In this document: positions 1-64,000 of the stretch, piece by piece | How positions within the stretch are numbered: position 1 is the stretch's first letter | Layout: every line of letters starts with the position of its first letter | NCBI GenBank assembly: GCA_947624255.1 | Contig: CANQJO010000007.1 | Span: 1 to 64,000, forward strand | Source: an uncultured Ruminococcus sp. | Lineage (GTDB): Bacteria; Bacillota; Clostridia; Oscillospirales; Ruminococcaceae | DNA: 64,000 nucleotides | Direction: 5' to 3' | Notes under the pieces: generated by a model | Told to the model about the DNA's origin: nothing | The model's database searches: none | What the model saw: only the letters and a program-made list of their open reading frames with translations | Translations under genes and position numbers: made by a program

Positions 1-2587
1 CGGTGCGGGAGTATTCAGTGTGAAAACGCCCCTGATCCCGGCGATAACGGCTGATGCGGCTGACTACACCGAGGGCGGATCGGGATTTCTTACTTATAAA
101 AAGTATTCAGATCATGTCGTTATTTCTGATTGTATGAACACGGCTATTAAGGTCGATATTCCTGCTGAAATTGAGGACTTGCCTGTTACGTCAATAGGCA
201 GAAAAGCATTTTATGACTGTATATTTCTGTCAGAAATAACGATTCCTGATAGTGTTACCACAATATGCAGATCTGCTTTTAGTGCCTGTCTAGACCTGAC
301 AGAAATAACGATCCCTGACAGTGTTACGTTAATAGGCGGTCATGCTTTTAGCAATTGTACAGACCTGACAAAAGTAACAATTCCTGCGGGTGTTACAGCA
401 ATAGACGATGGTGTTTTTTATGGATGTTCAAGCCTGACAGAAGTAACGATCCCTGCCGGTGTTACGTCAATAGGTGATCTTGCTTTTAATGACTGTAAAA
501 ATCTGACAGAAATTACAATTCCCGAAGGTGTTACATCAATAGGTAATTACGCTTTTGAGTACTGTCATAATCTGGCAGAAATAATTATCCCGGATAGTGT
601 TACATCAGTAGGCGATGGTGCTTTCGATGAAACACCGTGGCTTAAAAATAAACAAATAGAAAATCCGTTAGTTATTGTAAATAATATCCTTATTGATGGT
701 ACAATTTGTGTCGGCAATGTTTTTATTCCAAATAATGTTACCAAAATACTTGCAGCTGCTTTTTATGATTGTGAAGGTCTTACAGGAATAACAATTCCCG
801 AAGGTGTTACATCAATAGGCGTGTCTGTTTTTGAGGACTGTACAAATCTGACAGAAATTACAATCCCTGATAGCGTTACATCAATAGGCGAGTCTGCTTT
901 TAGAAGCTGTTCAAGCCTGATAGAAATAACGCTCCCGGATAGTGTTACATCAATAGGTAATTACGCCTTTTATGACTGTACAAATCTGACAGAAATTACA
1001 ATTCCTGATAGTGTTACATCAATAGGTGATTACGCTTTTTATGACTGTACAAATCTGACAGAAGTTACAATTCCCGAAGGTGTTACAGCAATAGACGATG
1101 ATGTTTTTTATGGATGTTCAAGCCTGACCAATATAGTAATTCCCAACAGCGTTACATCAATAGGCGGTGGTGCTTTCGATAACACACCATGGCTTAAAAA
1201 TAAACAAATAGAAAATCCGTTTGTTATTGTAAATAATATCCTTATTGATGGTAGAATTTGTGTCGGCAATGTTTTTATTCCAAATAATGTTACCAAAATA
1301 GGTGCATCTGCTTTTTATGATTGTGAAGGTCTGACAGGAATAACAATTCCCGATAGCGTTACATCAATAGACTATAAAGCTTTTTATGGATGTAATAACC
1401 TGACAGAAATAACAATTCCCGATAGTGTTACATCAATAGGCAATGCCGCTTTTGCTTATTGTACAAAACTATCAGAAATAACAATTCCTGATAGTGTTAC
1501 AGAAATAGGCAAGTATGCATTTAGATTTACAGCTTTTGTTGGAAATCAGACAGGGGTAGTATATGTAGGTAAATGGGTAGTTGATTGCTTCGATGATAAT
1601 ATTACATCGGCTGAAATAAAAGAGGGAACAAAAGGAATTGCTCCTGCTGCATTTTGTTTGTGTGAAAATCTGACAAAAGTTTCAATTCCGGAAGGAGTTG
1701 TATCAATAGGCGAGTCTGCTTTTGAGGGCTGTGCAAATCTGACAGGAATTACAATTCCCGAAGGTATCACATCAATATATGATGAGGTTTTTTGGGGCTG
1801 TAAAAGCCTGACAGAAATAACAATTCCCGATAGTGTTACATCAATAGGTGCTTATGCTTTTGAAAACTGTGATAGCCTGACAGAAATAACAATTCCTGAC
1901 AGTGTTACATCAATTGGCGATTATGCTTTTGACAGTTGTTCAAAACTTAGCGAAATCACTTTTCTTAATCCTTATTGTGATATGAACTCATTAGGCGGTG
2001 CATTACATGATGTTCCTGAGGATACTACTGTTAAAGGCTATGAATATTCAACGGCTCAGGGTTACGCTGAAAAATACGGCTACAAATTTGTTAGCTTAGG
2101 TGAAATACCGGAAACAACAACATCAACCACGACAACAACAACTACTACTACGACAACGACTACGACTACTACCACAAGTACAACTACTACAACAAGTACG
2201 ACAAACACATCTACTACGACTACAACAACGAGTACGACCACAAGTACAACGTCTACAACGAGCACAACATCAACGACATCTTCCACATCGTCAACCACAA
2301 GCACTACCACAGACGTACCTCCTGTTACCGAGCAGACCTGCGGCGACATTGACGGTGACGGAAAAGTCTCCGCTGTTGATGCATCGTTCACCCTTGCCGA
2401 GTATGCGGAGCTTTCCTCCGACGGAGAGGGAACATTCACCGAGGCTCAAATTCAGGCGGCTGATATAAACGAAGACGGTATGACGGATGCTCGTGACGCA
2501 TCGCTGATTTTAGGCTACTATACGTATCTCTCCGGCGGCGGAGGAGATATCGGTATCCGAAAATGGGTGAGCGCAGGACTAAATTAA
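1..2587 (+). CDS. BspA-like leucine-rich repeat (LRR_5) surface protein with Thr/Ser linker and C-terminal dockerin; 5' end lies outside the window
   Basis: About 23-aa repeats of the type 'LTEITIPDSVTSIGxxAFxxC'; poly-Thr linker; dockerin 'CGDIDGDGKVSAVDAS...ADINEDGMTDARDASLILGYY'. The frame is open upstream of the called GTG at 20 (..GAGVFSVKTPLIPAITADAADY) and resembles the end of a signal peptide, so the true start is probably outside the window. Confidence 0.9.
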   Translation, partial: GAGVFSVKTPLIPAITADAADYTEGGSGFLTYKKYSDHVVISDCMNTAIKVDIPAEIEDLPVTSIGRKAFYDCIFLSEITIPDSVTTICRSAFSACLDLTEITIPDSVTLIGGHAFSNCTDLTKVTIPAGVTAIDDGVFYGCSSLTEVTIPAGVTSIGDLAFNDCKNLTEITIPEGVTSIGNYAFEYCHNLAEIIIPDSVTSVGDGAFDETPWLKNKQIENPLVIVNNILIDGTICVGNVFIPNNVTKILAAAFYDCEGLTGITIPEGVTSIGVSVFEDCTNLTEITIPDSVTSIGESAFRSCSSLIEITLPDSVTSIGNYAFYDCTNLTEITIPDSVTSIGDYAFYDCTNLTEVTIPEGVTAIDDDVFYGCSSLTNIVIPNSVTSIGGGAFDNTPWLKNKQIENPFVIVNNILIDGRICVGNVFIPNNVTKIGASAFYDCEGLTGITIPDSVTSIDYKAFYGCNNLTEITIPDSVTSIGNAAFAYCTKLSEITIPDSVTEIGKYAFRFTAFVGNQTGVVYVGKWVVDCFDDNITSAEIKEGTKGIAPAAFCLCENLTKVSIPEGVVSIGESAFEGCANLTGITIPEGITSIYDEVFWGCKSLTEITIPDSVTSIGAYAFENCDSLTEITIPDSVTSIGDYAFDSCSKLSEITFLNPYCDMNSLGGALHDVPEDTTVKGYEYSTAQGYAEKYGYKFVSLGEIPETTTSTTTTTTTTTTTTTTTTTSTTTTTSTTNTSTTTTTTSTTTSTTSTTSTTSTTSSTSSTTSTTTDVPPVTEQTCGDIDGDGKVSAVDASFTLAEYAELSSDGEGTFTEAQIQAADINEDGMTDARDASLILGYYTYLSGGGGDIGIRKWVSAGLN
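2114..2313 (+). repeat. Low-complexity Thr/Ser linker-coding repeat (ACN/AGY codons)
   Basis: Runs of aca/act/acg/acc codons between the LRR and dockerin regions. Confidence 0.9.
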
Positions 2588-2687
2588 AACTTTTGCTCAC
2601 AAATTTGTGAAAAAATAAAATTATTTCTCTAAATTCATAAGCACTCCGCTGATTGAACCGAACCGGTAAAAACGGACAGTGGACAAA

Positions 2688-2729
2688 AAGCACCTCCTAT
2701 GGTATAACAGAAGACATAGGAGGTGCTTT
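2688..2729 (-). terminator. Likely rpoC terminator
   Basis: 15-bp perfect inverted repeat AAAGCACCTCCTATG/CATAGGAGGTGCTTT; in minus orientation followed by TTTTTG. Confidence 0.6.
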
Positions 2730-2758
2730 ATTATGGCAAGATGATATCGACACATACA

Positions 2759-2795
2759 GGAAACTGCTGCATCAAAGATGCAGCAGTTCCTTTTT
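2759..2795 (+). terminator. Likely terminator of the LRR/dockerin gene
   Basis: GGAAACTGCTGCATC-aaa-GATGCAGCAGTTCC then TTTTT. Confidence 0.7.
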
Positions 2796-5700
2796 ATACA
2801 AGAGTTCCGGGCATTGATGCCGGTGCGTGTTCAAGATATGATTCATTCTTGGACAATTCTACCTTGTTGTAGCATTCCATTCCTGTGCCGGCAGGAATGA
2901 GCTTGCCTATGATAACATTTTCCTTCAATCCGAGGAGCTTGTCGGTCTTGCCCCTGATAGCTGCATCGGTGAGAGCCTTTGTAGTCTCCTGGAACGATGC
3001 CGCCGACATGAAGCTGTCAGAATTGGATGATGCCTTTGTGATTCCCTGAAGTACGGGACTTACCTGTACAAGCCGGAGATCATATTCACCGGCATCAATT
3101 CTTGCCTGTATTTCGGCATTTATTAAGTCGATTTCTTTTCTGTCAACGAGAGTTCCGGGCAAAAGATAACTGCTTCCGCTCTCTTCGACCTTTATCTTTC
3201 TGAGCATCTGGCGCACAATAACCTCGATGTGTTTGTCGTTGATGTCAACACCCTGTAGACGGTACACTTTCTGCACTTCGTTGATTATATAATTCTGAAC
3301 AGCCTGTATTCCCAGAATATTGAGAATATCAGCCGGATAGATATTACCCTCGGTGAGGCGTACTCCCTTTTCGATGACCTCGTTTTCCTGAACTCGTATC
3401 TTTAGATTGTACGGGATCATATAGCTCTCAGATTCACCGGTCTCATCGTTTGTGACGATGATATTTCGTGTAGTTTTGATCTCCTCGATATGAATTCGTC
3501 CGGGGATCCTTGAAAGTATTGCAGCACCCTTCGGACGTCTGCTCTCGAAAAGCTCCTCAACACGTGGAAGACCTTGTGTGATATCCTCGGCATCAGCACT
3601 TGCAACGCCTCCGGTATGGAAAGTTCTCATGGTGAGCTGTGTACCGGGCTCACCGATCGACTGTGCCGCAATGACACCTACAGCCTCGCCCACAGAAACA
3701 ACGTTGTTGTGAGCAAGATTTGCGCCATAGCAGCGTGCGCACACGCCGTACCTTGCCTTACAGGTAAGCACTGAGCGGATAACTATTCTGTCAGTACCGG
3801 AGTCGATTATCTTCTTTGCATCAGCATCGGTGATGAGCTTATTGTGTGAAACTATCAGCTCTCCGGAATCGTCACGGAGGTCTTCCGCAAGAAAACGTCC
3901 CACAAGTCTTTCAGAAAACGGCTCAACGACTTCATTGCCGTTTTTGATCTCGTATACCTCGATACCGTCAGTCGTTCCGCAATCGTCCTCACGTATGATA
4001 ACGTCCTGTGAAACATCGACAAGTCGTCTTGTAAGGTATCCTGAGTCGGCGGTACGCAGCGCAGTATCGGCAAGTCCCTTACGTGCGCCTCTTGATGCGA
4101 TGAAGTATTCCAGAATATTAAGACCTTCACGATAATTAGCACGTATCGGTATCTCGATTACCGTACCGGATGTATTTGCAATAAGTCCACGCATTCCCGC
4201 AAGCTGACGTATCTGAGAGATACTGCCTCTCGCACCTGAATCTGCCATCATCCAAATCGGATTATACTTATCGAAATTAGCTTTCAGAGCCTTTGTTACG
4301 TCATCGGTAGTATTCGTCCAAAGAGAGATTATCTTCTTTGTCTTTTCCTGTGATGAAATATATCCATATTCATACTCAGTAGTGATCTGCTCTACCTCTT
4401 TATCAGCCTGTGCAAGGATCTCCTTTTTCTGGGGAGGTATGGTCGCATCGCAGACTGCAACAGTCAGAGCTGCTCTTGTGGAGTATTTATATCCCAATGA
4501 CTTTATTCTGTCAAGCACCTCAGAGGTGGTAGTAGTGCCGTGTATCTTTATGCAGCGTTCAATGATATCCGAAAGCTGCTTCTTTCCGACAAGGAATGCT
4601 ATTTCAAGATCAAACTGCTTGTCAGAGTTTGTTCTGTCAACGTAGCCTAAATTCTGCGGAATATTTTCGTTGAAGATAAGCCGTCCCACTGTTGCATCTA
4701 TTATTTTTGAGACCTTTTTTTCACCGATATCCTTGGTGATCTTTACTCTGATATTTGCATGAAGCGACACATCATGCTCATGGTATGCCATGAGAGCCTC
4801 ATTAACATCACGGAATACCTTGCCCTCACCGGGTTCGCCGGGCTTATCCATTGTCAGATAGTAGGATCCGAGCACCATATCCTGTGAAGGAACTGCCACA
4901 GGTCTTCCGTCCGATGGTTTCAGCAGGTTGTTAGCCGCAAGCATAAGGAATCTTGCCTCAGCCTGAGCCTCTGCCGAAAGCGGAAGATGCACAGCCATCT
5001 GGTCGCCGTCGAAGTCGGCATTGAAAGCAGAGCATACGAGCGGGTGGAGCTTTATCGCACGTCCCTCAACGAGTATCGGCTCGAATGCCTGAATTCCCAG
5101 ACGGTGAAGCGTAGGAGCACGGTTGAGCATTACGGGGTGATCCTTGATAACGTCCTCAAGAGCGTCCCAGACCTTGTTGTCAGCTCTGTCGATGAGCTTG
5201 CGTGCGCTTTTTATATTTGCAATAGCCTTTTTATCAACAAGGCGTTTCAGAACAAAAGGCTTGAACAGTTCAAGAGCCATTTCTTTCGGAAGACCGCACT
5301 GATACATTTTCAGCTCAGGACCGACTACGATAACAGAACGTCCGGAGTAGTCAACACGTTTACCGAGCAGATTCTGACGGAAACGTCCCTGTTTGCCTTT
5401 GAGCATATCAGAGAGTGATTTCAGCGCACGGTTGCTCGGACCTGTAACTGCTCTGCCGTGACGGCCGTTGTCGATAAGAGCATCAACAGCCTCCTGGAGC
5501 ATTCTCTTTTCGTTTCTGACGATTATGTCGGGAGCATCAAGCTCCAGCATTCTTTTAAGGCGGTTATTTCTGTTGATAACACGTCTGTAGAGATCATTCA
5601 GATCGGATGTAGCATAACGTCCTCCGTCAAGCATTATCATCGGGCGCAAATCGGGAGGAATTACAGGCACAACATCAAGGATCATCCATTCGGGCTTATT

Positions 5701-6516
5701 TCCCGAGATGCGGAATGCCTCGATTATTTGCAGCCTTTTTAGGAGCTTTACCTTTTTCTGTCCGGAGGGTATTCCGGCAAGCTCAGCTTTGAGATCATCG
5801 GCAACAAGCTCAATATTGTTGCGCCAGTCGATATCATCAACAGCCGCAAATTTCAGACACTCCTCGCAGCCGCACTCTGTAGGCTTTTTGAAGCAGGTAA
5901 CTTTTTTTCCGCCGAGAGATACTTTTCCCATTTCAACAAGACGGTTCTTATAAGAATCATATCTTTCGGGATCGTATTCGTTCAGGAGCTTTTTTATAGC
6001 CTCAGCTCCCATTTCAGCGACAAAATCATCTCCATACTTCTCACGGTACGAGAGATACTCCTTTTCCGAGAGGAGCTGCTTTTTCACCAATTCGGTATTG
6101 CCGGGATCAATTACGATATACTTTGTGAAGTACAGTATCTCCTCAAGGCGTTTCTGCGATACCTCCAGAACCTGTCCTATCCTGGAGGGAGTTCCCTTGA
6201 AGTACCATATGTGCGAGACAGGGGCTGCAAGCTCGATATGTCCCATTCTCTCACGGCGGACTCTTGCTCTTGTTACCTCAACGCCGCAGCGGTCACAGAT
6301 CTTGCCCTTGAAGCGTATTTTCTTGAATTTTCCGCAGTGGCACTCCCAGTCCTTGGTAGGTCCGAAGATCTTTTCACAGAAAAGACCGTCACGCTCAGGC
6401 TTCTGAGTTCTGTAATTTATAGTCTCAGGTCTTTCAACAGCGCCGTATGACCAGCTTCTTATCTGTTCCGGCGAGGCAAGACCAATTTTTATTGAATCAA
6501 AAGTATTGAATTCCAA
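2794..6516 (-). CDS. rpoC: DNA-directed RNA polymerase subunit beta'
   Basis: [12 protein letters not shown] catalytic motif; zinc-binding [23 protein letters not shown]; full-length architecture. Confidence 0.99.
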
Positions 6517-6576
6517 GATGCTACCTCCTGAAAATTTATGGTGTGCCGGCAGAGCATATGTCTGCCGGGCGTAGGC

Positions 6577-9500
6577 TTAATCCTCGTCGGAGGAGTCGTC
6601 AAGATCAAAGCTGTCGAAAAGCTCATCGTCATCCTCATTGTCAAGATCAAAATCGTCCTCGTCTTCGTCTTCTTCATCATCAAAGGAGAAATCGTCATCG
6701 CCGTCAGCAAGACCGAGATCGTCAAGCTCGCCATCCTCAAAGGAGAAGCCTGCGTCAGCCATATCGCTGTCGGAATATGATGTCATATCCATTGTATCCT
6801 CATCAGAGAATGAATCGTCACTCGGTACAGGATCATCATCGAAATTCTGTTTAAGGTCGATCTCCTGCTGATTTTCGTCAAGCACACGAACATCGAGACA
6901 AAGTGACTGCATCTCCTTGATAAGGACTTTGAATGATTCCGGTATGCCCGGCGTAGGAACGTTCTGTCCCTTGACGATAGCCTCATAGGTATTTACACGT
7001 CCGAGAGTATCATCCGACTTTACAGTGAGTATCTCCTGAAGTGTGTATGCAGCACCGTAAGCCTCGAGCGCCCACACTTCCATTTCTCCGAAACGCTGAC
7101 CGCCGAACTGAGCCTTACCGCCCAGCGGCTGCTGTGTTACGAGAGCATACGGACCAACGGAACGTGCGTGGATCTTATCATCAACAAGGTGGTGAAGTTT
7201 GAGGTAGTACATATATCCGACTGTTACACGGTTGTCGAATTTTTCGCCTGTGCGTCCGTCATAGAGCGTGAACTTGCCGTCCTCATTCATCTCAAGAGCT
7301 TTGGGATTTATCACCTTATCCATAGCCTTGATCTCGAAGATGTCATTGCGGTGAGCCTTGTTCTTCTCATTTGCCTCACGGAAGCAGGCACGTATATCGT
7401 CCTCATGAGCTCCGTCAAAAACAGGAGTCATTATCGTCCAGCCGAGAGCCTTTGCTGCCATTCCGAGATGCACCTCAAGCACCTGACCGATATTCATTCG
7501 TGAAGGAACGCCCAGAGGGTTAAGCACGATATCAAGAGGTGTTCCGTCAGGGAGGAACGGCATATCCTCCTCAGGAAGAATACGTGAAACAACGCCCTTG
7601 TTTCCGTGGCGTCCTGCCATTTTGTCTCCGACCGTTATCTTTCTCTTCTGAGCGATATAGCAGATAACACGCATATTTACACCGGCACTCAGCTCGTCAC
7701 AGTTTTCTCTGGTGAAGACCTTTACGTCCACGATAACGCCCGACTCTCCGTGAGGAACTTTGAGTGAGTTATCTCTGACTTCACGTGCTTTTTCACCGAA
7801 TATAGCTCTCAGGAGGCGTTCTTCAGCGGTAAGCTCCGTCTCTCCCTTAGGAGTTACCTTTCCTACGAGGATATCGCCGGAGTTGACCTCAGAGCCTATG
7901 CGTATAATGCCGTGCTCGTCAAGATTTGCAAGAGCGTCCTCACCTACATTCGGGATATCTCTTGTGATCTCCTCCGGACCGAGCTTTGTATCACGGCACT
8001 CTATCTCATATTCCTCTATATGGACTGATGTGAAGACGTCCTCACGCACAAGACGTTCATTAAGGAGTACGGCGTCCTCATAGTTGTAGCCCTCCCATGT
8101 CATAAAGCCTATGAGAGCGTTCTTGCCAAGTGAGATCTCTCCGTCAGCCGTAGCAGGACCGTCTGCAAGCACCTGACCTTTCTTGACTTGTTCGTCAACC
8201 GAAACGATAGGTCTTTGGTTCACGCAAGTTCCCTGGTTGGAGCGCTTGAATTTGATAAGCTCATACTTGTGCTCAATGCCGTCCGTATCTATGACGTGGA
8301 TCCTGTCGGCATCGACATAGGACACCCTGCCGTCGCAGTCTGCAACGATACATACTCCGGAGTCAACAGCAGCCTTGTACTCCATACCTGTGCCTACGAA
8401 CGGACGCTCTGTTTTGAGGAGCGGTACAGCCTGACGCTGCATATTCGATCCCATGAGTGCACGGTTAGCATCATCATTTTCAAGGAACGGTATCATCGAA
8501 GTCGCAACAGAAACTACCATTTTCGGTGAAACGTCCATATAATCGACCTTATCACGCTCACATTCAAGTATCTGGTCACGGTAGCGTGCATTTACACGTG
8601 GTCTTGCAAACTTTCCGTCTTCGGTAAGAGGTTCGTTTGCCTGTGCAACGATGTAATTATCCTCAACATCGGCAGTCATGTAGACTACCTCGTTTGTCAC
8701 AATGCCGGTCTTCTTGTCCACCTTGCGGTAGGGAGCTTCTATAAAGCCGTATTCATTGATCCTTGCGAATGTTGCAAGGTATGAGATGAGTCCGATATTA
8801 GGACCTTCGGGTGTCTCGATAGGACACATTCTTCCGTAGTGGCTGTAGTGAACGTCACGCACTTCAAATCCTGCACGGTCACGTGAAAGACCGCCGGGGC
8901 CGAGGGCAGAGAGACGTCTTTTATGTGTCAGCTCAGCAAGAGGATTGTTCTGATCCATAAACTGTGACAGCGGTGACGAGCAGAAAAACTCTTTCATTGC
9001 CGATGAGATAGGTCTTATATTGATGAGTGTCTGCGGTGTGAGAGTGTTCACGTCCTGCGTCTGGATATTCATTCTCTCACGTATACCACGCTCCATTCTT
9101 GCGTAGCCGATGCGGAACTGGTTCTGGAGAAGCTCTCCCACCGAGCGGATACGTCTGTTGCCCAGATGGTCGATATCATCGACTGTTCCAACTCCCTCGC
9201 AAAGGTTCAGAAAATAGCTGATAGTTGCGAAAATATCGTCAATGATGATGTGCTTTGGTACAAGCTCATCAGCTCTTTTCTTGATATTCTCCTCCAGCTC
9301 CTCTTCATCAGCGGAGGTTTCCATGATCTCCTTGAGGACTTTATAGGATACCTTTTCATTTATACCGTATTTTTCGGTGTCGAAATCCACATAGCCCTTG
9401 ATATCCACCATTCCGTTGCCGATTATCTTGGCGATCTTCTCGACCATACGTATGGCAGTTTCTCCACGGTCATCGGTATAATATTCCTTTGCCTCGACCT

Positions 9501-10491
9501 TTACGAATGCCTGATAAACGCCTGCCTGCTCGATCTTGCAGGCTTTTTCATAGGAGATGATCTCCCCTGCCTCAGCGATTATCTCGCCGGTATTGGGATC
9601 TGCGATAGGCTCAGCAAGGAGTCTTCCGGAAAGACGTGAGGCAATGCCCAGTTTCTTATTGTATTTATATCTTCCGAAGCGGCAGAGGTCATATCTCTTG
9701 GCATCGAAAAAAAGGTTATTGAGATGTGTAACTGCGCTCTCTACCGTAGGAGGCTCACCGGGACGGAGTTTCTTATAAACATCAATAAGAGCATCGGAGT
9801 TATTCTTGGTCTGATCCTTCTGGAGGATAGTCTGCTTTAGGCGGTCGTCCTCGCCGAAAAGCTCATATATGTCTTCATCGGAGCTTACTCCGAGAGCACG
9901 TATGAATGTAGTTATCGGGATCTTTCTGTTCTTGTCGATGCGGACATAGACCACATCATTGGAATCCATTTCGTACTCCAGCCATGCTCCTCTGTTCGGG
10001 ATAACGGTAGTGCTGAAAAGATCCTTACCGGTCTTATCCTTTTCAAAAGCGTAATATACTCCGGGAGAGCGCACAAGCTGCGAAACGATAACACGTTCTG
10101 CGCCGTTGATAACAAAGGTGCCGCTGTCGGTCATGAGCGGAAAATCGCCCATGTAGATCTCACTTTCGCTTACAGTTCCTGTCTCCTTGTTGCAGAGAAC
10201 AGCCGTAGCTCTCATGGCGACCTGATATGTTGCGCCCCTTGCCTTGCACTCCGCAAGGGTATACTTGGGAGTGTCATCAAAGCGGTAGTCCTTGAAATTC
10301 AGAACGAGATTTCCGTTATAGTCAGTAATATCGGTCATATCACGGAATACCTCACGCAGGCCTTCACCTCTGAACCACTTATACGAATTCTTCTGGACCT
10401 CAATAAGATTCGGCATTTCAAGAGGCTCGGTAATCTTACCGAAGCTCATTCTGACGTTCTTTCCAAGCTGCTTAGGTGTAACCTTCACCAT
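6577..10491 (-). CDS. rpoB: DNA-directed RNA polymerase subunit beta with acidic C-terminal extension
   Basis: RpoB motifs ([54 protein letters not shown]). Start placed at [17 protein letters not shown] (ATG at 10491) with AAGGAGG just upstream rather than at 10698. Confidence 0.98.
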
Positions 10492-10614
10492 AGGCGGAAC
10501 CTCCTTATTTTTTGTTGAGCAGGAAATCTCCCGGTTTTTTTGCGGCAAAGGCTGCGCTCCTCCGGAGAAGATCTTCTGTGAAAAAAATCTCCGAAAAAAA
10601 AATTTAAAATCCTC

Positions 10615-10643
10615 TTGACAACCGCTGCCGTGTATGATATAAT
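10615..10643 (+). promoter_or_regulatory. Consensus sigma-A promoter facing the rpoBC promoter
   Basis: TTGACA (10615-10620), 17-nt spacer, TATAAT (10638-10643). Confidence 0.7.
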
Positions 10644-10686
10644 AACATGATAAGAGGGACATTATCCCATTCTGATACATTTTATT

Positions 10687-10715
10687 ATTATAATACATTA
10701 CTATATTTTTGTCAA
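10687..10715 (-). promoter_or_regulatory. Consensus sigma-A promoter for rpoBC
   Basis: On the minus strand: TTGACA, 17-nt spacer, TATAAT (plus strand ATTATA 10687-10692 and TGTCAA 10710-10715). Confidence 0.8.
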
Positions 10716-10741
10716 TAGCTTTTGGAAATATTTATCAAAGC

Positions 10742-10775
10742 TGCCAAATCATAGCTGATGATTCGGCATCTTTTT
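10742..10775. terminator. Putative intrinsic terminator, possibly bidirectional
   Basis: TGCCAAATCAT-AGCTG-ATGATTCGGCA then TCTTTTTG on plus. The stem has one A.C mismatch in plus RNA and one G.U in minus RNA. Confidence 0.5.
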
Positions 10776-10905
10776 GTGCATAAATACAATTTAAGGAATA
10801 TCTCTGAACAATTTTTCGTAAAGAAAAAAATACAGTCAGCACCGTACAAAGATCCTGCGGCAGATCCACCGTCAGAGCTGCCTGCTTCCGTCCGGGAGAT
10901 CAGCA

Positions 10906-11925
10906 TCAGTTAAGTATCTCTCCGATGATGTCCGATGCAGTTTCAGCAGCTTTTTTCACAGAAATGTAGGGCGCAAGGATCTTCCTCGCCTGCCCACGTA
11001 TATCAGCGCTCAGCCTTGCACATAATACCACTTCTCCGTACATCTTTTTTATGTAGTTCCCGAATACGGTTATTTCGTGCATTCGTGAGAAGAGCAGTCT
11101 GCTGATGTAGAATTTCTCAAGTCTGATGACTGCCTCTCCGGCAAGCCCCGATCTCAGCATGGGAGGCTCAGAAACAAACAGGATACCTGCCTCAGGAATA
11201 TACAGATGCATAGGAGCGTGTTCAGAATCAACCGCTCTTGCTATCACAGCATCGTAACCCAATCGCTCTGCCTCCCTTGCGGCAGTCTTTACAAAAAGGC
11301 ACGATGCAGCAATGTAATCATCACACAGGCGGAATATTCTTGTTCCCTCCGGAAACTCCACAAACCGATAACCCGTACAAGTCAGAGCCGAGACCGGTCG
11401 GTATATGACACTCCCGATAGTCTCCTTAGCTGTAAGAAGCCCTTGTATCTTATCAGCCGCAAACTCCTTTAATCTGTCTCTTCTGAGAAGCTCTGTTCCT
11501 GATTTCACATACTCTCTGAGGAGGAGGTCTGAGATGCCTGTAAGATCACGTGCTTTCGCCATGTATGAACGGCTCTGTTCAAAGGCGTAACCGGCGATCT
11601 CTTCAACATGAGAGGCAGCTCCGACTATCACCTGTCTGATATCGAACGTCCGTGAATCCGGTTTTTCCGCACATCGGCTGTTATATCCATCCGCAATGAT
11701 GGTATTTATATCGGGAAGATACAGTGCGCACGGCATCTCACGCTCGAACGGAGAGTAATATGTATCTGAAGTCATTCCTGAAAGTATCTCACCTATAATA
11801 CGTATGATCCTGCCTTTCTCCGCAAGCTCACAACCTGCAATGTTATAGAGTCTCACTTCGGCAAATTCGTTGTATTTTCCGCAGCAAAAGCTGCTGTCCG
11901 TAAAAAAGCTCCTGTTATGTCTCAT
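10906..11925 (-). CDS. Conserved-looking hypothetical protein, possibly a P-loop-degenerate relative of the PRK06851 ATPase-like family
   Basis: 339-aa ORF; segment 'TRIFRLCDDYIAAS...RLGYDAVIARAVDSEHAPMHLYIPEAGILFVSEPP' resembles that family from memory; no Walker A. Confidence 0.6.
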   Translation of the reverse strand: MRHNRSFFTDSSFCCGKYNEFAEVRLYNIAGCELAEKGRIIRIIGEILSGMTSDTYYSPFEREMPCALYLPDINTIIADGYNSRCAEKPDSRTFDIRQVIVGAASHVEEIAGYAFEQSRSYMAKARDLTGISDLLLREYVKSGTELLRRDRLKEFAADKIQGLLTAKETIGSVIYRPVSALTCTGYRFVEFPEGTRIFRLCDDYIAASCLFVKTAAREAERLGYDAVIARAVDSEHAPMHLYIPEAGILFVSEPPMLRSGLAGEAVIRLEKFYISRLLFSRMHEITVFGNYIKKMYGEVVLCARLSADIRGQARKILAPYISVKKAAETASDIIGEILN

Positions 11926-12014
11926 GGGATCCTCCGCAAAAAAATTTCTACAGGCAAGCTCTTATACTAAGGCTGCCCGTATATATTATGCAGGCGGAGC
12001 TTGACAGGTTGCTG

Positions 12015-12058
12015 ATACCGATCCCTAAAAATCTATCATATTTTTTAGGGATCGGTAT
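12015..12058. repeat. 17-bp perfect inverted repeat
   Basis: ATACCGATCCCTAAAAA (12015-12031) / TTTTTAGGGATCGGTAT (12042-12058), 10-nt loop. Confidence 0.9.
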
Positions 12059-12060
12059 GA

Positions 12061-12089
12061 AAAAAAGCTGAGGACGCATAGGCGTCCTC
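12061..12089 (-). terminator. Terminator of the small Asn/Ser-rich ORF
   Basis: GAGGACGC-loop-GCGTCCTC then AGCTTTTTTT in minus orientation. Confidence 0.8.
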
Positions 12090-12100
12090 GCTGCTTTTCG

Positions 12101-12247
12101 TTAGTCGTTGTCCGAATATGAATCGGAGCTGTTGTGATCTGAGTTGTTTGATGAATTGTTGGAGCTGTTAGAGCTGTTTGAATTCTTGCTGTCACTGCTC
12201 TTCTTGCTCTGTGACTGATCGTTCCGGTTGTTATTGTTCTTGCTCAT
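12101..12247 (-). CDS. 48-aa Asn/Ser-rich hydrophilic small protein
   Basis: Minus translation MSKNNNNRNDQSQSKKSSDSKNSNSSNSSNNSSNNSDHNSSDSYSDND*; SD-like AGGTGA upstream; terminator directly downstream. Absent from the supplied track, probably because of length. Confidence 0.7.
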   Translation of the reverse strand: MSKNNNNRNDQSQSKKSSDSKNSNSSNSSNNSSNNSDHNSSDSYSDND

Positions 12248-12492
12248 GATAACTCACCTTTCTCCGCACTACGGTACGATCCATGCTGTACTCTGTAGTG
12301 CGGATAACAGGACAGCCGTCGATATATACCGTCAGGGCAAAGGATCTTTCCCTGTAACAGTATTATTGACGGCTGATAATGTTTTTATTCAAAAAATTTT
12401 TGAAAGAAGATGTCGATCGGCAAAAATCCGATAAAGCTGCCATGAGCCTCTGCCATATGACCTTTTCTGCGGAGCCGGGTGTTCACAGAGGC

Positions 12493-14079
12493 TCAGTCGA
12501 TCCTTACGAATCTTCTGACATCGCCTGCTTTTCCGATGAACATTGTCTTAGGTCTTGCCCAGACAGTATCATCTTTCAGCGATCTGTAAATGACCAGCTC
12601 CTCCATTGATTCACTATGTCTTGCAACGGCAGTGACCTCATATTCGCCGCCTTTGAAGTGACGGTATTTTCCGCCTATAACGACCTCTGTGTCAACGTCC
12701 TGAATTACATTTTCCTCATCGCCGGGCTCGTTGTTCACGATGTCATCAGATACGATTATCATTGCCGAATACGGAGGCATCTTCACCGATGCCGTACCGT
12801 TCTCAATATTTATCTGCTTCACACCAATGACATCTACCAGCGCAGGAAGATGCGTTCCGAACCGCAGATCGTACTCATAGTCAGCAAGGTTAAGTGCAAC
12901 ATAAACGATCTGATCGCCTGACTGTTTCTTGAACAGGAGCTGCTGATTTGTTATGATGATCCTCTCATAGCTTCCGGTGCGCAGTGCCGGATATGCTCTG
13001 TAAACACGTCCCAGCTTGACGATGTGTCTGTAAAGCTGAACGTTCTCCCTCTCCATATCGGCAAGGTGCAGACAAGGACGAAGATTATCATCGGAGTTAT
13101 TCTCTTTTCTGCCGTGTATGCCGTACTCACTGCCATAATAAACGGAGGGGATCCCCGGCATCGTGTACATCAGCGTATAAACAAGCGGCAAATGTGCCTG
13201 ATTGTTCAGCGTGCTTGCAAGGCGGTTCACATCATGGTTATCCACAAAATTGTAGAGGTTGATACCTCTGTAGATACCGCCGTTCGCACCCGACTGACGA
13301 TTTATAGAGTAGTCTATCTCGAAATAATTCTTGTCATTGTGAGAGGAGTAAAGTCCCTTATAGCATTCATAGTTTGTAACACTGTCAAGCATTTCCGGGT
13401 TTGCCCAACGGTTATAGTCTCCGTGGATTATTTCGCCCATGAGCCAGAAATCACGCTTTTTGCCCTTGCAGAAGCTCCTTATTCTCTTGAAGAAATCAAA
13501 ATCTATGCAGTCGGCAGCATCAAAGCGTATGCCGTCTATGCCGAAAGATTCTATCCAGTAATTGACAGCATCTATCAGATGATCGCACACTCCCACATTC
13601 CGGAGGTTGAGCTTAACAAGATTATAGTGACCGTTCCAGCCCTCATACCAGAAAGGATCGCCGTAGGGGCTTTGTCCGCCGAAATTGAGGTTTTGGAACC
13701 AATCACAGTATCCCGAGCCCTGTCCCTTTTCCTGAACGTCAACAAATTGGGGGAATTTTCTTCCCACGTGATTGAAAACGCCGTCAAGAATGACTCTTAT
13801 GCCGTTTTCATGAAGCTTGTCGCAGATGAATCTGAAAGAGTTATTATCTCCAAGTCTTCGGTCGATCATTTTGTAGTCGATAGTATCATAGCCGTGTTCA
13901 ACGGACTCGAAGACAGGTCCGAAGTAAACAGCGTCAACATTCATCTCTTTGAAGTGAGGTATCCAGTCCAGCACCTTGTCAAGACGGTAAGCGACATCTC
14001 CACCATCGTTGAATTTAGGTGCGCCGCAGAAACCTAAAGGATAAATGTGGTAAACAATAGCGTTATCATACCAATTCAT
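12493..14079 (-). CDS. GH13 alpha-amylase family glycosidase with C-terminal DUF1653-like domain
   Basis: YHIYPLGF, GIRFDAADCIDFDF, GEIIHG, FVDNHDVNRL motifs; C-terminal GGKYRHFKGGEYEVTAVARHSESMEELVIYRSL. Confidence 0.9.
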   Translation of the reverse strand: MNWYDNAIVYHIYPLGFCGAPKFNDGGDVAYRLDKVLDWIPHFKEMNVDAVYFGPVFESVEHGYDTIDYKMIDRRLGDNNSFRFICDKLHENGIRVILDGVFNHVGRKFPQFVDVQEKGQGSGYCDWFQNLNFGGQSPYGDPFWYEGWNGHYNLVKLNLRNVGVCDHLIDAVNYWIESFGIDGIRFDAADCIDFDFFKRIRSFCKGKKRDFWLMGEIIHGDYNRWANPEMLDSVTNYECYKGLYSSHNDKNYFEIDYSINRQSGANGGIYRGINLYNFVDNHDVNRLASTLNNQAHLPLVYTLMYTMPGIPSVYYGSEYGIHGRKENNSDDNLRPCLHLADMERENVQLYRHIVKLGRVYRAYPALRTGSYERIIITNQQLLFKKQSGDQIVYVALNLADYEYDLRFGTHLPALVDVIGVKQINIENGTASVKMPPYSAMIIVSDDIVNNEPGDEENVIQDVDTEVVIGGKYRHFKGGEYEVTAVARHSESMEELVIYRSLKDDTVWARPKTMFIGKAGDVRRFVRID

Positions 14080-14116
14080 AGCTTTTTCCTTTCATACCGT
14101 CCGAAGACGGTCACAA

Positions 14117-14710
14117 TTATTTTCTGCTTCCCTCAAGATAATAGGAAGCCTCCATATCAGCAACATTCAATGCCAGTGCAAGCGGATAGAGTTCAAGGGC
14201 TTTTCCGATAGAATTTTTATCCTCAATGCCGGAAAATCCCATATGATAGCGTATAGCGAAAGCTTCATCACGGGTAAGTCTGCTTTCACCGTAAAAGAAT
14301 CCCGAAAGTATGTAGACGGATTTCTCACCGTGGCCGTACGGAAGAGTGTCATTGACGACATAGCAGGGATATTTCTCCCATTCTCCCTTATCATTTTTTC
14401 TGTTTCGGTACTCAACGGAGTAATAGCCGATCTTGCACACATCATGGAGCAGTGCCACCAGTGCGATAGTTTCGTCCGAATAATCCATACCGTAAACCTC
14501 TTTGGTCCTCGGACGTGAAAGATAATCCTTCAGGCAGTGGTAGACGTTTACACTGTGCTGAACAAGTCCTCCCTCGGAAGCTCCGTGATAGCGTGTGCTT
14601 GCCGGTGCGGTAAAGAAATCGCTTTTCATCAGAAAGTCAAGGCACTTATCAGCACCTGCACGAGTGATATTTTCGTTATATATGGTCAGAAATTCATCTT
14701 TTGCCGTCAT
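14117..14710 (-). CDS. HD-domain phosphohydrolase-like protein
   Basis: H...HD arrangement: RYHGASEGGLVQHSVNVY and ALVALLHDVCKIGYY. Confidence 0.8.
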   Translation of the reverse strand: MTAKDEFLTIYNENITRAGADKCLDFLMKSDFFTAPASTRYHGASEGGLVQHSVNVYHCLKDYLSRPRTKEVYGMDYSDETIALVALLHDVCKIGYYSVEYRNRKNDKGEWEKYPCYVVNDTLPYGHGEKSVYILSGFFYGESRLTRDEAFAIRYHMGFSGIEDKNSIGKALELYPLALALNVADMEASYYLEGSRK

Positions 14711-14765
14711 GGAGCGCTCCTATCCCGGAGGCATATGCTCCGAAAAAATATCCTGTAATAATTTG

Positions 14766-14794
14766 ATTATACCACAAAAGAAAGCATATGTCAA
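14766..14794 (-). promoter_or_regulatory. Consensus promoter for the HD-domain gene
   Basis: Minus strand TTGACA, 17-nt spacer, TATAAT. Confidence 0.75.
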
Positions 14795-14978
14795 GCAATA
14801 TTTTTGTGAAAAATGCTCTTTTTCTGATTGCAAGAGACGGAATTCTTTTTTTCAGCGCCCGAATCCTCTTGACAATGCCCGAAAAAAGGTGTAATATTAA
14901 ATCGTATCGTACAGCAGGCAAAAATATCCTCTCATATCTGTCTGCTGTTGTTTATGAGATCATTATTATAAGGAGTTT

Positions 14979-17738
14979 ATGATCTTTATGAGAAGAATGA
15001 AATGTTTCAGAAACAAAGCCCTGTCAGCTATGGCTGCTGCTGTCGCAGCATCGGGAGTGCTGCTGCCGTCTGCAATACCGCTCGCTCCGGTAAATGCAGG
15101 TCAGCAGCTCGGTCAGACCAATTTTGACGATGGTGTCGGTCTGCCGTGGCATATCGTTGAATCCGCTCCCGCTGAAATGGAATTCGATATAAGCAACGGT
15201 GTCTACAAGGTCACCATAGTTGATCCCGGCGGAGCTTCAAACGGCGGTGAGGACAGGTGGGATTGTCAGTTCCGCCACAGAGGACTGAAGATCGTTGCAG
15301 GTCATCAGTATCACGTAGCTTACGAGATAACGGCAACCAACAGCGGTAAATATTATACGAAAATAGGCAATCTTGACGGCGATGTGGAAATATGGCACAA
15401 TATGTCCACCAATGAGGGCGACTTCGGCAATAACTGGGATCCCATTCCCATAAATGCCAACGAGACTAAAAAGGTGGATCTCACCTTTACTGCCTCCCAA
15501 TCCCTTGACGTTGCAGAGTGGGCTTTCCACCTTGGCGGAGACGGCGAGTACACTCCCGGAGGCTGCTTCCCGTCCGGAACAGTCATCACCTTTGACAATA
15601 TGTCTCTGGAGGATCTCACCGGCGATGAAAATGACTATATCGCTCCCGAAGAGTGGCAGCGTGCCGATATCATCACAAATCAGGTGGGATATTTCCCCGA
15701 CCGTGCAAAACGTGCCACCATGCTTTGCAGCGATGATGAGGGCGTTGACTTTGAGCTTATCGACTCCTCCGGAAACTCCGTTTACTCCGGCACAAGCACT
15801 CCTTTCGGCAGCGATGAGGATTCGGAGGACAATGTCCACATAATAGATTTTTCCGACTTCAACGACAGCGGAACATTCATCATAAAAGCTGATAACGGTG
15901 CTGAGAGCCGTGAATTCCCCATAGGCGATACATCGGTATATTCAAGCCTCCTCTATGACTCGCTGAATTACTTCTATCAGAACAGGAGCGGCATCGAGAT
16001 CGAAAGTGATTACATAACCTCCGGCGATAAAAACGCTCTTGCACGTGCTGCCGGACACCCCTCCGACATGGCAGAGATACAGCAGGTCTGGGGCTACAGC
16101 GGCAGCAGCGGCTCGATAGATGTTACAGGCGGCTGGTATGATGCAGGCGATCACGGAAAATATGTGGTCAACGGCGGATTCTCGCTGTGGCTCATGCAGA
16201 ATCAGTACGAAACAGCGGTAAAATTCGGCTTTGATGATGCCTACGCTGACGGTACGATGTATCTCCCCGAAAACAGCAACGGTTATCCCGATATTCTGGA
16301 CGAGGCACGCTGGGAAATGGAATGGATGCTCAAAATGATCGTGGACAGCGGCGATTATCAGGGTATGGCTTACCACAAGGCTCATGACGAGAAGTGGACT
16401 GCACTGGGCATCGCTCCTGCTGATGACGAAATGAAACGTATCGTAAAGCCTCCCACAACGGCTGCAACTCTGAATCTTGCAGCCTGTGCCGCTCAGGCAT
16501 CAAGGCTCTGGAAAGATATCGACAGCGACTTTGCAAAGACTTGCCTTGAAGCGGCGGAAAATGCCTACGAGGCGGCGAAAAAGCATCCCGATATGTACGC
16601 TCCTCTTGACGAATCCATCGGCGGCGGAGCTTACGGCGATACTGACGTTGATGATGAATTCTACTGGGCTACCTGTGAGCTTTTCCTCGCTACCGGTGAT
16701 GACTCCTATTATGACGATGCAAGAAATTCAAACTTTTTCCTTGAAGTCCCCACCGTTCTTGGCGGCGGCGAGAGTGTTGACACTGTGGGAAGCTTCGACT
16801 GGGGAAACACTGCGGCTCTCGGAACGTTCAGCCTTGCATTGAATGATGATGCTGTTGACAGCGGCGATCACGATACTATCGTTGAGAATATCACCTCGGC
16901 ATCACAGCACTACATAGAGCTTGAACAAAATCAGGGTTACGGCGTTCCCTACGGACAAAGCACGCTCAGCTATAATGACAGCGACAAGGGCTATATCTGG
17001 GGTTCTAACTCATTTGTAGCCGATAACTCCATAGTAATGGCGTATGCTTACCTCCTTACCGGAGATGATACGGCTCTTGACGGTGCTGTCGGCGGAATGG
17101 ATTATCTCATGGGACGAAATGCCATGGACTATTCCTATGTTACGGGATATGGTACTCATGCTATAGAAAATCCCCACCACAGATTCTGGGCAAATCAAGT
17201 GGATGCCTCATTCCCGAAAGCTCCATGCGGTGTAATGTCGGGAGGTCCGAACTCCGGTATGCAGGATCCGTGGGTACAGGGCTCAGGCTGGAAAAAAGGT
17301 ACGATCGCTCCCCAGAAATGCTATATGGACAACATCGAAGCATGGTCGGTCAACGAGTGTACTATCAACTGGAATGCATCACTTGCGTGGCTCACGGGAT
17401 TTATAGCTCAGGAAAACGGAGGCATTGTGATCGGCAGCACCGGCTCATCAACAGGTGCTGAAAATAATGGCGGTGAGGGACTTCCCAATAAAGCTCCGGT
17501 AAACAATGACGATGACAATGAGACTGTAACAAAACCGAAAACGACCTCCTCCGATAAGGACAGCAATACTGAAAGATCTGACAAAAGTTCAACAAGCAAT
17601 TTTGGTATTATTGCTTTGATCGCAGGTGCGGCTGTTGCAGCACTGATCTCCATTGAGCTTTTTGTGTATAAGATAATCAAGCTGAAAAATAACGGCGGCG
17701 GAAACGGAAACTCCGACAACAAAGACGGCAAGGCTTAG
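14979..17738 (+). CDS. GH9 endoglucanase: signal peptide, N-terminal CBM-like region, CelD_N Ig-like domain, GH9 catalytic domain, C-terminal transmembrane anchor
   Basis: GGWYDAGDHGKYVVNGG, HRFWANQ, NECTINWNASLAWLTGF (GH9). C-terminal hydrophobic segment FGIIALIAGAAVAALISIELFVYKI. Confidence 0.93.
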   Translation: MIFMRRMKCFRNKALSAMAAAVAASGVLLPSAIPLAPVNAGQQLGQTNFDDGVGLPWHIVESAPAEMEFDISNGVYKVTIVDPGGASNGGEDRWDCQFRHRGLKIVAGHQYHVAYEITATNSGKYYTKIGNLDGDVEIWHNMSTNEGDFGNNWDPIPINANETKKVDLTFTASQSLDVAEWAFHLGGDGEYTPGGCFPSGTVITFDNMSLEDLTGDENDYIAPEEWQRADIITNQVGYFPDRAKRATMLCSDDEGVDFELIDSSGNSVYSGTSTPFGSDEDSEDNVHIIDFSDFNDSGTFIIKADNGAESREFPIGDTSVYSSLLYDSLNYFYQNRSGIEIESDYITSGDKNALARAAGHPSDMAEIQQVWGYSGSSGSIDVTGGWYDAGDHGKYVVNGGFSLWLMQNQYETAVKFGFDDAYADGTMYLPENSNGYPDILDEARWEMEWMLKMIVDSGDYQGMAYHKAHDEKWTALGIAPADDEMKRIVKPPTTAATLNLAACAAQASRLWKDIDSDFAKTCLEAAENAYEAAKKHPDMYAPLDESIGGGAYGDTDVDDEFYWATCELFLATGDDSYYDDARNSNFFLEVPTVLGGGESVDTVGSFDWGNTAALGTFSLALNDDAVDSGDHDTIVENITSASQHYIELEQNQGYGVPYGQSTLSYNDSDKGYIWGSNSFVADNSIVMAYAYLLTGDDTALDGAVGGMDYLMGRNAMDYSYVTGYGTHAIENPHHRFWANQVDASFPKAPCGVMSGGPNSGMQDPWVQGSGWKKGTIAPQKCYMDNIEAWSVNECTINWNASLAWLTGFIAQENGGIVIGSTGSSTGAENNGGEGLPNKAPVNNDDDNETVTKPKTTSSDKDSNTERSDKSSTSNFGIIALIAGAAVAALISIELFVYKIIKLKNNGGGNGNSDNKDGKA

Positions 17739-17750
17739 AGAGAGCAATAT

Positions 17751-17783
17751 AAAAAGGCATGACTTCATTTGTCATGCCTTTTG
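17751..17783. terminator. Bidirectional intrinsic terminator between GH9 and the AraC-family gene
   Basis: AAAAAGGCATGAC-ttcattt-GTCATGCCTTTT. Confidence 0.8.
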
Positions 17784-17792
17784 TTCAAGTAT

Positions 17793-18656
17793 TTACAGAT
17801 GTACAGCGTACAGCTTTTTGAAATCAGAGGGCGTACAGTGCTTGACCTCCTTAAATATCCTGTTGAACGTTGTGAGACTCCTGAATCCGGAGCGCATCGC
17901 TACCTCTGTTATAGGAATACCCGGCTCCAGCAAAAGAAGCTCCGCAGCCTTTGTACGGCGGGCATTTATGTACTGCAAATATGAGACTGAATTGTATTGC
18001 TTGAATATTCTCGAAAAGTGGTATTTACTGTAGCCTGCCACGTAAGCAAGTTCTTCAAGAGTGATATCGTTCATATAGTTGCTGTCGATATATTTCATGA
18101 CAATGCCGAATTTTTCGCTGTATTCACTTATTTTTTCATCATCACAGTCAAGAGCGGCTTTCCTTTGTTCAAGCTGAAACTCCCTCAGCGCTGTGAAAAG
18201 CTCGATCATGCGGGAGTATATCCTGACATCAGCAAGCTCTGACTTTGAATTGTACAGAGACTGTATCTCACGGATCGTCTTCTTCGCCAGAACATGAAGC
18301 TCCTTGTCCATAGCCGAATTTATCAGCACAGGAGCTGTCAGTGATCTCATAAGAGGTTCAAGGACAGAGACATCTCCCAGAATACTGTTGTCGCATTGCA
18401 GAATAAGTCTTCTTCCCGGCTTAGCCGGCATACTGTGAAGCTCTCCCGGAGGAACGATAAGCACATCATTTTCGGGAATATGATAGTCCGATCCGCTGAC
18501 ATTCACTATGTATTCATTTTTCAGAGGCATAAGAAGCTCTACCGCATTATGCCAGTGTACGGGATATGCTTCATTGTCATGATTATCATAAAGCATTATG
18601 TACTTTTTTTCGTCATACTCTATAGTCTCATATTCACCTGAAAGATTCTTTATCAT
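17793..18656 (-). CDS. AraC-family transcriptional regulator with N-terminal cupin-like domain
   Basis: Two C-terminal HTH segments: ITLEELAYVAGYSKYHFSRIFKQY and IPITEVAMRSGFRSLTTFNRIFKE. Confidence 0.92.
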   Translation of the reverse strand: MIKNLSGEYETIEYDEKKYIMLYDNHDNEAYPVHWHNAVELLMPLKNEYIVNVSGSDYHIPENDVLIVPPGELHSMPAKPGRRLILQCDNSILGDVSVLEPLMRSLTAPVLINSAMDKELHVLAKKTIREIQSLYNSKSELADVRIYSRMIELFTALREFQLEQRKAALDCDDEKISEYSEKFGIVMKYIDSNYMNDITLEELAYVAGYSKYHFSRIFKQYNSVSYLQYINARRTKAAELLLLEPGIPITEVAMRSGFRSLTTFNRIFKEVKHCTPSDFKKLYAVHL

Positions 18657-18684
18657 ACCTCATCCCCCACTCAAAGTCCGCCGG

Positions 18685-19554
18685 TCACTGACCTTCCGTA
18701 ACATCTGCCTCTCCGGGAGCAGCCTCCTGCTGTGCGTTTACCGACCTTTTCAGCATCTCCTGACATTCATTCAGTGCTGATGTATCTACTATTCCTGCAC
18801 ATGAAACATCATCACCGCTGCCCTTGCGTGTCATCTCGGGAAGAAACTCCCTGAGCTGCCGCACTCCCTCATCAAGATCGTTTTCTGCTATGGTGAGCGC
18901 AAGTCCGCAGTAAAAGCCATGAAGCTGTTCACTGCTCCAATATGAATTCTCGATCCCGTCCGTGCCTATAAATATTGCCGCAGGGAGCTCATTTTTTGAA
19001 AAATAGCAGAACCTTGCCGAAAGCACTGCATCGTCCTGACACATGGAGGTAGTCACATTATCGTGACACCTCGGATCCTCCGGAACAGGCTCCGTGACAC
19101 TACCATCGGCAGAGATAACAACACAGCTTCCATCACCTATCTGACAGCAGAATGCAAAATCATCACAGACTGCCGCAAGGGTGAGTGTAGTACCGTAGGC
19201 ATCTATGTATCTGCCGTTTTCGTACCTGCTTCGGTAAAATGAGTATTTCTCCGGGATACGGCCGAACTCTTCCTCAGTAAAAGGCTCATTCCGGTGATCC
19301 TCCTCTGTCCGTTCATGCCACCGGGAGACTATGCTCCGCCAGAGCCGATCAAAAAGCTGACGGCGCTCCCGTTCATTATCAAGTATCGCCCCTGCCTCAT
19401 GAATGCTCTCCATGAATTCCTCAACACATTCGGCAGCGGCGGCAAATGCATATTTTTCCCGGTCGGCAGACACGGAGCTGTCCTGACAGACGATATCACG
19501 TCTGCGGTGCGATTCTCCTTTGCAGCTCATTGAAAAGGAAGAAAATCTCTCCAT
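18685..19554 (-). CDS. PP2C-like Ser/Thr phosphatase domain protein, apparently lacking the N-terminal metal-binding DGxGG/DGHG motif
   Basis: CQDSS near N-terminus; later motifs QIGDGSCVVI, IFIGTDGIENSY, GSGDDVSCAGIVD; no ADGxG after CQD. Confidence 0.7.
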   Translation of the reverse strand: MERFSSFSMSCKGESHRRRDIVCQDSSVSADREKYAFAAAAECVEEFMESIHEAGAILDNERERRQLFDRLWRSIVSRWHERTEEDHRNEPFTEEEFGRIPEKYSFYRSRYENGRYIDAYGTTLTLAAVCDDFAFCCQIGDGSCVVISADGSVTEPVPEDPRCHDNVTTSMCQDDAVLSARFCYFSKNELPAAIFIGTDGIENSYWSSEQLHGFYCGLALTIAENDLDEGVRQLREFLPEMTRKGSGDDVSCAGIVDTSALNECQEMLKRSVNAQQEAAPGEADVTEGQ

Positions 19555-19563
19555 TGCGTCACC

Positions 19564-19704
19564 TTACCGATCGGCTTCGTTCCGGTCGGCTGATGAGTCA
19601 TCTCCTAAAGCATCAGCCGTCTGAGCCTTTACATCTGTGTCGATGACATAAAAAGGTGTCATTACCTTTCTGACCGCCGGTGCATGATCGTCTAAACACG
19701 GCAT
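19564..19704 (-). CDS. 46-aa small ORF upstream of the PP2C-like gene; possible truncated vWA domain
   Basis: MPCLDDHAPAVRKVMTPFYVIDTDVKAQTADALGDDSSADRNEADR*; GGGAGG SD; 9 bp upstream of the PP2C-like start; absent from the supplied track. Confidence 0.55.
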   Translation of the reverse strand: MPCLDDHAPAVRKVMTPFYVIDTDVKAQTADALGDDSSADRNEADR

Positions 19705-19739
19705 ATTATAAACCTCCCGAAAATTGTTCTTTTTATTAT

Positions 19740-19768
19740 ATTATACATATTTTTTTGCGATTTGTCAA
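19740..19768 (-). promoter_or_regulatory. Consensus promoter for the 46-aa ORF and PP2C-like gene
   Basis: Minus strand TTGACA, 17-nt spacer, TATAAT. Confidence 0.75.
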
Positions 19769-19796
19769 GCATTCCGGCAGAGCTTCCTCCTGACGG

Positions 19797-21716
19797 CTAA
19801 CCCTCAAGCTCAATGAGCCTTTCAAGATATTCGTCTATTTTCCGTTTCAGATCGTCTATTTCAGTGCATTTTTCATTCATGAGCTGATAATCGGCACAAA
19901 CCTCATCGCTGCTTATTTGCTCCGTGAGAACGTCTATCCGCTCCTGAAAAGCATCTATTTCGCTTTCAAGGCGGCGCATCTCGCTTTTTCTGGCAGCATC
20001 TTCGCTCCTCTGTCGTTTGCTCCTGTAGGTGCGGGACGCATTTACAGCCTGTGCAGCCTTTTGCTGCTTTTCCTCGTAAGCAAGCCGCTTTGCTTCTGCC
20101 TCCTCGTCACGCAGCAGCTCGAGATATCTGTCGAATCCGAAATCATGACACCTATATGAGCCCTCTGTCAGCTCTATAAGCCTGTCTGCCGTTCTGCTGA
20201 GAAGATATCGGTCATGAGAAACGAATATCAGCGTTCCCGTGTACTGCGAAAGTGCATCCTCCAGAGCTTCACGGGAGGAAAGATCAAGATGATTTGTCGG
20301 CTCGTCAAGTATCAGGACGTTTCCGTGCTCCTGCATCATTATGGCAAAGCAGAGCTTCGCTCTCTCTCCTCCGCTGATGACACCAACGTTCTTGAAGACA
20401 TTCTCTCCCACGATGCACACCTGTGCAAGGAGGTTTCGCACCTCAAGATCCGACATGGACGGAAAACGCTCATGAAGCTCCTCCATGACTGTAAGCTCAC
20501 TGTTCAAGCCGGCAAACTCCTGATCGAAATACGATATCTTTACATTGCTGTTAAAGCGGATATTTCCCTTATGAGGCAGTTTATTGCAGATAATTTTCAG
20601 CAGAGTCGATTTTCCTATGCCGTTGTCTCCGATGATCCCCACCTTTTCACCACGGCGGATCTCAAAGCTGATATTGTCCACAAGTGTGCGGCGTGAGATC
20701 CCCTCCCCTACAGAAATATCAGCATTCTTGACTTTCAGCACCTCTAAAGGCGGCTCGACACTATAGGTAAACCGCAGTTTCGCCCTTTTATTTTCGTGGA
20801 ACGGCTTTTCGGTGCGCTCCATTTTTTCGAGCTGTTTTCTGCGGCTCTGAGCCATTTTTGTTGTTGAAGCCCTTACAAGATTTTTTGCAACATAATCCTC
20901 CATTGCAGCGATCTGCTTCTGCTGAAGCTCATACTCCTTTTCACGGCGTATATCATTCTCCTCACGCTGACGCACAAAGGCAGTATAATTTCCTCTGTAT
21001 CGGTTAAGCGTTCCCCTTTCGATCTCGCAGATCGACGTACACACTCTGTCGAGAAAATATCTGTCATGAGAGACCGTCAGCACTGCGCCTTTATATGACC
21101 GGAGATACTCCTCCAGCCACATCACCGTCCTGAAATCAAGATGATTCGTAGGCTCGTCAAGTATCAGGAGGTTCGGCTCTTCAAGCAGCAGACGTGCAAT
21201 ACAAAGGCGTGTTTTTTCACCGCCGCTGAACCCGGAGATCACCCGGCTGAAATGCTCCTCATTGAAACCCATTCCACGCAGTACCATGTGTATTTTAACA
21301 TCGGTATTGTAGCCGTCATTTGCCTCTATCCATGAAGTCAGCTGCTGATATTCATCGGCAGAGGAACTGTCTCCGTTGGAGATCTCCTGCTCTATCTCAC
21401 GCAGACGCTCTATCCCAAGATGTATCGGCTCAAAGACCTTCTGCATCTCCTCCATGACAGTATTATCGGAGTCAAGACCGCCCATCTGTTCAAGATAACC
21501 GATAGTTGTCTTGCCTGCCATTGAGATGATACCGTCCTTTTCGGTAAAGCGGTCCGGTTCGGTATGCCCGGTGATTATTTTCAGGAGCGTTGTTTTTCCG
21601 CAGCCGTTCACTCCCACAAGACCTATCTTGTCGTTTTCGTCTATTGTGAGAGATATATTCGACAGCACCGGCGCTCCATTATAGAATTTACTTATATTTG
21701 TAAGACTTAAAAGCAT
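19797..21716 (-). CDS. ABC-F family ATP-binding protein
   Basis: Two ABC domains (GVNGCGKTTLLKII, FSGGEKTRLCIARLLLEEPNLLILDEPTNHLD; GDNGIGKSTLLKII, SGGERAKLCFAIMMQEHGNVLILDEPTNHLD), no TM segments, coiled-coil C-terminus. Confidence 0.95.
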   Translation of the reverse strand: MLLSLTNISKFYNGAPVLSNISLTIDENDKIGLVGVNGCGKTTLLKIITGHTEPDRFTEKDGIISMAGKTTIGYLEQMGGLDSDNTVMEEMQKVFEPIHLGIERLREIEQEISNGDSSSADEYQQLTSWIEANDGYNTDVKIHMVLRGMGFNEEHFSRVISGFSGGEKTRLCIARLLLEEPNLLILDEPTNHLDFRTVMWLEEYLRSYKGAVLTVSHDRYFLDRVCTSICEIERGTLNRYRGNYTAFVRQREENDIRREKEYELQQKQIAAMEDYVAKNLVRASTTKMAQSRRKQLEKMERTEKPFHENKRAKLRFTYSVEPPLEVLKVKNADISVGEGISRRTLVDNISFEIRRGEKVGIIGDNGIGKSTLLKIICNKLPHKGNIRFNSNVKISYFDQEFAGLNSELTVMEELHERFPSMSDLEVRNLLAQVCIVGENVFKNVGVISGGERAKLCFAIMMQEHGNVLILDEPTNHLDLSSREALEDALSQYTGTLIFVSHDRYLLSRTADRLIELTEGSYRCHDFGFDRYLELLRDEEAEAKRLAYEEKQQKAAQAVNASRTYRSKRQRSEDAARKSEMRRLESEIDAFQERIDVLTEQISSDEVCADYQLMNEKCTEIDDLKRKIDEYLERLIELEG

Positions 21717-21734
21717 ATTATTTTCCTTAACAGA

Positions 21735-23885
21735 TCAATCTTTAACAGTTATGTGATCCAGAACCGCATTTACCTTTGACGGCTCATATAAAAATACAAC
21801 TATCTCAAGATCGGGAATAAATGATGTATTCGCAAAATCAAGATCTATCTCGACATTTCCATCGCTTCCGATCATATCGGAGGTCAGTTCCTCATGAGCA
21901 TATACCGTATTCAAGGAGGTGCTCTTTACTTCCGCAAATCCGATATTTTCAGTCTCTGCAAAAGCAAAATCAAGATCAAGTGTAAATGTATGATCTCCCT
22001 CATCAAGATCCACATAAGGTCCGTAGCAAAGGTAATTATTTACAGGATCGCTCTTTATATCATCGGTTTCCTCAATATAACAGCTATTATCGAACACATT
22101 CATGAAGCTCAGCGGAAGATTTGCGGAGGTTTCACCGTTTGCTGCACCTTTCATAAGGATATGCCTGTCAGAGGAATCCACTATCTCATATCCCGGCATA
22201 TTTATCAGATCACTCTTATTCGCAAAAATGTACACATTATCGCCGATCTCGTCAGAGCTGTCCGCATATCTGACCGTTTTGTCCGGGAGCATATACTGTA
22301 GAAACGATAAAAAGGTTCCTGAATTTTCCGCAGCCCTAAACTCAGCCGCAGGGATATCCCTGACTCTTTCGATGAGCTGCCGGTCGCCTGCGTATGCCTC
22401 CTGATTCTTTTCAATGGCTAATCTTGCTGACGGCGTCATGTGAGTGAAGGTCGCCGCAAGAACGGCCGATGCCGCATAAAGTCCGATATTCCTTTTTTTT
22501 ATTGAGGATATTATCAGCAATAAGCCGAATATCGCTGCCGCCGCTATCGCATACGAGTTGAATACTGTTCCGTACTTTTCATAGTAAAGGCACAATCCCG
22601 GAGCACACACCTTATTGAATACCGGAGAGCTTACTTGACCAATAAGGGAAGACGCTCTGTTTGCTCCTGCAAGCATTATCCCCGGTACGGCAAAAATGAA
22701 AATCATATCCTTTTTGTCAATATTCTGCATGAAACAAAGTCCCGTCATTATCAGCATACCGACCGTCATATCAAAATATCTTGTGTAGATAATGTGATCT
22801 ATCCTCGAAAATGTATACATGAAGATACTGCTTATGAGCCATGAGGATATGAACGCACAAAAAATGAATATCATCACATAAATTCTCGCATCAGGTGATC
22901 TCTTTGACTTTGATCTTTTCTTTTTACGGGAAGCCTTTATCACATTCACGCACTCCCCTGCCGTGAAGCGGAATATCCCCCACAGTGCAAAAAGTCCCAC
23001 GCACATAGTTGCTGCACAAAAAGCAAATGCCTGAGATGCCATGACCGATAGCAGCCGCTTTATACCGTCAAAGGAGGAGAGTGATGCTTTAAGATTGTTT
23101 ACCATTCCCTCGGCATTGTTTCCTCCGGCATTGCCTGACCAGATATAGCTCTCCAAGATCCTGCGGATGATCGTATTAGCTGCAAATCCCACTATCAGTG
23201 CTCCAAGAAATGCACCTCCGTGCCGAAGATCGACCTTCTTGAAAAATAAACAGAGCAATATCGCAAGCACGACCGAAGCTGCAACGCCGATACATCTGTT
23301 ATGTATCATATAGATGTAGGCGCAAAGAAGTCCCAAACAGACAGTATTCAGATACGTTGGTTTTTTTATTGCTCTTATAAGCAAAGCGGTAATGAGCACC
23401 GTAACAAAGAGCAGAGCAGCCTCTGTCATGGTAATGCCCGCATTGAACTGATACGATGTGTAGAGTATCGCCGCCGCAGATACAGCTCCTGCATAAAGCC
23501 TGCTCACCTTGGGGAACAGAAACCGCAGGATATATATATACAGGAAATACGAGGCTATCTCCATGACAATATTCATGATAAGCATTGTCCTATAGAGCAT
23601 TACCGGATCGGAAATGAGCTTCATGAACGGAGCAAGAAGAAAGCTGTATCCGAAAGAATACCATGCAAGAGTCTTCCCCACGCCTCGCCAGTCGTATCCG
23701 GCGATCGTGGCTGCATGAGTCCAGTAGCCCATTTCATCGTTGAAAACAAACGGATTATAACACTTTCCGACAATTCCGATATTAGCGATAAATATTATCA
23801 CAGCAAAAGCTGCTATAAGGACCTCATTGACAGTTATTCCGCTTATAATGCTTTTACCGTTTTTTTTATTCCGAACCGCCTTCAT
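21735..23885 (-). CDS. Polytopic membrane protein, possibly a GT-C-like glycosyltransferase, with C-terminal extracytoplasmic beta-rich domain
   Basis: Many hydrophobic segments, then a soluble C-terminal region (GPYVDLDEGDHTFTLDLDFAF...); lies in the polysaccharide operon. Confidence 0.75.
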   Translation of the reverse strand: MKAVRNKKNGKSIISGITVNEVLIAAFAVIIFIANIGIVGKCYNPFVFNDEMGYWTHAATIAGYDWRGVGKTLAWYSFGYSFLLAPFMKLISDPVMLYRTMLIMNIVMEIASYFLYIYILRFLFPKVSRLYAGAVSAAAILYTSYQFNAGITMTEAALLFVTVLITALLIRAIKKPTYLNTVCLGLLCAYIYMIHNRCIGVAASVVLAILLCLFFKKVDLRHGGAFLGALIVGFAANTIIRRILESYIWSGNAGGNNAEGMVNNLKASLSSFDGIKRLLSVMASQAFAFCAATMCVGLFALWGIFRFTAGECVNVIKASRKKKRSKSKRSPDARIYVMIFIFCAFISSWLISSIFMYTFSRIDHIIYTRYFDMTVGMLIMTGLCFMQNIDKKDMIFIFAVPGIMLAGANRASSLIGQVSSPVFNKVCAPGLCLYYEKYGTVFNSYAIAAAAIFGLLLIISSIKKRNIGLYAASAVLAATFTHMTPSARLAIEKNQEAYAGDRQLIERVRDIPAAEFRAAENSGTFLSFLQYMLPDKTVRYADSSDEIGDNVYIFANKSDLINMPGYEIVDSSDRHILMKGAANGETSANLPLSFMNVFDNSCYIEETDDIKSDPVNNYLCYGPYVDLDEGDHTFTLDLDFAFAETENIGFAEVKSTSLNTVYAHEELTSDMIGSDGNVEIDLDFANTSFIPDLEIVVFLYEPSKVNAVLDHITVKD

Positions 23886-25051
23886 ATACTGTCAATGACC
23901 TCCCTGAATTTTTTCATGATGACCTCCCAGCGATAGTTTTTCTCCACATACTCGGCAGCGTTCCGGCGCATGAGAGAATACTCCTCCGGGTGGCAGAGAA
24001 TATAGTCGATAACGCCCTCAAATTCAAAATAGCTGTTGTAATAGAGACCTCCGTTGCTTTTTACGCAGTGCCCTTTCAGCACATCACACGCTCCGTTGAC
24101 GATCACCGGCACAGAAAGCTTCATCGCCTCAAGCACAGAGATCGAAAGGCTCTCGAACATCGAAGGAAGTATGAGGCATTTTGCGCCTGATATTCCGCTG
24201 AATTTATCTTCCTCGCTGACAAATCCCAGACTGATTATATCTTTGTGCCTTGGGATACTGCACACGGGTTTACCCATGAGCACCAGTTTCAGACTGCTTT
24301 TACGGCGCATCTTATATTCTGTGAAGTATCTGAACATCTCAGGACAGTTCTTGCCCTCATCAATACGTCCCACATAAATGATATAATCTCCCTCAATGCC
24401 GAATTTGCACCGAAACGCTTTTTCGTCCGGGACAGTGTCTATTTTCACGCCCGTCCCCATGACATCGCACGGGATATCCTCCGTATGAAAAAGCCGCTGC
24501 ACAAGAGCACGCTCCTCGTCAGTGAGGAAAACGTATGCTTTCGGGAGCTTGAAGAGCTTTTCAAATGTCTTGAAATGAATGAACGGCTCTTCATGGGCAG
24601 TGGGAATGAATATCGCCTTTTCCGATACCTCCGGCATACCCATGACCGTCAGATAATACAGATACGTCACAAAAATAAAGGCGTGATAGCTGTCCTTGCT
24701 TTTTCTGATATATTCTATAGCTCCGGGAGCGACAGGTCCCTGCTTTTCAAACCAGATACGCTCTGTTTCGGCATCTCTTTCCGGCGAGGAAAGATATTTC
24801 CCGTTGAAATCATTAAAATCCTCTGCCCGGTCACAGACTGTGGGGAAACGGTATACATGAACGCCGTTTATCTCCTCACGGTCGGCGGTGTAGTGGTTCT
24901 CCCATGTGGTATAGTCCAGAGCCTTTGTAGTGATAACGTCCACCTCATAATCGGCAGTAAGGCGTTCGGCGATCAGACGGGTGTAATACTCCGATCCGCC
25001 GTTGACTTCAAGACCATAACGCTGATTTACTAATGCTATTCTCTTTTTCAT
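23882..25051 (-). CDS. GT4-family glycosyltransferase
   Basis: YVGRIDEGKNCPEMFRYF, LPSMFESLSISVLEAMKLSVPVI. Confidence 0.9.
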   Translation of the reverse strand: MKKRIALVNQRYGLEVNGGSEYYTRLIAERLTADYEVDVITTKALDYTTWENHYTADREEINGVHVYRFPTVCDRAEDFNDFNGKYLSSPERDAETERIWFEKQGPVAPGAIEYIRKSKDSYHAFIFVTYLYYLTVMGMPEVSEKAIFIPTAHEEPFIHFKTFEKLFKLPKAYVFLTDEERALVQRLFHTEDIPCDVMGTGVKIDTVPDEKAFRCKFGIEGDYIIYVGRIDEGKNCPEMFRYFTEYKMRRKSSLKLVLMGKPVCSIPRHKDIISLGFVSEEDKFSGISGAKCLILPSMFESLSISVLEAMKLSVPVIVNGACDVLKGHCVKSNGGLYYNSYFEFEGVIDYILCHPEEYSLMRRNAAEYVEKNYRWEVIMKKFREVIDSI

Positions 25052-26256
25052 ATATTTTCACCGAGTATCTCTCCGAAAAATTTCTTGTACTTGTCTACGA
25101 TCACGTCCCAGTCAAAATTAGACCGTACATACTCTCTGCCGTTACAGCCCATGAGCCATGCATCATTTTTATGCTCTGTGATATAGTCTGCACAGGCTTC
25201 AAATTCAAAGTAATTGCCGAAATATAATCCACCGTTTGATTCGCTTACGAAATTCCTCGTAACGGCACAATCCTCATGTACAAGCACCGGTCTTCCGCAA
25301 AGCCAGCTTTCCATGATAACAAGAGAGAAACTCTCGTTTTTCGACGGCTGACAGAGAAACTCGGAAGCTCCCATTGCATTGTATTTATCCTGTCTGTCAA
25401 CAAATCCCAAATCAATTATCCTGCCGTTTTTCACAAGCTCTTCGGGAATATCGATCTCTCCGCCGCCTATCAGCACAAGACGCAGATCGGTCTCATTTCG
25501 GCTGATATATTCGGCGAAATATTTCACCAGCGTATGGACATTCTTTCCCTCGTCCTTTCGTCCGGCATACAGGATAAACCGTTCATTTATGCCGAATTTC
25601 TCCCTGAACGCCGCAGGATCTGAGGTTATGGAGGTATCCATGCCTATACCCATGACGATCGTACTTGTACCGCTTTCCGAGAAGCCGTAAAGCTGCTCAG
25701 CCAGCTCAGCCTCCGGACGTGCATTGAAGATCATTCCCGCAGCCTTTGGAAAAACCTCGGCAAATCGTTTCATATGAGCGTAAGCCTCATCGTGGAAACA
25801 CGGTATCAGCACAGATTTTTCCGGACAGGCAAGCACACCGTTATACGTCGTTCCGAACATATACGGAATAAAAACATACAGGGAATATTCATCGCTTTTC
25901 TCACGGAGGTATGTATAAAGCTCCGGACTGTTCACCATTTCCCGAAGAAAAATGTCCTCCTCCTCAACAGATATCCGGGCACCGCTCATGAGTTTCGCAT
26001 TCACAGCATCAAAGGCAGCAGTATCACGCTTTCTTGCCTGGAAGCGGCGTATGGTCATGCCGTTTGCAGTTTTGTCCTCGCCCGCTTTGTAGTAATTGAC
26101 GCTCCAGTCAGCACTGAATTCTCTGACGCAGGTAGTAAGTATCTCCACATTGACTCCGGCATAGTGAAGGTGCGATGCCACTTCACGCAGCTCCATTTCA
26201 GCTCCCCCCGGTATGCCGTCGGCATACCACGGTATAACGAATCCTATTTTTTTCAT
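25048..26256 (-). CDS. GT4-family glycosyltransferase
   Basis: YAGRKDEGKNVHTLVKYF, CQPSKNESFSLVIMESWLCGRPVLVH. Confidence 0.9.
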   Translation of the reverse strand: MKKIGFVIPWYADGIPGGAEMELREVASHLHYAGVNVEILTTCVREFSADWSVNYYKAGEDKTANGMTIRRFQARKRDTAAFDAVNAKLMSGARISVEEEDIFLREMVNSPELYTYLREKSDEYSLYVFIPYMFGTTYNGVLACPEKSVLIPCFHDEAYAHMKRFAEVFPKAAGMIFNARPEAELAEQLYGFSESGTSTIVMGIGMDTSITSDPAAFREKFGINERFILYAGRKDEGKNVHTLVKYFAEYISRNETDLRLVLIGGGEIDIPEELVKNGRIIDLGFVDRQDKYNAMGASEFLCQPSKNESFSLVIMESWLCGRPVLVHEDCAVTRNFVSESNGGLYFGNYFEFEACADYITEHKNDAWLMGCNGREYVRSNFDWDVIVDKYKKFFGEILGENI

Positions 26257-27341
26257 TTATCTTTCCTCTGTTTGCCCTCTGCAAAACTCCTGAGCTGCTT
26301 TTCAAAGACAGCTCTTATCCTTTCATATGAGAAATCCTCCAGCCGTTTGCGCTGTCCTGAGATCACACTGCCGCACAGTTCTTTATCTTTAAGAAGTCTC
26401 TCCATCACTCCTGCGGCAAACAGCGGATCATTGCTGTCAAGAAGCACTCCGCTGCCGCCGAGAGTATCAGAAACAGCACTCGTATCATAGGCGATCACGG
26501 GAACATCAAAGTACATCGCTTCCACAAGCGGAACACAGAATCCCTCATGCTCACTCATGCACAGAAAGGCATGAGCTGTGCGGTAAAATGCAAGTATCGC
26601 CGGAAAGCTGATATGTCCCGTGAAGATAACATTATCCTCCAGCCCGAGTGCCTTAACATATTTAACAAGACGTTCGTAATAATTCTCCATGCCGGTATAT
26701 GAGCCTACAAGTATCAGACGTGCCTGCGGATCGGTCTTCCTGTAGAAATAAAATGCTCTTATGACATTCTCCTGACGCTTGTTGGGAGCGATCCTCCCCA
26801 CAAAAATAATATTTGTCCTGCCGTCACTGTATTTCTTCATTACCCCCTCATCGGGAGCCTGATCGTAATCGCTGAATTTTATAAGTATCGGTCTTACATC
26901 AATGGGACAGGTATATCCCATTTTCAGAAGCTCCGAGCGATTGTAGGCAGAATCCGCAAGACAGTATTCAACACGGCTGCTGAGATATCTCACGCCCTCA
27001 TACCCACGTTCGGTAAGATCAGCCGCCGCCATACTGTACGGCTTGAAAAAAACCGGAGGAGTTATGTTGTGGTAGATCATAATTTTTCGGCAATCAAGCT
27101 CTCCGAACCGGAATGTAAGCTCCGTACCCGTTGATTTGTGATAGATAACGATATCATCTTTGTCAAGAGCTTTCAGCTTGTCCACCTTTTTGGCAATGCC
27201 CTGCGGCAGACGCTTGTCCAGATTTTCGGTGTATATTTCGGTATCGTAGCCCATGTCACGTATAGCTCCGCTGAGAGCTATCGTATCGTTGCCTATGGCA
27301 TCTCCGAACGAAAGCGTGGGAAGAAGCTGTATTATCCTCAT
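26253..27341 (-). CDS. GT4-family glycosyltransferase
   Basis: FVGRIAPNKRQENVIRAF, CMSEHEGFCVPLVEAMYFDVPVIAY. Confidence 0.92.
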   Translation of the reverse strand: MRIIQLLPTLSFGDAIGNDTIALSGAIRDMGYDTEIYTENLDKRLPQGIAKKVDKLKALDKDDIVIYHKSTGTELTFRFGELDCRKIMIYHNITPPVFFKPYSMAAADLTERGYEGVRYLSSRVEYCLADSAYNRSELLKMGYTCPIDVRPILIKFSDYDQAPDEGVMKKYSDGRTNIIFVGRIAPNKRQENVIRAFYFYRKTDPQARLILVGSYTGMENYYERLVKYVKALGLEDNVIFTGHISFPAILAFYRTAHAFLCMSEHEGFCVPLVEAMYFDVPVIAYDTSAVSDTLGGSGVLLDSNDPLFAAGVMERLLKDKELCGSVISGQRKRLEDFSYERIRAVFEKQLRSFAEGKQRKDK

Positions 27342-27811
27342 TCTTCAGCCTGCCCTTCACTGCCGGTATCGCCGGAAATATTCTCTAACTTTTCAAGACG
27401 TTTCATCAGCTCTTTATTTGCAAGCTCAAGAGTTTCAATGCGGTCAAGGAGCTCAATGCTGCTGATGTCATTTTCCTGACTGCGCAGAGAGTTCATTGCT
27501 GTGACAACGTTTGCATTGAAGTCGTCCTGCTCAAAAACAACAGGCTCAACATAGAATTTTATCAGCTTGCGTATCACTTTTTTGAAAAATATTTTTACAG
27601 GATTTCCTTTAAGCTCCTTATATGGCTGTATATAATACCGGGAGTTTATATATGCGAAAGCCTTTTCTCCTCCTCCGGAGCTGCCGGCTGCCTGCACACC
27701 ACGATAGGGAACATCTTCAAAGCTCAGCATATCCGATGTAAGCCCTTTATCCTTGATATCTTGCTTTATCTGTGCCATTATCTCTTCTATATTTATACTG
27801 CTCATAGTCAA
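27338..27811 (-). CDS. Hypothetical protein with C-terminal coiled-coil, polysaccharide-cluster associated
   Basis: 157-aa ORF overlapping the adjacent GT gene by 4 bp; heptad-like LLDRIETLELANKELMKRLEKLE. Confidence 0.75.
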   Translation of the reverse strand: MTMSSINIEEIMAQIKQDIKDKGLTSDMLSFEDVPYRGVQAAGSSGGGEKAFAYINSRYYIQPYKELKGNPVKIFFKKVIRKLIKFYVEPVVFEQDDFNANVVTAMNSLRSQENDISSIELLDRIETLELANKELMKRLEKLENISGDTGSEGQAEE

Positions 27812-27820
27812 GCACTCCTT

Positions 27821-28945
27821 TCATTTGACCGCTACTGCCGCATAGTCCTGACTTCCGAAGATCATATCGGAAACACGCTTCATCACACTGTTGAATTCTC
27901 CGATATTTGCGCCCTCCGCTTCAAGAGGCGGTATCTCATATGGCGGACGGCTGCTTTCGGTATAGATTATCTCAATATTCCGGAAACCTGCCTTTTCAAG
28001 ATAATATTTCATCGTCAGCGGATGGACGGGCTTCGTATGCGACGGATCTATATAGAATGCGTTCGTATATATGGAAAGTGATGTCGGATTCGGTGTCTCC
28101 AGTACAATGCAGCCTCCCGGGACGAGTTTCTCATATGCTGTGCAGCAGAGATCCATTATCCGGGAAATTTCAAGATGCTCCGCTACCTGACCGACAAAAA
28201 TACCGTCAACGCTGTCAAGTTTTGAGAGATACTCCGCTCCGTCACCGCAAACTGCCTCATAGCCTTTCATATTGCAGTAGTCAACATACGGCTGATAGAT
28301 GTCCACCCCTCTTGCGGGAATGCCGTTATCCTTCATAAGTGAGAGAAACTCTCCCCTGCCGCAGCCAATGTCAACGACATTTTTCTTGTCACTGAAATAT
28401 TTCAGATAATATCCCTGAGCTTTCTTGATGCTGTCGATCGAGCCTCTGAAATGATTCTCAAAATCAAAATAGTCGATACAGCTATAGTCGTCCGAGGTCT
28501 GCACTGCCGGAGCGGTCTGCACGACCTCCCTGCTCTCCGGAGCGGAAACTCCGTTTCTTTCAAGAGAGGATATCTTCAGCTTTAAAAATTCGCAGTCGCT
28601 TTCAAGGCGTTCAATGATGCTGTTGTTGTTGCGAAGATTTACGCTGATGTTTTCAACATCATTCCTGAGTAAACCGTCCGTCCCGGCGCAGGCATCAAAC
28701 CTTGTGTCAACATCTTCACGAAGTTCAGCAAGCTCACCTTTAAGAGCATTTATCTCCTGTTCTGCCATATCAAGACGGCTCTGCAGCTCACGGCTGTTTT
28801 CTGCAAGTTCAGCCTCGATGTGTTCCATATCACGGTTTATCGCCTCAAATCCTGACATGATCCCGGGGAACAGTCTCTTTTTGATGATCGCCTTCAAGCC
28901 CCTCTGATTTTTAGAATGCTCCAGAAATTTCGATAGATCGCTCAT
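27821..28945 (-). CDS. Class I SAM-dependent methyltransferase with N-terminal coiled-coil
   Basis: KNVVDIGCGRGEFLSLMKDNGI (motif I). Confidence 0.9.
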   Translation of the reverse strand: MSDLSKFLEHSKNQRGLKAIIKKRLFPGIMSGFEAINRDMEHIEAELAENSRELQSRLDMAEQEINALKGELAELREDVDTRFDACAGTDGLLRNDVENISVNLRNNNSIIERLESDCEFLKLKISSLERNGVSAPESREVVQTAPAVQTSDDYSCIDYFDFENHFRGSIDSIKKAQGYYLKYFSDKKNVVDIGCGRGEFLSLMKDNGIPARGVDIYQPYVDYCNMKGYEAVCGDGAEYLSKLDSVDGIFVGQVAEHLEISRIMDLCCTAYEKLVPGGCIVLETPNPTSLSIYTNAFYIDPSHTKPVHPLTMKYYLEKAGFRNIEIIYTESSRPPYEIPPLEAEGANIGEFNSVMKRVSDMIFGSQDYAAVAVK

Positions 28946-30240
28946 TATATCACCTCAAAAATACGGCTCCCCAGCTCCCAATTGTGTTGTAGTCGAGCTA
29001 TTCCCACATCGCCCATTGCCGAAAGCATGACGATCTTTGCAGCCTCACGGTAGTAGTCCACGGGAATGCCGTCACCTGTCTCAATGGCAATGTCGATGAG
29101 ATACTCTCCGGCAAGAAGTCCGGTATGCTTCAAGTTTATGGTGAACGTGCCGTTCTCCGTCAGCTCAAATTCAGGGAGCTTGTCTATACGTGTGTTCGTT
29201 CCGTAGCACTGAACACCGTCACGGTTGAATATTCCTATACCGAATACAGCATCAGGTACTCTCTCATTTACATTATAGTCTATTTTCAGAGAAATACTCT
29301 CCCCTGTGCGGAATACCTCCTGCTGTGAGCCGTTCTCCGAAAAGACGGTTATCTTCTTTATTCTTGCATTGCCGTTTCCCCAGCGTTTTTTTGCCTGCGG
29401 TGTGTCCTCTGCCGGCGGAGCTTTCTGCTCTGCCTCATTTTCCCGAGACTGCTGCTCCTGCTGCTGTTTCTTTTCAAGATCACGGCGGTTATTTTCCTGT
29501 ATTTTCTGACTCATGAAGTCAAGATATTCGAGATCTATCTCCTTTGGACTTCCCTGCGCTCTGATAACACCCTCATGTATCCATATGGAGCGGTCGCAGA
29601 TCTGCTCTATCTGTCCCAGAGAGTGGGATACTATAACTATTGTCGTTCCGTTAGCCTTTATTTCTTTCAGCTTATTGAAACACTTTGCCTGAAAGTTTGC
29701 ATCTCCCACGGCAAGTATCTCGTCAATAAGAAGTATATCCGCATCAACGTTTATCGCAACAGAAAACGCAAGGCGCATATACATTCCGGAGGAATACGTC
29801 CGGACAGGATTATCTATGAAATCCTCCAGTTCCGAAAAGGCGATGATGTCCTCCAGCCGGGAGTCTATCTCCTTTTTTGTCAGTCCGAAGATCGCCGCAT
29901 TTGTGTAGATATTCTCTCTGCCGCTCATATCGGGATGAAAGCCCGCTCCCAACTCGATAAGACTGGAGACACGTCCGTTCATGGTGATAGTCCCCTCGTC
30001 GGGATACATTATTTTTGTCAGAAGTTTGAGAGTTGTGCTCTTGCCGCAGCCGTTGCGCCCGATAAGACCGACAGCCTCGCCCTTTGATACGGTGAAGCTG
30101 ATCTCACGCAGGACATCTCTTACCTCACATCGTCTGCGCTTGCTGAACAGCAGGCGTTCTTTGAGCTGAGAGCCTTTATCAAGATAGACCTTGAAGCTTT
30201 TTTTAACATTTCTGACCTCTATTGCCGTTTCGTTTAACAT
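28945..30240 (-). CDS. Polysaccharide ABC transporter ATP-binding protein, Wzt-type, with C-terminal substrate-binding-like domain
   Basis: GLIGRNGCGKSTTLKLLTKI, YSSGMYMRLAFSVAINVDADILLIDEILAVGD; C-terminal beta-rich Wzt-C-like region. Confidence 0.93.
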   Translation of the reverse strand: MLNETAIEVRNVKKSFKVYLDKGSQLKERLLFSKRRRCEVRDVLREISFTVSKGEAVGLIGRNGCGKSTTLKLLTKIMYPDEGTITMNGRVSSLIELGAGFHPDMSGRENIYTNAAIFGLTKKEIDSRLEDIIAFSELEDFIDNPVRTYSSGMYMRLAFSVAINVDADILLIDEILAVGDANFQAKCFNKLKEIKANGTTIVIVSHSLGQIEQICDRSIWIHEGVIRAQGSPKEIDLEYLDFMSQKIQENNRRDLEKKQQQEQQSRENEAEQKAPPAEDTPQAKKRWGNGNARIKKITVFSENGSQQEVFRTGESISLKIDYNVNERVPDAVFGIGIFNRDGVQCYGTNTRIDKLPEFELTENGTFTINLKHTGLLAGEYLIDIAIETGDGIPVDYYREAAKIVMLSAMGDVGIARLQHNWELGSRIFEVI

Positions 30241-31016
30241 TATAATTCCTCCGCAAAATGCCTTTGAAGCCTGTTGAACACCAGAACTCCTATTATCAGG
30301 AAAAGCACACCAAGTCCTGCGGCTGACAGCAGCGATGCAAGATCAGGTATCTCCTTGTAATAAAGCACAGCCCTGTAGCAGCCTATAACGTGCGTCATCG
30401 GATTCAGGTTGAAAACAGGAAGAAGCTCATCAGGGACAATGGATTTATCATACATTATCGGTGTCATATACATCCAAGCCATTGAGATTATTCCCAGAAT
30501 ATGCTCTAAATCTCTGAAATAAACGGTCACAGCCGAAGTGAGCATAGCCATTCCCAAAGCGAGAAGATACTCCACCGCCATTATCACCGGCAGGCAAAGC
30601 AATGCTAAAAAATTCAGCCCTGCTCCGGAGATGATTATAACTCCGAAAATAACGATGAAGCATAGGAGCATATTCACAAAGCAGCTTGTGACATATGAAA
30701 TAGGTATCACCATTCGTGGAAAATATATTTTTTTAACAAGATCTTTCTGTGCCACCACCGAGGCTGCTCCGACCGTTATTGAGGAGGAAAAGAATATCCA
30801 CGGTATAAGCGCAACAAAAAGATAGAGATAATAACGCTCTATGTTCGTTTTCAGAATGAAGGAGAACACTATCGTATATACTACCAATTGCAGCAGTGGA
30901 TTTATGAATGTCCACAAAAAACCAAGGACTGAGCCTTTGTATCTTCCACGAAGATCTTTTTTTACAAGGCTGAAAATCATTTGCCTGTAAGCGTATAATT
31001 CTTTAGCAGTATTCAT
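30240..31016 (-). CDS. Polysaccharide ABC transporter permease, Wzm-type
   Basis: KKDLRGRYKGSVLGFLWTFINPLLQLVVYTIVFS; multiple TM helices. Confidence 0.94.
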   Translation of the reverse strand: MNTAKELYAYRQMIFSLVKKDLRGRYKGSVLGFLWTFINPLLQLVVYTIVFSFILKTNIERYYLYLFVALIPWIFFSSSITVGAASVVAQKDLVKKIYFPRMVIPISYVTSCFVNMLLCFIVIFGVIIISGAGLNFLALLCLPVIMAVEYLLALGMAMLTSAVTVYFRDLEHILGIISMAWMYMTPIMYDKSIVPDELLPVFNLNPMTHVIGCYRAVLYYKEIPDLASLLSAAGLGVLFLIIGVLVFNRLQRHFAEEL

Positions 31017-31178
31017 TTTTGCTCCTATCGCTCCTGAGATTTATATTAAACGGCATTGCGGATCGCACAGATGCCGAAAGACTTTGCACATAATGCCGGG
31101 GAGGAAAGCGTGCTGCGTGCGGATCGGCAAATAGTAAACGCCAAATAAATTTGTCGTTTACCATAACATACATTACAT

Positions 31179-31207
31179 ATATTACACTATTTTCCCTGAA
31201 TTGTCAA
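31179..31207 (-). promoter_or_regulatory. Putative promoter of the polysaccharide operon
   Basis: Minus strand TTGACA, 17-nt spacer, TAATAT. Confidence 0.6.
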
Positions 31208-31291
31208 GTCAGCACTGTCAACGGCAATTTTTCTGTCTGCTATTTTTATCGCAGGGAGTTTTTATTGATGTCATATAGTATGTATCACGCC

Positions 31292-31328
31292 AAAAAAGAA
31301 AGGCTGCGCAGCAAAATGTCTGCGCAGC
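31292..31328 (-). terminator. Terminator of the CE12/dockerin gene
   Basis: GCTGCGCAG-acattttg-CTGCGCAGC followed by CTTTCTTTTTT in minus orientation. Confidence 0.8.
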
Positions 31329-31336
31329 TTTTGATA

Positions 31337-34300
31337 TTACTTTGCAAACTGTGCAAGCCCCTCGATATTCCGGGACTTCACAGCATCGGCAACAAGTTTT
31401 GCAACGGCATTTGCACCCTCCTCGGTAAAGTGCGTGCCGTCGGTAGAGCCTTCAACAACGCCCATAAGATGATACTTCAAAGCAGCATCATATCCTATAG
31501 AATTGTAATGCTCCACCATGAGGCTGTTAAGATCAATGCAGGGAATATTATACTTTGCGGCAAGCTGTTTGCAGGCATCGCAGTAATTTGTGTAGCTGTT
31601 CACGAATTTTCCTCCGGAGTACGCTTTCATACCGATAACAGTCGTCACAAGTATGGGAGTTGCTCCCTTGTCGAGAGTGTCCTTGATAAACGAGGTCATG
31701 TACCACTCATATGAACCCTCTGCCGGATTGTCGGCGTCTCCGCAGACAGGAGCGTATCTCTCGGCATTATTGTAGGCTGAATCATTGATAGCAAACTGTA
31801 TCATCACGAAATCTCCGGCTTTCAGATTATCGGTGATAGACTTGAAGCGTCCCTGATTGTAAAAGCTCTTGGAGCTTCTTCCTGCTATGGAGTTATTCAC
31901 CACGCTGACATTTTCGTTGAAATAATCCCCGAGGTAGTATCCCCAGCCCTGTTGAGGAGCGTAGCTTGCACGATAGCTCTGAACGGTCGAATCTCCGGCA
32001 ATGTAGATCACGGGCTTGTTTTCATCGCCTTTCTGCTCCTCCTGCGAGGGATCATACGTTTCAGCGATCGGCTCATCGGTCTTCATGATCGTCAGGCAGT
32101 CGAAGTTCGGTCCGCCGTTTTCGGTTACAGAGACCATTCTGATCGTATTTTCTCCGGCTTTGAGCGGAAGAACGATACCACGCTCCTCCCAGTTTGTCCA
32201 TGCGCCCGTTCCGATGAAAGGCTGCATCCAGCAGTAATCGGTAACGCCGTTGACGAATATCTTCATCTTTCGGTCGGAATCCGTACCATTGGCAACACGG
32301 AAGCTGACAAGATAATTGCCCTCACTTTCGGCATTTACAGTCCATGTGATGCTGCTGTCAACAACATTATCGAGATTCACATAGCCGTCCTCACGCAGAA
32401 ATCCCTCATTGACTGTTTCGGTAACGCCGCTGTCCCAAACCTGATCTGCGGCGAAATAATATCCTGCAAGAGGATCGGGTGCTGTGGTGGTAGTCGTTTC
32501 GGTCGTGGTCGTGGTGACAGTTTCGTATTCGATCGGGGGAAGCTCATCAAGACCGAGACAGCATTTCTGTATGAACTGAGCATCGAGGACGGTTATGCCG
32601 TCATTATTGATGACATCAGCGTTGATATATCCCTGATCGTTTATGCCCTCATCTTTTCCGAGACCGTACCTGTCGGGATTTGAGCAGTATTGCATTATCA
32701 GCACGGAATCGGAGAGATCTACTCTGTCATCGGTGTTTGAATCTCCGGGACGTTTTGCGATAACAGTGCTTACAACGGGAGGTTCGGTCGATGTGGTAGT
32801 GGTCGTGACAGTAGTAGTAGTCGTTGTGGTGGTAACATCGACCTCCTCCGCTATCCACTTCTGGCAGTTATGACCGTTGCGCTCCCAGAGCTGAACATTC
32901 GCACCGCTGTCCATGAGAGCACTTTTTACCTCTACAGCACTTCCGGCTGATACTTTCGGCACGATAGTATACGAACCGTCGCCGTTCTCCATGAATCTGA
33001 AAAGCTGCGCATCAGAGTGCGTATCAGTATAAATGCCGATATTCGTACCGTTGTCACTTTTTCCGTTGGCAACATCGAGCAGGAGCGTGCCGCCGCCGTC
33101 AAGCTCCGAGTAAACGTAGTAATACCCGTTATCGGCAGCTTTGACGTTCCATGTATTGCCGTTTTCGGGAGACTCTCCCTCACCCTGCCGGACATTTGTT
33201 CCGGCATCGGCAGAGCCGTTCTCCACCTCCATGTAAAGACCGCTGTTCACGTTTTTGAACATATAGCTTACGCTCTCATCGAGGACAGCCGGCTCAAGAG
33301 GATCAAAGTCTATAAGCCCCGATATTATCTGAGCGAGCTTGTCAGAGCCTGCCGCACTCTGGTGGAGATCATCATTTGCGGCATAATACGTCTCCATGGC
33401 GTCATATCCCACAGAGAGTCCGAACTCCTGCCACGGAGTAAAGAGATCAACGACCTGAACGTTCTGCTCCTGTCCGATAGTATCAAGCTGACCGCCGAAC
33501 CAGCGTCCCCCAAGCAGGGGACTTCTGTTCAGATCGCTGCGGCGACCCTGCTGCTTGACGAGTATGACCTCCATGCCCTTTGCCTTTGCACGCTTGACCA
33601 TATCGGTGACAGTGTCATAATACTCATCGCCGTTGGAGTAATTCGTATCATTTATTCCTATCGAAATGATATACATATCTCCCGGCTTGCCGTAATATTC
33701 AATGGGAGCGAATTGTCCGCCGTCAACAAATCCTTTCGCATACTGACCGCTCGCCGCCATATTGCGTATCTGCCAATAGTTTGAGTCAATGTATTTTCCG
33801 AGATACATTCCCCAGCCGTGCTGAGATGTATCCGCAGTGTTATAATAGTTGCAGACAGTTGAATCACCGCAGAGCCAGATAGTCGGATCCATAGCGGGAT
33901 CTTCCGAAAGCTGTGATATCTCCAATGAGCTCATGGTGAACGGATAGCCTGATTTTCCCTCGCACGCCTGAATGTTGAGCTGTCCGTCAGTGACCGGTAT
34001 GCGGAACGTATCGTAGGCATTATTTCCTGTGAGGTTTATAAGCTGTAACATTCCCTCAGCCCGAACACTTGTTCTGTTTGTGTTTCCGAGATATACCGTT
34101 ACCTGATAAAGTCCCTTCGGCAGGTCAACATTGAATGTGTTTGCAGCAGCGGTACTCTTGAACTGTACGGCATCGCTCAGCTCATTTTTTCCGGCGGCTG
34201 AAACGTTAGCCATATTTGCGGTCTGAGCAAATCCGTATCCCTTGCCTGCATCGTAGCCGTCAGATGCGGACACTCCGGTAAATCCCGAGGCTGTTCCGCC

Positions 34301-34441
34301 GCTGCCGAAATCGAATTTCCAATTGGCAGAGGCTGCCGAAACACCGGAATTCCGCTCAGGTGTTGAAGCACCGATACCGGTAAATGCGGCAAATGCCAAA
34401 GCAAGAGAGGTTATTCCGCTTATGAATTTTTTCATTTTCAA
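31337..34441 (-). CDS. Multidomain cellulosomal esterase: signal peptide, malectin-like N-domain, SGNH/CE12, ricin-type CBM13, dockerin, CBM35-like, second SGNH/CE12
   Basis: Two SGNH cores (IWLCGDSTVCNYYN...DLHQSAAGSDKLA; IYIAGDSTVQSYRA...DGTHFTEEGANAVA); QLWERNGHNCQKW ricin-like repeat; dockerin PGDSNTDDRVDLSDSVLIMQY...INADVINNDGITVLDAQFIQK. Confidence 0.9.
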   Translation of the reverse strand: MKMKKFISGITSLALAFAAFTGIGASTPERNSGVSAASANWKFDFGSGGTASGFTGVSASDGYDAGKGYGFAQTANMANVSAAGKNELSDAVQFKSTAAANTFNVDLPKGLYQVTVYLGNTNRTSVRAEGMLQLINLTGNNAYDTFRIPVTDGQLNIQACEGKSGYPFTMSSLEISQLSEDPAMDPTIWLCGDSTVCNYYNTADTSQHGWGMYLGKYIDSNYWQIRNMAASGQYAKGFVDGGQFAPIEYYGKPGDMYIISIGINDTNYSNGDEYYDTVTDMVKRAKAKGMEVILVKQQGRRSDLNRSPLLGGRWFGGQLDTIGQEQNVQVVDLFTPWQEFGLSVGYDAMETYYAANDDLHQSAAGSDKLAQIISGLIDFDPLEPAVLDESVSYMFKNVNSGLYMEVENGSADAGTNVRQGEGESPENGNTWNVKAADNGYYYVYSELDGGGTLLLDVANGKSDNGTNIGIYTDTHSDAQLFRFMENGDGSYTIVPKVSAGSAVEVKSALMDSGANVQLWERNGHNCQKWIAEEVDVTTTTTTTTVTTTTTSTEPPVVSTVIAKRPGDSNTDDRVDLSDSVLIMQYCSNPDRYGLGKDEGINDQGYINADVINNDGITVLDAQFIQKCCLGLDELPPIEYETVTTTTTETTTTTAPDPLAGYYFAADQVWDSGVTETVNEGFLREDGYVNLDNVVDSSITWTVNAESEGNYLVSFRVANGTDSDRKMKIFVNGVTDYCWMQPFIGTGAWTNWEERGIVLPLKAGENTIRMVSVTENGGPNFDCLTIMKTDEPIAETYDPSQEEQKGDENKPVIYIAGDSTVQSYRASYAPQQGWGYYLGDYFNENVSVVNNSIAGRSSKSFYNQGRFKSITDNLKAGDFVMIQFAINDSAYNNAERYAPVCGDADNPAEGSYEWYMTSFIKDTLDKGATPILVTTVIGMKAYSGGKFVNSYTNYCDACKQLAAKYNIPCIDLNSLMVEHYNSIGYDAALKYHLMGVVEGSTDGTHFTEEGANAVAKLVADAVKSRNIEGLAQFAK

Positions 34442-34731
34442 GTGAGCTTCCCCCTTAACGCAATATTCTTTTTATATTGTATCATATTATGCAGCGAAAT
34501 GCAAGATTTGAAGAAAAAATTTTTTAGTCATATCTTTTGAATATAAAGTCTTCCGTTTACTATTATGCGTGCGAAGAAATGTCCCCCTTTCAGAAACGGT
34601 ACAGCGTGAACCGGGTGCAGCGTCACGCTGCCTTATCACTCCTCTGTCACTTCGTGGGAGACTAATGCACAGAGATCTCTTCCCTTACAAAACAACCTAC
34701 AGTGCGAAATTCCTTGCGGCGGCTCGCCGCC

Positions 34732-35547
34732 TCATCGCATGATAGCAATTGCCTGCATACCAAGCTCCTCATATCGTTTTTCGGAAAGCTCCTTATCGTA
34801 GGGGACATACGCACCGTCAAGGGGATCGTTGAAATAGTAGTTTTCATCATCACTGCCGACAAGCACAAGGCAGTGTTCTCCCGATGTCCATGTAAAATAC
34901 TCGCCTGTCTCGGGAATTATCCAGCAGTTATTCTCTTTCTTTTCGGTCTGCTCCATACCGATGCTCGCCCAGACCATTACAGGTATCCCACGGCTGATAT
35001 AACTCTCACACAGATCATCAAGGGGAGTACCTCTCAGATCATGCGCACTGAGATCATATTCCGGCAGACATTGTTCAAAAAAGTTCAGGATAACGCCGCT
35101 GTAGCAGCCGTAGCCGTACTCACTGTACGGATCGCCTATAAAATAGCTGTCAGGATCTTCTCCCACAAGCTGACCGTTGGAGTCCGTCCACAGCTCACAC
35201 GAGGGAATGTATTTGAAAAAGATCTCCTCCGGGGATAAAAATATCCCGTAATACGCAAGTATCATTGATGATGAATAAAGCTCACAGCCTGTGGGGAGCT
35301 TATCCTGTGGGTAATATGGCACATCTATCATATCATAACCTCCTGATGCAGAATTGACGGCTTCGGAAACCGATGTCATTATCGGCGAGTTATCTCCGGC
35401 AGAGTCATCATCATAAATAAGCGGCTCACTCACTTTGTCGGACGCAACCGAAACACAGCGGTCATACCAAATGTGGTTGATCTCACAGGAGCACAGAAGT
35501 GTGCATGATAAAGCCGCTAAAATGCCGTTTCTGATCGAATTATCCAT
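34732..35547 (-). CDS. C39-like cysteine peptidase domain lipoprotein
   Basis: N-terminal lipobox-like LLCSC; MIDVPYYPQDKLPTGCELYSSSMILAYYG and SGEHCLVLVGSDDENYYFNDP. Confidence 0.8.
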   Translation of the reverse strand: MDNSIRNGILAALSCTLLCSCEINHIWYDRCVSVASDKVSEPLIYDDDSAGDNSPIMTSVSEAVNSASGGYDMIDVPYYPQDKLPTGCELYSSSMILAYYGIFLSPEEIFFKYIPSCELWTDSNGQLVGEDPDSYFIGDPYSEYGYGCYSGVILNFFEQCLPEYDLSAHDLRGTPLDDLCESYISRGIPVMVWASIGMEQTEKKENNCWIIPETGEYFTWTSGEHCLVLVGSDDENYYFNDPLDGAYVPYDKELSEKRYEELGMQAIAIMR

Positions 35548-35701
35548 ATCATCTCTCCTTTCTATGATAATATCATATCACTGCCGGAGACATAATGTAA
35601 TCACGAAACTGCAAAAGAATTGCAAAATTTACTCCGAATCGTTTGACACTTCACGCCATTGATGATACAATTATATATAGTATATATTGCGGAGGCTAAT
35701 T

Positions 35702-36367
35702 ATGATAAAAATTCTAATTATAGAAGATGATATAAATATCGCTAAAATGATAAAGGCTACGCTCTCAATAGTAAATTATAAGGGGCACTGCTGTTTTGAC
35801 GGAAAAAGCGGCGCAGAGGAAGCGCAGAAAGGCATATATGATCTGATACTTCTTGATGTTATGCTGCCGGAGATGAGCGGATTCGATGTTATGGAGAGTA
35901 TCAAGGACTGCGGAACTCCGGTGATATTCCTGACCGCCTTGCAGGACGTTGCCGACAAGGTAAAGGGACTGCGCCTCGGTGCGGAGGATTACATCGTTAA
36001 GCCGTTTGAAGCCTTAGAGCTTCTTGCACGCATTGACGTGGTGCTCCGGCGCTCCAACAAGACACAGAATATCATAAACTATTACGGCATATCCGTGGAC
36101 GTAAACGGTCATACGATCACCAACAACGGCGAGCCGGTCCAGCTCACTCCCAAGGAGTTTGACGTAGTGGTGTATTTTCTCCGTCATCAGGATATCGCCG
36201 TCTCACGTGAACGTCTCCTCTCCAGTATATGGGGATATGAGTTTGAGGGTGAAAGCCGCACGGTAGATATTCACGTCCAGCAGGTGCGCCGTAAGCTCAA
36301 CCTCAAGGACAAACTCGTAACGATACCGAAGTTAGGCTACCGTTTAGAAAGTCAGGACAGAGAATGA
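35702..36367 (+). CDS. OmpR-family response regulator
   Basis: MIKILIIEDDINIAKMI receiver with DLILLDVMLP; winged-helix output domain; start moved to 35702 behind GGAGG. Confidence 0.94.
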   Translation: MIKILIIEDDINIAKMIKATLSIVNYKGHCCFDGKSGAEEAQKGIYDLILLDVMLPEMSGFDVMESIKDCGTPVIFLTALQDVADKVKGLRLGAEDYIVKPFEALELLARIDVVLRRSNKTQNIINYYGISVDVNGHTITNNGEPVQLTPKEFDVVVYFLRHQDIAVSRERLLSSIWGYEFEGESRTVDIHVQQVRRKLNLKDKLVTIPKLGYRLESQDRE

Positions 36368-37809
36368 AACTCTGGCAGAATATTTTCCTCAGTTCACTTT
36401 GTCTCATAATACTTGCTGTGAACGTCATCTCGGTGGTGCTGCTGAACAACAGTCACCGGCTTCTCATTGAGCGAGAGCAGTCCCACGCTGTCAACGAGTT
36501 TGAATACTTTGCCGCATCGTTCTCAAACTCTGCAATATATGAGCGTCTTAAAGTCGGAAAAATAGCTCTCAGTCAGGAGGAGGTGACGAAAATTGCCTCC
36601 GATATGATCGAAAACCGCCGTCAGAAAGGCTCATCTGCCGCCATATATACCGAGGATAAACAGCTTCTTCGGGGCGATCTCTTTCCGGAGCTTGACTCGT
36701 ACAACGAGTTTTCCTCATATGTCTCGGACGTGAAAATCAGCACCGACAGCTACAGCATACACATCTTTGACTGCGGCACTGCACAGTATCTGACGATATG
36801 CTCGGCTCTGAAAATCGAAAGGAGCGTATACCTTATACTCACAGCAACGGATATCTCGGAGATATATGCACTGCGTGAACAGCAGACGGAATTCATTCGG
36901 CGTGTGGGAATTATTTCTGCGGCAGTGATCTCGATGATACTGCTTATTATCGTCATACTGCTCCTCAGACCGCTCAGCAGGCTCAACACCTACACCAAAG
37001 CCATCGCCGGAGGAAATTACAAGATCCGCATACGAAAAAAGGGCAGCCGGGAGTTCCGTGAGCTGGCAGGAAATATGAATATCATGGCGGACTCTATCCA
37101 AAAGAATGCGACACGGCTTGAAAAAATCGCTGAGGACAGACAGACATTTATTGCCAATCTTGCCCATGAGATGAAAACTCCCCTCACATCTATACTGGGA
37201 TTTGCCGATTTGCTCCGCATAAAGAAAAACGTCAGCGACAAGGAGCGTGCCGAATATGCGAGCGTGATCGTGGAGGAGACAAAGCGTCTGCGCTCCCTCT
37301 CCGGAAAGCTCATGGAGCTTATCGCCCTCGGAAGTACAGAGACAGAGAAAAAGCCGGTCAGCCTGCCGGGAATGATAAAGGATACCGAAACTGCTCTTGC
37401 GCCGCTGCTTGCAAAAAACTCCATATCCCTGACCTGCAGCTCGGAGGATATCGTCATATCGGCTGATGAGGAGCTTTTCAAGTCACTGCTTTATAACATC
37501 ATTGAGAATGCGGTCAAGGCATCGACTATAGATCAGGAGATAACGCTCAATGCCGGAATGTCGGACGGAAACGCTGTTATCGCCATTACCGATCACGGCA
37601 TCGGTATGAGCGATGAGGACGCTGAAAAGGTCTTTGAGCCTTTCTACATGGTCGATAAATCACGAAGCCGAAAAGCGGGCGGAGCAGGTCTGGGACTTGC
37701 CCTCTGCGTGAAGATCGCAAAGCTGCACAATGCCGTCCTTACCCTGAAAAGCCGTCCGGGAGAGGGCACGACCGTATATATTATCGTATCGGGAGATGAA
37801 TGTCTTTGA
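36364..37809 (+). CDS. Sensor histidine kinase
   Basis: HAMP-like region; NLAHEMKTPLTSILGFADLL (H-box); AGGAGLGLALCVKIAKLH (G-box). Confidence 0.95.
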   Translation: MKLWQNIFLSSLCLIILAVNVISVVLLNNSHRLLIEREQSHAVNEFEYFAASFSNSAIYERLKVGKIALSQEEVTKIASDMIENRRQKGSSAAIYTEDKQLLRGDLFPELDSYNEFSSYVSDVKISTDSYSIHIFDCGTAQYLTICSALKIERSVYLILTATDISEIYALREQQTEFIRRVGIISAAVISMILLIIVILLLRPLSRLNTYTKAIAGGNYKIRIRKKGSREFRELAGNMNIMADSIQKNATRLEKIAEDRQTFIANLAHEMKTPLTSILGFADLLRIKKNVSDKERAEYASVIVEETKRLRSLSGKLMELIALGSTETEKKPVSLPGMIKDTETALAPLLAKNSISLTCSSEDIVISADEELFKSLLYNIIENAVKASTIDQEITLNAGMSDGNAVIAITDHGIGMSDEDAEKVFEPFYMVDKSRSRKAGGAGLGLALCVKIAKLHNAVLTLKSRPGEGTTVYIIVSGDECL

Positions 37810-38834
37810 AACACACCGCTTTGTTTTTCCTCCTTTTAGCAGTCATACTCTCACTGGGGTATTACAGTGTTGACATCGCAGAATTATTCTCAAAACCCGA
37901 AATGCCAAAGGTTGTCGGGCGTGACAGTGAAAATTCCGGAGCGATATATCTATCCGAGGAAAATATCAACTTTTCTCCGATGGATATGATCGACATCTCC
38001 TCGTCAGATCGGAACCTCATCGAAATAAACAAGGAAGCAGCAGCGATATGCTCCTTTCAGCTCCGTGAAATGAGCAGATACAGACCTGAAACAAGCTATG
38101 ATTTCTCTGATTTGAGCGTTGATGAAAGCCTTAAATGCAATGATGACGAATATGTCTATATCGAGAAATTCCCCTATGTGAACGTCAACGGTCAGAGTAT
38201 GTTTATGGACGCTGTTTTCGACAGTAATTGCAGCGTTGTATATCTCAGATACTATAACGGCAGTACAGCAAATATCTCGCAGGTGAACATTGAAGATGTG
38301 CTTACCGAGTTAAGTACAATGTTCAGTTCTCTCAGGTATGATCTGTCAAAGAGAGATGACTTTTACGCAATAGCATACAATACTGCAATGAGTTACCTCA
38401 TTGACGGATTTTATTTCGATCCGGACACTGTTTGCCGCCTGACACTGGAGCTGATGAGGCAGGATATTCACTCTTACGGATACAACTCCGAGCTTACATC
38501 ATTCTGGCTGATGACTTCATCGGTCCTTACTATATTGGCTGCCGAAAAAGAATATATCGAAACATTTGATGATGCTGAAGAAGACTTATCCGAATATTAC
38601 GAAAGTGACATCGGACAGATACTCTTATACCCGTTGGAGGACGATGCTGTGGGAACGTCACGCATTGTGAGCGACATACTCGATGCGAGCGATTACAGGC
38701 AAATGACGGCATATACGGTACATGAAGACAGATTGTATGTCTCAATGTCCATAAATGCAATGCGGCTTGTAATGATCTACAACATCAGCGGAGAATACTT
38801 TGAAGGCTTTTACTTTACCTCAGCTTTAGCGTAA
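37800..38834 (+). CDS. Membrane-anchored hypothetical protein translationally coupled to the two-component system
   Basis: Overlaps the kinase gene by 10 bp; N-terminal hydrophobic helix TALFFLLLAVILSLGYYSV. Confidence 0.75.
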   Translation: MSLKHTALFFLLLAVILSLGYYSVDIAELFSKPEMPKVVGRDSENSGAIYLSEENINFSPMDMIDISSSDRNLIEINKEAAAICSFQLREMSRYRPETSYDFSDLSVDESLKCNDDEYVYIEKFPYVNVNGQSMFMDAVFDSNCSVVYLRYYNGSTANISQVNIEDVLTELSTMFSSLRYDLSKRDDFYAIAYNTAMSYLIDGFYFDPDTVCRLTLELMRQDIHSYGYNSELTSFWLMTSSVLTILAAEKEYIETFDDAEEDLSEYYESDIGQILLYPLEDDAVGTSRIVSDILDASDYRQMTAYTVHEDRLYVSMSINAMRLVMIYNISGEYFEGFYFTSALA

Positions 38835-38925
38835 TGCAGTCTCCCGCCTTGCAAAGCCGGATCTATAGCAACTTCGATGTTTTATGCTGCAATTTTCTCT
38901 CTTCAAAAAAACTTGCAGTTTTCTA

Positions 38926-38954
38926 TTGACATTTCCGGAAATATGTATTATAAT
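38926..38954 (+). promoter_or_regulatory. Consensus promoter of the SAM riboswitch/metK unit
   Basis: TTGACA, 17-nt spacer, TATAAT. Confidence 0.85.
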
Positions 38955-38965
38955 ACAAATATAAC

Positions 38966-39098
38966 CTTATCAAGAGCGGCGGAGGAAACAGGTCCTGTGA
39001 AGCCCGGCAACCTGACTTTATGATGACTTTCCCACAAATGTGGACGGATATCATACAGAAAAGGTGCTAATTCCTGCGGTATTTCCGGAAGATGAGGA
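38966..39098 (+). ncRNA. SAM-I (S-box) riboswitch
   Basis: CTTATCAAGAGCGGCGGAGGAAACAGGTCCTGTGAAGCCCGGCAACC...AAGGTGCTAATTCCTGC...GATGAG; upstream of metK. Confidence 0.96.
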
Positions 39099-39115
39099 TT
39101 TTCAAAAAAAATCAG

Positions 39116-39140
39116 AGCGTCCCGGTCGGGGCGCTTTTTT
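39116..39140 (+). terminator. Riboswitch expression-platform terminator
   Basis: AGCGTCCC-ggtc-GGGGCGCTTTTTT. Confidence 0.88.
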
Positions 39141-39176
39141 GCGGCATATGCCGTTATCACCAAAGGAGGTTTTTCC

Positions 39177-40367
39177 ATGAGCAAAAAATTTTTCACATCA
39201 GAGTCTGTCACTGAGGGACATCCCGATAAGATCTGTGACCAGATCTCTGATGCTATACTTGATTCTATCCTTGAACAGGACAAGCTGGGCAGGGTTGCCT
39301 GCGAGACTATTGTCACCACCGGAATGATCCTGTGTATGGGAGAGATATCCACCACGGCTGATATAGACATTCCGAAGATCGCTCGTCAGGTAGTTATCGA
39401 CATCGGCTACGACAGAGCAAAGTACGGCTTTGACGGTCATACCTGCTCAGTGCTAACAACTATGGACGGTCAGTCACCCGATATCGCAATGGGAGTGAAC
39501 GAGGCTTTTGAATACAGAGAGAACAACGCAGAATCTGACGGACTCTCCAACGGCGCAGGAGATCAGGGCATTATGTTCGGATTTGCCTGCAATGAAACTC
39601 CGGAGCTTATGCCTCTGCCTATATCTCTTGCTCACAAGCTTGCAATGAAACTCACTGAGGTGAGAAAAAACGGTACGCTGAGATACCTCCGCCCCGACGG
39701 AAAATCACAGGTTACTGTTGAGTACGATGACGGAAAGCCCGTAAGAGTCGATGCTGTCGTTATCTCCTCACAGCACTCGGCAGATATCACTCTCAGTCAG
39801 CTCAGGAGCGATATCGAGGAATTTGTCATCAGGGAGGTCATACCTGCCGAACTTATGGACGAGAACACCAGATTCTACATAAATCCCACCGGACGTTTCG
39901 TTGTGGGCGGACCGCAGGGCGACAGCGGACTTACCGGACGGAAGATAATCGTTGACACCTACGGCGGATACTCACGTCACGGCGGCGGAGCGTTCAGCGG
40001 AAAAGATCCCACCAAGGTAGACCGTTCGGCAGCGTATGCTGCACGGTATATCGCCAAAAATATTGTTGCAGCCGGACTTGCCGAAAAGTGCGAAGTCCAG
40101 TTGTCATATGCTATCGGAGTGGCTAAGCCTGTTTCAGTGCTTGTTGATACCTTCGGCACGGGAAGCGTTGACGAGGACAAGCTCTCGGAGGCAATTCAGC
40201 GTGTGTTTGATCTCCGTCCGACAGCGATAATAGAGATGCTCGACCTAAGAAAGCCCCAATACCGTCAGCTTGCCGCATACGGTCATATGGGACGGGAGGA
40301 TCTCGGCACCGCATGGGAGAAGACAGACAAAACCGATGCTATAATTGCCGCATTGCAGGAACTCTGA
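39177..40367 (+). CDS. metK: S-adenosylmethionine synthetase
   Basis: [55 protein letters not shown]. Confidence 0.99.
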
Positions 40368-40381
40368 AAATACGGATAAAG

Positions 40382-40415
40382 GCAGCACCGCATTTGCGCA
40401 GTGCTGCCTTTTCTT
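40382..40415 (+). terminator. metK terminator
   Basis: GGCAGCACCGC-attt-GCGCAGTGCTGCCTTTTCTT. Confidence 0.8.
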
Positions 40416-40753
40416 AAAAGTCGTACAAGGATCCTCATTATCCCGGATTTTAGAGTGAAATCAGTATTCAGAAGCTAAAGTACATCATATGGCAAAAAAA
40501 GCTGAGGTACGCCGGCTTCCGAGGAAATTTTGTGAACATAACAGAAGAGCCTCCGTTTAAGGAAGCTCATCTGCCATGATATAGGGATTATTGGGGATTT
40601 AATAATAAGTGGGTGGGGTATCCCACTTACTACCATAAAATCAGGCTTTAGGAGATCGCTCCAAGACCACTCCGGGACTCCGGAACCGCTCCCCTTCAGC
40701 AATTAAATTATAAAGCACAAATGTGATAGCTTTGTGAAATTTATTGTAATTTC

Positions 40754-42232
40754 TCACTTCCGTTTTGTAAATTTTTCGTAAACATCTTTTGAACGTTTAA
40801 CATAGCCGTCGATCCTGAACCAGAAAACCGATCCCTTGCCCGGAGTGCTCCTTACACCGTAATCGTAATTATGCAGCTTCAGTACCGCCTTGACGATAGA
40901 GAGCCCCAATCCTGTGCCGACGACCTCACGTTTATGATTTTCCGAACGATAATATTTGTCAAAGATCAGCTTGATCTTTTCCTCCTCGATGCCGTCGCCG
41001 GTGTCCTCCACCTCGATCAGAACGCCGTCGGGAGTGTTTATCTGCCGGACGAACACCTGCTTATCCTCACCGGTATAATTTATCGCATTATTGATGAGAT
41101 TATATATTACCTGTTCGATCTTTAGTACATCGCACCGGACGATGCGCTCCTCATCGGGAGTGAATTTTATGCTATAGCCCATTTTTTCGGATATACCGTG
41201 AAAACGTTCGATTATTTCATTGAGCTTTCCTCTGATCTCGAACTCCGACAGATTGAGCTTTTGCTTGCCGCTTTCCAGTTTTGAAAGGTCAAGTATGTCG
41301 TTTACCAGCAGAGCAAGTCTGTCTGTCTCACTTATGATTATCTCCAGATGCTCGTTCCGCTTCACGGGATTATCACCGGAGAGATCACGTATCATTTCGG
41401 CATATGCTTTCAGCATAGTCAGAGGCGTTCTCAAATCGTGGGAGACATTGGCAATAAGATCACGCTGCATGGTATCCACTCGTGACAGCTCATTCTCAGC
41501 ATACGTAAGTGTGTCAGCAAGTTTTTTTGCCTCAAGATATCCATATCCATCGAATCTTGCGGTAAAATCGCCCTTGGCAAGACGCTCTGCCGATCCGGTT
41601 ATCTGTGTTATGGGACGTGCGATCCTTCGTGACAAGTACAATGATATTATGAACGCCATTACCATCAGCAGAATAGTTATCTCCATAAGCTGCCGCTTTA
41701 TGATAGATACCGTTGATCCCACCGGCACAAGTGCGGAATTTATCAGCAGATATCCTGACGGATCATCGGGATCTCCCAGAGTTCTGCCGTAGACAAGCAT
41801 ATCGTAGCCGCTCCTCGGATTCTTTATCTTATACCGAACGGTCTTGTCGGGACTCGCCGTGATATTTACAACATATATGTGCGTACCGTTGCTTCTGCCG
41901 TGGATCAGGCAGTCTCCGAGGACCTCTCTCGAGCTGACGGATCTGCCGTATCTGTCAAGTATCTCAATGCAGAAATCATTATCGACTGCCACATCGGTAA
42001 GCAGATCTGAAAAGCTGTCCTGTTCCATTGTCTCATATGCATTGGCGATCTTATCGGCACACCTTGCAGCAGAGCTCGTTTTCATTCTCTCATAGAATTT
42101 TTCAAGAAAGAGTATCTGAAAAACCCACAGCAGCACGAATACTGCCACTGTGAATACTATGAAATACGTCCAGATCTTGAATTTCAGAGGCATACGGCTA
42201 TTAAGGCTTTTCAGCTTCTCAATCAGCTTCAA
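40754..42232 (-). CDS. Sensor histidine kinase with HAMP domain
   Basis: NVSHDLRTPLTMLKAYAEMI; VVGTGLGLSIVKAVLKLH; two N-terminal TM segments. Confidence 0.95.
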   Translation of the reverse strand: MKLIEKLKSLNSRMPLKFKIWTYFIVFTVAVFVLLWVFQILFLEKFYERMKTSSAARCADKIANAYETMEQDSFSDLLTDVAVDNDFCIEILDRYGRSVSSREVLGDCLIHGRSNGTHIYVVNITASPDKTVRYKIKNPRSGYDMLVYGRTLGDPDDPSGYLLINSALVPVGSTVSIIKRQLMEITILLMVMAFIISLYLSRRIARPITQITGSAERLAKGDFTARFDGYGYLEAKKLADTLTYAENELSRVDTMQRDLIANVSHDLRTPLTMLKAYAEMIRDLSGDNPVKRNEHLEIIISETDRLALLVNDILDLSKLESGKQKLNLSEFEIRGKLNEIIERFHGISEKMGYSIKFTPDEERIVRCDVLKIEQVIYNLINNAINYTGEDKQVFVRQINTPDGVLIEVEDTGDGIEEEKIKLIFDKYYRSENHKREVVGTGLGLSIVKAVLKLHNYDYGVRSTPGKGSVFWFRIDGYVKRSKDVYEKFTKRK

Positions 42233-42890
42233 ATTTATACCCCATTCCCCTGAGTGTTACTATGAATTTTCTGTATTCTCCCAGACTGTTGCGCAGCATT
42301 TTTATATGAGTATCGACCGTTCTGTCATCGCCGAAGAAGTCATAGCCCCACACCTCCTCCAGCAGCTTGTCCCTTGACAGTGCTATATTCTTGTTTTTCA
42401 CAAGGAAAAAGAGCAGATCGTACTCCTTTGGCGTCATAGAAGCTCTTTCGCCGTTTACATAGACCTCTCTTCCCGAGATATCCACATCAAGCCCTTCAAA
42501 TTTGTACCGGTCGCTGATCTCCTTAGCTCCGGAGTCACGCTTCAGGACAGCTTTGACTCTTGCCATCAGCTCTTTGGGTGAAAACGGCTTGACAACGTAA
42601 TCGTCCACACCTATCTCAAATCCGAAGAGCTTATCGTACTCCTCACCTCTTGCCGAGAGCATGATGACAGGGATATTCTTTGACTTACGTATCTCCTTGC
42701 AGGCAGAGTAGCCGTCAAGTCTCGGCATCATAACGTCCATTATGATGAGGTCAAAGTCATTGTCAGTGCATAGCTTGACAGCCTCCATGCCGTTTGAAGC
42801 CTCTGACACCTGATGCCCCTCGAACTCGGCGTATTCACGAACCACCTTACGGATATTTGCTTCATCATCAACTATCAAAATATGTGCCAT
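42219..42890 (-). CDS. OmpR-family response regulator
   Basis: MAHILIVDDEANIRKVVREYAE; DLIIMDVMMPRLDG; start placed at 42890 behind AGGAGG. Confidence 0.94.
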   Translation of the reverse strand: MAHILIVDDEANIRKVVREYAEFEGHQVSEASNGMEAVKLCTDNDFDLIIMDVMMPRLDGYSACKEIRKSKNIPVIMLSARGEEYDKLFGFEIGVDDYVVKPFSPKELMARVKAVLKRDSGAKEISDRYKFEGLDVDISGREVYVNGERASMTPKEYDLLFFLVKNKNIALSRDKLLEEVWGYDFFGDDRTVDTHIKMLRNSLGEYRKFIVTLRGMGYKFEAD

Positions 42891-43024
42891 GCGTAAATTA
42901 CCTCCTATATCTCTTAATAACTCTATTATAACATTATAGTGGGGAAAAGTGTATATCACGTGAAAAATTTCTGTGACTTTTAAGATAATTTTATAAAATC
43001 TGTCACGGAAATCAAAAAAAGTGA

Positions 43025-43053
43025 TTGACTTTTTCGGTAATATTTGCTATAAT
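43025..43053 (+). promoter_or_regulatory. Promoter of the GGDEF-EAL gene
   Basis: TTGACT, 17-nt spacer, TATAAT. Confidence 0.7.
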
Positions 43054-43143
43054 AAACTTGTGTGGATCTTTGCGCTGCCGCTTTGCCGCTTAAAACCTGC
43101 CGGAAAGTGCGGACAAAAACAAGACTGAAAGGAGACGGTATCG

Positions 43144-45591
43144 GTGAAAAACAATAATTCTCTGGCTTCATCACTTGTTATAACCGTCGCTACAGGAATT
43201 GTCATAGCCTATTGCTACTTTTATCCCGACTACGCAACGGCAGCAATACTGATATATCTTTCAACGCTCATCTTCATGACACTGAGCCTTTCCCTGATAG
43301 GCTGGCTCTACAAGAAGAACCGCTCCTCCGTGGACGATACCGATATTGCTGATATAGCCGAAAATCTGAACACTGAAATGATCCTCTGGACTGATGATCT
43401 CTCCTATATCCATATAAATAAGAAGCTGCGCAGTCACCTCGGATACGATGAAACTATCCCCGATCCCAAGGCTGCCCTTATGACGGTATTCGGAGCAGGC
43501 TGCAAAAAATCCAAGAAAACGGAAGAGGATCGGCAGTCCGCCTCATCCGATGATACTAAACCTGCGGACATTGCCGAGGAGTCTCCCGCAGAAAAGCAGC
43601 CGGGAGATACCGCTGATAAGGCTGATAGATCCGGTAAATCAGATAAAAAGGCTCGCAGGAAAAACAAAAAGCTCGCTAAAGCCGAAAAGAAAAAGGCTAA
43701 AAAATCAAGAAAGATCATCACCCGTGAAGAACAAAAGCTCATTGACGAGGTCATCAGCAAGGCGGCTTCGGGAGCGTCGTTCGAGGCAAGATTCAGGAAT
43801 AAAAGGAATTCAACGGTAACTATAGCATGGAGCACCTCCCTTGTAAAAAGACGCCGGAAAAATACGCTCTACCTCAGTACCGGCTTCAATATGACCGAGA
43901 TCCGGAAAATGCGGCTTAACCTCAACAATGCAAGCGACCTCTTCAACTCCTCCATGGAGCTGGCAGAGATCGGCGTTATCATGAGCACCGATAAAAAGAA
44001 ATTCCGTGTTTCGCCCGAAATGGTGCGTATGCTCGGGCTTCGCAGCAGCAGTCTCTCGCTGAACGAAATACGATCCATCATTCACCCTAACGATCGTATA
44101 CAGTTCGACAGCGCTATGAGCTCTAAGGACACAAAGGACGTAAAGAGCATTGATATGCGTATCAAATCGGCAAACAGCATATACCGCTGGTACTCATTCA
44201 GATATAAATTCATTGAGGGTACAAAGGGAAATCTGCCCCTGTTCGGCGGAACGATCATTGATGTCACTCAGGAGCACGAAAAGGATATGCTCATTGAGCG
44301 ACTCGCCTACATTGACGAGGTGACAGAGATCGCCAACCGCAATAAGCTCATGGATGCAGGACAGAAACTCTACGAATGCTGCGGTTTGCTGGATTACTCC
44401 TATTATATAATAGTTTTCGATATTGACCGCTTTCACATCATCAACGATACGTGCGGCTACAGCAACGGAAACTATATCCTTAAAAATTTTGCCCATACGC
44501 TCTATAAATGCGTGACACCCGGCGGTCTTGCTGCACGTATCAGCGGCGATAACTTTGCCTTGGTGCTCCGTGATTACGGCGATGATGAGCTTCCGCTCAG
44601 GACTGCTCACACCATTCAGGACGAGTTTGCCAAGCTCGCTGTAGATGAGTTCTCCTCAATAAGCCTGAGCTGCTCTGCCGGATACTCACGTATGCCTGCC
44701 GACGGCGAATCATTCCTTGATGTTTTGGAACACGCAGAATTTGCGCTGAAATCCGGCAGCGGCAACCGCAGCATATTCGGCTATTCGCCAAGTATGCATG
44801 ACTCCATTATCGGCAATACCGAAATGGAGAAATCCCTTGCTGTGGCTATCGACAGGAACGAGCTGAAGCTGTTCTATCAGCCGAAGATAGATCTTGAAAC
44901 AGGCAAGATCATGGGCGTTGAGGCTCTTATACGCTGGATAAAGCCCGATGGCACGATCATCAATCCCGATCAGTTCGTACCGATAGCTGAAAGCTCCCAC
45001 CTCATCGGCAAAATAAGCGAATTCGTCCTTAACGAGGGCTGCCGTCAGAACAAGCTGTGGCAGAAAATGGGCTTTCCGGAGATCGTTATGTCCATAAATT
45101 TCACCTCTACGGACTTCTATCAGGCCGATCTCAAGGAAAAAGTCTTTGAAGCTCTTGCAAAATCAGGTCTTGAGCCGAAATGGCTGGAGGTGGAGCTGAC
45201 AGAGACTCTTGCTCTCCACGATATTGATTTTGCCGTTTCACAGATGAACAAACTTCGTGAATTAGGCGTAAAGCTGGCTATGGACGACTTCGGCACGGGA
45301 TATTCCTCTCTGAGCTACCTTCAGATCCTTCCGATAACTCTGCTGAAGCTCGACCGCTCGTTCATCACCGACATTGAGCATGACAACATAGCATATGAGA
45401 TAGTTTCGGCTGTCATCAGGATCGCAAAATCCAAGAAAATAGAGACTATTGCCGAGGGCATAGAAAATCCGACACAGGAGGAGATACTCCGCATGGCAGG
45501 CTGCGATTACGCACAGGGTTTCTTATATGGAAAGCCCATGCCGCCGGAGAAATTGGAAAAGCTCTTTGACAGCTATATGAAACAAAACTAA
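43144..45591 (+). CDS. Membrane GGDEF-EAL protein; GGDEF degenerate (SGDNF), EAL apparently intact
   Basis: Two N-terminal TM segments, PAS-like region, AARISGDNFALVL at the GGDEF site, MGVEALIRW and ELTETLA, DDFGTGYSSLSYL (EAL). Confidence 0.9.
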   Translation: MKNNNSLASSLVITVATGIVIAYCYFYPDYATAAILIYLSTLIFMTLSLSLIGWLYKKNRSSVDDTDIADIAENLNTEMILWTDDLSYIHINKKLRSHLGYDETIPDPKAALMTVFGAGCKKSKKTEEDRQSASSDDTKPADIAEESPAEKQPGDTADKADRSGKSDKKARRKNKKLAKAEKKKAKKSRKIITREEQKLIDEVISKAASGASFEARFRNKRNSTVTIAWSTSLVKRRRKNTLYLSTGFNMTEIRKMRLNLNNASDLFNSSMELAEIGVIMSTDKKKFRVSPEMVRMLGLRSSSLSLNEIRSIIHPNDRIQFDSAMSSKDTKDVKSIDMRIKSANSIYRWYSFRYKFIEGTKGNLPLFGGTIIDVTQEHEKDMLIERLAYIDEVTEIANRNKLMDAGQKLYECCGLLDYSYYIIVFDIDRFHIINDTCGYSNGNYILKNFAHTLYKCVTPGGLAARISGDNFALVLRDYGDDELPLRTAHTIQDEFAKLAVDEFSSISLSCSAGYSRMPADGESFLDVLEHAEFALKSGSGNRSIFGYSPSMHDSIIGNTEMEKSLAVAIDRNELKLFYQPKIDLETGKIMGVEALIRWIKPDGTIINPDQFVPIAESSHLIGKISEFVLNEGCRQNKLWQKMGFPEIVMSINFTSTDFYQADLKEKVFEALAKSGLEPKWLEVELTETLALHDIDFAVSQMNKLRELGVKLAMDDFGTGYSSLSYLQILPITLLKLDRSFITDIEHDNIAYEIVSAVIRIAKSKKIETIAEGIENPTQEEILRMAGCDYAQGFLYGKPMPPEKLEKLFDSYMKQN

Positions 45592-45625
45592 TTCGGCTGT
45601 GCCGATATAACAGGAGGTATAAATC

Positions 45626-46708
45626 ATGAAAAGACGAATAGGTATTCTTACCAGCGGCGGCGACTGCCCCGGTCTTAATGCCACTATAAGAGGCGTTGCC
45701 AAGGCGTGCTACGAACGTTTCGGCGAGGACAATGTTGAGATCGTAGGCATCTCTAACGGCTACTATGGTCTCATAAATAATCTCTGCAAGGATATGCGCC
45801 CCTCCGACTTTTCCGGTATTCTCACGCAGGGAGGTACTATCTTCGGCACTAAGCGTCAGCCGTTCAAGATGATGCAGGTCATCGGCGAGGACAACGTTGA
45901 TAAAGTCAAAAACATGATAGAGACATATAAAAAACAGAAGCTCGATTGTCTGCTGACACTCGGAGGAAACGGCACTCATAAGACATCAAAGCTCCTTTCG
46001 GACGAGGGACTCAAAGTTATAGGACTTCCCAAAACGATCGACAATGATATTTTCGGCACAGATGTGACATTCGGCTTTCACACCGCTGTAGATATTGCCA
46101 CTGATGTTATCGACCGTCTTCATACGACTGCCGCAAGTCACTCACGCATACTTGTCTGCGAGATAATGGGCAACAAGGCAGGCTGGCTGACTTTGAACGC
46201 AGGTATCGCCGGCGGTGCGGATATAATCATAATCCCTGAGATCCCTTACGATATCGACAAGGTCTGCGATGCCGTAATGGCAAGAAGCGCATCGGGCAAG
46301 ACGTTCTCTATACTTGCCGTTGCCGAGGGAGCTTTCGATGTTGATGAGGCAAAAATGAAGAAGAAAGAGCGTGCAAAAAAACGTGCCGAAGCAGGCATCG
46401 TTACCGCTACAGGCAGAATTGCCGCTCAGATACAGGCTAACACCGGTATCGAGGCACGTGTCTGCGTTCCGGGACATATGCTCCGTGGTGGTGCGCCCAG
46501 TGCGTATGACCGTGTGCTTTCGACACAGTTCGGAGTTTACGCGGCTCACCTTATTGCTCAGGAAAAATACGGCAGGACTGTCGCCAAGATCGGCAATAAG
46601 ATAACCTCAAACAAGCTTGAGGATATCGCAGGTAAAACTAAATTCGTTGATGCCGAAAACAATCTTGTCATCGCCGCAAGAGACATAGGCGTATCATTCG
46701 GAGACTGA
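45626..46708 (+). CDS. 6-phosphofructokinase, mixed ATP/PPi-type signature
   Basis: ILTSGGDCPGLNATIRG; GGNGTHKTSKL; GLPKTIDNDIFGTD. Confidence 0.93.
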   Translation: MKRRIGILTSGGDCPGLNATIRGVAKACYERFGEDNVEIVGISNGYYGLINNLCKDMRPSDFSGILTQGGTIFGTKRQPFKMMQVIGEDNVDKVKNMIETYKKQKLDCLLTLGGNGTHKTSKLLSDEGLKVIGLPKTIDNDIFGTDVTFGFHTAVDIATDVIDRLHTTAASHSRILVCEIMGNKAGWLTLNAGIAGGADIIIIPEIPYDIDKVCDAVMARSASGKTFSILAVAEGAFDVDEAKMKKKERAKKRAEAGIVTATGRIAAQIQANTGIEARVCVPGHMLRGGAPSAYDRVLSTQFGVYAAHLIAQEKYGRTVAKIGNKITSNKLEDIAGKTKFVDAENNLVIAARDIGVSFGD

Positions 46709-46776
46709 AACAGCAGATAGTGCACGGCTTTATGCGGTGCTGCCTATAATTTCATATATATCAGGAGGTATTATTT

Positions 46777-48489
46777 ATGACCGAAAAAGAGCTTTACTCC
46801 ATGTGGCTTGAAAACGCTACGGAAGACCCCGATCTTCATTCGGATCTCGAAAGTATAAAGGACGACAGCGATGCTATAAATGACAGATTCTACCGTGATC
46901 TTGAATTTGGTACGGGAGGTCTGCGTGGTGTTATTGGTGCCGGAACGAACCGCATGAACATCTACACGGTAAGACGTGCTACTCAGGGATTTGCCGATTA
47001 TCTGAATCAGGAATACGATTCTCCCTCAGTTGCGATCTCCTATGACAGCCGCATAAAGTCGGACGTTTTCTCAAAGGCTGCCGCAGAAGTCCTTGCTGCA
47101 AACGGTATAAAGGTCCACATCTACAAAGAGCTTATGCCGACTCCTTGTCTCTCGTTCGCTGTTCGTGATCTTCACTGTCAGGGAGGCATCATGGTCACTG
47201 CGAGTCACAATCCCGCAAAATACAACGGCTACAAGGTCTACGGCGAGGACGGCTGCCAGATAACACTTCGTGGTGCTGAAATGATCCTTGAAAAAATAAA
47301 CTCTCTTGATGTTTTCAAGGACGTTAAGACATCTGCCTTTGATGCGGAGCTTTCAAAGGGAAATATCTCCTATATAAATGATGATGTTATCGAGAGATTC
47401 TATAGCTGCGTTCTTGGCGAGGGTATCAACACCGATCTCTGCGCATCAAGTGATCTTAAAGTAGTGTACACTCCCCTGAACGGAACAGGCAACAAGCCGG
47501 TGCGTGAAATACTCCGCAGAATAGGCATCTCTGACGTTACCGTTGTCAAAGAGCAGGAGCTGCCTGACGGAAACTTCACCACCTGTCCCTATCCGAATCC
47601 TGAGATACGTGAGGCTCTTCAGGTAGGTCTTGAATACTGCGCAAAGGTAAAGCCCGATCTTCTTCTTGCTACCGATCCAGACTGTGACCGTGTAGGCATC
47701 GCTGTTCCGGACGGTGACGGATATGCTCTGTTCAGCGGAAACGAAGTGGGTGCGATGCTGCTTGAATATATTTGCAGTCAGAGGATCAAAAACGGTACAA
47801 TGCCGAAAGATCCAATTGCGGTGAAGACTATCGTTACCACCGACATTGTGGATCTCATAGGAAAAGAATACGGCGTAGAGATAATTGATGTGCTCACAGG
47901 ATTCAAATTCATCGGCGAGCAGATCGGATTCCTTGAAGCAAAGGGCGAGGAAAAACGCTATGTATTCGGATTCGAGGAGAGCTACGGCTATCTTTCGGGT
48001 ACATATGTCCGGGATAAAGATGCTGTCGTGGCATCTATGCTCATCTGCGAAATGGCTGCATATTACCGTACTCAGGGCATCTCACTCATTGAGGCACGTG
48101 AGAATATGTACAAAAAGTACGGCGTTTTCAATCAGACGCTTTACAGCTTTACGTTTGAGGGCGAAAGCGGCATGAACAGAATGTCCGAGATCATGACGGA
48201 ACTCAGAAACAACATTCCCGAAGAGATCGGCGGTCTTAAAGTTGTACGTTTCGAGGACTATCAGACGAGCATTTCAAAGGATATCGTATCCGGCACGGAA
48301 TCTGCTCTCACTCTGCCTAAATCGAATGTTCTCGCATTCTTCTTCGAGGGCGGCTCAAAGGTGGTCGTACGTCCCTCCGGAACAGAGCCGAAGATCAAGA
48401 CGTACTTCACGGCTAAAGCTCCCACTCGTGAGGAGGCTGTTGCTCTTGAAAAGAAGCTCCACGATGATTTCGTAAAGAGCTTTAACTGA
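46777..48489 (+). CDS. Phospho-sugar mutase (phosphoglucomutase/phosphomannomutase family)
   Basis: FGTGGLRGVIGAGTNRMN; VTASHNPAKYNGYK; ATDPDCDRVGIAV; RPSGTEPKIKTYF. Confidence 0.95.
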   Translation: MTEKELYSMWLENATEDPDLHSDLESIKDDSDAINDRFYRDLEFGTGGLRGVIGAGTNRMNIYTVRRATQGFADYLNQEYDSPSVAISYDSRIKSDVFSKAAAEVLAANGIKVHIYKELMPTPCLSFAVRDLHCQGGIMVTASHNPAKYNGYKVYGEDGCQITLRGAEMILEKINSLDVFKDVKTSAFDAELSKGNISYINDDVIERFYSCVLGEGINTDLCASSDLKVVYTPLNGTGNKPVREILRRIGISDVTVVKEQELPDGNFTTCPYPNPEIREALQVGLEYCAKVKPDLLLATDPDCDRVGIAVPDGDGYALFSGNEVGAMLLEYICSQRIKNGTMPKDPIAVKTIVTTDIVDLIGKEYGVEIIDVLTGFKFIGEQIGFLEAKGEEKRYVFGFEESYGYLSGTYVRDKDAVVASMLICEMAAYYRTQGISLIEARENMYKKYGVFNQTLYSFTFEGESGMNRMSEIMTELRNNIPEEIGGLKVVRFEDYQTSISKDIVSGTESALTLPKSNVLAFFFEGGSKVVVRPSGTEPKIKTYFTAKAPTREEAVALEKKLHDDFVKSFN

Positions 48490-48529
48490 TTGAATAAATG
48501 TTAAAATAAAAAAATATATGGATTTCCTC

Positions 48530-48558
48530 TTGACAAACAGAAAATGCTGTGTTATAAT
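48530..48558 (+). promoter_or_regulatory. Consensus promoter of rpmE
   Basis: TTGACA, 17-nt spacer, TATAAT. Confidence 0.85.
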
Positions 48559-48646
48559 GTATTGGTATGATGTATAACGGCACTACTGTCTAAAGAAACT
48601 GATGGGCTGTCGGTCTGCACATAGAATCATGAAAGAGGTGACTGTT

Positions 48647-48850
48647 GTGAAAGAGGGAATCCATCCTACCCTTTTTAAGACTACGATAACCTGCCACTGC
48701 GGCAATGTTATCGAAACTATGTCAACAAAGGAAAATATCAAGGTCGAGATCTGCTCTAAGTGCCACCCGTTCTATACCGGCAAGCAGAAGCTCGTTGATA
48801 CAGGCGGACGTGTTGACAGATTCAAGAAGCGTTTCAATATGGATAAATGA
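48647..48850 (+). CDS. rpmE: 50S ribosomal protein L31, zinc-binding (C+) form
   Basis: [27 protein letters not shown]...[29 protein letters not shown] start with AGAGGTG upstream. Confidence 0.95.
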
Positions 48851-48913
48851 GCCTGTAAGCTCGTTTCACCCGTTGACGACAAATCAAGGAGCCTGTGATC
48901 TACAGACTCTATC

Positions 48914-48935
48914 GGCGGTCCTTGACCGCCTTTTT
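48914..48935 (+). terminator. rpmE terminator
   Basis: GGCGGT-ccttg-ACCGCC then TTTTTG. Confidence 0.75.
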
Positions 48936-48954
48936 GCGTATAGTTTATCAGATC

Positions 48955-49599
48955 ATGAATTATTTTACCGTTTCTAAATCAGCAGAGGCATCTTTTACCG
49001 AAAAGCGCTCTGAATTTATTGGATATATCGCTCCGGTCAGCACTCCCGATGAGGCTGTGGAGTTCATAAACTCAATAAAAAGCCGTCACCGCAAGGCGAA
49101 GCACAACGTCTACGCATATATTCTCCAAAAGGATAATATTTCCCGATATTCTGACGACGGCGAACCTCAGGGCACTGCCGGTGTTCCGGTTCTTGATGTG
49201 CTGAAAAAGCGTGCGCTCACAGATGTGTGCGTTGTGGTGACACGCTATTTCGGCGGTATACTCCTTGGCGGAGGCGGTCTTGTCCGTGCCTACTCTCACG
49301 CAGCCTCACTCGCCTGCGATGCCGCCGGAGTTATGAATATGTGTCTCTGCCACCGACTTGAAATTATTGCCGATTACGGTTTGTACGGCAGGATCGCATA
49401 TCTTCTCACGAGTTTTGACGCTTTGACCGTAAACTCGGATTTTGGCACGGACGTAACGCTCGAGGTACTGGTTCTCTCGGAAAAACTCGAAACTCTGAAA
49501 AAGGAGATCATCAACGCTGCGAATGGAGATGTCATCATCACCGACAAGGGTGAGGGCTATCATGATATGTCACAAATATCTACAGGAGGTGTTTTATGA
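48955..49599 (+). CDS. YigZ/IMPACT family protein
   Basis: EKRSEFIGYIAPV; DDGEPQGTAGVPVLDVL; TRYFGGILLGGGGLVRAYSHA. Confidence 0.93.
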   Translation: MNYFTVSKSAEASFTEKRSEFIGYIAPVSTPDEAVEFINSIKSRHRKAKHNVYAYILQKDNISRYSDDGEPQGTAGVPVLDVLKKRALTDVCVVVTRYFGGILLGGGGLVRAYSHAASLACDAAGVMNMCLCHRLEIIADYGLYGRIAYLLTSFDALTVNSDFGTDVTLEVLVLSEKLETLKKEIINAANGDVIITDKGEGYHDMSQISTGGVL

Positions 49600-50591
49600 C
49601 TGTACGTGAACAGACCGAGATCACTGAGGCTGCGATCCTCAGTAAATTCGCCTGCACAAGCACTGACGAACGGCTCACAAAACGCAGCCGTCCCGAGGAT
49701 AAGTGCCCCTACAGGACGGAATTTCAGCGAGACCGTGACCGCATTCTCCACTGCAACGCATTCCGCCGCCTGAAAAGAAAGACTCAGGTATTTCTCTCTC
49801 CCGTCGGAGATCACTACAGAACACGTCTCACCCACACTCTTGAAGTATCACAGATCGCACGGACTATTTCCAGAGGTATGAGGCTCAACGAGGATCTCAC
49901 TGAGGCAATAGCTCTCGGTCATGATCTGGGACATTCACCCTTTGGACACTGCGGTGAAGCTGTCCTCAACGAAATATGCCCGCACGGCTTCAAGCATTAC
50001 GATCAGAGCGTTCGTGTGGCGGAAGTCCTCGAAAAAAACGGCAAGGGGCTTAATCTTACATACGCTGTGAAAAACGGCATTGTCTGCCACACCAACAAGA
50101 TCGCCGACACGAAAGAGGGAAACATTGTCAGGCTTGCGGATACCATTGCATACATAAATCACGATATCGAGGATTCGATCCGTGCAGGTGTTCTTCATCA
50201 GAATGATCTCCCGAATCATTGCGTCAGTGTCCTCGGAAATACAAAGACAAAGCGTATCACTACTCTCATTGCCTCGGTCATACAGCACGGAGCTTACGAG
50301 ATAGATTTTGAGCCTGCCATACGAAAGGCTCACGATGAACTCAAAGCTTTTATGTTTGATAAGGTGTATACCAATCCTGCTGCCAAACAGGAGGAGGCAA
50401 AGGCTGAGATGCTGGTGAAAAAACTCTATTCGTACTTCATTGAAAACAGCAGCAGGCTCCCGGAGGAGTACAAGCTCATTATGAAAAACACCGATGCTGA
50501 CAGAGCTGTCTGCGACTATATCTCCGGCATGAGCGATGAGTATGCCGTTGACCTTTATACCGAGCTTTTCGTCCCGAAATTCTGGAAGTAA
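49596..50591 (+). CDS. dNTP triphosphohydrolase-like HD protein
   Basis: DRILHCNAFRRLKRKTQVFL; RTRLTHTLEVSQIARTISR; LGHDLGHSPFGHCGE. Confidence 0.93.
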   Translation: MTVREQTEITEAAILSKFACTSTDERLTKRSRPEDKCPYRTEFQRDRDRILHCNAFRRLKRKTQVFLSPVGDHYRTRLTHTLEVSQIARTISRGMRLNEDLTEAIALGHDLGHSPFGHCGEAVLNEICPHGFKHYDQSVRVAEVLEKNGKGLNLTYAVKNGIVCHTNKIADTKEGNIVRLADTIAYINHDIEDSIRAGVLHQNDLPNHCVSVLGNTKTKRITTLIASVIQHGAYEIDFEPAIRKAHDELKAFMFDKVYTNPAAKQEEAKAEMLVKKLYSYFIENSSRLPEEYKLIMKNTDADRAVCDYISGMSDEYAVDLYTELFVPKFWK

Positions 50592-50649
50592 AATTTTCTG
50601 ATACGGTTCAGGAATAAGATCGGTACAAAATGCCCGTGGGAGGTACTTT

Positions 50650-52398
50650 ATGCCCCGGAATGATGAATTTATTTACCGGCTGAGAAACGCTAATCCCATA
50701 GAAACCGTAATGGGATCATATGTACGTCTGATAAGACGCGGCAGGAATTACGTCTGCTCCTGCCCGTTCCACTCAGAGAAAACTCCATCGTGTACCGTTT
50801 TTACCGATACGCAGAATTTCTACTGCTTTGGCTGCGGCGCAGGCGGCGATGTCATCACATTTATCATGAAGATAGAAAATCTCGTCTTCACAGAGGCAGT
50901 GAACCTCCTTGCACAGCGTGCAGGCATTGAAGTCCCGAAATATGACTCCGCAGACAGCCGTCTCGCACAAAGGAAAACACGCATTTACGAGATGAACCGC
51001 CTTGCTGCCAATTTCTACTATAAAAACTTAATTAGCGGAAGCGATAAGTCGGGACTGCGGTACTTTGCCGAAAGAAAGCTCTCCCCTGCCGCTATAAAAA
51101 AATACGGTCTGGGATATGCCTCCGATTCATGGGACGAGCTGACAAATATGCTCCGCTCAAAAGGCTACTCGGAAGAGGAGATCATAGATGCGTGGCTTGC
51201 AGGGCGTTCCAAAAAGGGAAAACTTTTCGATATGTTCCGCAAAAGAGTAATGTTCCCCATAGTTGACCTGCGTGGAAATGTTATCGGATTCGGCGGAAGA
51301 GTGCTGGACGGCTCACAGCCGAAATATCTCAATACAGGTGCAACACCTGTATTTGACAAGGGTTCAAATCTGTTCTCTTTGAATTTTGCGAAATGCTCCG
51401 ATTCGAGCCGTATCATTCTATGCGAGGGCTATATGGACGTTATTGCCGTGAATCAGGCAGGATTTGAGAACGTCACCGCTACTCTCGGCACTGCTATAAC
51501 TCCCGATCAGGCAAGACTTCTGAGCCACTATGCTGATGAAGTCATAATCGCCTACGACAGCGACAGTGCCGGACAGAAAGCAACTCAGAAAGCAATAAAC
51601 CATTTCTCGGACGTTGGACTGCGCACAAGGATACTCCGTATGGAGGGCGCTAAGGATCCCGATGAATACATAAAAAAATTTGGTGCTGACCGTTTCGGAA
51701 TGCTCATTGACGGCTCGGCTGATGCCAATATTTTCTTGCTGGAAAGATGTGAAAACGGTCTTGACCTCAACACCGAAATGGGACGTGTCGAATTGCTGAA
51801 GCGTGTTTCAAATGTCCTTGCACAATTGGCATCTCCGCTGGAAAGGGAGGTATATATTTCCCGCACAGCAGAGAAATGCGACATCCCGTCAAGCGTTCTG
51901 AGAAGCCATATCGACGATATACTGAAAAAAAACGACCGCACTCAGAAAAAAAAGGAGTGGCAGAATATCAAGTCCTCTGTCACATTATCAGCAGACAGAC
52001 TTAATCCTCCGGCAGATTCTCAGCGGAAAGAATCAAAGGCAGAGGAGGAGATCATGTGTTTCCTGCTCAGACACCCGGAGGAATTCGCAATGACCGAGGA
52101 AAAAGCTCCGGCTGAAATATTTGTCACTCCGCTGAATAAAAAACTCTATGAGATACTGCTGAAAAGAATGAAAGAAAGCGAGTGCTTTTCTATATCTCTT
52201 CTTGCTGACGAATTATCCCCGGACGAAATGGGAAGAATAAGCGGAATAGAGGCAAAATACCGTGAGCTTACAATAAACAGCGATGTCCTCAGCGACTGTG
52301 CAAATGTTCTCAGGAACTGCAAAAAAAACAACAACGACGATCTGAGCGATGACGATCTCAGAAGTATTTTCAAATCAAAGACAGGTTCAAAAGTATAA
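50650..52398 (+). CDS. dnaG: DNA primase
   Basis: CPFHSEKTPSCTV...FYCFGCGAGGDVITF zinc finger; LCEGYMDVIAVNQAGF TOPRIM; AYDSDSAGQKA. Confidence 0.98.
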   Translation: MPRNDEFIYRLRNANPIETVMGSYVRLIRRGRNYVCSCPFHSEKTPSCTVFTDTQNFYCFGCGAGGDVITFIMKIENLVFTEAVNLLAQRAGIEVPKYDSADSRLAQRKTRIYEMNRLAANFYYKNLISGSDKSGLRYFAERKLSPAAIKKYGLGYASDSWDELTNMLRSKGYSEEEIIDAWLAGRSKKGKLFDMFRKRVMFPIVDLRGNVIGFGGRVLDGSQPKYLNTGATPVFDKGSNLFSLNFAKCSDSSRIILCEGYMDVIAVNQAGFENVTATLGTAITPDQARLLSHYADEVIIAYDSDSAGQKATQKAINHFSDVGLRTRILRMEGAKDPDEYIKKFGADRFGMLIDGSADANIFLLERCENGLDLNTEMGRVELLKRVSNVLAQLASPLEREVYISRTAEKCDIPSSVLRSHIDDILKKNDRTQKKKEWQNIKSSVTLSADRLNPPADSQRKESKAEEEIMCFLLRHPEEFAMTEEKAPAEIFVTPLNKKLYEILLKRMKESECFSISLLADELSPDEMGRISGIEAKYRELTINSDVLSDCANVLRNCKKNNNDDLSDDDLRSIFKSKTGSKV

Positions 52399-52434
52399 GA
52401 CGTTAAGCAGCCGATCCTGCAAGGAGGAATTTTT

Positions 52435-53517
52435 ATGGAAAATAAGAAAAAAACCATTGAGGCTCTCATCGAACAGGGAAAAGTCACCGGAAAACTCACT
52501 ACAAAAGAGATCACCGATGCACTGGAAGAGCTTGATTTCGACGTTGACCAGATCAATGCCTTCTATGACAACTGCGAAAGCCTGAATATCGAGATCGTTG
52601 AAGATATGAATATGGATGCCGACCTCAAGATCGGCATGGATTCCAACCTCACCGATGATCTTGAAATGGCACTTTCTACCGAGGGCATAGCTATTGACGA
52701 TCCCGTAAAGGTCTACCTCAAGGAGATCGGCCGTGTTCCGCTGCTCTCCACAGAGGAGGAGATCGAGCTGGCACAGCGTATGGTCAAGGGCGACACCTAT
52801 GCAAAAAACCGCCTCTGTGAAGCGAACCTCCGCCTTGTTGTAAGCATCGCAAAAAAATATGTCGGACGTGGTATGCAGTTCCTTGACCTCATTCAGGAGG
52901 GTAATCTCGGACTCCTCAAAGCAGTTGAAAAATTCGACTACACAAAAGGCTTTAAATTCTCAACATATGCGACTTGGTGGATACGTCAGGCTATAACCCG
53001 TGCTATTGCCGATCAGGCGAGAACGATCCGTATCCCCGTACACATGGTAGAAACCATTACCAAAGTGAAAAAGATCTCAAGTCAGCTTCTTCATGAAAAC
53101 GGTCATGATCCAAGCCCTGAGGAGATCGCCGAAAAGATCAATATGCCCGTGGATAAGGTTCGTGAGATAATGCGTGTGGCTCAGGATCCCGTTTCTCTTG
53201 AAACACCTATCGGCGAGGAGGAGGACAGTCACCTCGGAGATTTTATTCCCGATGACGATGCTCCCGCTCCGGCAGAGGCAGCCTCACATACACTCCTGCG
53301 TGAACAGCTCAACGAGGTTTTAGCTACTCTCACTGACCGTGAGGCAAAGGTTCTTAAACTGAGATTCGGTCTGGAGGACGGAAAATCCCGCACTCTTGAA
53401 GAGGTCGGACAGCGTTTCGATGTAACACGGGAGAGGATACGTCAGATCGAAGCCAAGGCTCTCAGAAAGCTCCGTCACCCCAGCAGAAGCAAAAAAGTAA
53501 AGGATTTTCTCGATTGA
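52435..53517 (+). CDS. rpoD: Primary sigma factor RpoD/SigA
   Basis: [85 protein letters not shown]. Confidence 0.98.
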
Positions 53518-53543
53518 TATTGAATTTCTGAGTTTTAACCATA

Positions 53544-53577
53544 GCTGCGGCGAATATTTTCGCCGCAGCTTATTTTG
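53544..53577 (+). terminator. rpoD terminator
   Basis: Perfect 11-bp stem GCTGCGGCGAA-TATT-TTCGCCGCAGC then TTATTTT. Confidence 0.85.
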
Positions 53578-53580
53578 TAT

Positions 53581-53609
53581 TTGACAAAAATTACGTTATG
53601 ATGTATAAT
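53581..53609 (+). promoter_or_regulatory. Consensus promoter of the EAL/solenoid gene
   Basis: TTGACA, 17-nt spacer, TATAAT. Confidence 0.85.
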
Positions 53610-53693
53610 ATTTATGAGTACGGTTTTTCTGCATACCGTCAATTGCAGATCCGCAGATCCGGTTTTGATACTGATGCGGAATATGGAGCAACA

Positions 53694-56432
53694 ATGAGTA
53701 TCTTCAACTTTGACAAAAATCCCCCGGAGCTGAGCCGTGACTGGAAAGTATTTCAGCAGTTTGTGGGCAATATCGGTGCTTTCACATATATTGCCAAGGA
53801 TAAAGCTGCCTATTTTGATGAAGCTGCCTGCCGTATGCTTTGCTGCCACAGCGAAAAGCTCAACGAATTTGAGTTTTTCAATCTCCTTGAAAAAATATCA
53901 AAATCACCCGTTGAAGGCCAGAAGCATATCTACCGCTTTAACGAAAACAGCACAACAAAATATATCAAAATGAATATCTACGAAAGCAGCGATGAATGGC
54001 TCGGATTTATTCAGGATTTCACACGCCAATTCTCGGCAGCAGACAATGAGAATAATTTTATGGAATACGACCCGGTAACGAGACTTCCCTCTTTTCCGTC
54101 ATTCTCTCAGGTGATAAAGAAAATTCTGCCGGAGGTCGAAAGCTGCTGCCTTGCAACGCTCTACATCAACGGTATAGACAAGCTCGGTTCATACCTTACC
54201 GTAGACAACACCAACAACTGCATTACCTCTGTGGCTGAGGCATTGAAGAGTTTCACCGGCGATAATGTCATCATAGGCTCAAAATCAAATTATGAGATAT
54301 GCGTATTCTTCAGAAACTGCGATAAAATGAGTGTTTACAATACCCTTAACAGTATGGACGAGGCAGTCCGGAGCTGTGTTCTCACCGATGATTTCGGCGA
54401 AATAATAGATATCTCCGATAAGGGGCAGCTCAGTCTCTCTATCGGCTGCGCATCATATCCGAAAGACGCATCTGATTTCAATATGCTTGTGAATTACTCC
54501 GAATTTGCACTGTACGAGGTACGCTCTGATAAACGCAGCGTAATAAACCGGTTCTCCGAGGAGAACTACATCCGTGAAAAGGACTCCTACAGAAATGCTC
54601 AGCTGTTTTCACGCATAATTCTTGAAAACCTCCTTACATATTACGTTCAGCCCATCGTTGAGACACGTACCGGCGAGATCGTCGCATATGAGGCTCTCAT
54701 GAGAACTACGGGCGATATAAAAATGACTCCCACGCAGATACTGAAGATCGCACAGGAGCATAACAATCTCTATGCTATCGAACAGCTCACATTTTTCAAT
54801 ACGCTGAAGCTCCTCAGTGATAATCAGCACATTTTTGAGAATAAAAAACTCTTTATAAACTGCATGACAAATGCGCTCCTTTCTGATGACGACTTCAATG
54901 ACTTGTATCTCACATTCGGCGAGCTTATAGAAAAAACCGTCATTGAGATCGTCGAGGACAATGATGCATCTGCCGCTGATCTGGAAATTCTGAAAAAACG
55001 CTGCGGTCTGACGCACGCTCAGCTTGCTATTGACGATTACGGCACAGGATATTCCAACACCTCAAACCTGCTGAAATACTCGCCGGATTACGTAAAGATC
55101 GACCGTTCGCTCATCAGCGATATCCATAACGATATGAAAAAACAGCAGCTTGTGGCATCGGTCATAGAATTCTGCCACGACAATCAGATACAATCCCTTG
55201 CCGAGGGCGTTGAGACAGCACACGAGCTGAAAACCGTTATACGTCTGGGAGTTGACCTCATTCAGGGATATTATACCTCAAAGCCAAAGCCGCTCTTCCT
55301 CAACAGCATCGCCGGAGACATAAAGGACGAGATCATCAGAACGAATCTCGAAACACGTCCCGACGGTATGAGAAAGATCTACAGCTCAAGAAACGATACC
55401 GAAATAGATATCGTTCAGCTTGCTCTTGAAAAATATACCGATATCCACGTTTATCAGAGTAAGCTCACTATTGTGGGCGATCCCGATCAGGCTGTGAAGA
55501 TGAATATTTCCGTCATGGATAATCATAGCTGCGAGATCACGCTCAAAAACGTCAATATCATCAGCAGCAACAGCAAGCCCACTATCTCAGTCGGAGAATA
55601 CGCCCGTCTGGTGCTTAATGTTGTCAAAACAAACAAGCTGAGCTACTCCGGTATCTATGTTCCCATGGGATCACAGTTTGAACTCACCGGAAAAGGAAGC
55701 CTCTCCATTGACTGTTATGCCTCCGAGGGCATAGGCATCGGAAATGACTACGATCACGGCTATGGCGATATCACTATAAATATGTCAGGCAGCCTTGAAA
55801 TGATCTCAAACAGCGATGACACGCTCTGCATCGGCGGAGGCTACAATAACGATGAATCTGAAATAAAGCTCCTCTCGGGCAATGTTGATATCTCAATGTA
55901 TGCTCACAATGGTCTTGCTATCGGAAGCTTCAACGGCGGTGCAATAATAGATATCTCTGAAAACTGTAAGCTGAATATGATGGTATCCGGAATAAAGGTC
56001 GCTGCTATCGGCTGCTGCACCGGAGAGGCAAATATAACTTCTGCCGCTGATATTGTTATGTCCTGCTCAGGAGCTCAGGCTCTCGGTATCGGAGTTATGG
56101 ACGAGGGAGAGGGCAATATCCTCATAAAAAAAGGCAAGATAAGAATAAAAACACGTTCTGCAAAGCAATCCTGCATCGGCACTTCCGGAGGCGTTATGAA
56201 TATCAAGATCAAGAATGCGGACATCGCTGTAGATTCCGAAGGTGACGAAGTGACCTGCATCGGCGATCCGAAAGGCGGCGGCAGCATTTCTATCATAGAT
56301 TCTGCCGTGAATATGAGTATTCTCGCCGGAACACCGATCGACCTCTCAGCAGGATCAAATGAGGTACAGATAAAAAATTCCTCTGTAAACTCAATAATAA
56401 ATAATAAAAAAATAACCCATAACAATAATTAA
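53694..56432 (+). CDS. EAL-domain protein with degenerate GGDEF and C-terminal beta-solenoid-like GIG-repeat region
   Basis: VAYEALMRTTG, DDYGTGYSNTSNLLKYSPDYVKIDRSLI (EAL); C-terminal repeats GIGIGNDYDHGYGDITI / LCIGGGYNNDESEIKL / LAIGSFNGGAIIDI. Start moved from 53598, which lies inside the promoter, to ATG 53694 behind GGAG. Confidence 0.88.
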   Translation: MSIFNFDKNPPELSRDWKVFQQFVGNIGAFTYIAKDKAAYFDEAACRMLCCHSEKLNEFEFFNLLEKISKSPVEGQKHIYRFNENSTTKYIKMNIYESSDEWLGFIQDFTRQFSAADNENNFMEYDPVTRLPSFPSFSQVIKKILPEVESCCLATLYINGIDKLGSYLTVDNTNNCITSVAEALKSFTGDNVIIGSKSNYEICVFFRNCDKMSVYNTLNSMDEAVRSCVLTDDFGEIIDISDKGQLSLSIGCASYPKDASDFNMLVNYSEFALYEVRSDKRSVINRFSEENYIREKDSYRNAQLFSRIILENLLTYYVQPIVETRTGEIVAYEALMRTTGDIKMTPTQILKIAQEHNNLYAIEQLTFFNTLKLLSDNQHIFENKKLFINCMTNALLSDDDFNDLYLTFGELIEKTVIEIVEDNDASAADLEILKKRCGLTHAQLAIDDYGTGYSNTSNLLKYSPDYVKIDRSLISDIHNDMKKQQLVASVIEFCHDNQIQSLAEGVETAHELKTVIRLGVDLIQGYYTSKPKPLFLNSIAGDIKDEIIRTNLETRPDGMRKIYSSRNDTEIDIVQLALEKYTDIHVYQSKLTIVGDPDQAVKMNISVMDNHSCEITLKNVNIISSNSKPTISVGEYARLVLNVVKTNKLSYSGIYVPMGSQFELTGKGSLSIDCYASEGIGIGNDYDHGYGDITINMSGSLEMISNSDDTLCIGGGYNNDESEIKLLSGNVDISMYAHNGLAIGSFNGGAIIDISENCKLNMMVSGIKVAAIGCCTGEANITSAADIVMSCSGAQALGIGVMDEGEGNILIKKGKIRIKTRSAKQSCIGTSGGVMNIKIKNADIAVDSEGDEVTCIGDPKGGGSISIIDSAVNMSILAGTPIDLSAGSNEVQIKNSSVNSIINNKKITHNNN

Positions 56433-56448
56433 AAAGGCTGGTAATAAT

Positions 56449-57543
56449 ATGAAATTAGGCATGGTAGGACTCCCGAATGTGGGCAAGAGCACACTTTTCA
56501 ATGCACTGACAAATGCCGGAGCAGAATCGGCAAACTATCCATTCTGCACTATTGAGAAAAATGTGGGCATCGTTTCTGTTCCCGATGAGCGTCTTGATAA
56601 GCTCGCTGAAATGTATGACCCCGATAAATTTACTCCCGCAACTCTTGAATTTGTGGATATCGCCGGACTCGTCCGTGGTGCATCAAAGGGCGAGGGACTG
56701 GGCAATAAGTTCCTTGCGGATATCCGTGAGGTCGATGCGATCGTTCATGTTGTGCGCTGTTTTGACGATCCAAATATTATCCACGTTGACGGGAGCATTG
56801 ATCCTCTCAGAGATATCGAGACTATTGATCTGGAGCTGATCTTCTCTGACGTTGAGATCGTGGAGCGCCGTCTTGACAGAGCAAAAAAGGCTGCCAAGGG
56901 AGATAAGAAATATCTTGCGGAAACAGATCTTCTCGAACGTCTGAAATCTCATCTTGAAGACGGACATTCCGCAAGATCGTTTGACTTCACCGATGACGAG
57001 CGTGACATGATAAAGGACGCTCCTCTGCTTTCGGCAAAGCCTGTGATCTATGCCGCAAACCTCAGCGAAGAAGACTTCACCAACAACATAGATACAAATG
57101 AGAATCTCAGAAAAGTCCGTGAACACGCCGAAAAAGACCGCTCAGCCGTTCTTCCGATATGCGCTCAGATAGAGGCTGAGATCTCCGATATGAGTGAGGA
57201 GGACAAGCAGATGTTCCTCGGTGAACTGGGACTTGAGGTCTCGGGACTTAACCGCATAATCAAGGAGGGATATGCACTTCTCGGACTGATCTCCTACCTG
57301 ACCGCAGGCAAACAGGAGGTCAGGGCATGGACTATCACCAAGGGAACAAAAGCTCCGCAGGCTGCCGGAAAGATACACACCGATTTTGAGAAGGGCTTTA
57401 TATGTGCGGAGGTCATTTCGTTTGACGATCTTATGAGCTGCGGCAGTATGACTGCTGCCAAGGAAAAAGGACTTGTACGTCTCGAGGGCAAGGATTACGT
57501 GATGCAGGACGGCGATATAGTGCTGTTCAGGTTCAATGTATGA
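56449..57543 (+). CDS. ychF: Redox-regulated ATPase YchF
   Basis: MKLGMVGLPNVGKSTLFNALTNAGAESANYPFCTIEKNVG. Confidence 0.98.
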   Translation: MKLGMVGLPNVGKSTLFNALTNAGAESANYPFCTIEKNVGIVSVPDERLDKLAEMYDPDKFTPATLEFVDIAGLVRGASKGEGLGNKFLADIREVDAIVHVVRCFDDPNIIHVDGSIDPLRDIETIDLELIFSDVEIVERRLDRAKKAAKGDKKYLAETDLLERLKSHLEDGHSARSFDFTDDERDMIKDAPLLSAKPVIYAANLSEEDFTNNIDTNENLRKVREHAEKDRSAVLPICAQIEAEISDMSEEDKQMFLGELGLEVSGLNRIIKEGYALLGLISYLTAGKQEVRAWTITKGTKAPQAAGKIHTDFEKGFICAEVISFDDLMSCGSMTAAKEKGLVRLEGKDYVMQDGDIVLFRFNV

Positions 57544-57577
57544 TGAATACGTAAAAATTCAGAAATATCGCAATAAA

Positions 57578-57606
57578 AATGGACGGCTCAGCTCCGTCCA
57601 TTCTTT
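57578..57606. terminator. Bidirectional terminator between ychF and the GH105 gene; stem overlaps the GH105 3' end
   Basis: AATGGACGG-ctcagct-CCGTCCATT with flanking T/A runs. Confidence 0.7.
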
Positions 57607-58724
57607 ATGTATTCAGTGTAAGCCATTATCAGCGGAGCTATACCTTTTCCGTCATTTGTGACGACTTTTTCGCCGAGATAATATCCGGCAGAGCCGTCAC
57701 GCTGTGCAGATCCGCCAAGACCTGCCGTGAGACAGATGTTTCCAAGCACAGGAGCATCATTTTCCCTCAGCTCAACGTATTTCTCCGATACAGTCAGGAG
57801 CGCACTTCTGCCCGATGCAGCGATATCCGCACCGACAGCACCGAGCCGATATGCTTTCATTGCCGCATATGCAAAAAGCAGCGTACCGCTTGTTTCAACA
57901 TAATTTTTGGGGAGCTTTGTTTTCGCCGGAAGCTGCATAAGCAGATCATCCGATGTCATACAACGAGACAGCGCAGTAAGCAGCTCGCAAAGCATTTCAC
58001 AGCAGAACTCCCTTGCCGTTCCCTTTGGTGTAAAATCAAGGATATCGGCAATTGCCGCACAAAGCCAGCCCATAGAGCGCAGCCAGAACTCTCCCGAAAG
58101 ACCTGTCCGCTTGTCTGCCCAAGGCATGGAGCGAGACTCATCATAGCCGTGATAATATAATCCCTTGCCGGGATCACGCATCAGCCGGCGGATATTTTCA
58201 AGCTGACGGATAACATCGCTCATCATGTCTTTCCCGGAGATCATACCGTACTCCGCCATGAACGGGAATACCATATATGAACCGTCAAGCCATATCTGAT
58301 GCGGATATATCTCCTTATGCCGGAAGCTGCCGCAGTTAAGGCGAGGCTGTTCTTCAAGGTGTGAGGCAAGTATCTCCACTGCTCTTTCAAAGCGTCTGTC
58401 GGCAGATCTGAAGAAAATCAGATTTTTTGCACCGTTAAAATTATCAAGATTATGATCCGCATAATTCATCGTTAAGATATCTCCGTCCGGAGAAACGTAA
58501 TATTTAAGAAAATCAGCGGCATATGCCAAAAGCCGGTCATCTCCGCTGACCTCGTGAAGCATGGTGACAGCTTTTATCATGCAGTTGTCGATGTAATTCC
58601 AGCGGGGAGGTCTGCCGAAGATCATATTCTCTTTGTTCCAGAGAGGCTTTCCGGGCGCAGAGGGCAGGACAAGCATCTCAATATACGCTTTAACGATCGT
58701 TTCAAGTCTTTCCGTATCAGTCAT
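57588..58724 (-). CDS. GH105/GH88-type unsaturated uronyl/rhamnogalacturonyl hydrolase
   Basis: HQIWLDGSYMVFPFMAEYG; SGEFWLRSMGWLCAAIADIL; located in a sugar ABC transporter operon. Confidence 0.85.
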   Translation of the reverse strand: MTDTERLETIVKAYIEMLVLPSAPGKPLWNKENMIFGRPPRWNYIDNCMIKAVTMLHEVSGDDRLLAYAADFLKYYVSPDGDILTMNYADHNLDNFNGAKNLIFFRSADRRFERAVEILASHLEEQPRLNCGSFRHKEIYPHQIWLDGSYMVFPFMAEYGMISGKDMMSDVIRQLENIRRLMRDPGKGLYYHGYDESRSMPWADKRTGLSGEFWLRSMGWLCAAIADILDFTPKGTAREFCCEMLCELLTALSRCMTSDDLLMQLPAKTKLPKNYVETSGTLLFAYAAMKAYRLGAVGADIAASGRSALLTVSEKYVELRENDAPVLGNICLTAGLGGSAQRDGSAGYYLGEKVVTNDGKGIAPLIMAYTEYIKNGRS

Positions 58725-59548
58725 CCCGATATACCTCCTGAAGTGATACTATTGATGAATTTTTTCTGTGCAAGAGCAAAAACTGCAATTGAGGGGATAA
58801 GTCCTATCACGGACATTGCTATGATCTTCCCCTGTTCGTAACCCTGTCCGGTGCTGTCAACAGAGAGTCTCAATGCAAGTGAAAGCGGATAGTTCTCAAC
58901 GGACTGTATCATTATCAACGGCTGCAGAAATTCATTCATCGTCCGGAGAAATGTAAACACGGCGATCGTCACCACTGCCGGCTGTATACACGGCAAAAGT
59001 ATGTATACGAGTGCTTTTATCGAGCCGCAGCCGTCAATGCGTGCCGCCTCGTCCATTTCAACGGGAATGCTCCTGAAAAAGCGAATGAGTATGAACACGA
59101 ACATTCCCTCGCAGGCAAACAGCCACGGAACAGTCAGCGGAATATACGTATCGAGCAAGTGCAGCCTGCTCCACATAAAATATGACGGCATTATCGTTAC
59201 TATGGAGGGCATGAACATTCCTATCATAAGCAGGGCATAGAAAAATCTCTTGAACGGAAAATCAAACCTTGCAAAGCCGTATGCCACCACTACCGATGAA
59301 ATTAAAGCAAAGACCGTCCGGGGAATTATTATCCCGAATGTATTGAGAAAATAATGTCCCATTGTGTATGGTGTCACCGTCTGCCATGCGTTTCGGTACA
59401 CCTGTAGGTCTATACTCCGGGGAATAAACCACACTGACGAAAATATCTCCTCATTTGTCTTGAATGACGCTCCCACCAGCCATAGGAGAGGATACAGCAT
59501 AATTATCACTCCTGCTGAAAGGATCAGATATATGGGGAGCTTTTTCAT
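58721..59548 (-). CDS. Carbohydrate ABC transporter permease (MalG-like)
   Basis: EMDEAARIDGCGSIKALVYILLPCIQPAV (EAA loop). Confidence 0.93.
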   Translation of the reverse strand: MKKLPIYLILSAGVIIMLYPLLWLVGASFKTNEEIFSSVWFIPRSIDLQVYRNAWQTVTPYTMGHYFLNTFGIIIPRTVFALISSVVVAYGFARFDFPFKRFFYALLMIGMFMPSIVTIMPSYFMWSRLHLLDTYIPLTVPWLFACEGMFVFILIRFFRSIPVEMDEAARIDGCGSIKALVYILLPCIQPAVVTIAVFTFLRTMNEFLQPLIMIQSVENYPLSLALRLSVDSTGQGYEQGKIIAMSVIGLIPSIAVFALAQKKFINSITSGGISG

Positions 59549-60429
59549 TTTCTCTCACCTCTGCTTACAAGATGCATTACTCCCACCACAACAGCTATCA
59601 TCACAAAAAGCACCCATGATACTGCGTTTGCATATCCTGCATTGTGATATGTGAACATTTCGTCGTAGATGAGCATTCCCACAGTGTATGTGCTTCTGAG
59701 CGGTCCGCCTCCCGTTATCATGTAAGGAGCGTTGAACTCCTGAAGCGCAGAAATGGTCTGTAGTACAAGATTTATGAACATTACTCCACGAAGCTGCGGA
59801 AGCGTTATATGTAAAAATCCTCTCCAAAAGCCGCAGCCGTCAACACGTGCAGCCTCATACTGCTCTGTGGGGATATCACGAAGTGCGGTAAGAAATATCA
59901 GCATAGTTGAGCCGAACTCCCACAGCCGCAGCAGTACCAATATGAACAGTGCATTATTTGGACTGCCGTACCAGCTCACGGGCGAGAGACCGATCATTTC
60001 AAGGAATTGGTCGACAAGTCCGTTTGCAGTGAAAAGATACTGCCACATTATCACCACCGAGAGATTTGCTCCCAAAATGGATGGTATGTAGAATATTGTC
60101 CTGTAAACGCCCATGCCTTTTATTTCCGCATTCAGCAGAAGCGCTGTCATGAGCGATACAACAAGTTTCAGCGGTACGAGTATCAGCGCATATTTCAGCG
60201 TGACTTTCACTGCTTTGATAAATCTGTCATCGGCAGACATTTTTCTGAAATTATCCGCTCCGATAAATTCCGGAGCGTGTATGCCGTCGTAATCGGTAAG
60301 TCCCAGAGCAAATGAGCAAATGAACGGATAAAGTGTAAACAGCAGAAATCCCACTATAAACGGCGATATGAGAAGCAGTCCCGTAAATCTGCTCACTCCT
60401 ACGGGATTATTGTATCTGCGTGCTTTCAT
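59545..60429 (-). CDS. Carbohydrate ABC transporter permease (MalF-like)
   Basis: EQYEAARVDGCGFWRGFLHITLPQLRGVMF (EAA loop). Confidence 0.93.
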   Translation of the reverse strand: MKARRYNNPVGVSRFTGLLLISPFIVGFLLFTLYPFICSFALGLTDYDGIHAPEFIGADNFRKMSADDRFIKAVKVTLKYALILVPLKLVVSLMTALLLNAEIKGMGVYRTIFYIPSILGANLSVVIMWQYLFTANGLVDQFLEMIGLSPVSWYGSPNNALFILVLLRLWEFGSTMLIFLTALRDIPTEQYEAARVDGCGFWRGFLHITLPQLRGVMFINLVLQTISALQEFNAPYMITGGGPLRSTYTVGMLIYDEMFTYHNAGYANAVSWVLFVMIAVVVGVMHLVSRGERK

Positions 60430-61724
60430 TTCTTGAGTCTCTCCAGATACTCCGTTATCGAGCGGTAAAGCTCCTCCGCAGCAGTATCGGTATCAGATTC
60501 ATTATATGAGACATTCTCTATTGCCGTGTTATAAAACTCTTTCATACGTGAAAGCTCCATATAAGGACTTATGGTGAGTGTATCCGCCTGCTCAAGCATT
60601 TCGTCATTCTGTTGTGCAAGCCCGGAAAGCATTCCGCTTTCTTCAAGTGCCTCCTCTGCATAGCGTGATGCCGGTATGCCTCGTGTTGTTCCCAATATTT
60701 TTGCGCACTCGGTGTTATTCAGGAGAAAATCTACAAATGCTGCTGCCTCATCGGGGTGCTTTGTGTTTTTTGACACAGCATACAGCATCGAGGGCTTTAT
60801 CATCCAGCCGCCTGTTTTTCCATTGTCTGAGAGCAGCGGTCCTGCTTCAAGAATTCCCTCCGGCAGCACAGATTCGTACTTGCCCACTGAGCTTCCCCAT
60901 TCAAGGACTCCCGCTATCTTTCCGTCAATAAATTCCGGAGACTGATAAAGTGCCGCATTGCCGTCCTCATCGGTGCGTGTCTGTATGGTACGTATGACAT
61001 GGTTATCCTCCATGCGCTTGTAAAAATCGAGAGCGCATTTGAGATCCTCCTGCGTAAAGCCGAGCCTGCCGTCCATGGTGATAAACTCTCTGCCTGTCTG
61101 CTGCTGGACGTAAACGACCGCAAGATACCACGCTGTTCCGCCGGATTGTATATCAAGGTCAAGAGGATACATATCGTGATCGCTGAATCTCTCTCCCAAT
61201 GCGATGAGTTCGTCCCATGTTTTCGGATATGAGACGCCGAGGCTTTCATATACCTGTGAATTGTAGAAAAGTCCCCTGCCGGTAACAGACACCGTAACAG
61301 CGTTGAGTCTGCCGTCTGCCTCTCCAAAGGAGAGTATATCATCGTCAAATCCGGAAAGATCAAGACCGGGGAGCTGCCGGAGATCATAAAATCCCTCTCC
61401 GTCGGGAGACATTGTTATGAGCCAATCATAATTTATCTGCATGATATCCGGCTCGTTGCCGCTGCCCACCTGTGCTGTGACCTTTTCCGACCACCCCTCC
61501 CAACCGCCGTACTCCGGGATTATCGTTATTTCGGGATGGAGCTCATTCCACAGCTCAATGGCTTCGAGAGTAGCCGCATGGCGGTCATCTCCTCCCCACC
61601 ACGAAAAGCGGAGACTGCATTTATCAAGTGTTCCATCAGGGGGAGTGATCTCCTGTTTTTTATCTCCGCAGGCTGAAAATGCCAATACACAGCTCATTGC
61701 TGCCGTAATAATATATCTCTTCAT
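60426..61724 (-). CDS. Extracellular carbohydrate-binding lipoprotein (ABC substrate-binding)
   Basis: Lipobox AFSAC; LRFSWWGGDDRHAATLEAIELWNELHPEITI. Confidence 0.92.
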   Translation of the reverse strand: MKRYIITAAMSCVLAFSACGDKKQEITPPDGTLDKCSLRFSWWGGDDRHAATLEAIELWNELHPEITIIPEYGGWEGWSEKVTAQVGSGNEPDIMQINYDWLITMSPDGEGFYDLRQLPGLDLSGFDDDILSFGEADGRLNAVTVSVTGRGLFYNSQVYESLGVSYPKTWDELIALGERFSDHDMYPLDLDIQSGGTAWYLAVVYVQQQTGREFITMDGRLGFTQEDLKCALDFYKRMEDNHVIRTIQTRTDEDGNAALYQSPEFIDGKIAGVLEWGSSVGKYESVLPEGILEAGPLLSDNGKTGGWMIKPSMLYAVSKNTKHPDEAAAFVDFLLNNTECAKILGTTRGIPASRYAEEALEESGMLSGLAQQNDEMLEQADTLTISPYMELSRMKEFYNTAIENVSYNESDTDTAAEELYRSITEYLERLKK

Positions 61725-61727
61725 AGA

Positions 61728-62267
61728 CTAATCCTCAGTCATTATCCTCAGAATACCGTCCGAGAGCTTTTCGATGACCTCCAGAACAGATTTCACGCCG
61801 CTGTCGCAGTATTTGAAATATGTGTAATATCCCCCGTATATCAGAAAGCTCATGACCATGCGGCTTTGTATGCCGGGATCGTAATCGGGATAGACGCTGT
61901 GTATCAGGGACATCAGCTCATTTTCCAAGAGAGTTATAAAGCTTGCGCTCCGGCTGCCCTCAAACAGTATTTTTATCAGTTGTTCATTCACCACAAAGGC
62001 ATCGGCAAGCTCTCTGATAAACAGCTTATTGTCACGCAGGACCTCCTCTGTATGTTCGATCGAATTGAGCGTTGATCTGACTACCTCACGTTCAAGTGAT
62101 TCCGAAAGGTCGTATATATCGTGATAGTGAAGATAAAACGTTGACTTGTTGATCTCTGCGATATCAGCAAGTTCCTTGACTGTGATCTTCTCCAGCGGCT
62201 TACCGGCACGGAGTTTCAGAAAAGCATTTATGATATTGCGGCGTGTACGTTCAACACGCATATCCAT
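61728..62267 (-). CDS. TetR/AcrR-family transcriptional regulator
   Basis: RTRRNIINAFLKLRAGKPLEKITVKELADIAEINKSTFYLHYHDIYDLSE. Confidence 0.92.
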   Translation of the reverse strand: MDMRVERTRRNIINAFLKLRAGKPLEKITVKELADIAEINKSTFYLHYHDIYDLSESLEREVVRSTLNSIEHTEEVLRDNKLFIRELADAFVVNEQLIKILFEGSRSASFITLLENELMSLIHSVYPDYDPGIQSRMVMSFLIYGGYYTYFKYCDSGVKSVLEVIEKLSDGILRIMTED

Positions 62268-62302
62268 AGCGAACCCCTCCTTATTGCAGTGAACTGTTAA
62301 AT

Positions 62303-62335
62303 AGACAATTAAAGACAGCAGTCTGATAATTGACT
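62303..62335. promoter_or_regulatory. Nested inverted repeat in the divergent tetR/glgB intergenic region; possible operator
   Basis: AGACAATTA...TAATTGACT (one mismatch) around inner AGAC-agca-GTCT, with nearly the same centre. Confidence 0.45.
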
Positions 62336-62353
62336 TGCGTTAAAAAATGACTA

Positions 62354-62382
62354 TTGAAAATACGCCAAGATTACTATATAAT
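62354..62382 (+). promoter_or_regulatory. Promoter of glgB
   Basis: TTGAAA, 17-nt spacer, TATAAT. Confidence 0.7.
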
Positions 62383-62429
62383 AGATTATAGCAGAATAAT
62401 CGACAAATGTCAATTACCGGAGTGATTCA

Positions 62430-64000
62430 ATGGATATTTACGAATTCTACAAGGGAGAGGTCTTCGATGCTTATGAATATCTTGGCGCTCACCTCTCCGA
62501 GAACGGCACTGTCTTTCGTACCTATGCGCCGAATGCCTCAAAAGTCTCATTGATAGGAGATTTCAGCCGGTGGGAGGATATCCCCATGGAACAGATCGCT
62601 GACGGCAATTTCTATGAGCTTTTCTGTCCCGATGCAAAGGAGGGTATGCGGTATAAATTCCGCATCTATGACAGAAACGGCAATTTTATAGATCACTGCG
62701 ATCCATACGGCTTTGGAATGGAGCTTCGCCCCGGAACTTGCTCCGTTATCAGAAGCATTGAGGATTTCAGCTTCACTGACGAAAAATGGCTCTCTCAGCG
62801 GACTGACGGTCATGATAAGCCGATGAACATCTACGAGGTACACCTCGGCTCATGGCGAAAAAAATCAGATGCTCCCGAGGATTGGTATAACTATTCGGAA
62901 ATAGCCGATATGCTCACCGACTACGCTCTGAAATTCGGATACAACTATCTGGAATTCATGCCTCTCAGTGAGCACCCCTGCGATGAATCATGGGGATATC
63001 AGATCACCGGATTTTTCGCTCCCACCTCACGATACGGCACTGCAAAGCAGCTCATGGAGCTTGTTGACAAATGCCACAGCAAGGGTATCGGCGTAATAGT
63101 TGACTTCGTTCCCGTCCATTTTGCCGTTGACCACTATGCCCTGACCGAGTATGACGGCACACGGCTTTATGAGTTCCCTGATGATGAGGCAGGATATAAT
63201 GAATGGGGCAGCAGGAATTTCATGCACTCCAAAGGCGAGGTTCGCTCATTTATCAGGTCGGCAGCAAATTACTGGCTCAGTGTTTATCACTTTGATGGCA
63301 TCAGAATGGACGCTATACGCAATATGATCTACCTGAACGGCGATGAGCACCGTGGCGAGAACCGTCAGGCGATCGAGTTTCTGAGATCCATGAACTGCTG
63401 TCTTAAAGCACGTCACCCCACTGCGATCATTGCCGCAGAGGATTCCTCTACGTATCCAAAGGTCACCGCTCCCGTATTTTTGGGAGGACTCGGCTTCGAC
63501 TACAAATGGGACTTAGGCTGGATGCATGACACTCTTGAATATTTTCAAAGTGCTCCCATGTATCGCTCAAGAGATTACCACAAGCTGACGTTCTCGATGC
63601 TGTATTTCTACAACGAAAAGTTTATTCTGCCTCTCTCTCATGATGAGGTAGTCCACGGAAAAGCCTCGATCTGTCAGAAAATGAACGGTCAGTATCCCGA
63701 TAAGTTTCCGCAGGCAAAGGCTCTGTATATGTATATGATCTCCCACCCCGGCAAGAAGCTGAACTTCATGGGCAATGAATTTGCTCAGCTCAGGGAATGG
63801 GACGAAAAGCGTGAGCAGGACTGGGAGGTGCTGAAATATCCTCTGCACGACTCGTTCAGAGAGTATATAAAGGCTCTCAATAAAATTTATCTAAAATACA
63901 ATGCGCTCCACTATGACTATGACTCCACAAATTTCATGTGGGATGACTGCTCGTCCACGGAAAGGTGCATTTATGCCATACGCCGCAAGAGTAAAGACGG
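62430..64000 (+). CDS. glgB: 1,4-alpha-glucan branching enzyme, truncated by the window end
   Basis: MDIYEFYKGEVFDAYEYLGAHLSENGTVFRTYAPNASKVSLIGDF...FDGIRMDAIRNM...AEDSST...LPLSHDEVVHGK; open to the window end and absent from the supplied track. Confidence 0.95.
   Translation, partial: MDIYEFYKGEVFDAYEYLGAHLSENGTVFRTYAPNASKVSLIGDFSRWEDIPMEQIADGNFYELFCPDAKEGMRYKFRIYDRNGNFIDHCDPYGFGMELRPGTCSVIRSIEDFSFTDEKWLSQRTDGHDKPMNIYEVHLGSWRKKSDAPEDWYNYSEIADMLTDYALKFGYNYLEFMPLSEHPCDESWGYQITGFFAPTSRYGTAKQLMELVDKCHSKGIGVIVDFVPVHFAVDHYALTEYDGTRLYEFPDDEAGYNEWGSRNFMHSKGEVRSFIRSAANYWLSVYHFDGIRMDAIRNMIYLNGDEHRGENRQAIEFLRSMNCCLKARHPTAIIAAEDSSTYPKVTAPVFLGGLGFDYKWDLGWMHDTLEYFQSAPMYRSRDYHKLTFSMLYFYNEKFILPLSHDEVVHGKASICQKMNGQYPDKFPQAKALYMYMISHPGKKLNFMGNEFAQLREWDEKREQDWEVLKYPLHDSFREYIKALNKIYLKYNALHYDYDSTNFMWDDCSSTERCIYAIRRKSKD

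Follow-up and report, generated by a model that had tools for sequence, protein, structure and literature searches.

Two Consensus Promoters Face Each Other Upstream of rpoBC

In an uncultured Ruminococcus sp., the promoter of the RNA polymerase genes rpoBC is opposed by a full-consensus antisense promoter, and we consider it likely that the two form a conserved convergent module which restrains rpoBC in cis and thereby couples rpoBC to working polymerase. The features of the locus, numbered within the window (the whole stretch of 64,000 nucleotides that was analysed), are the following:

2794-6516, minus strand: rpoC (RNA polymerase beta' subunit), with Pfam RNA_pol_Rpb1 domains 1-5
6577-10491, minus strand: rpoB (RNA polymerase beta subunit), open reading frame with corrected start
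10492-10680, minus strand: rpoB leader, read from the sequence, which holds the whole antisense promoter
10594-10609, plus strand: UP-like element of the antisense promoter (A-tract, T-tract, A-tract), read from the sequence, with A/T columns conserved in the genus
10615-10643, plus strand: antisense (opposing rpoB) sigma-A-type promoter, 12/12; -35 at 10615-10620, TG at 10635-10636, -10 at 10638-10643
10650-10680, both strands: region in which the two transcripts are predicted to overlap by their first ~30 nt, placed from the -10 positions
10650-10775, plus strand: predicted antisense RNA of ~125 nt with no conserved ORF, its start taken from the -10 and its end from the terminator
10667-10681, minus strand: conserved rpoB mRNA start region, AATGTATCAnnATGG in the genus and AATGTATCAGAATGG here
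10687-10715, minus strand: rpoBC (sense) promoter, 12/12; -35 at 10715-10710, -10 at 10692-10687, no extended -10
10742-10776, plus strand: intrinsic terminator of the antisense RNA; hairpin 10742-10768, T tract 10769-10776, with TCTTTTTG after the hairpin

The initial annotation had described two facing full-consensus promoters at 10615-10643 (plus strand) and 10687-10715 (minus strand), and both are indeed exact 12/12 matches, reading TTGACA-N17-TATAAT on each strand. The extended -10 of the plus-strand promoter reads TGATATAAT, and the start sites predicted from the -10 positions lie 31 bp apart. The start codon of rpoB is the ATG at 10491 (minus strand), with AAGGAGG just upstream, instead of 10698 as in the mechanical ORF list, so that the leader is ~190 nt long and the antisense promoter lies wholly within it. 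The N-terminal 120 aa of RpoB match RpoB loci in nearly all of the genomes searched.

Exact matches to TTGACA-N17-TATAAT occur eight times in the 64 kb, against 0.01 expected from shuffled sequences (about 800-fold enrichment), which excludes chance for these promoters. Since exact consensus promoters are common in this genome, one alone is unsurprising. The other matches in the window are at 14766, 19740, 38926, 48530, 53581 and 62385, and a SAM riboswitch (38926-39098, plus strand; RF00162, 71 bits) immediately follows an exact consensus promoter. A face-to-face consensus pair with 36-50 bp between the -10 elements, by comparison, was found at one site in the whole 2.24-Mb genome, and a looser promoter pattern added one match in the same genome, which was one-sided. 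It is thus the face-to-face pairing, and not a single promoter, that is the unusual feature of the locus.

The Antisense Promoter Is Invariant within Ruminococcus

The region served as the query against 100 genomes of the genus, and we obtained the rpoB-upstream DNA of 94 (96 loci); the six genomes left out at this locus comprised five without a match and one with a weak match only. Because many loci were found through the rpoB coding match, the sample was not selected for the promoter. In these related genomes, where the initial annotation had suggested looking for both promoters, the rpoB promoter matched the consensus at 10-12 of 12 positions, and the antisense promoter was 12/12 at all 96 rpoB-upstream loci (94 Ruminococcus genomes). 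Hence, the loss of the plus-strand promoter from close relatives, which would have spoken against the proposal, was seen at none of the 96 loci.

Relatedness inflates such counts, and comparisons were therefore made within the same sequences, that is, hexamers against spacers and antisense against sense. In 85 distinct sequences, the TTGACA, the TATAAT and the TG of the extended -10 are invariant, whereas the antisense spacer is 17 bp long in 46 and 18 bp long in 39, and most of its columns are just 34-70% identical. Variable spacers beside invariant hexamers indicate that the invariance reflects more than recent common descent. The rpoB promoter, by contrast, has a perfect -35 in 76 and a perfect -10 in 61 of 82 sequences and lacks an extended -10, so in this sample the antisense promoter is more strictly conserved than the promoter of rpoB itself. 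The A-tract/T-tract/A-tract upstream of the antisense -35, which we compared with the UP consensus, is also conserved in the genus and is UP-element-like. Judged by sequence, the antisense promoter has all the main strengthening elements, namely a UP-like tract, a consensus -35, an extended -10 and a consensus -10.

The geometry of the pair is narrowly bounded as well: the gap from -10 to -10 is 41-48 bp in the genus, which places the predicted start sites 29-36 bp apart. The distance from the promoter pair to rpoB varies widely.

The conserved columns could instead mark a protein-binding site or an element of the rpoB leader RNA that merely resembles a promoter, as the rpoB start region is conserved by itself, also where no antisense promoter is visible, but we regard this as very improbable, because the invariant columns outside the start region are exactly the antisense promoter elements, the spacer has the 17/18-bp freedom that a sigma-A promoter allows and the A/T tract is rightly placed.

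Antisense Promoters and the rpoB Start Region beyond the Genus

Of 71 loci from the family's other genera, 33 have a TGnTATA(A/C)T on the antisense strand 36-56 bp from the sense -10, and elsewhere in those 71 leaders the same motif occurs only once more. The -35 that accompanies it is mostly a weaker one, such as TTGATT or TTGCCA. Outside the family, the motif is rare at this spacing (5 of 45 loci). In several other Clostridia (loci L307, L309-L311 and L315 among them), the rpoB leader contains an antisense extended -10 that is more distant; in one such family, 7 of 10 loci retain it. In the rpoB leaders of one other Clostridia family (L310, L311 and L336-L340), the stretch ATAATTATAgCATATaCGAATAAaCAAGACAATAATTGTTAATAATATTTTAATG around the antisense extended -10 is conserved, farther from the sense promoter than in Ruminococcus. 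Judging from these distributions, the antisense promoter probably predates the genus, with Ruminococcus having sharpened it to full consensus and many relatives having lost it or never had it. As about half of the family loci are without a strict antisense extended -10, rpoBC control in general can do without it.

In the order, full-consensus face-to-face promoters were also seen at L101-L104, where they surround a palindrome-like ACATAACGACGTTATGT and resemble opposed gene starts with an operator. By eye, the L101 pair lies between TetR-like and DegV-like ORFs, apparently as ordinary opposed gene starts.

The rpoB start region is retained also where the antisense promoter is absent. In Ruminococcus, AATGTATCAnnATGG is near-invariant; relatives in the order have CTGTATCATAATGG, and AAATTGCATT is a possible relative in other Clostridia. 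The region may be what makes promoter escape slow or causes a pause close to the start. A -10-like TATCAT lies inside it, and through this element the region could slow promoter escape, thereby favouring interference. We also considered a motif common to many promoters and rejected it: matches with at most three mismatches were about twice as frequent in the genus as with a reversed-pattern control, and the best of the matches listed were mostly rpoB.

Proposed Interference in cis and Comparison with Known Systems

The architecture of the module, as read from the DNA, comprises both promoters, their conservation, their spacing, their asymmetry, the terminator and an independence from the neighbouring genes. 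We infer activity of the antisense promoter, interference with the rpoB promoter and, as the net outcome, negative feedback in place of simple damping. Polymerases binding or leaving the antisense promoter would occupy, overrun or dislodge polymerase at the rpoB promoter ~30 bp away and would themselves halt at the terminator after ~122 nt, leaving the neighbouring gene undisturbed. As the repressor in this scheme is transcription itself, the output of rpoBC should follow the free working RNA polymerase carrying the housekeeping sigma factor. With ample active polymerase, frequent antisense firing would hold rpoBC down, and a shortage or poisoning of active polymerase should relieve rpoBC of this restraint.

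We explored this scheme with a toy kinetic model of the promoter pair, the rates of which were invented. When both promoters could be occupied together, modelled sense output peaked at low polymerase and then fell from 0.94 to 0.14 per minute over a 25-fold rise in polymerase, and it rose about threefold with 10% poisoned polymerase. Under mutual exclusion, by contrast, output just saturated without negative feedback, and poison lowered it. The 31 bp between the predicted start sites may be too short for two simultaneous open complexes. Polymerase might also leave a full-consensus antisense promoter slowly, and the promoter would then serve chiefly as a roadblock.

The closest layout that we found is that of Bacillus subtilis helD and pps, where a sense promoter is faced by a stronger antisense promoter, whose polymerases repress the gene until rifampicin stalls them (Sudzinova et al. 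2026, PMC12802891). Both there and here, sigma-A promoters face each other before one gene, the antisense one has an extended -10 and lies in the leader, the start sites, here predicted ones, are a few tens of bp apart and the antisense side looks the stronger, here as judged from its motifs. The antisense RNA is short in B. subtilis (~90 nt, PMC12802891) and is predicted to be so here (~122 nt). The helD/pps type is further marked by slow promoter escape on the sense side. Unlike helD and pps, the target in Ruminococcus is rpoBC itself, and the antisense promoter is full consensus with a UP-like tract and a 17/18-bp spacer (85 distinct sequences) in place of one of 19 bp (PMC12802891). The 19-bp spacer is a trait of the helD and pps examples and is not shown to be essential there.

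This likeness raises the question of whether the pair is a full helD-like rifampicin alarm, chiefly inducing rpoBC when rifampicin-type antibiotics stall polymerase at the antisense promoter. Besides the shared layout, with its stronger-looking antisense promoter, extended -10 and short antisense RNA, the induction of mycobacterial rpoBC by polymerase inhibitors is in its favour. However, the start sites of helD are 39 bp apart, and induction was lost there once 17 bp had been removed to leave 22 bp (PMC12802891); those predicted in the genus are 29-36 bp apart. The 31 bp of this locus lies between the working 39 bp and the failing 22 bp, which makes rifampicin induction here uncertain, and the toy model gave no induction under mutual exclusion. 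Near-invariance across the genus, moreover, suggests an everyday role over a response to rare drugs. We therefore consider an alarm of this kind unlikely as the chief function of the pair.

The proposed restraint of rpoBC by a second promoter has a parallel in mycobacteria, in which two tandem promoters precede rpoBC, one restraining the other, and RNA polymerase inhibitors relieve the restraint and raise rpoBC (Zhu et al. 2018, PMC6181997). The mycobacterial promoters both read into rpoB, whereas those of Ruminococcus are opposed. In Escherichia coli, as far as the accounts cited in PMC6181997 and PMC1242208 go, rifampicin increases readthrough of an attenuator before rpoBC, and autogenous control was proposed. 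On those accounts, the two systems share an untranslated control region before rpoB and differ in that E. coli uses terminator readthrough after ribosomal-protein genes and Ruminococcus an rpoBC promoter of its own. None of the three ORFs upstream of rpoBC in the window gave a ribosomal-protein match, and the neighbours vary in the genus. As far as PMC12802891 describes the convergent promoters of phage 186 and Shigella icsA, they have asymmetric face-to-face interference in common with this locus, and the genes, regulators and purpose differ.

The Ruminococcus module, as predicted, thus joins the helD/pps layout to the target of mycobacterial and E. coli rpoBC control. Our literature search, with Supplementary Table S3 of PMC12802891 outside its scope, found nothing relevant on the rpoB promoter of Ruminococcus or on antisense promoters at rpoB.

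The Antisense RNA, Its Terminator and the Neighbouring Genes

The initial annotation had also predicted a plus-strand RNA of ~125 nt that ends at a hairpin and a T-tract and has no good ORF. The hairpin at 10742-10768 and a predicted length of ~125 nt agree with this, and the genus comparison likewise found no conserved ORF on the antisense RNA. Using the 95% level of shuffled sequences as the threshold, we detected a terminator-like hairpin on the antisense strand at 70 of 93 genus loci, compared with 25 of 93 on the other strand; at some of the remaining loci, hairpins and T runs are visible by eye and fail the strict rule. Measured to these terminators, the predicted antisense RNA has a median length of 122 nt in the genus.

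One alternative to interference is that the transcript acts as an RNA, its first 30 nt pairing with the 5' end of the rpoB mRNA to affect stability or translation, or the whole working as a small RNA in trans. The transcripts are predicted to overlap by ~30 nt, the overlap is well conserved and the antisense RNA has its own terminator. Against this, no consensus fold emerged from the genus alignment for either strand of the stretch between the promoters, the Rfam covariance models gave no match at the locus, and those parts of the antisense RNA that serve neither promoter nor terminator vary freely. The overlap is, moreover, distant from the rpoB ribosome-binding site. A form of the rpoB start region persists at 26 family loci without a strict antisense -10, and the conserved 5' overlap is therefore explained as a property of the rpoB start region. 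Taken together, these observations make a role of the transcript as RNA improbable.

More specific candidates were rejected along the same lines. A trans-acting or structured small RNA has neither an Rfam match nor a consensus fold between the promoters on either strand to recommend it; a 6S-like RNA likewise has no Rfam match here, and the genome's own 6S RNA is on another contig. A small peptide was dismissed because a ribosome-binding-like motif was present in only 1 of 66 candidate ORFs and the gap lengths vary. Of the two readings that the initial annotation had left side by side, an antisense or interference device is thus strongly supported by conservation, geometry, promoter strength and precedents, and a stand-alone small RNA has become the less likely one, with no conserved fold or ORF and with variation in the parts that promoters and terminator do not need. 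As neither a fold nor an ORF is conserved, it is probably the act of antisense transcription that matters, and what appears to be under selection is the ability to start, run for ~120 nt and stop.

Nor does the plus-strand promoter seem to serve the upstream gene or to be a by-product without effect on rpoBC, which we hold to be most unlikely. Consensus promoters are frequent in the genome, and among the 72 loci whose flank was long enough, 42 have a closest upstream gene that is divergent from rpoB, and so co-oriented with the antisense RNA. However, that gene is co-directional with rpoB in the other 30, a terminator intervenes in most loci, and the upstream neighbours fall into more than 20 protein groups that are unrelated by BLASTP, yet the promoter is invariant. 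Since the neighbours vary in both kind and orientation, the promoter and terminator belong with rpoBC and not with a neighbouring gene, and synteny has largely refuted this explanation already.

Within the window, rpoBC is flanked by cellulosome-type genes, a BspA-type leucine-rich-repeat protein with a dockerin domain (20-2587, plus strand) and a GH9 cellulase-type protein with a CBM (14979-17738, plus strand). The minus-strand gene at 12493-14079 encodes a protein that combines an alpha-amylase domain with a DUF1653 domain at the C terminus. Among named organisms, the closest relatives are Ruminococcus, with R. flavefaciens FD-1, 007c and ATCC 19208 among them, and dockerin and GH9 proteins are expected in a cellulosome-forming Ruminococcus. 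Plasmid records gave no match.

Implications for the Control of RNA Polymerase Levels

To our knowledge, the control of the amount of core RNA polymerase in bacteria is largely open outside a few models. The interference interpretation of the Ruminococcus locus is well supported by the sequence comparisons described above, and a coupling of rpoBC to polymerase abundance is plausible. With rather less confidence, we suggest that the opposed promoters might form a self-referential gauge, which measures active RNA polymerase before its own genes and so provides a protein-free negative feedback on rpoBC in Ruminococcus, weaker or wider-spaced in other Clostridia; the need to report how much polymerase is available would then be what holds the antisense promoter at full consensus. 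That no examined locus departs from the consensus, a stricter conservation than in the opposed rpoB promoter, is an unusually clear sign of selection for antisense transcription. For the gut and rumen bacteria of this large group, the locus thus offers a specific, testable and protein-free answer to how RNA polymerase levels may be set. With it, the convergent-promoter principle, which was described in 2026 as a drug alarm, would also cover the RNA polymerase genes, where the sensor is the product.
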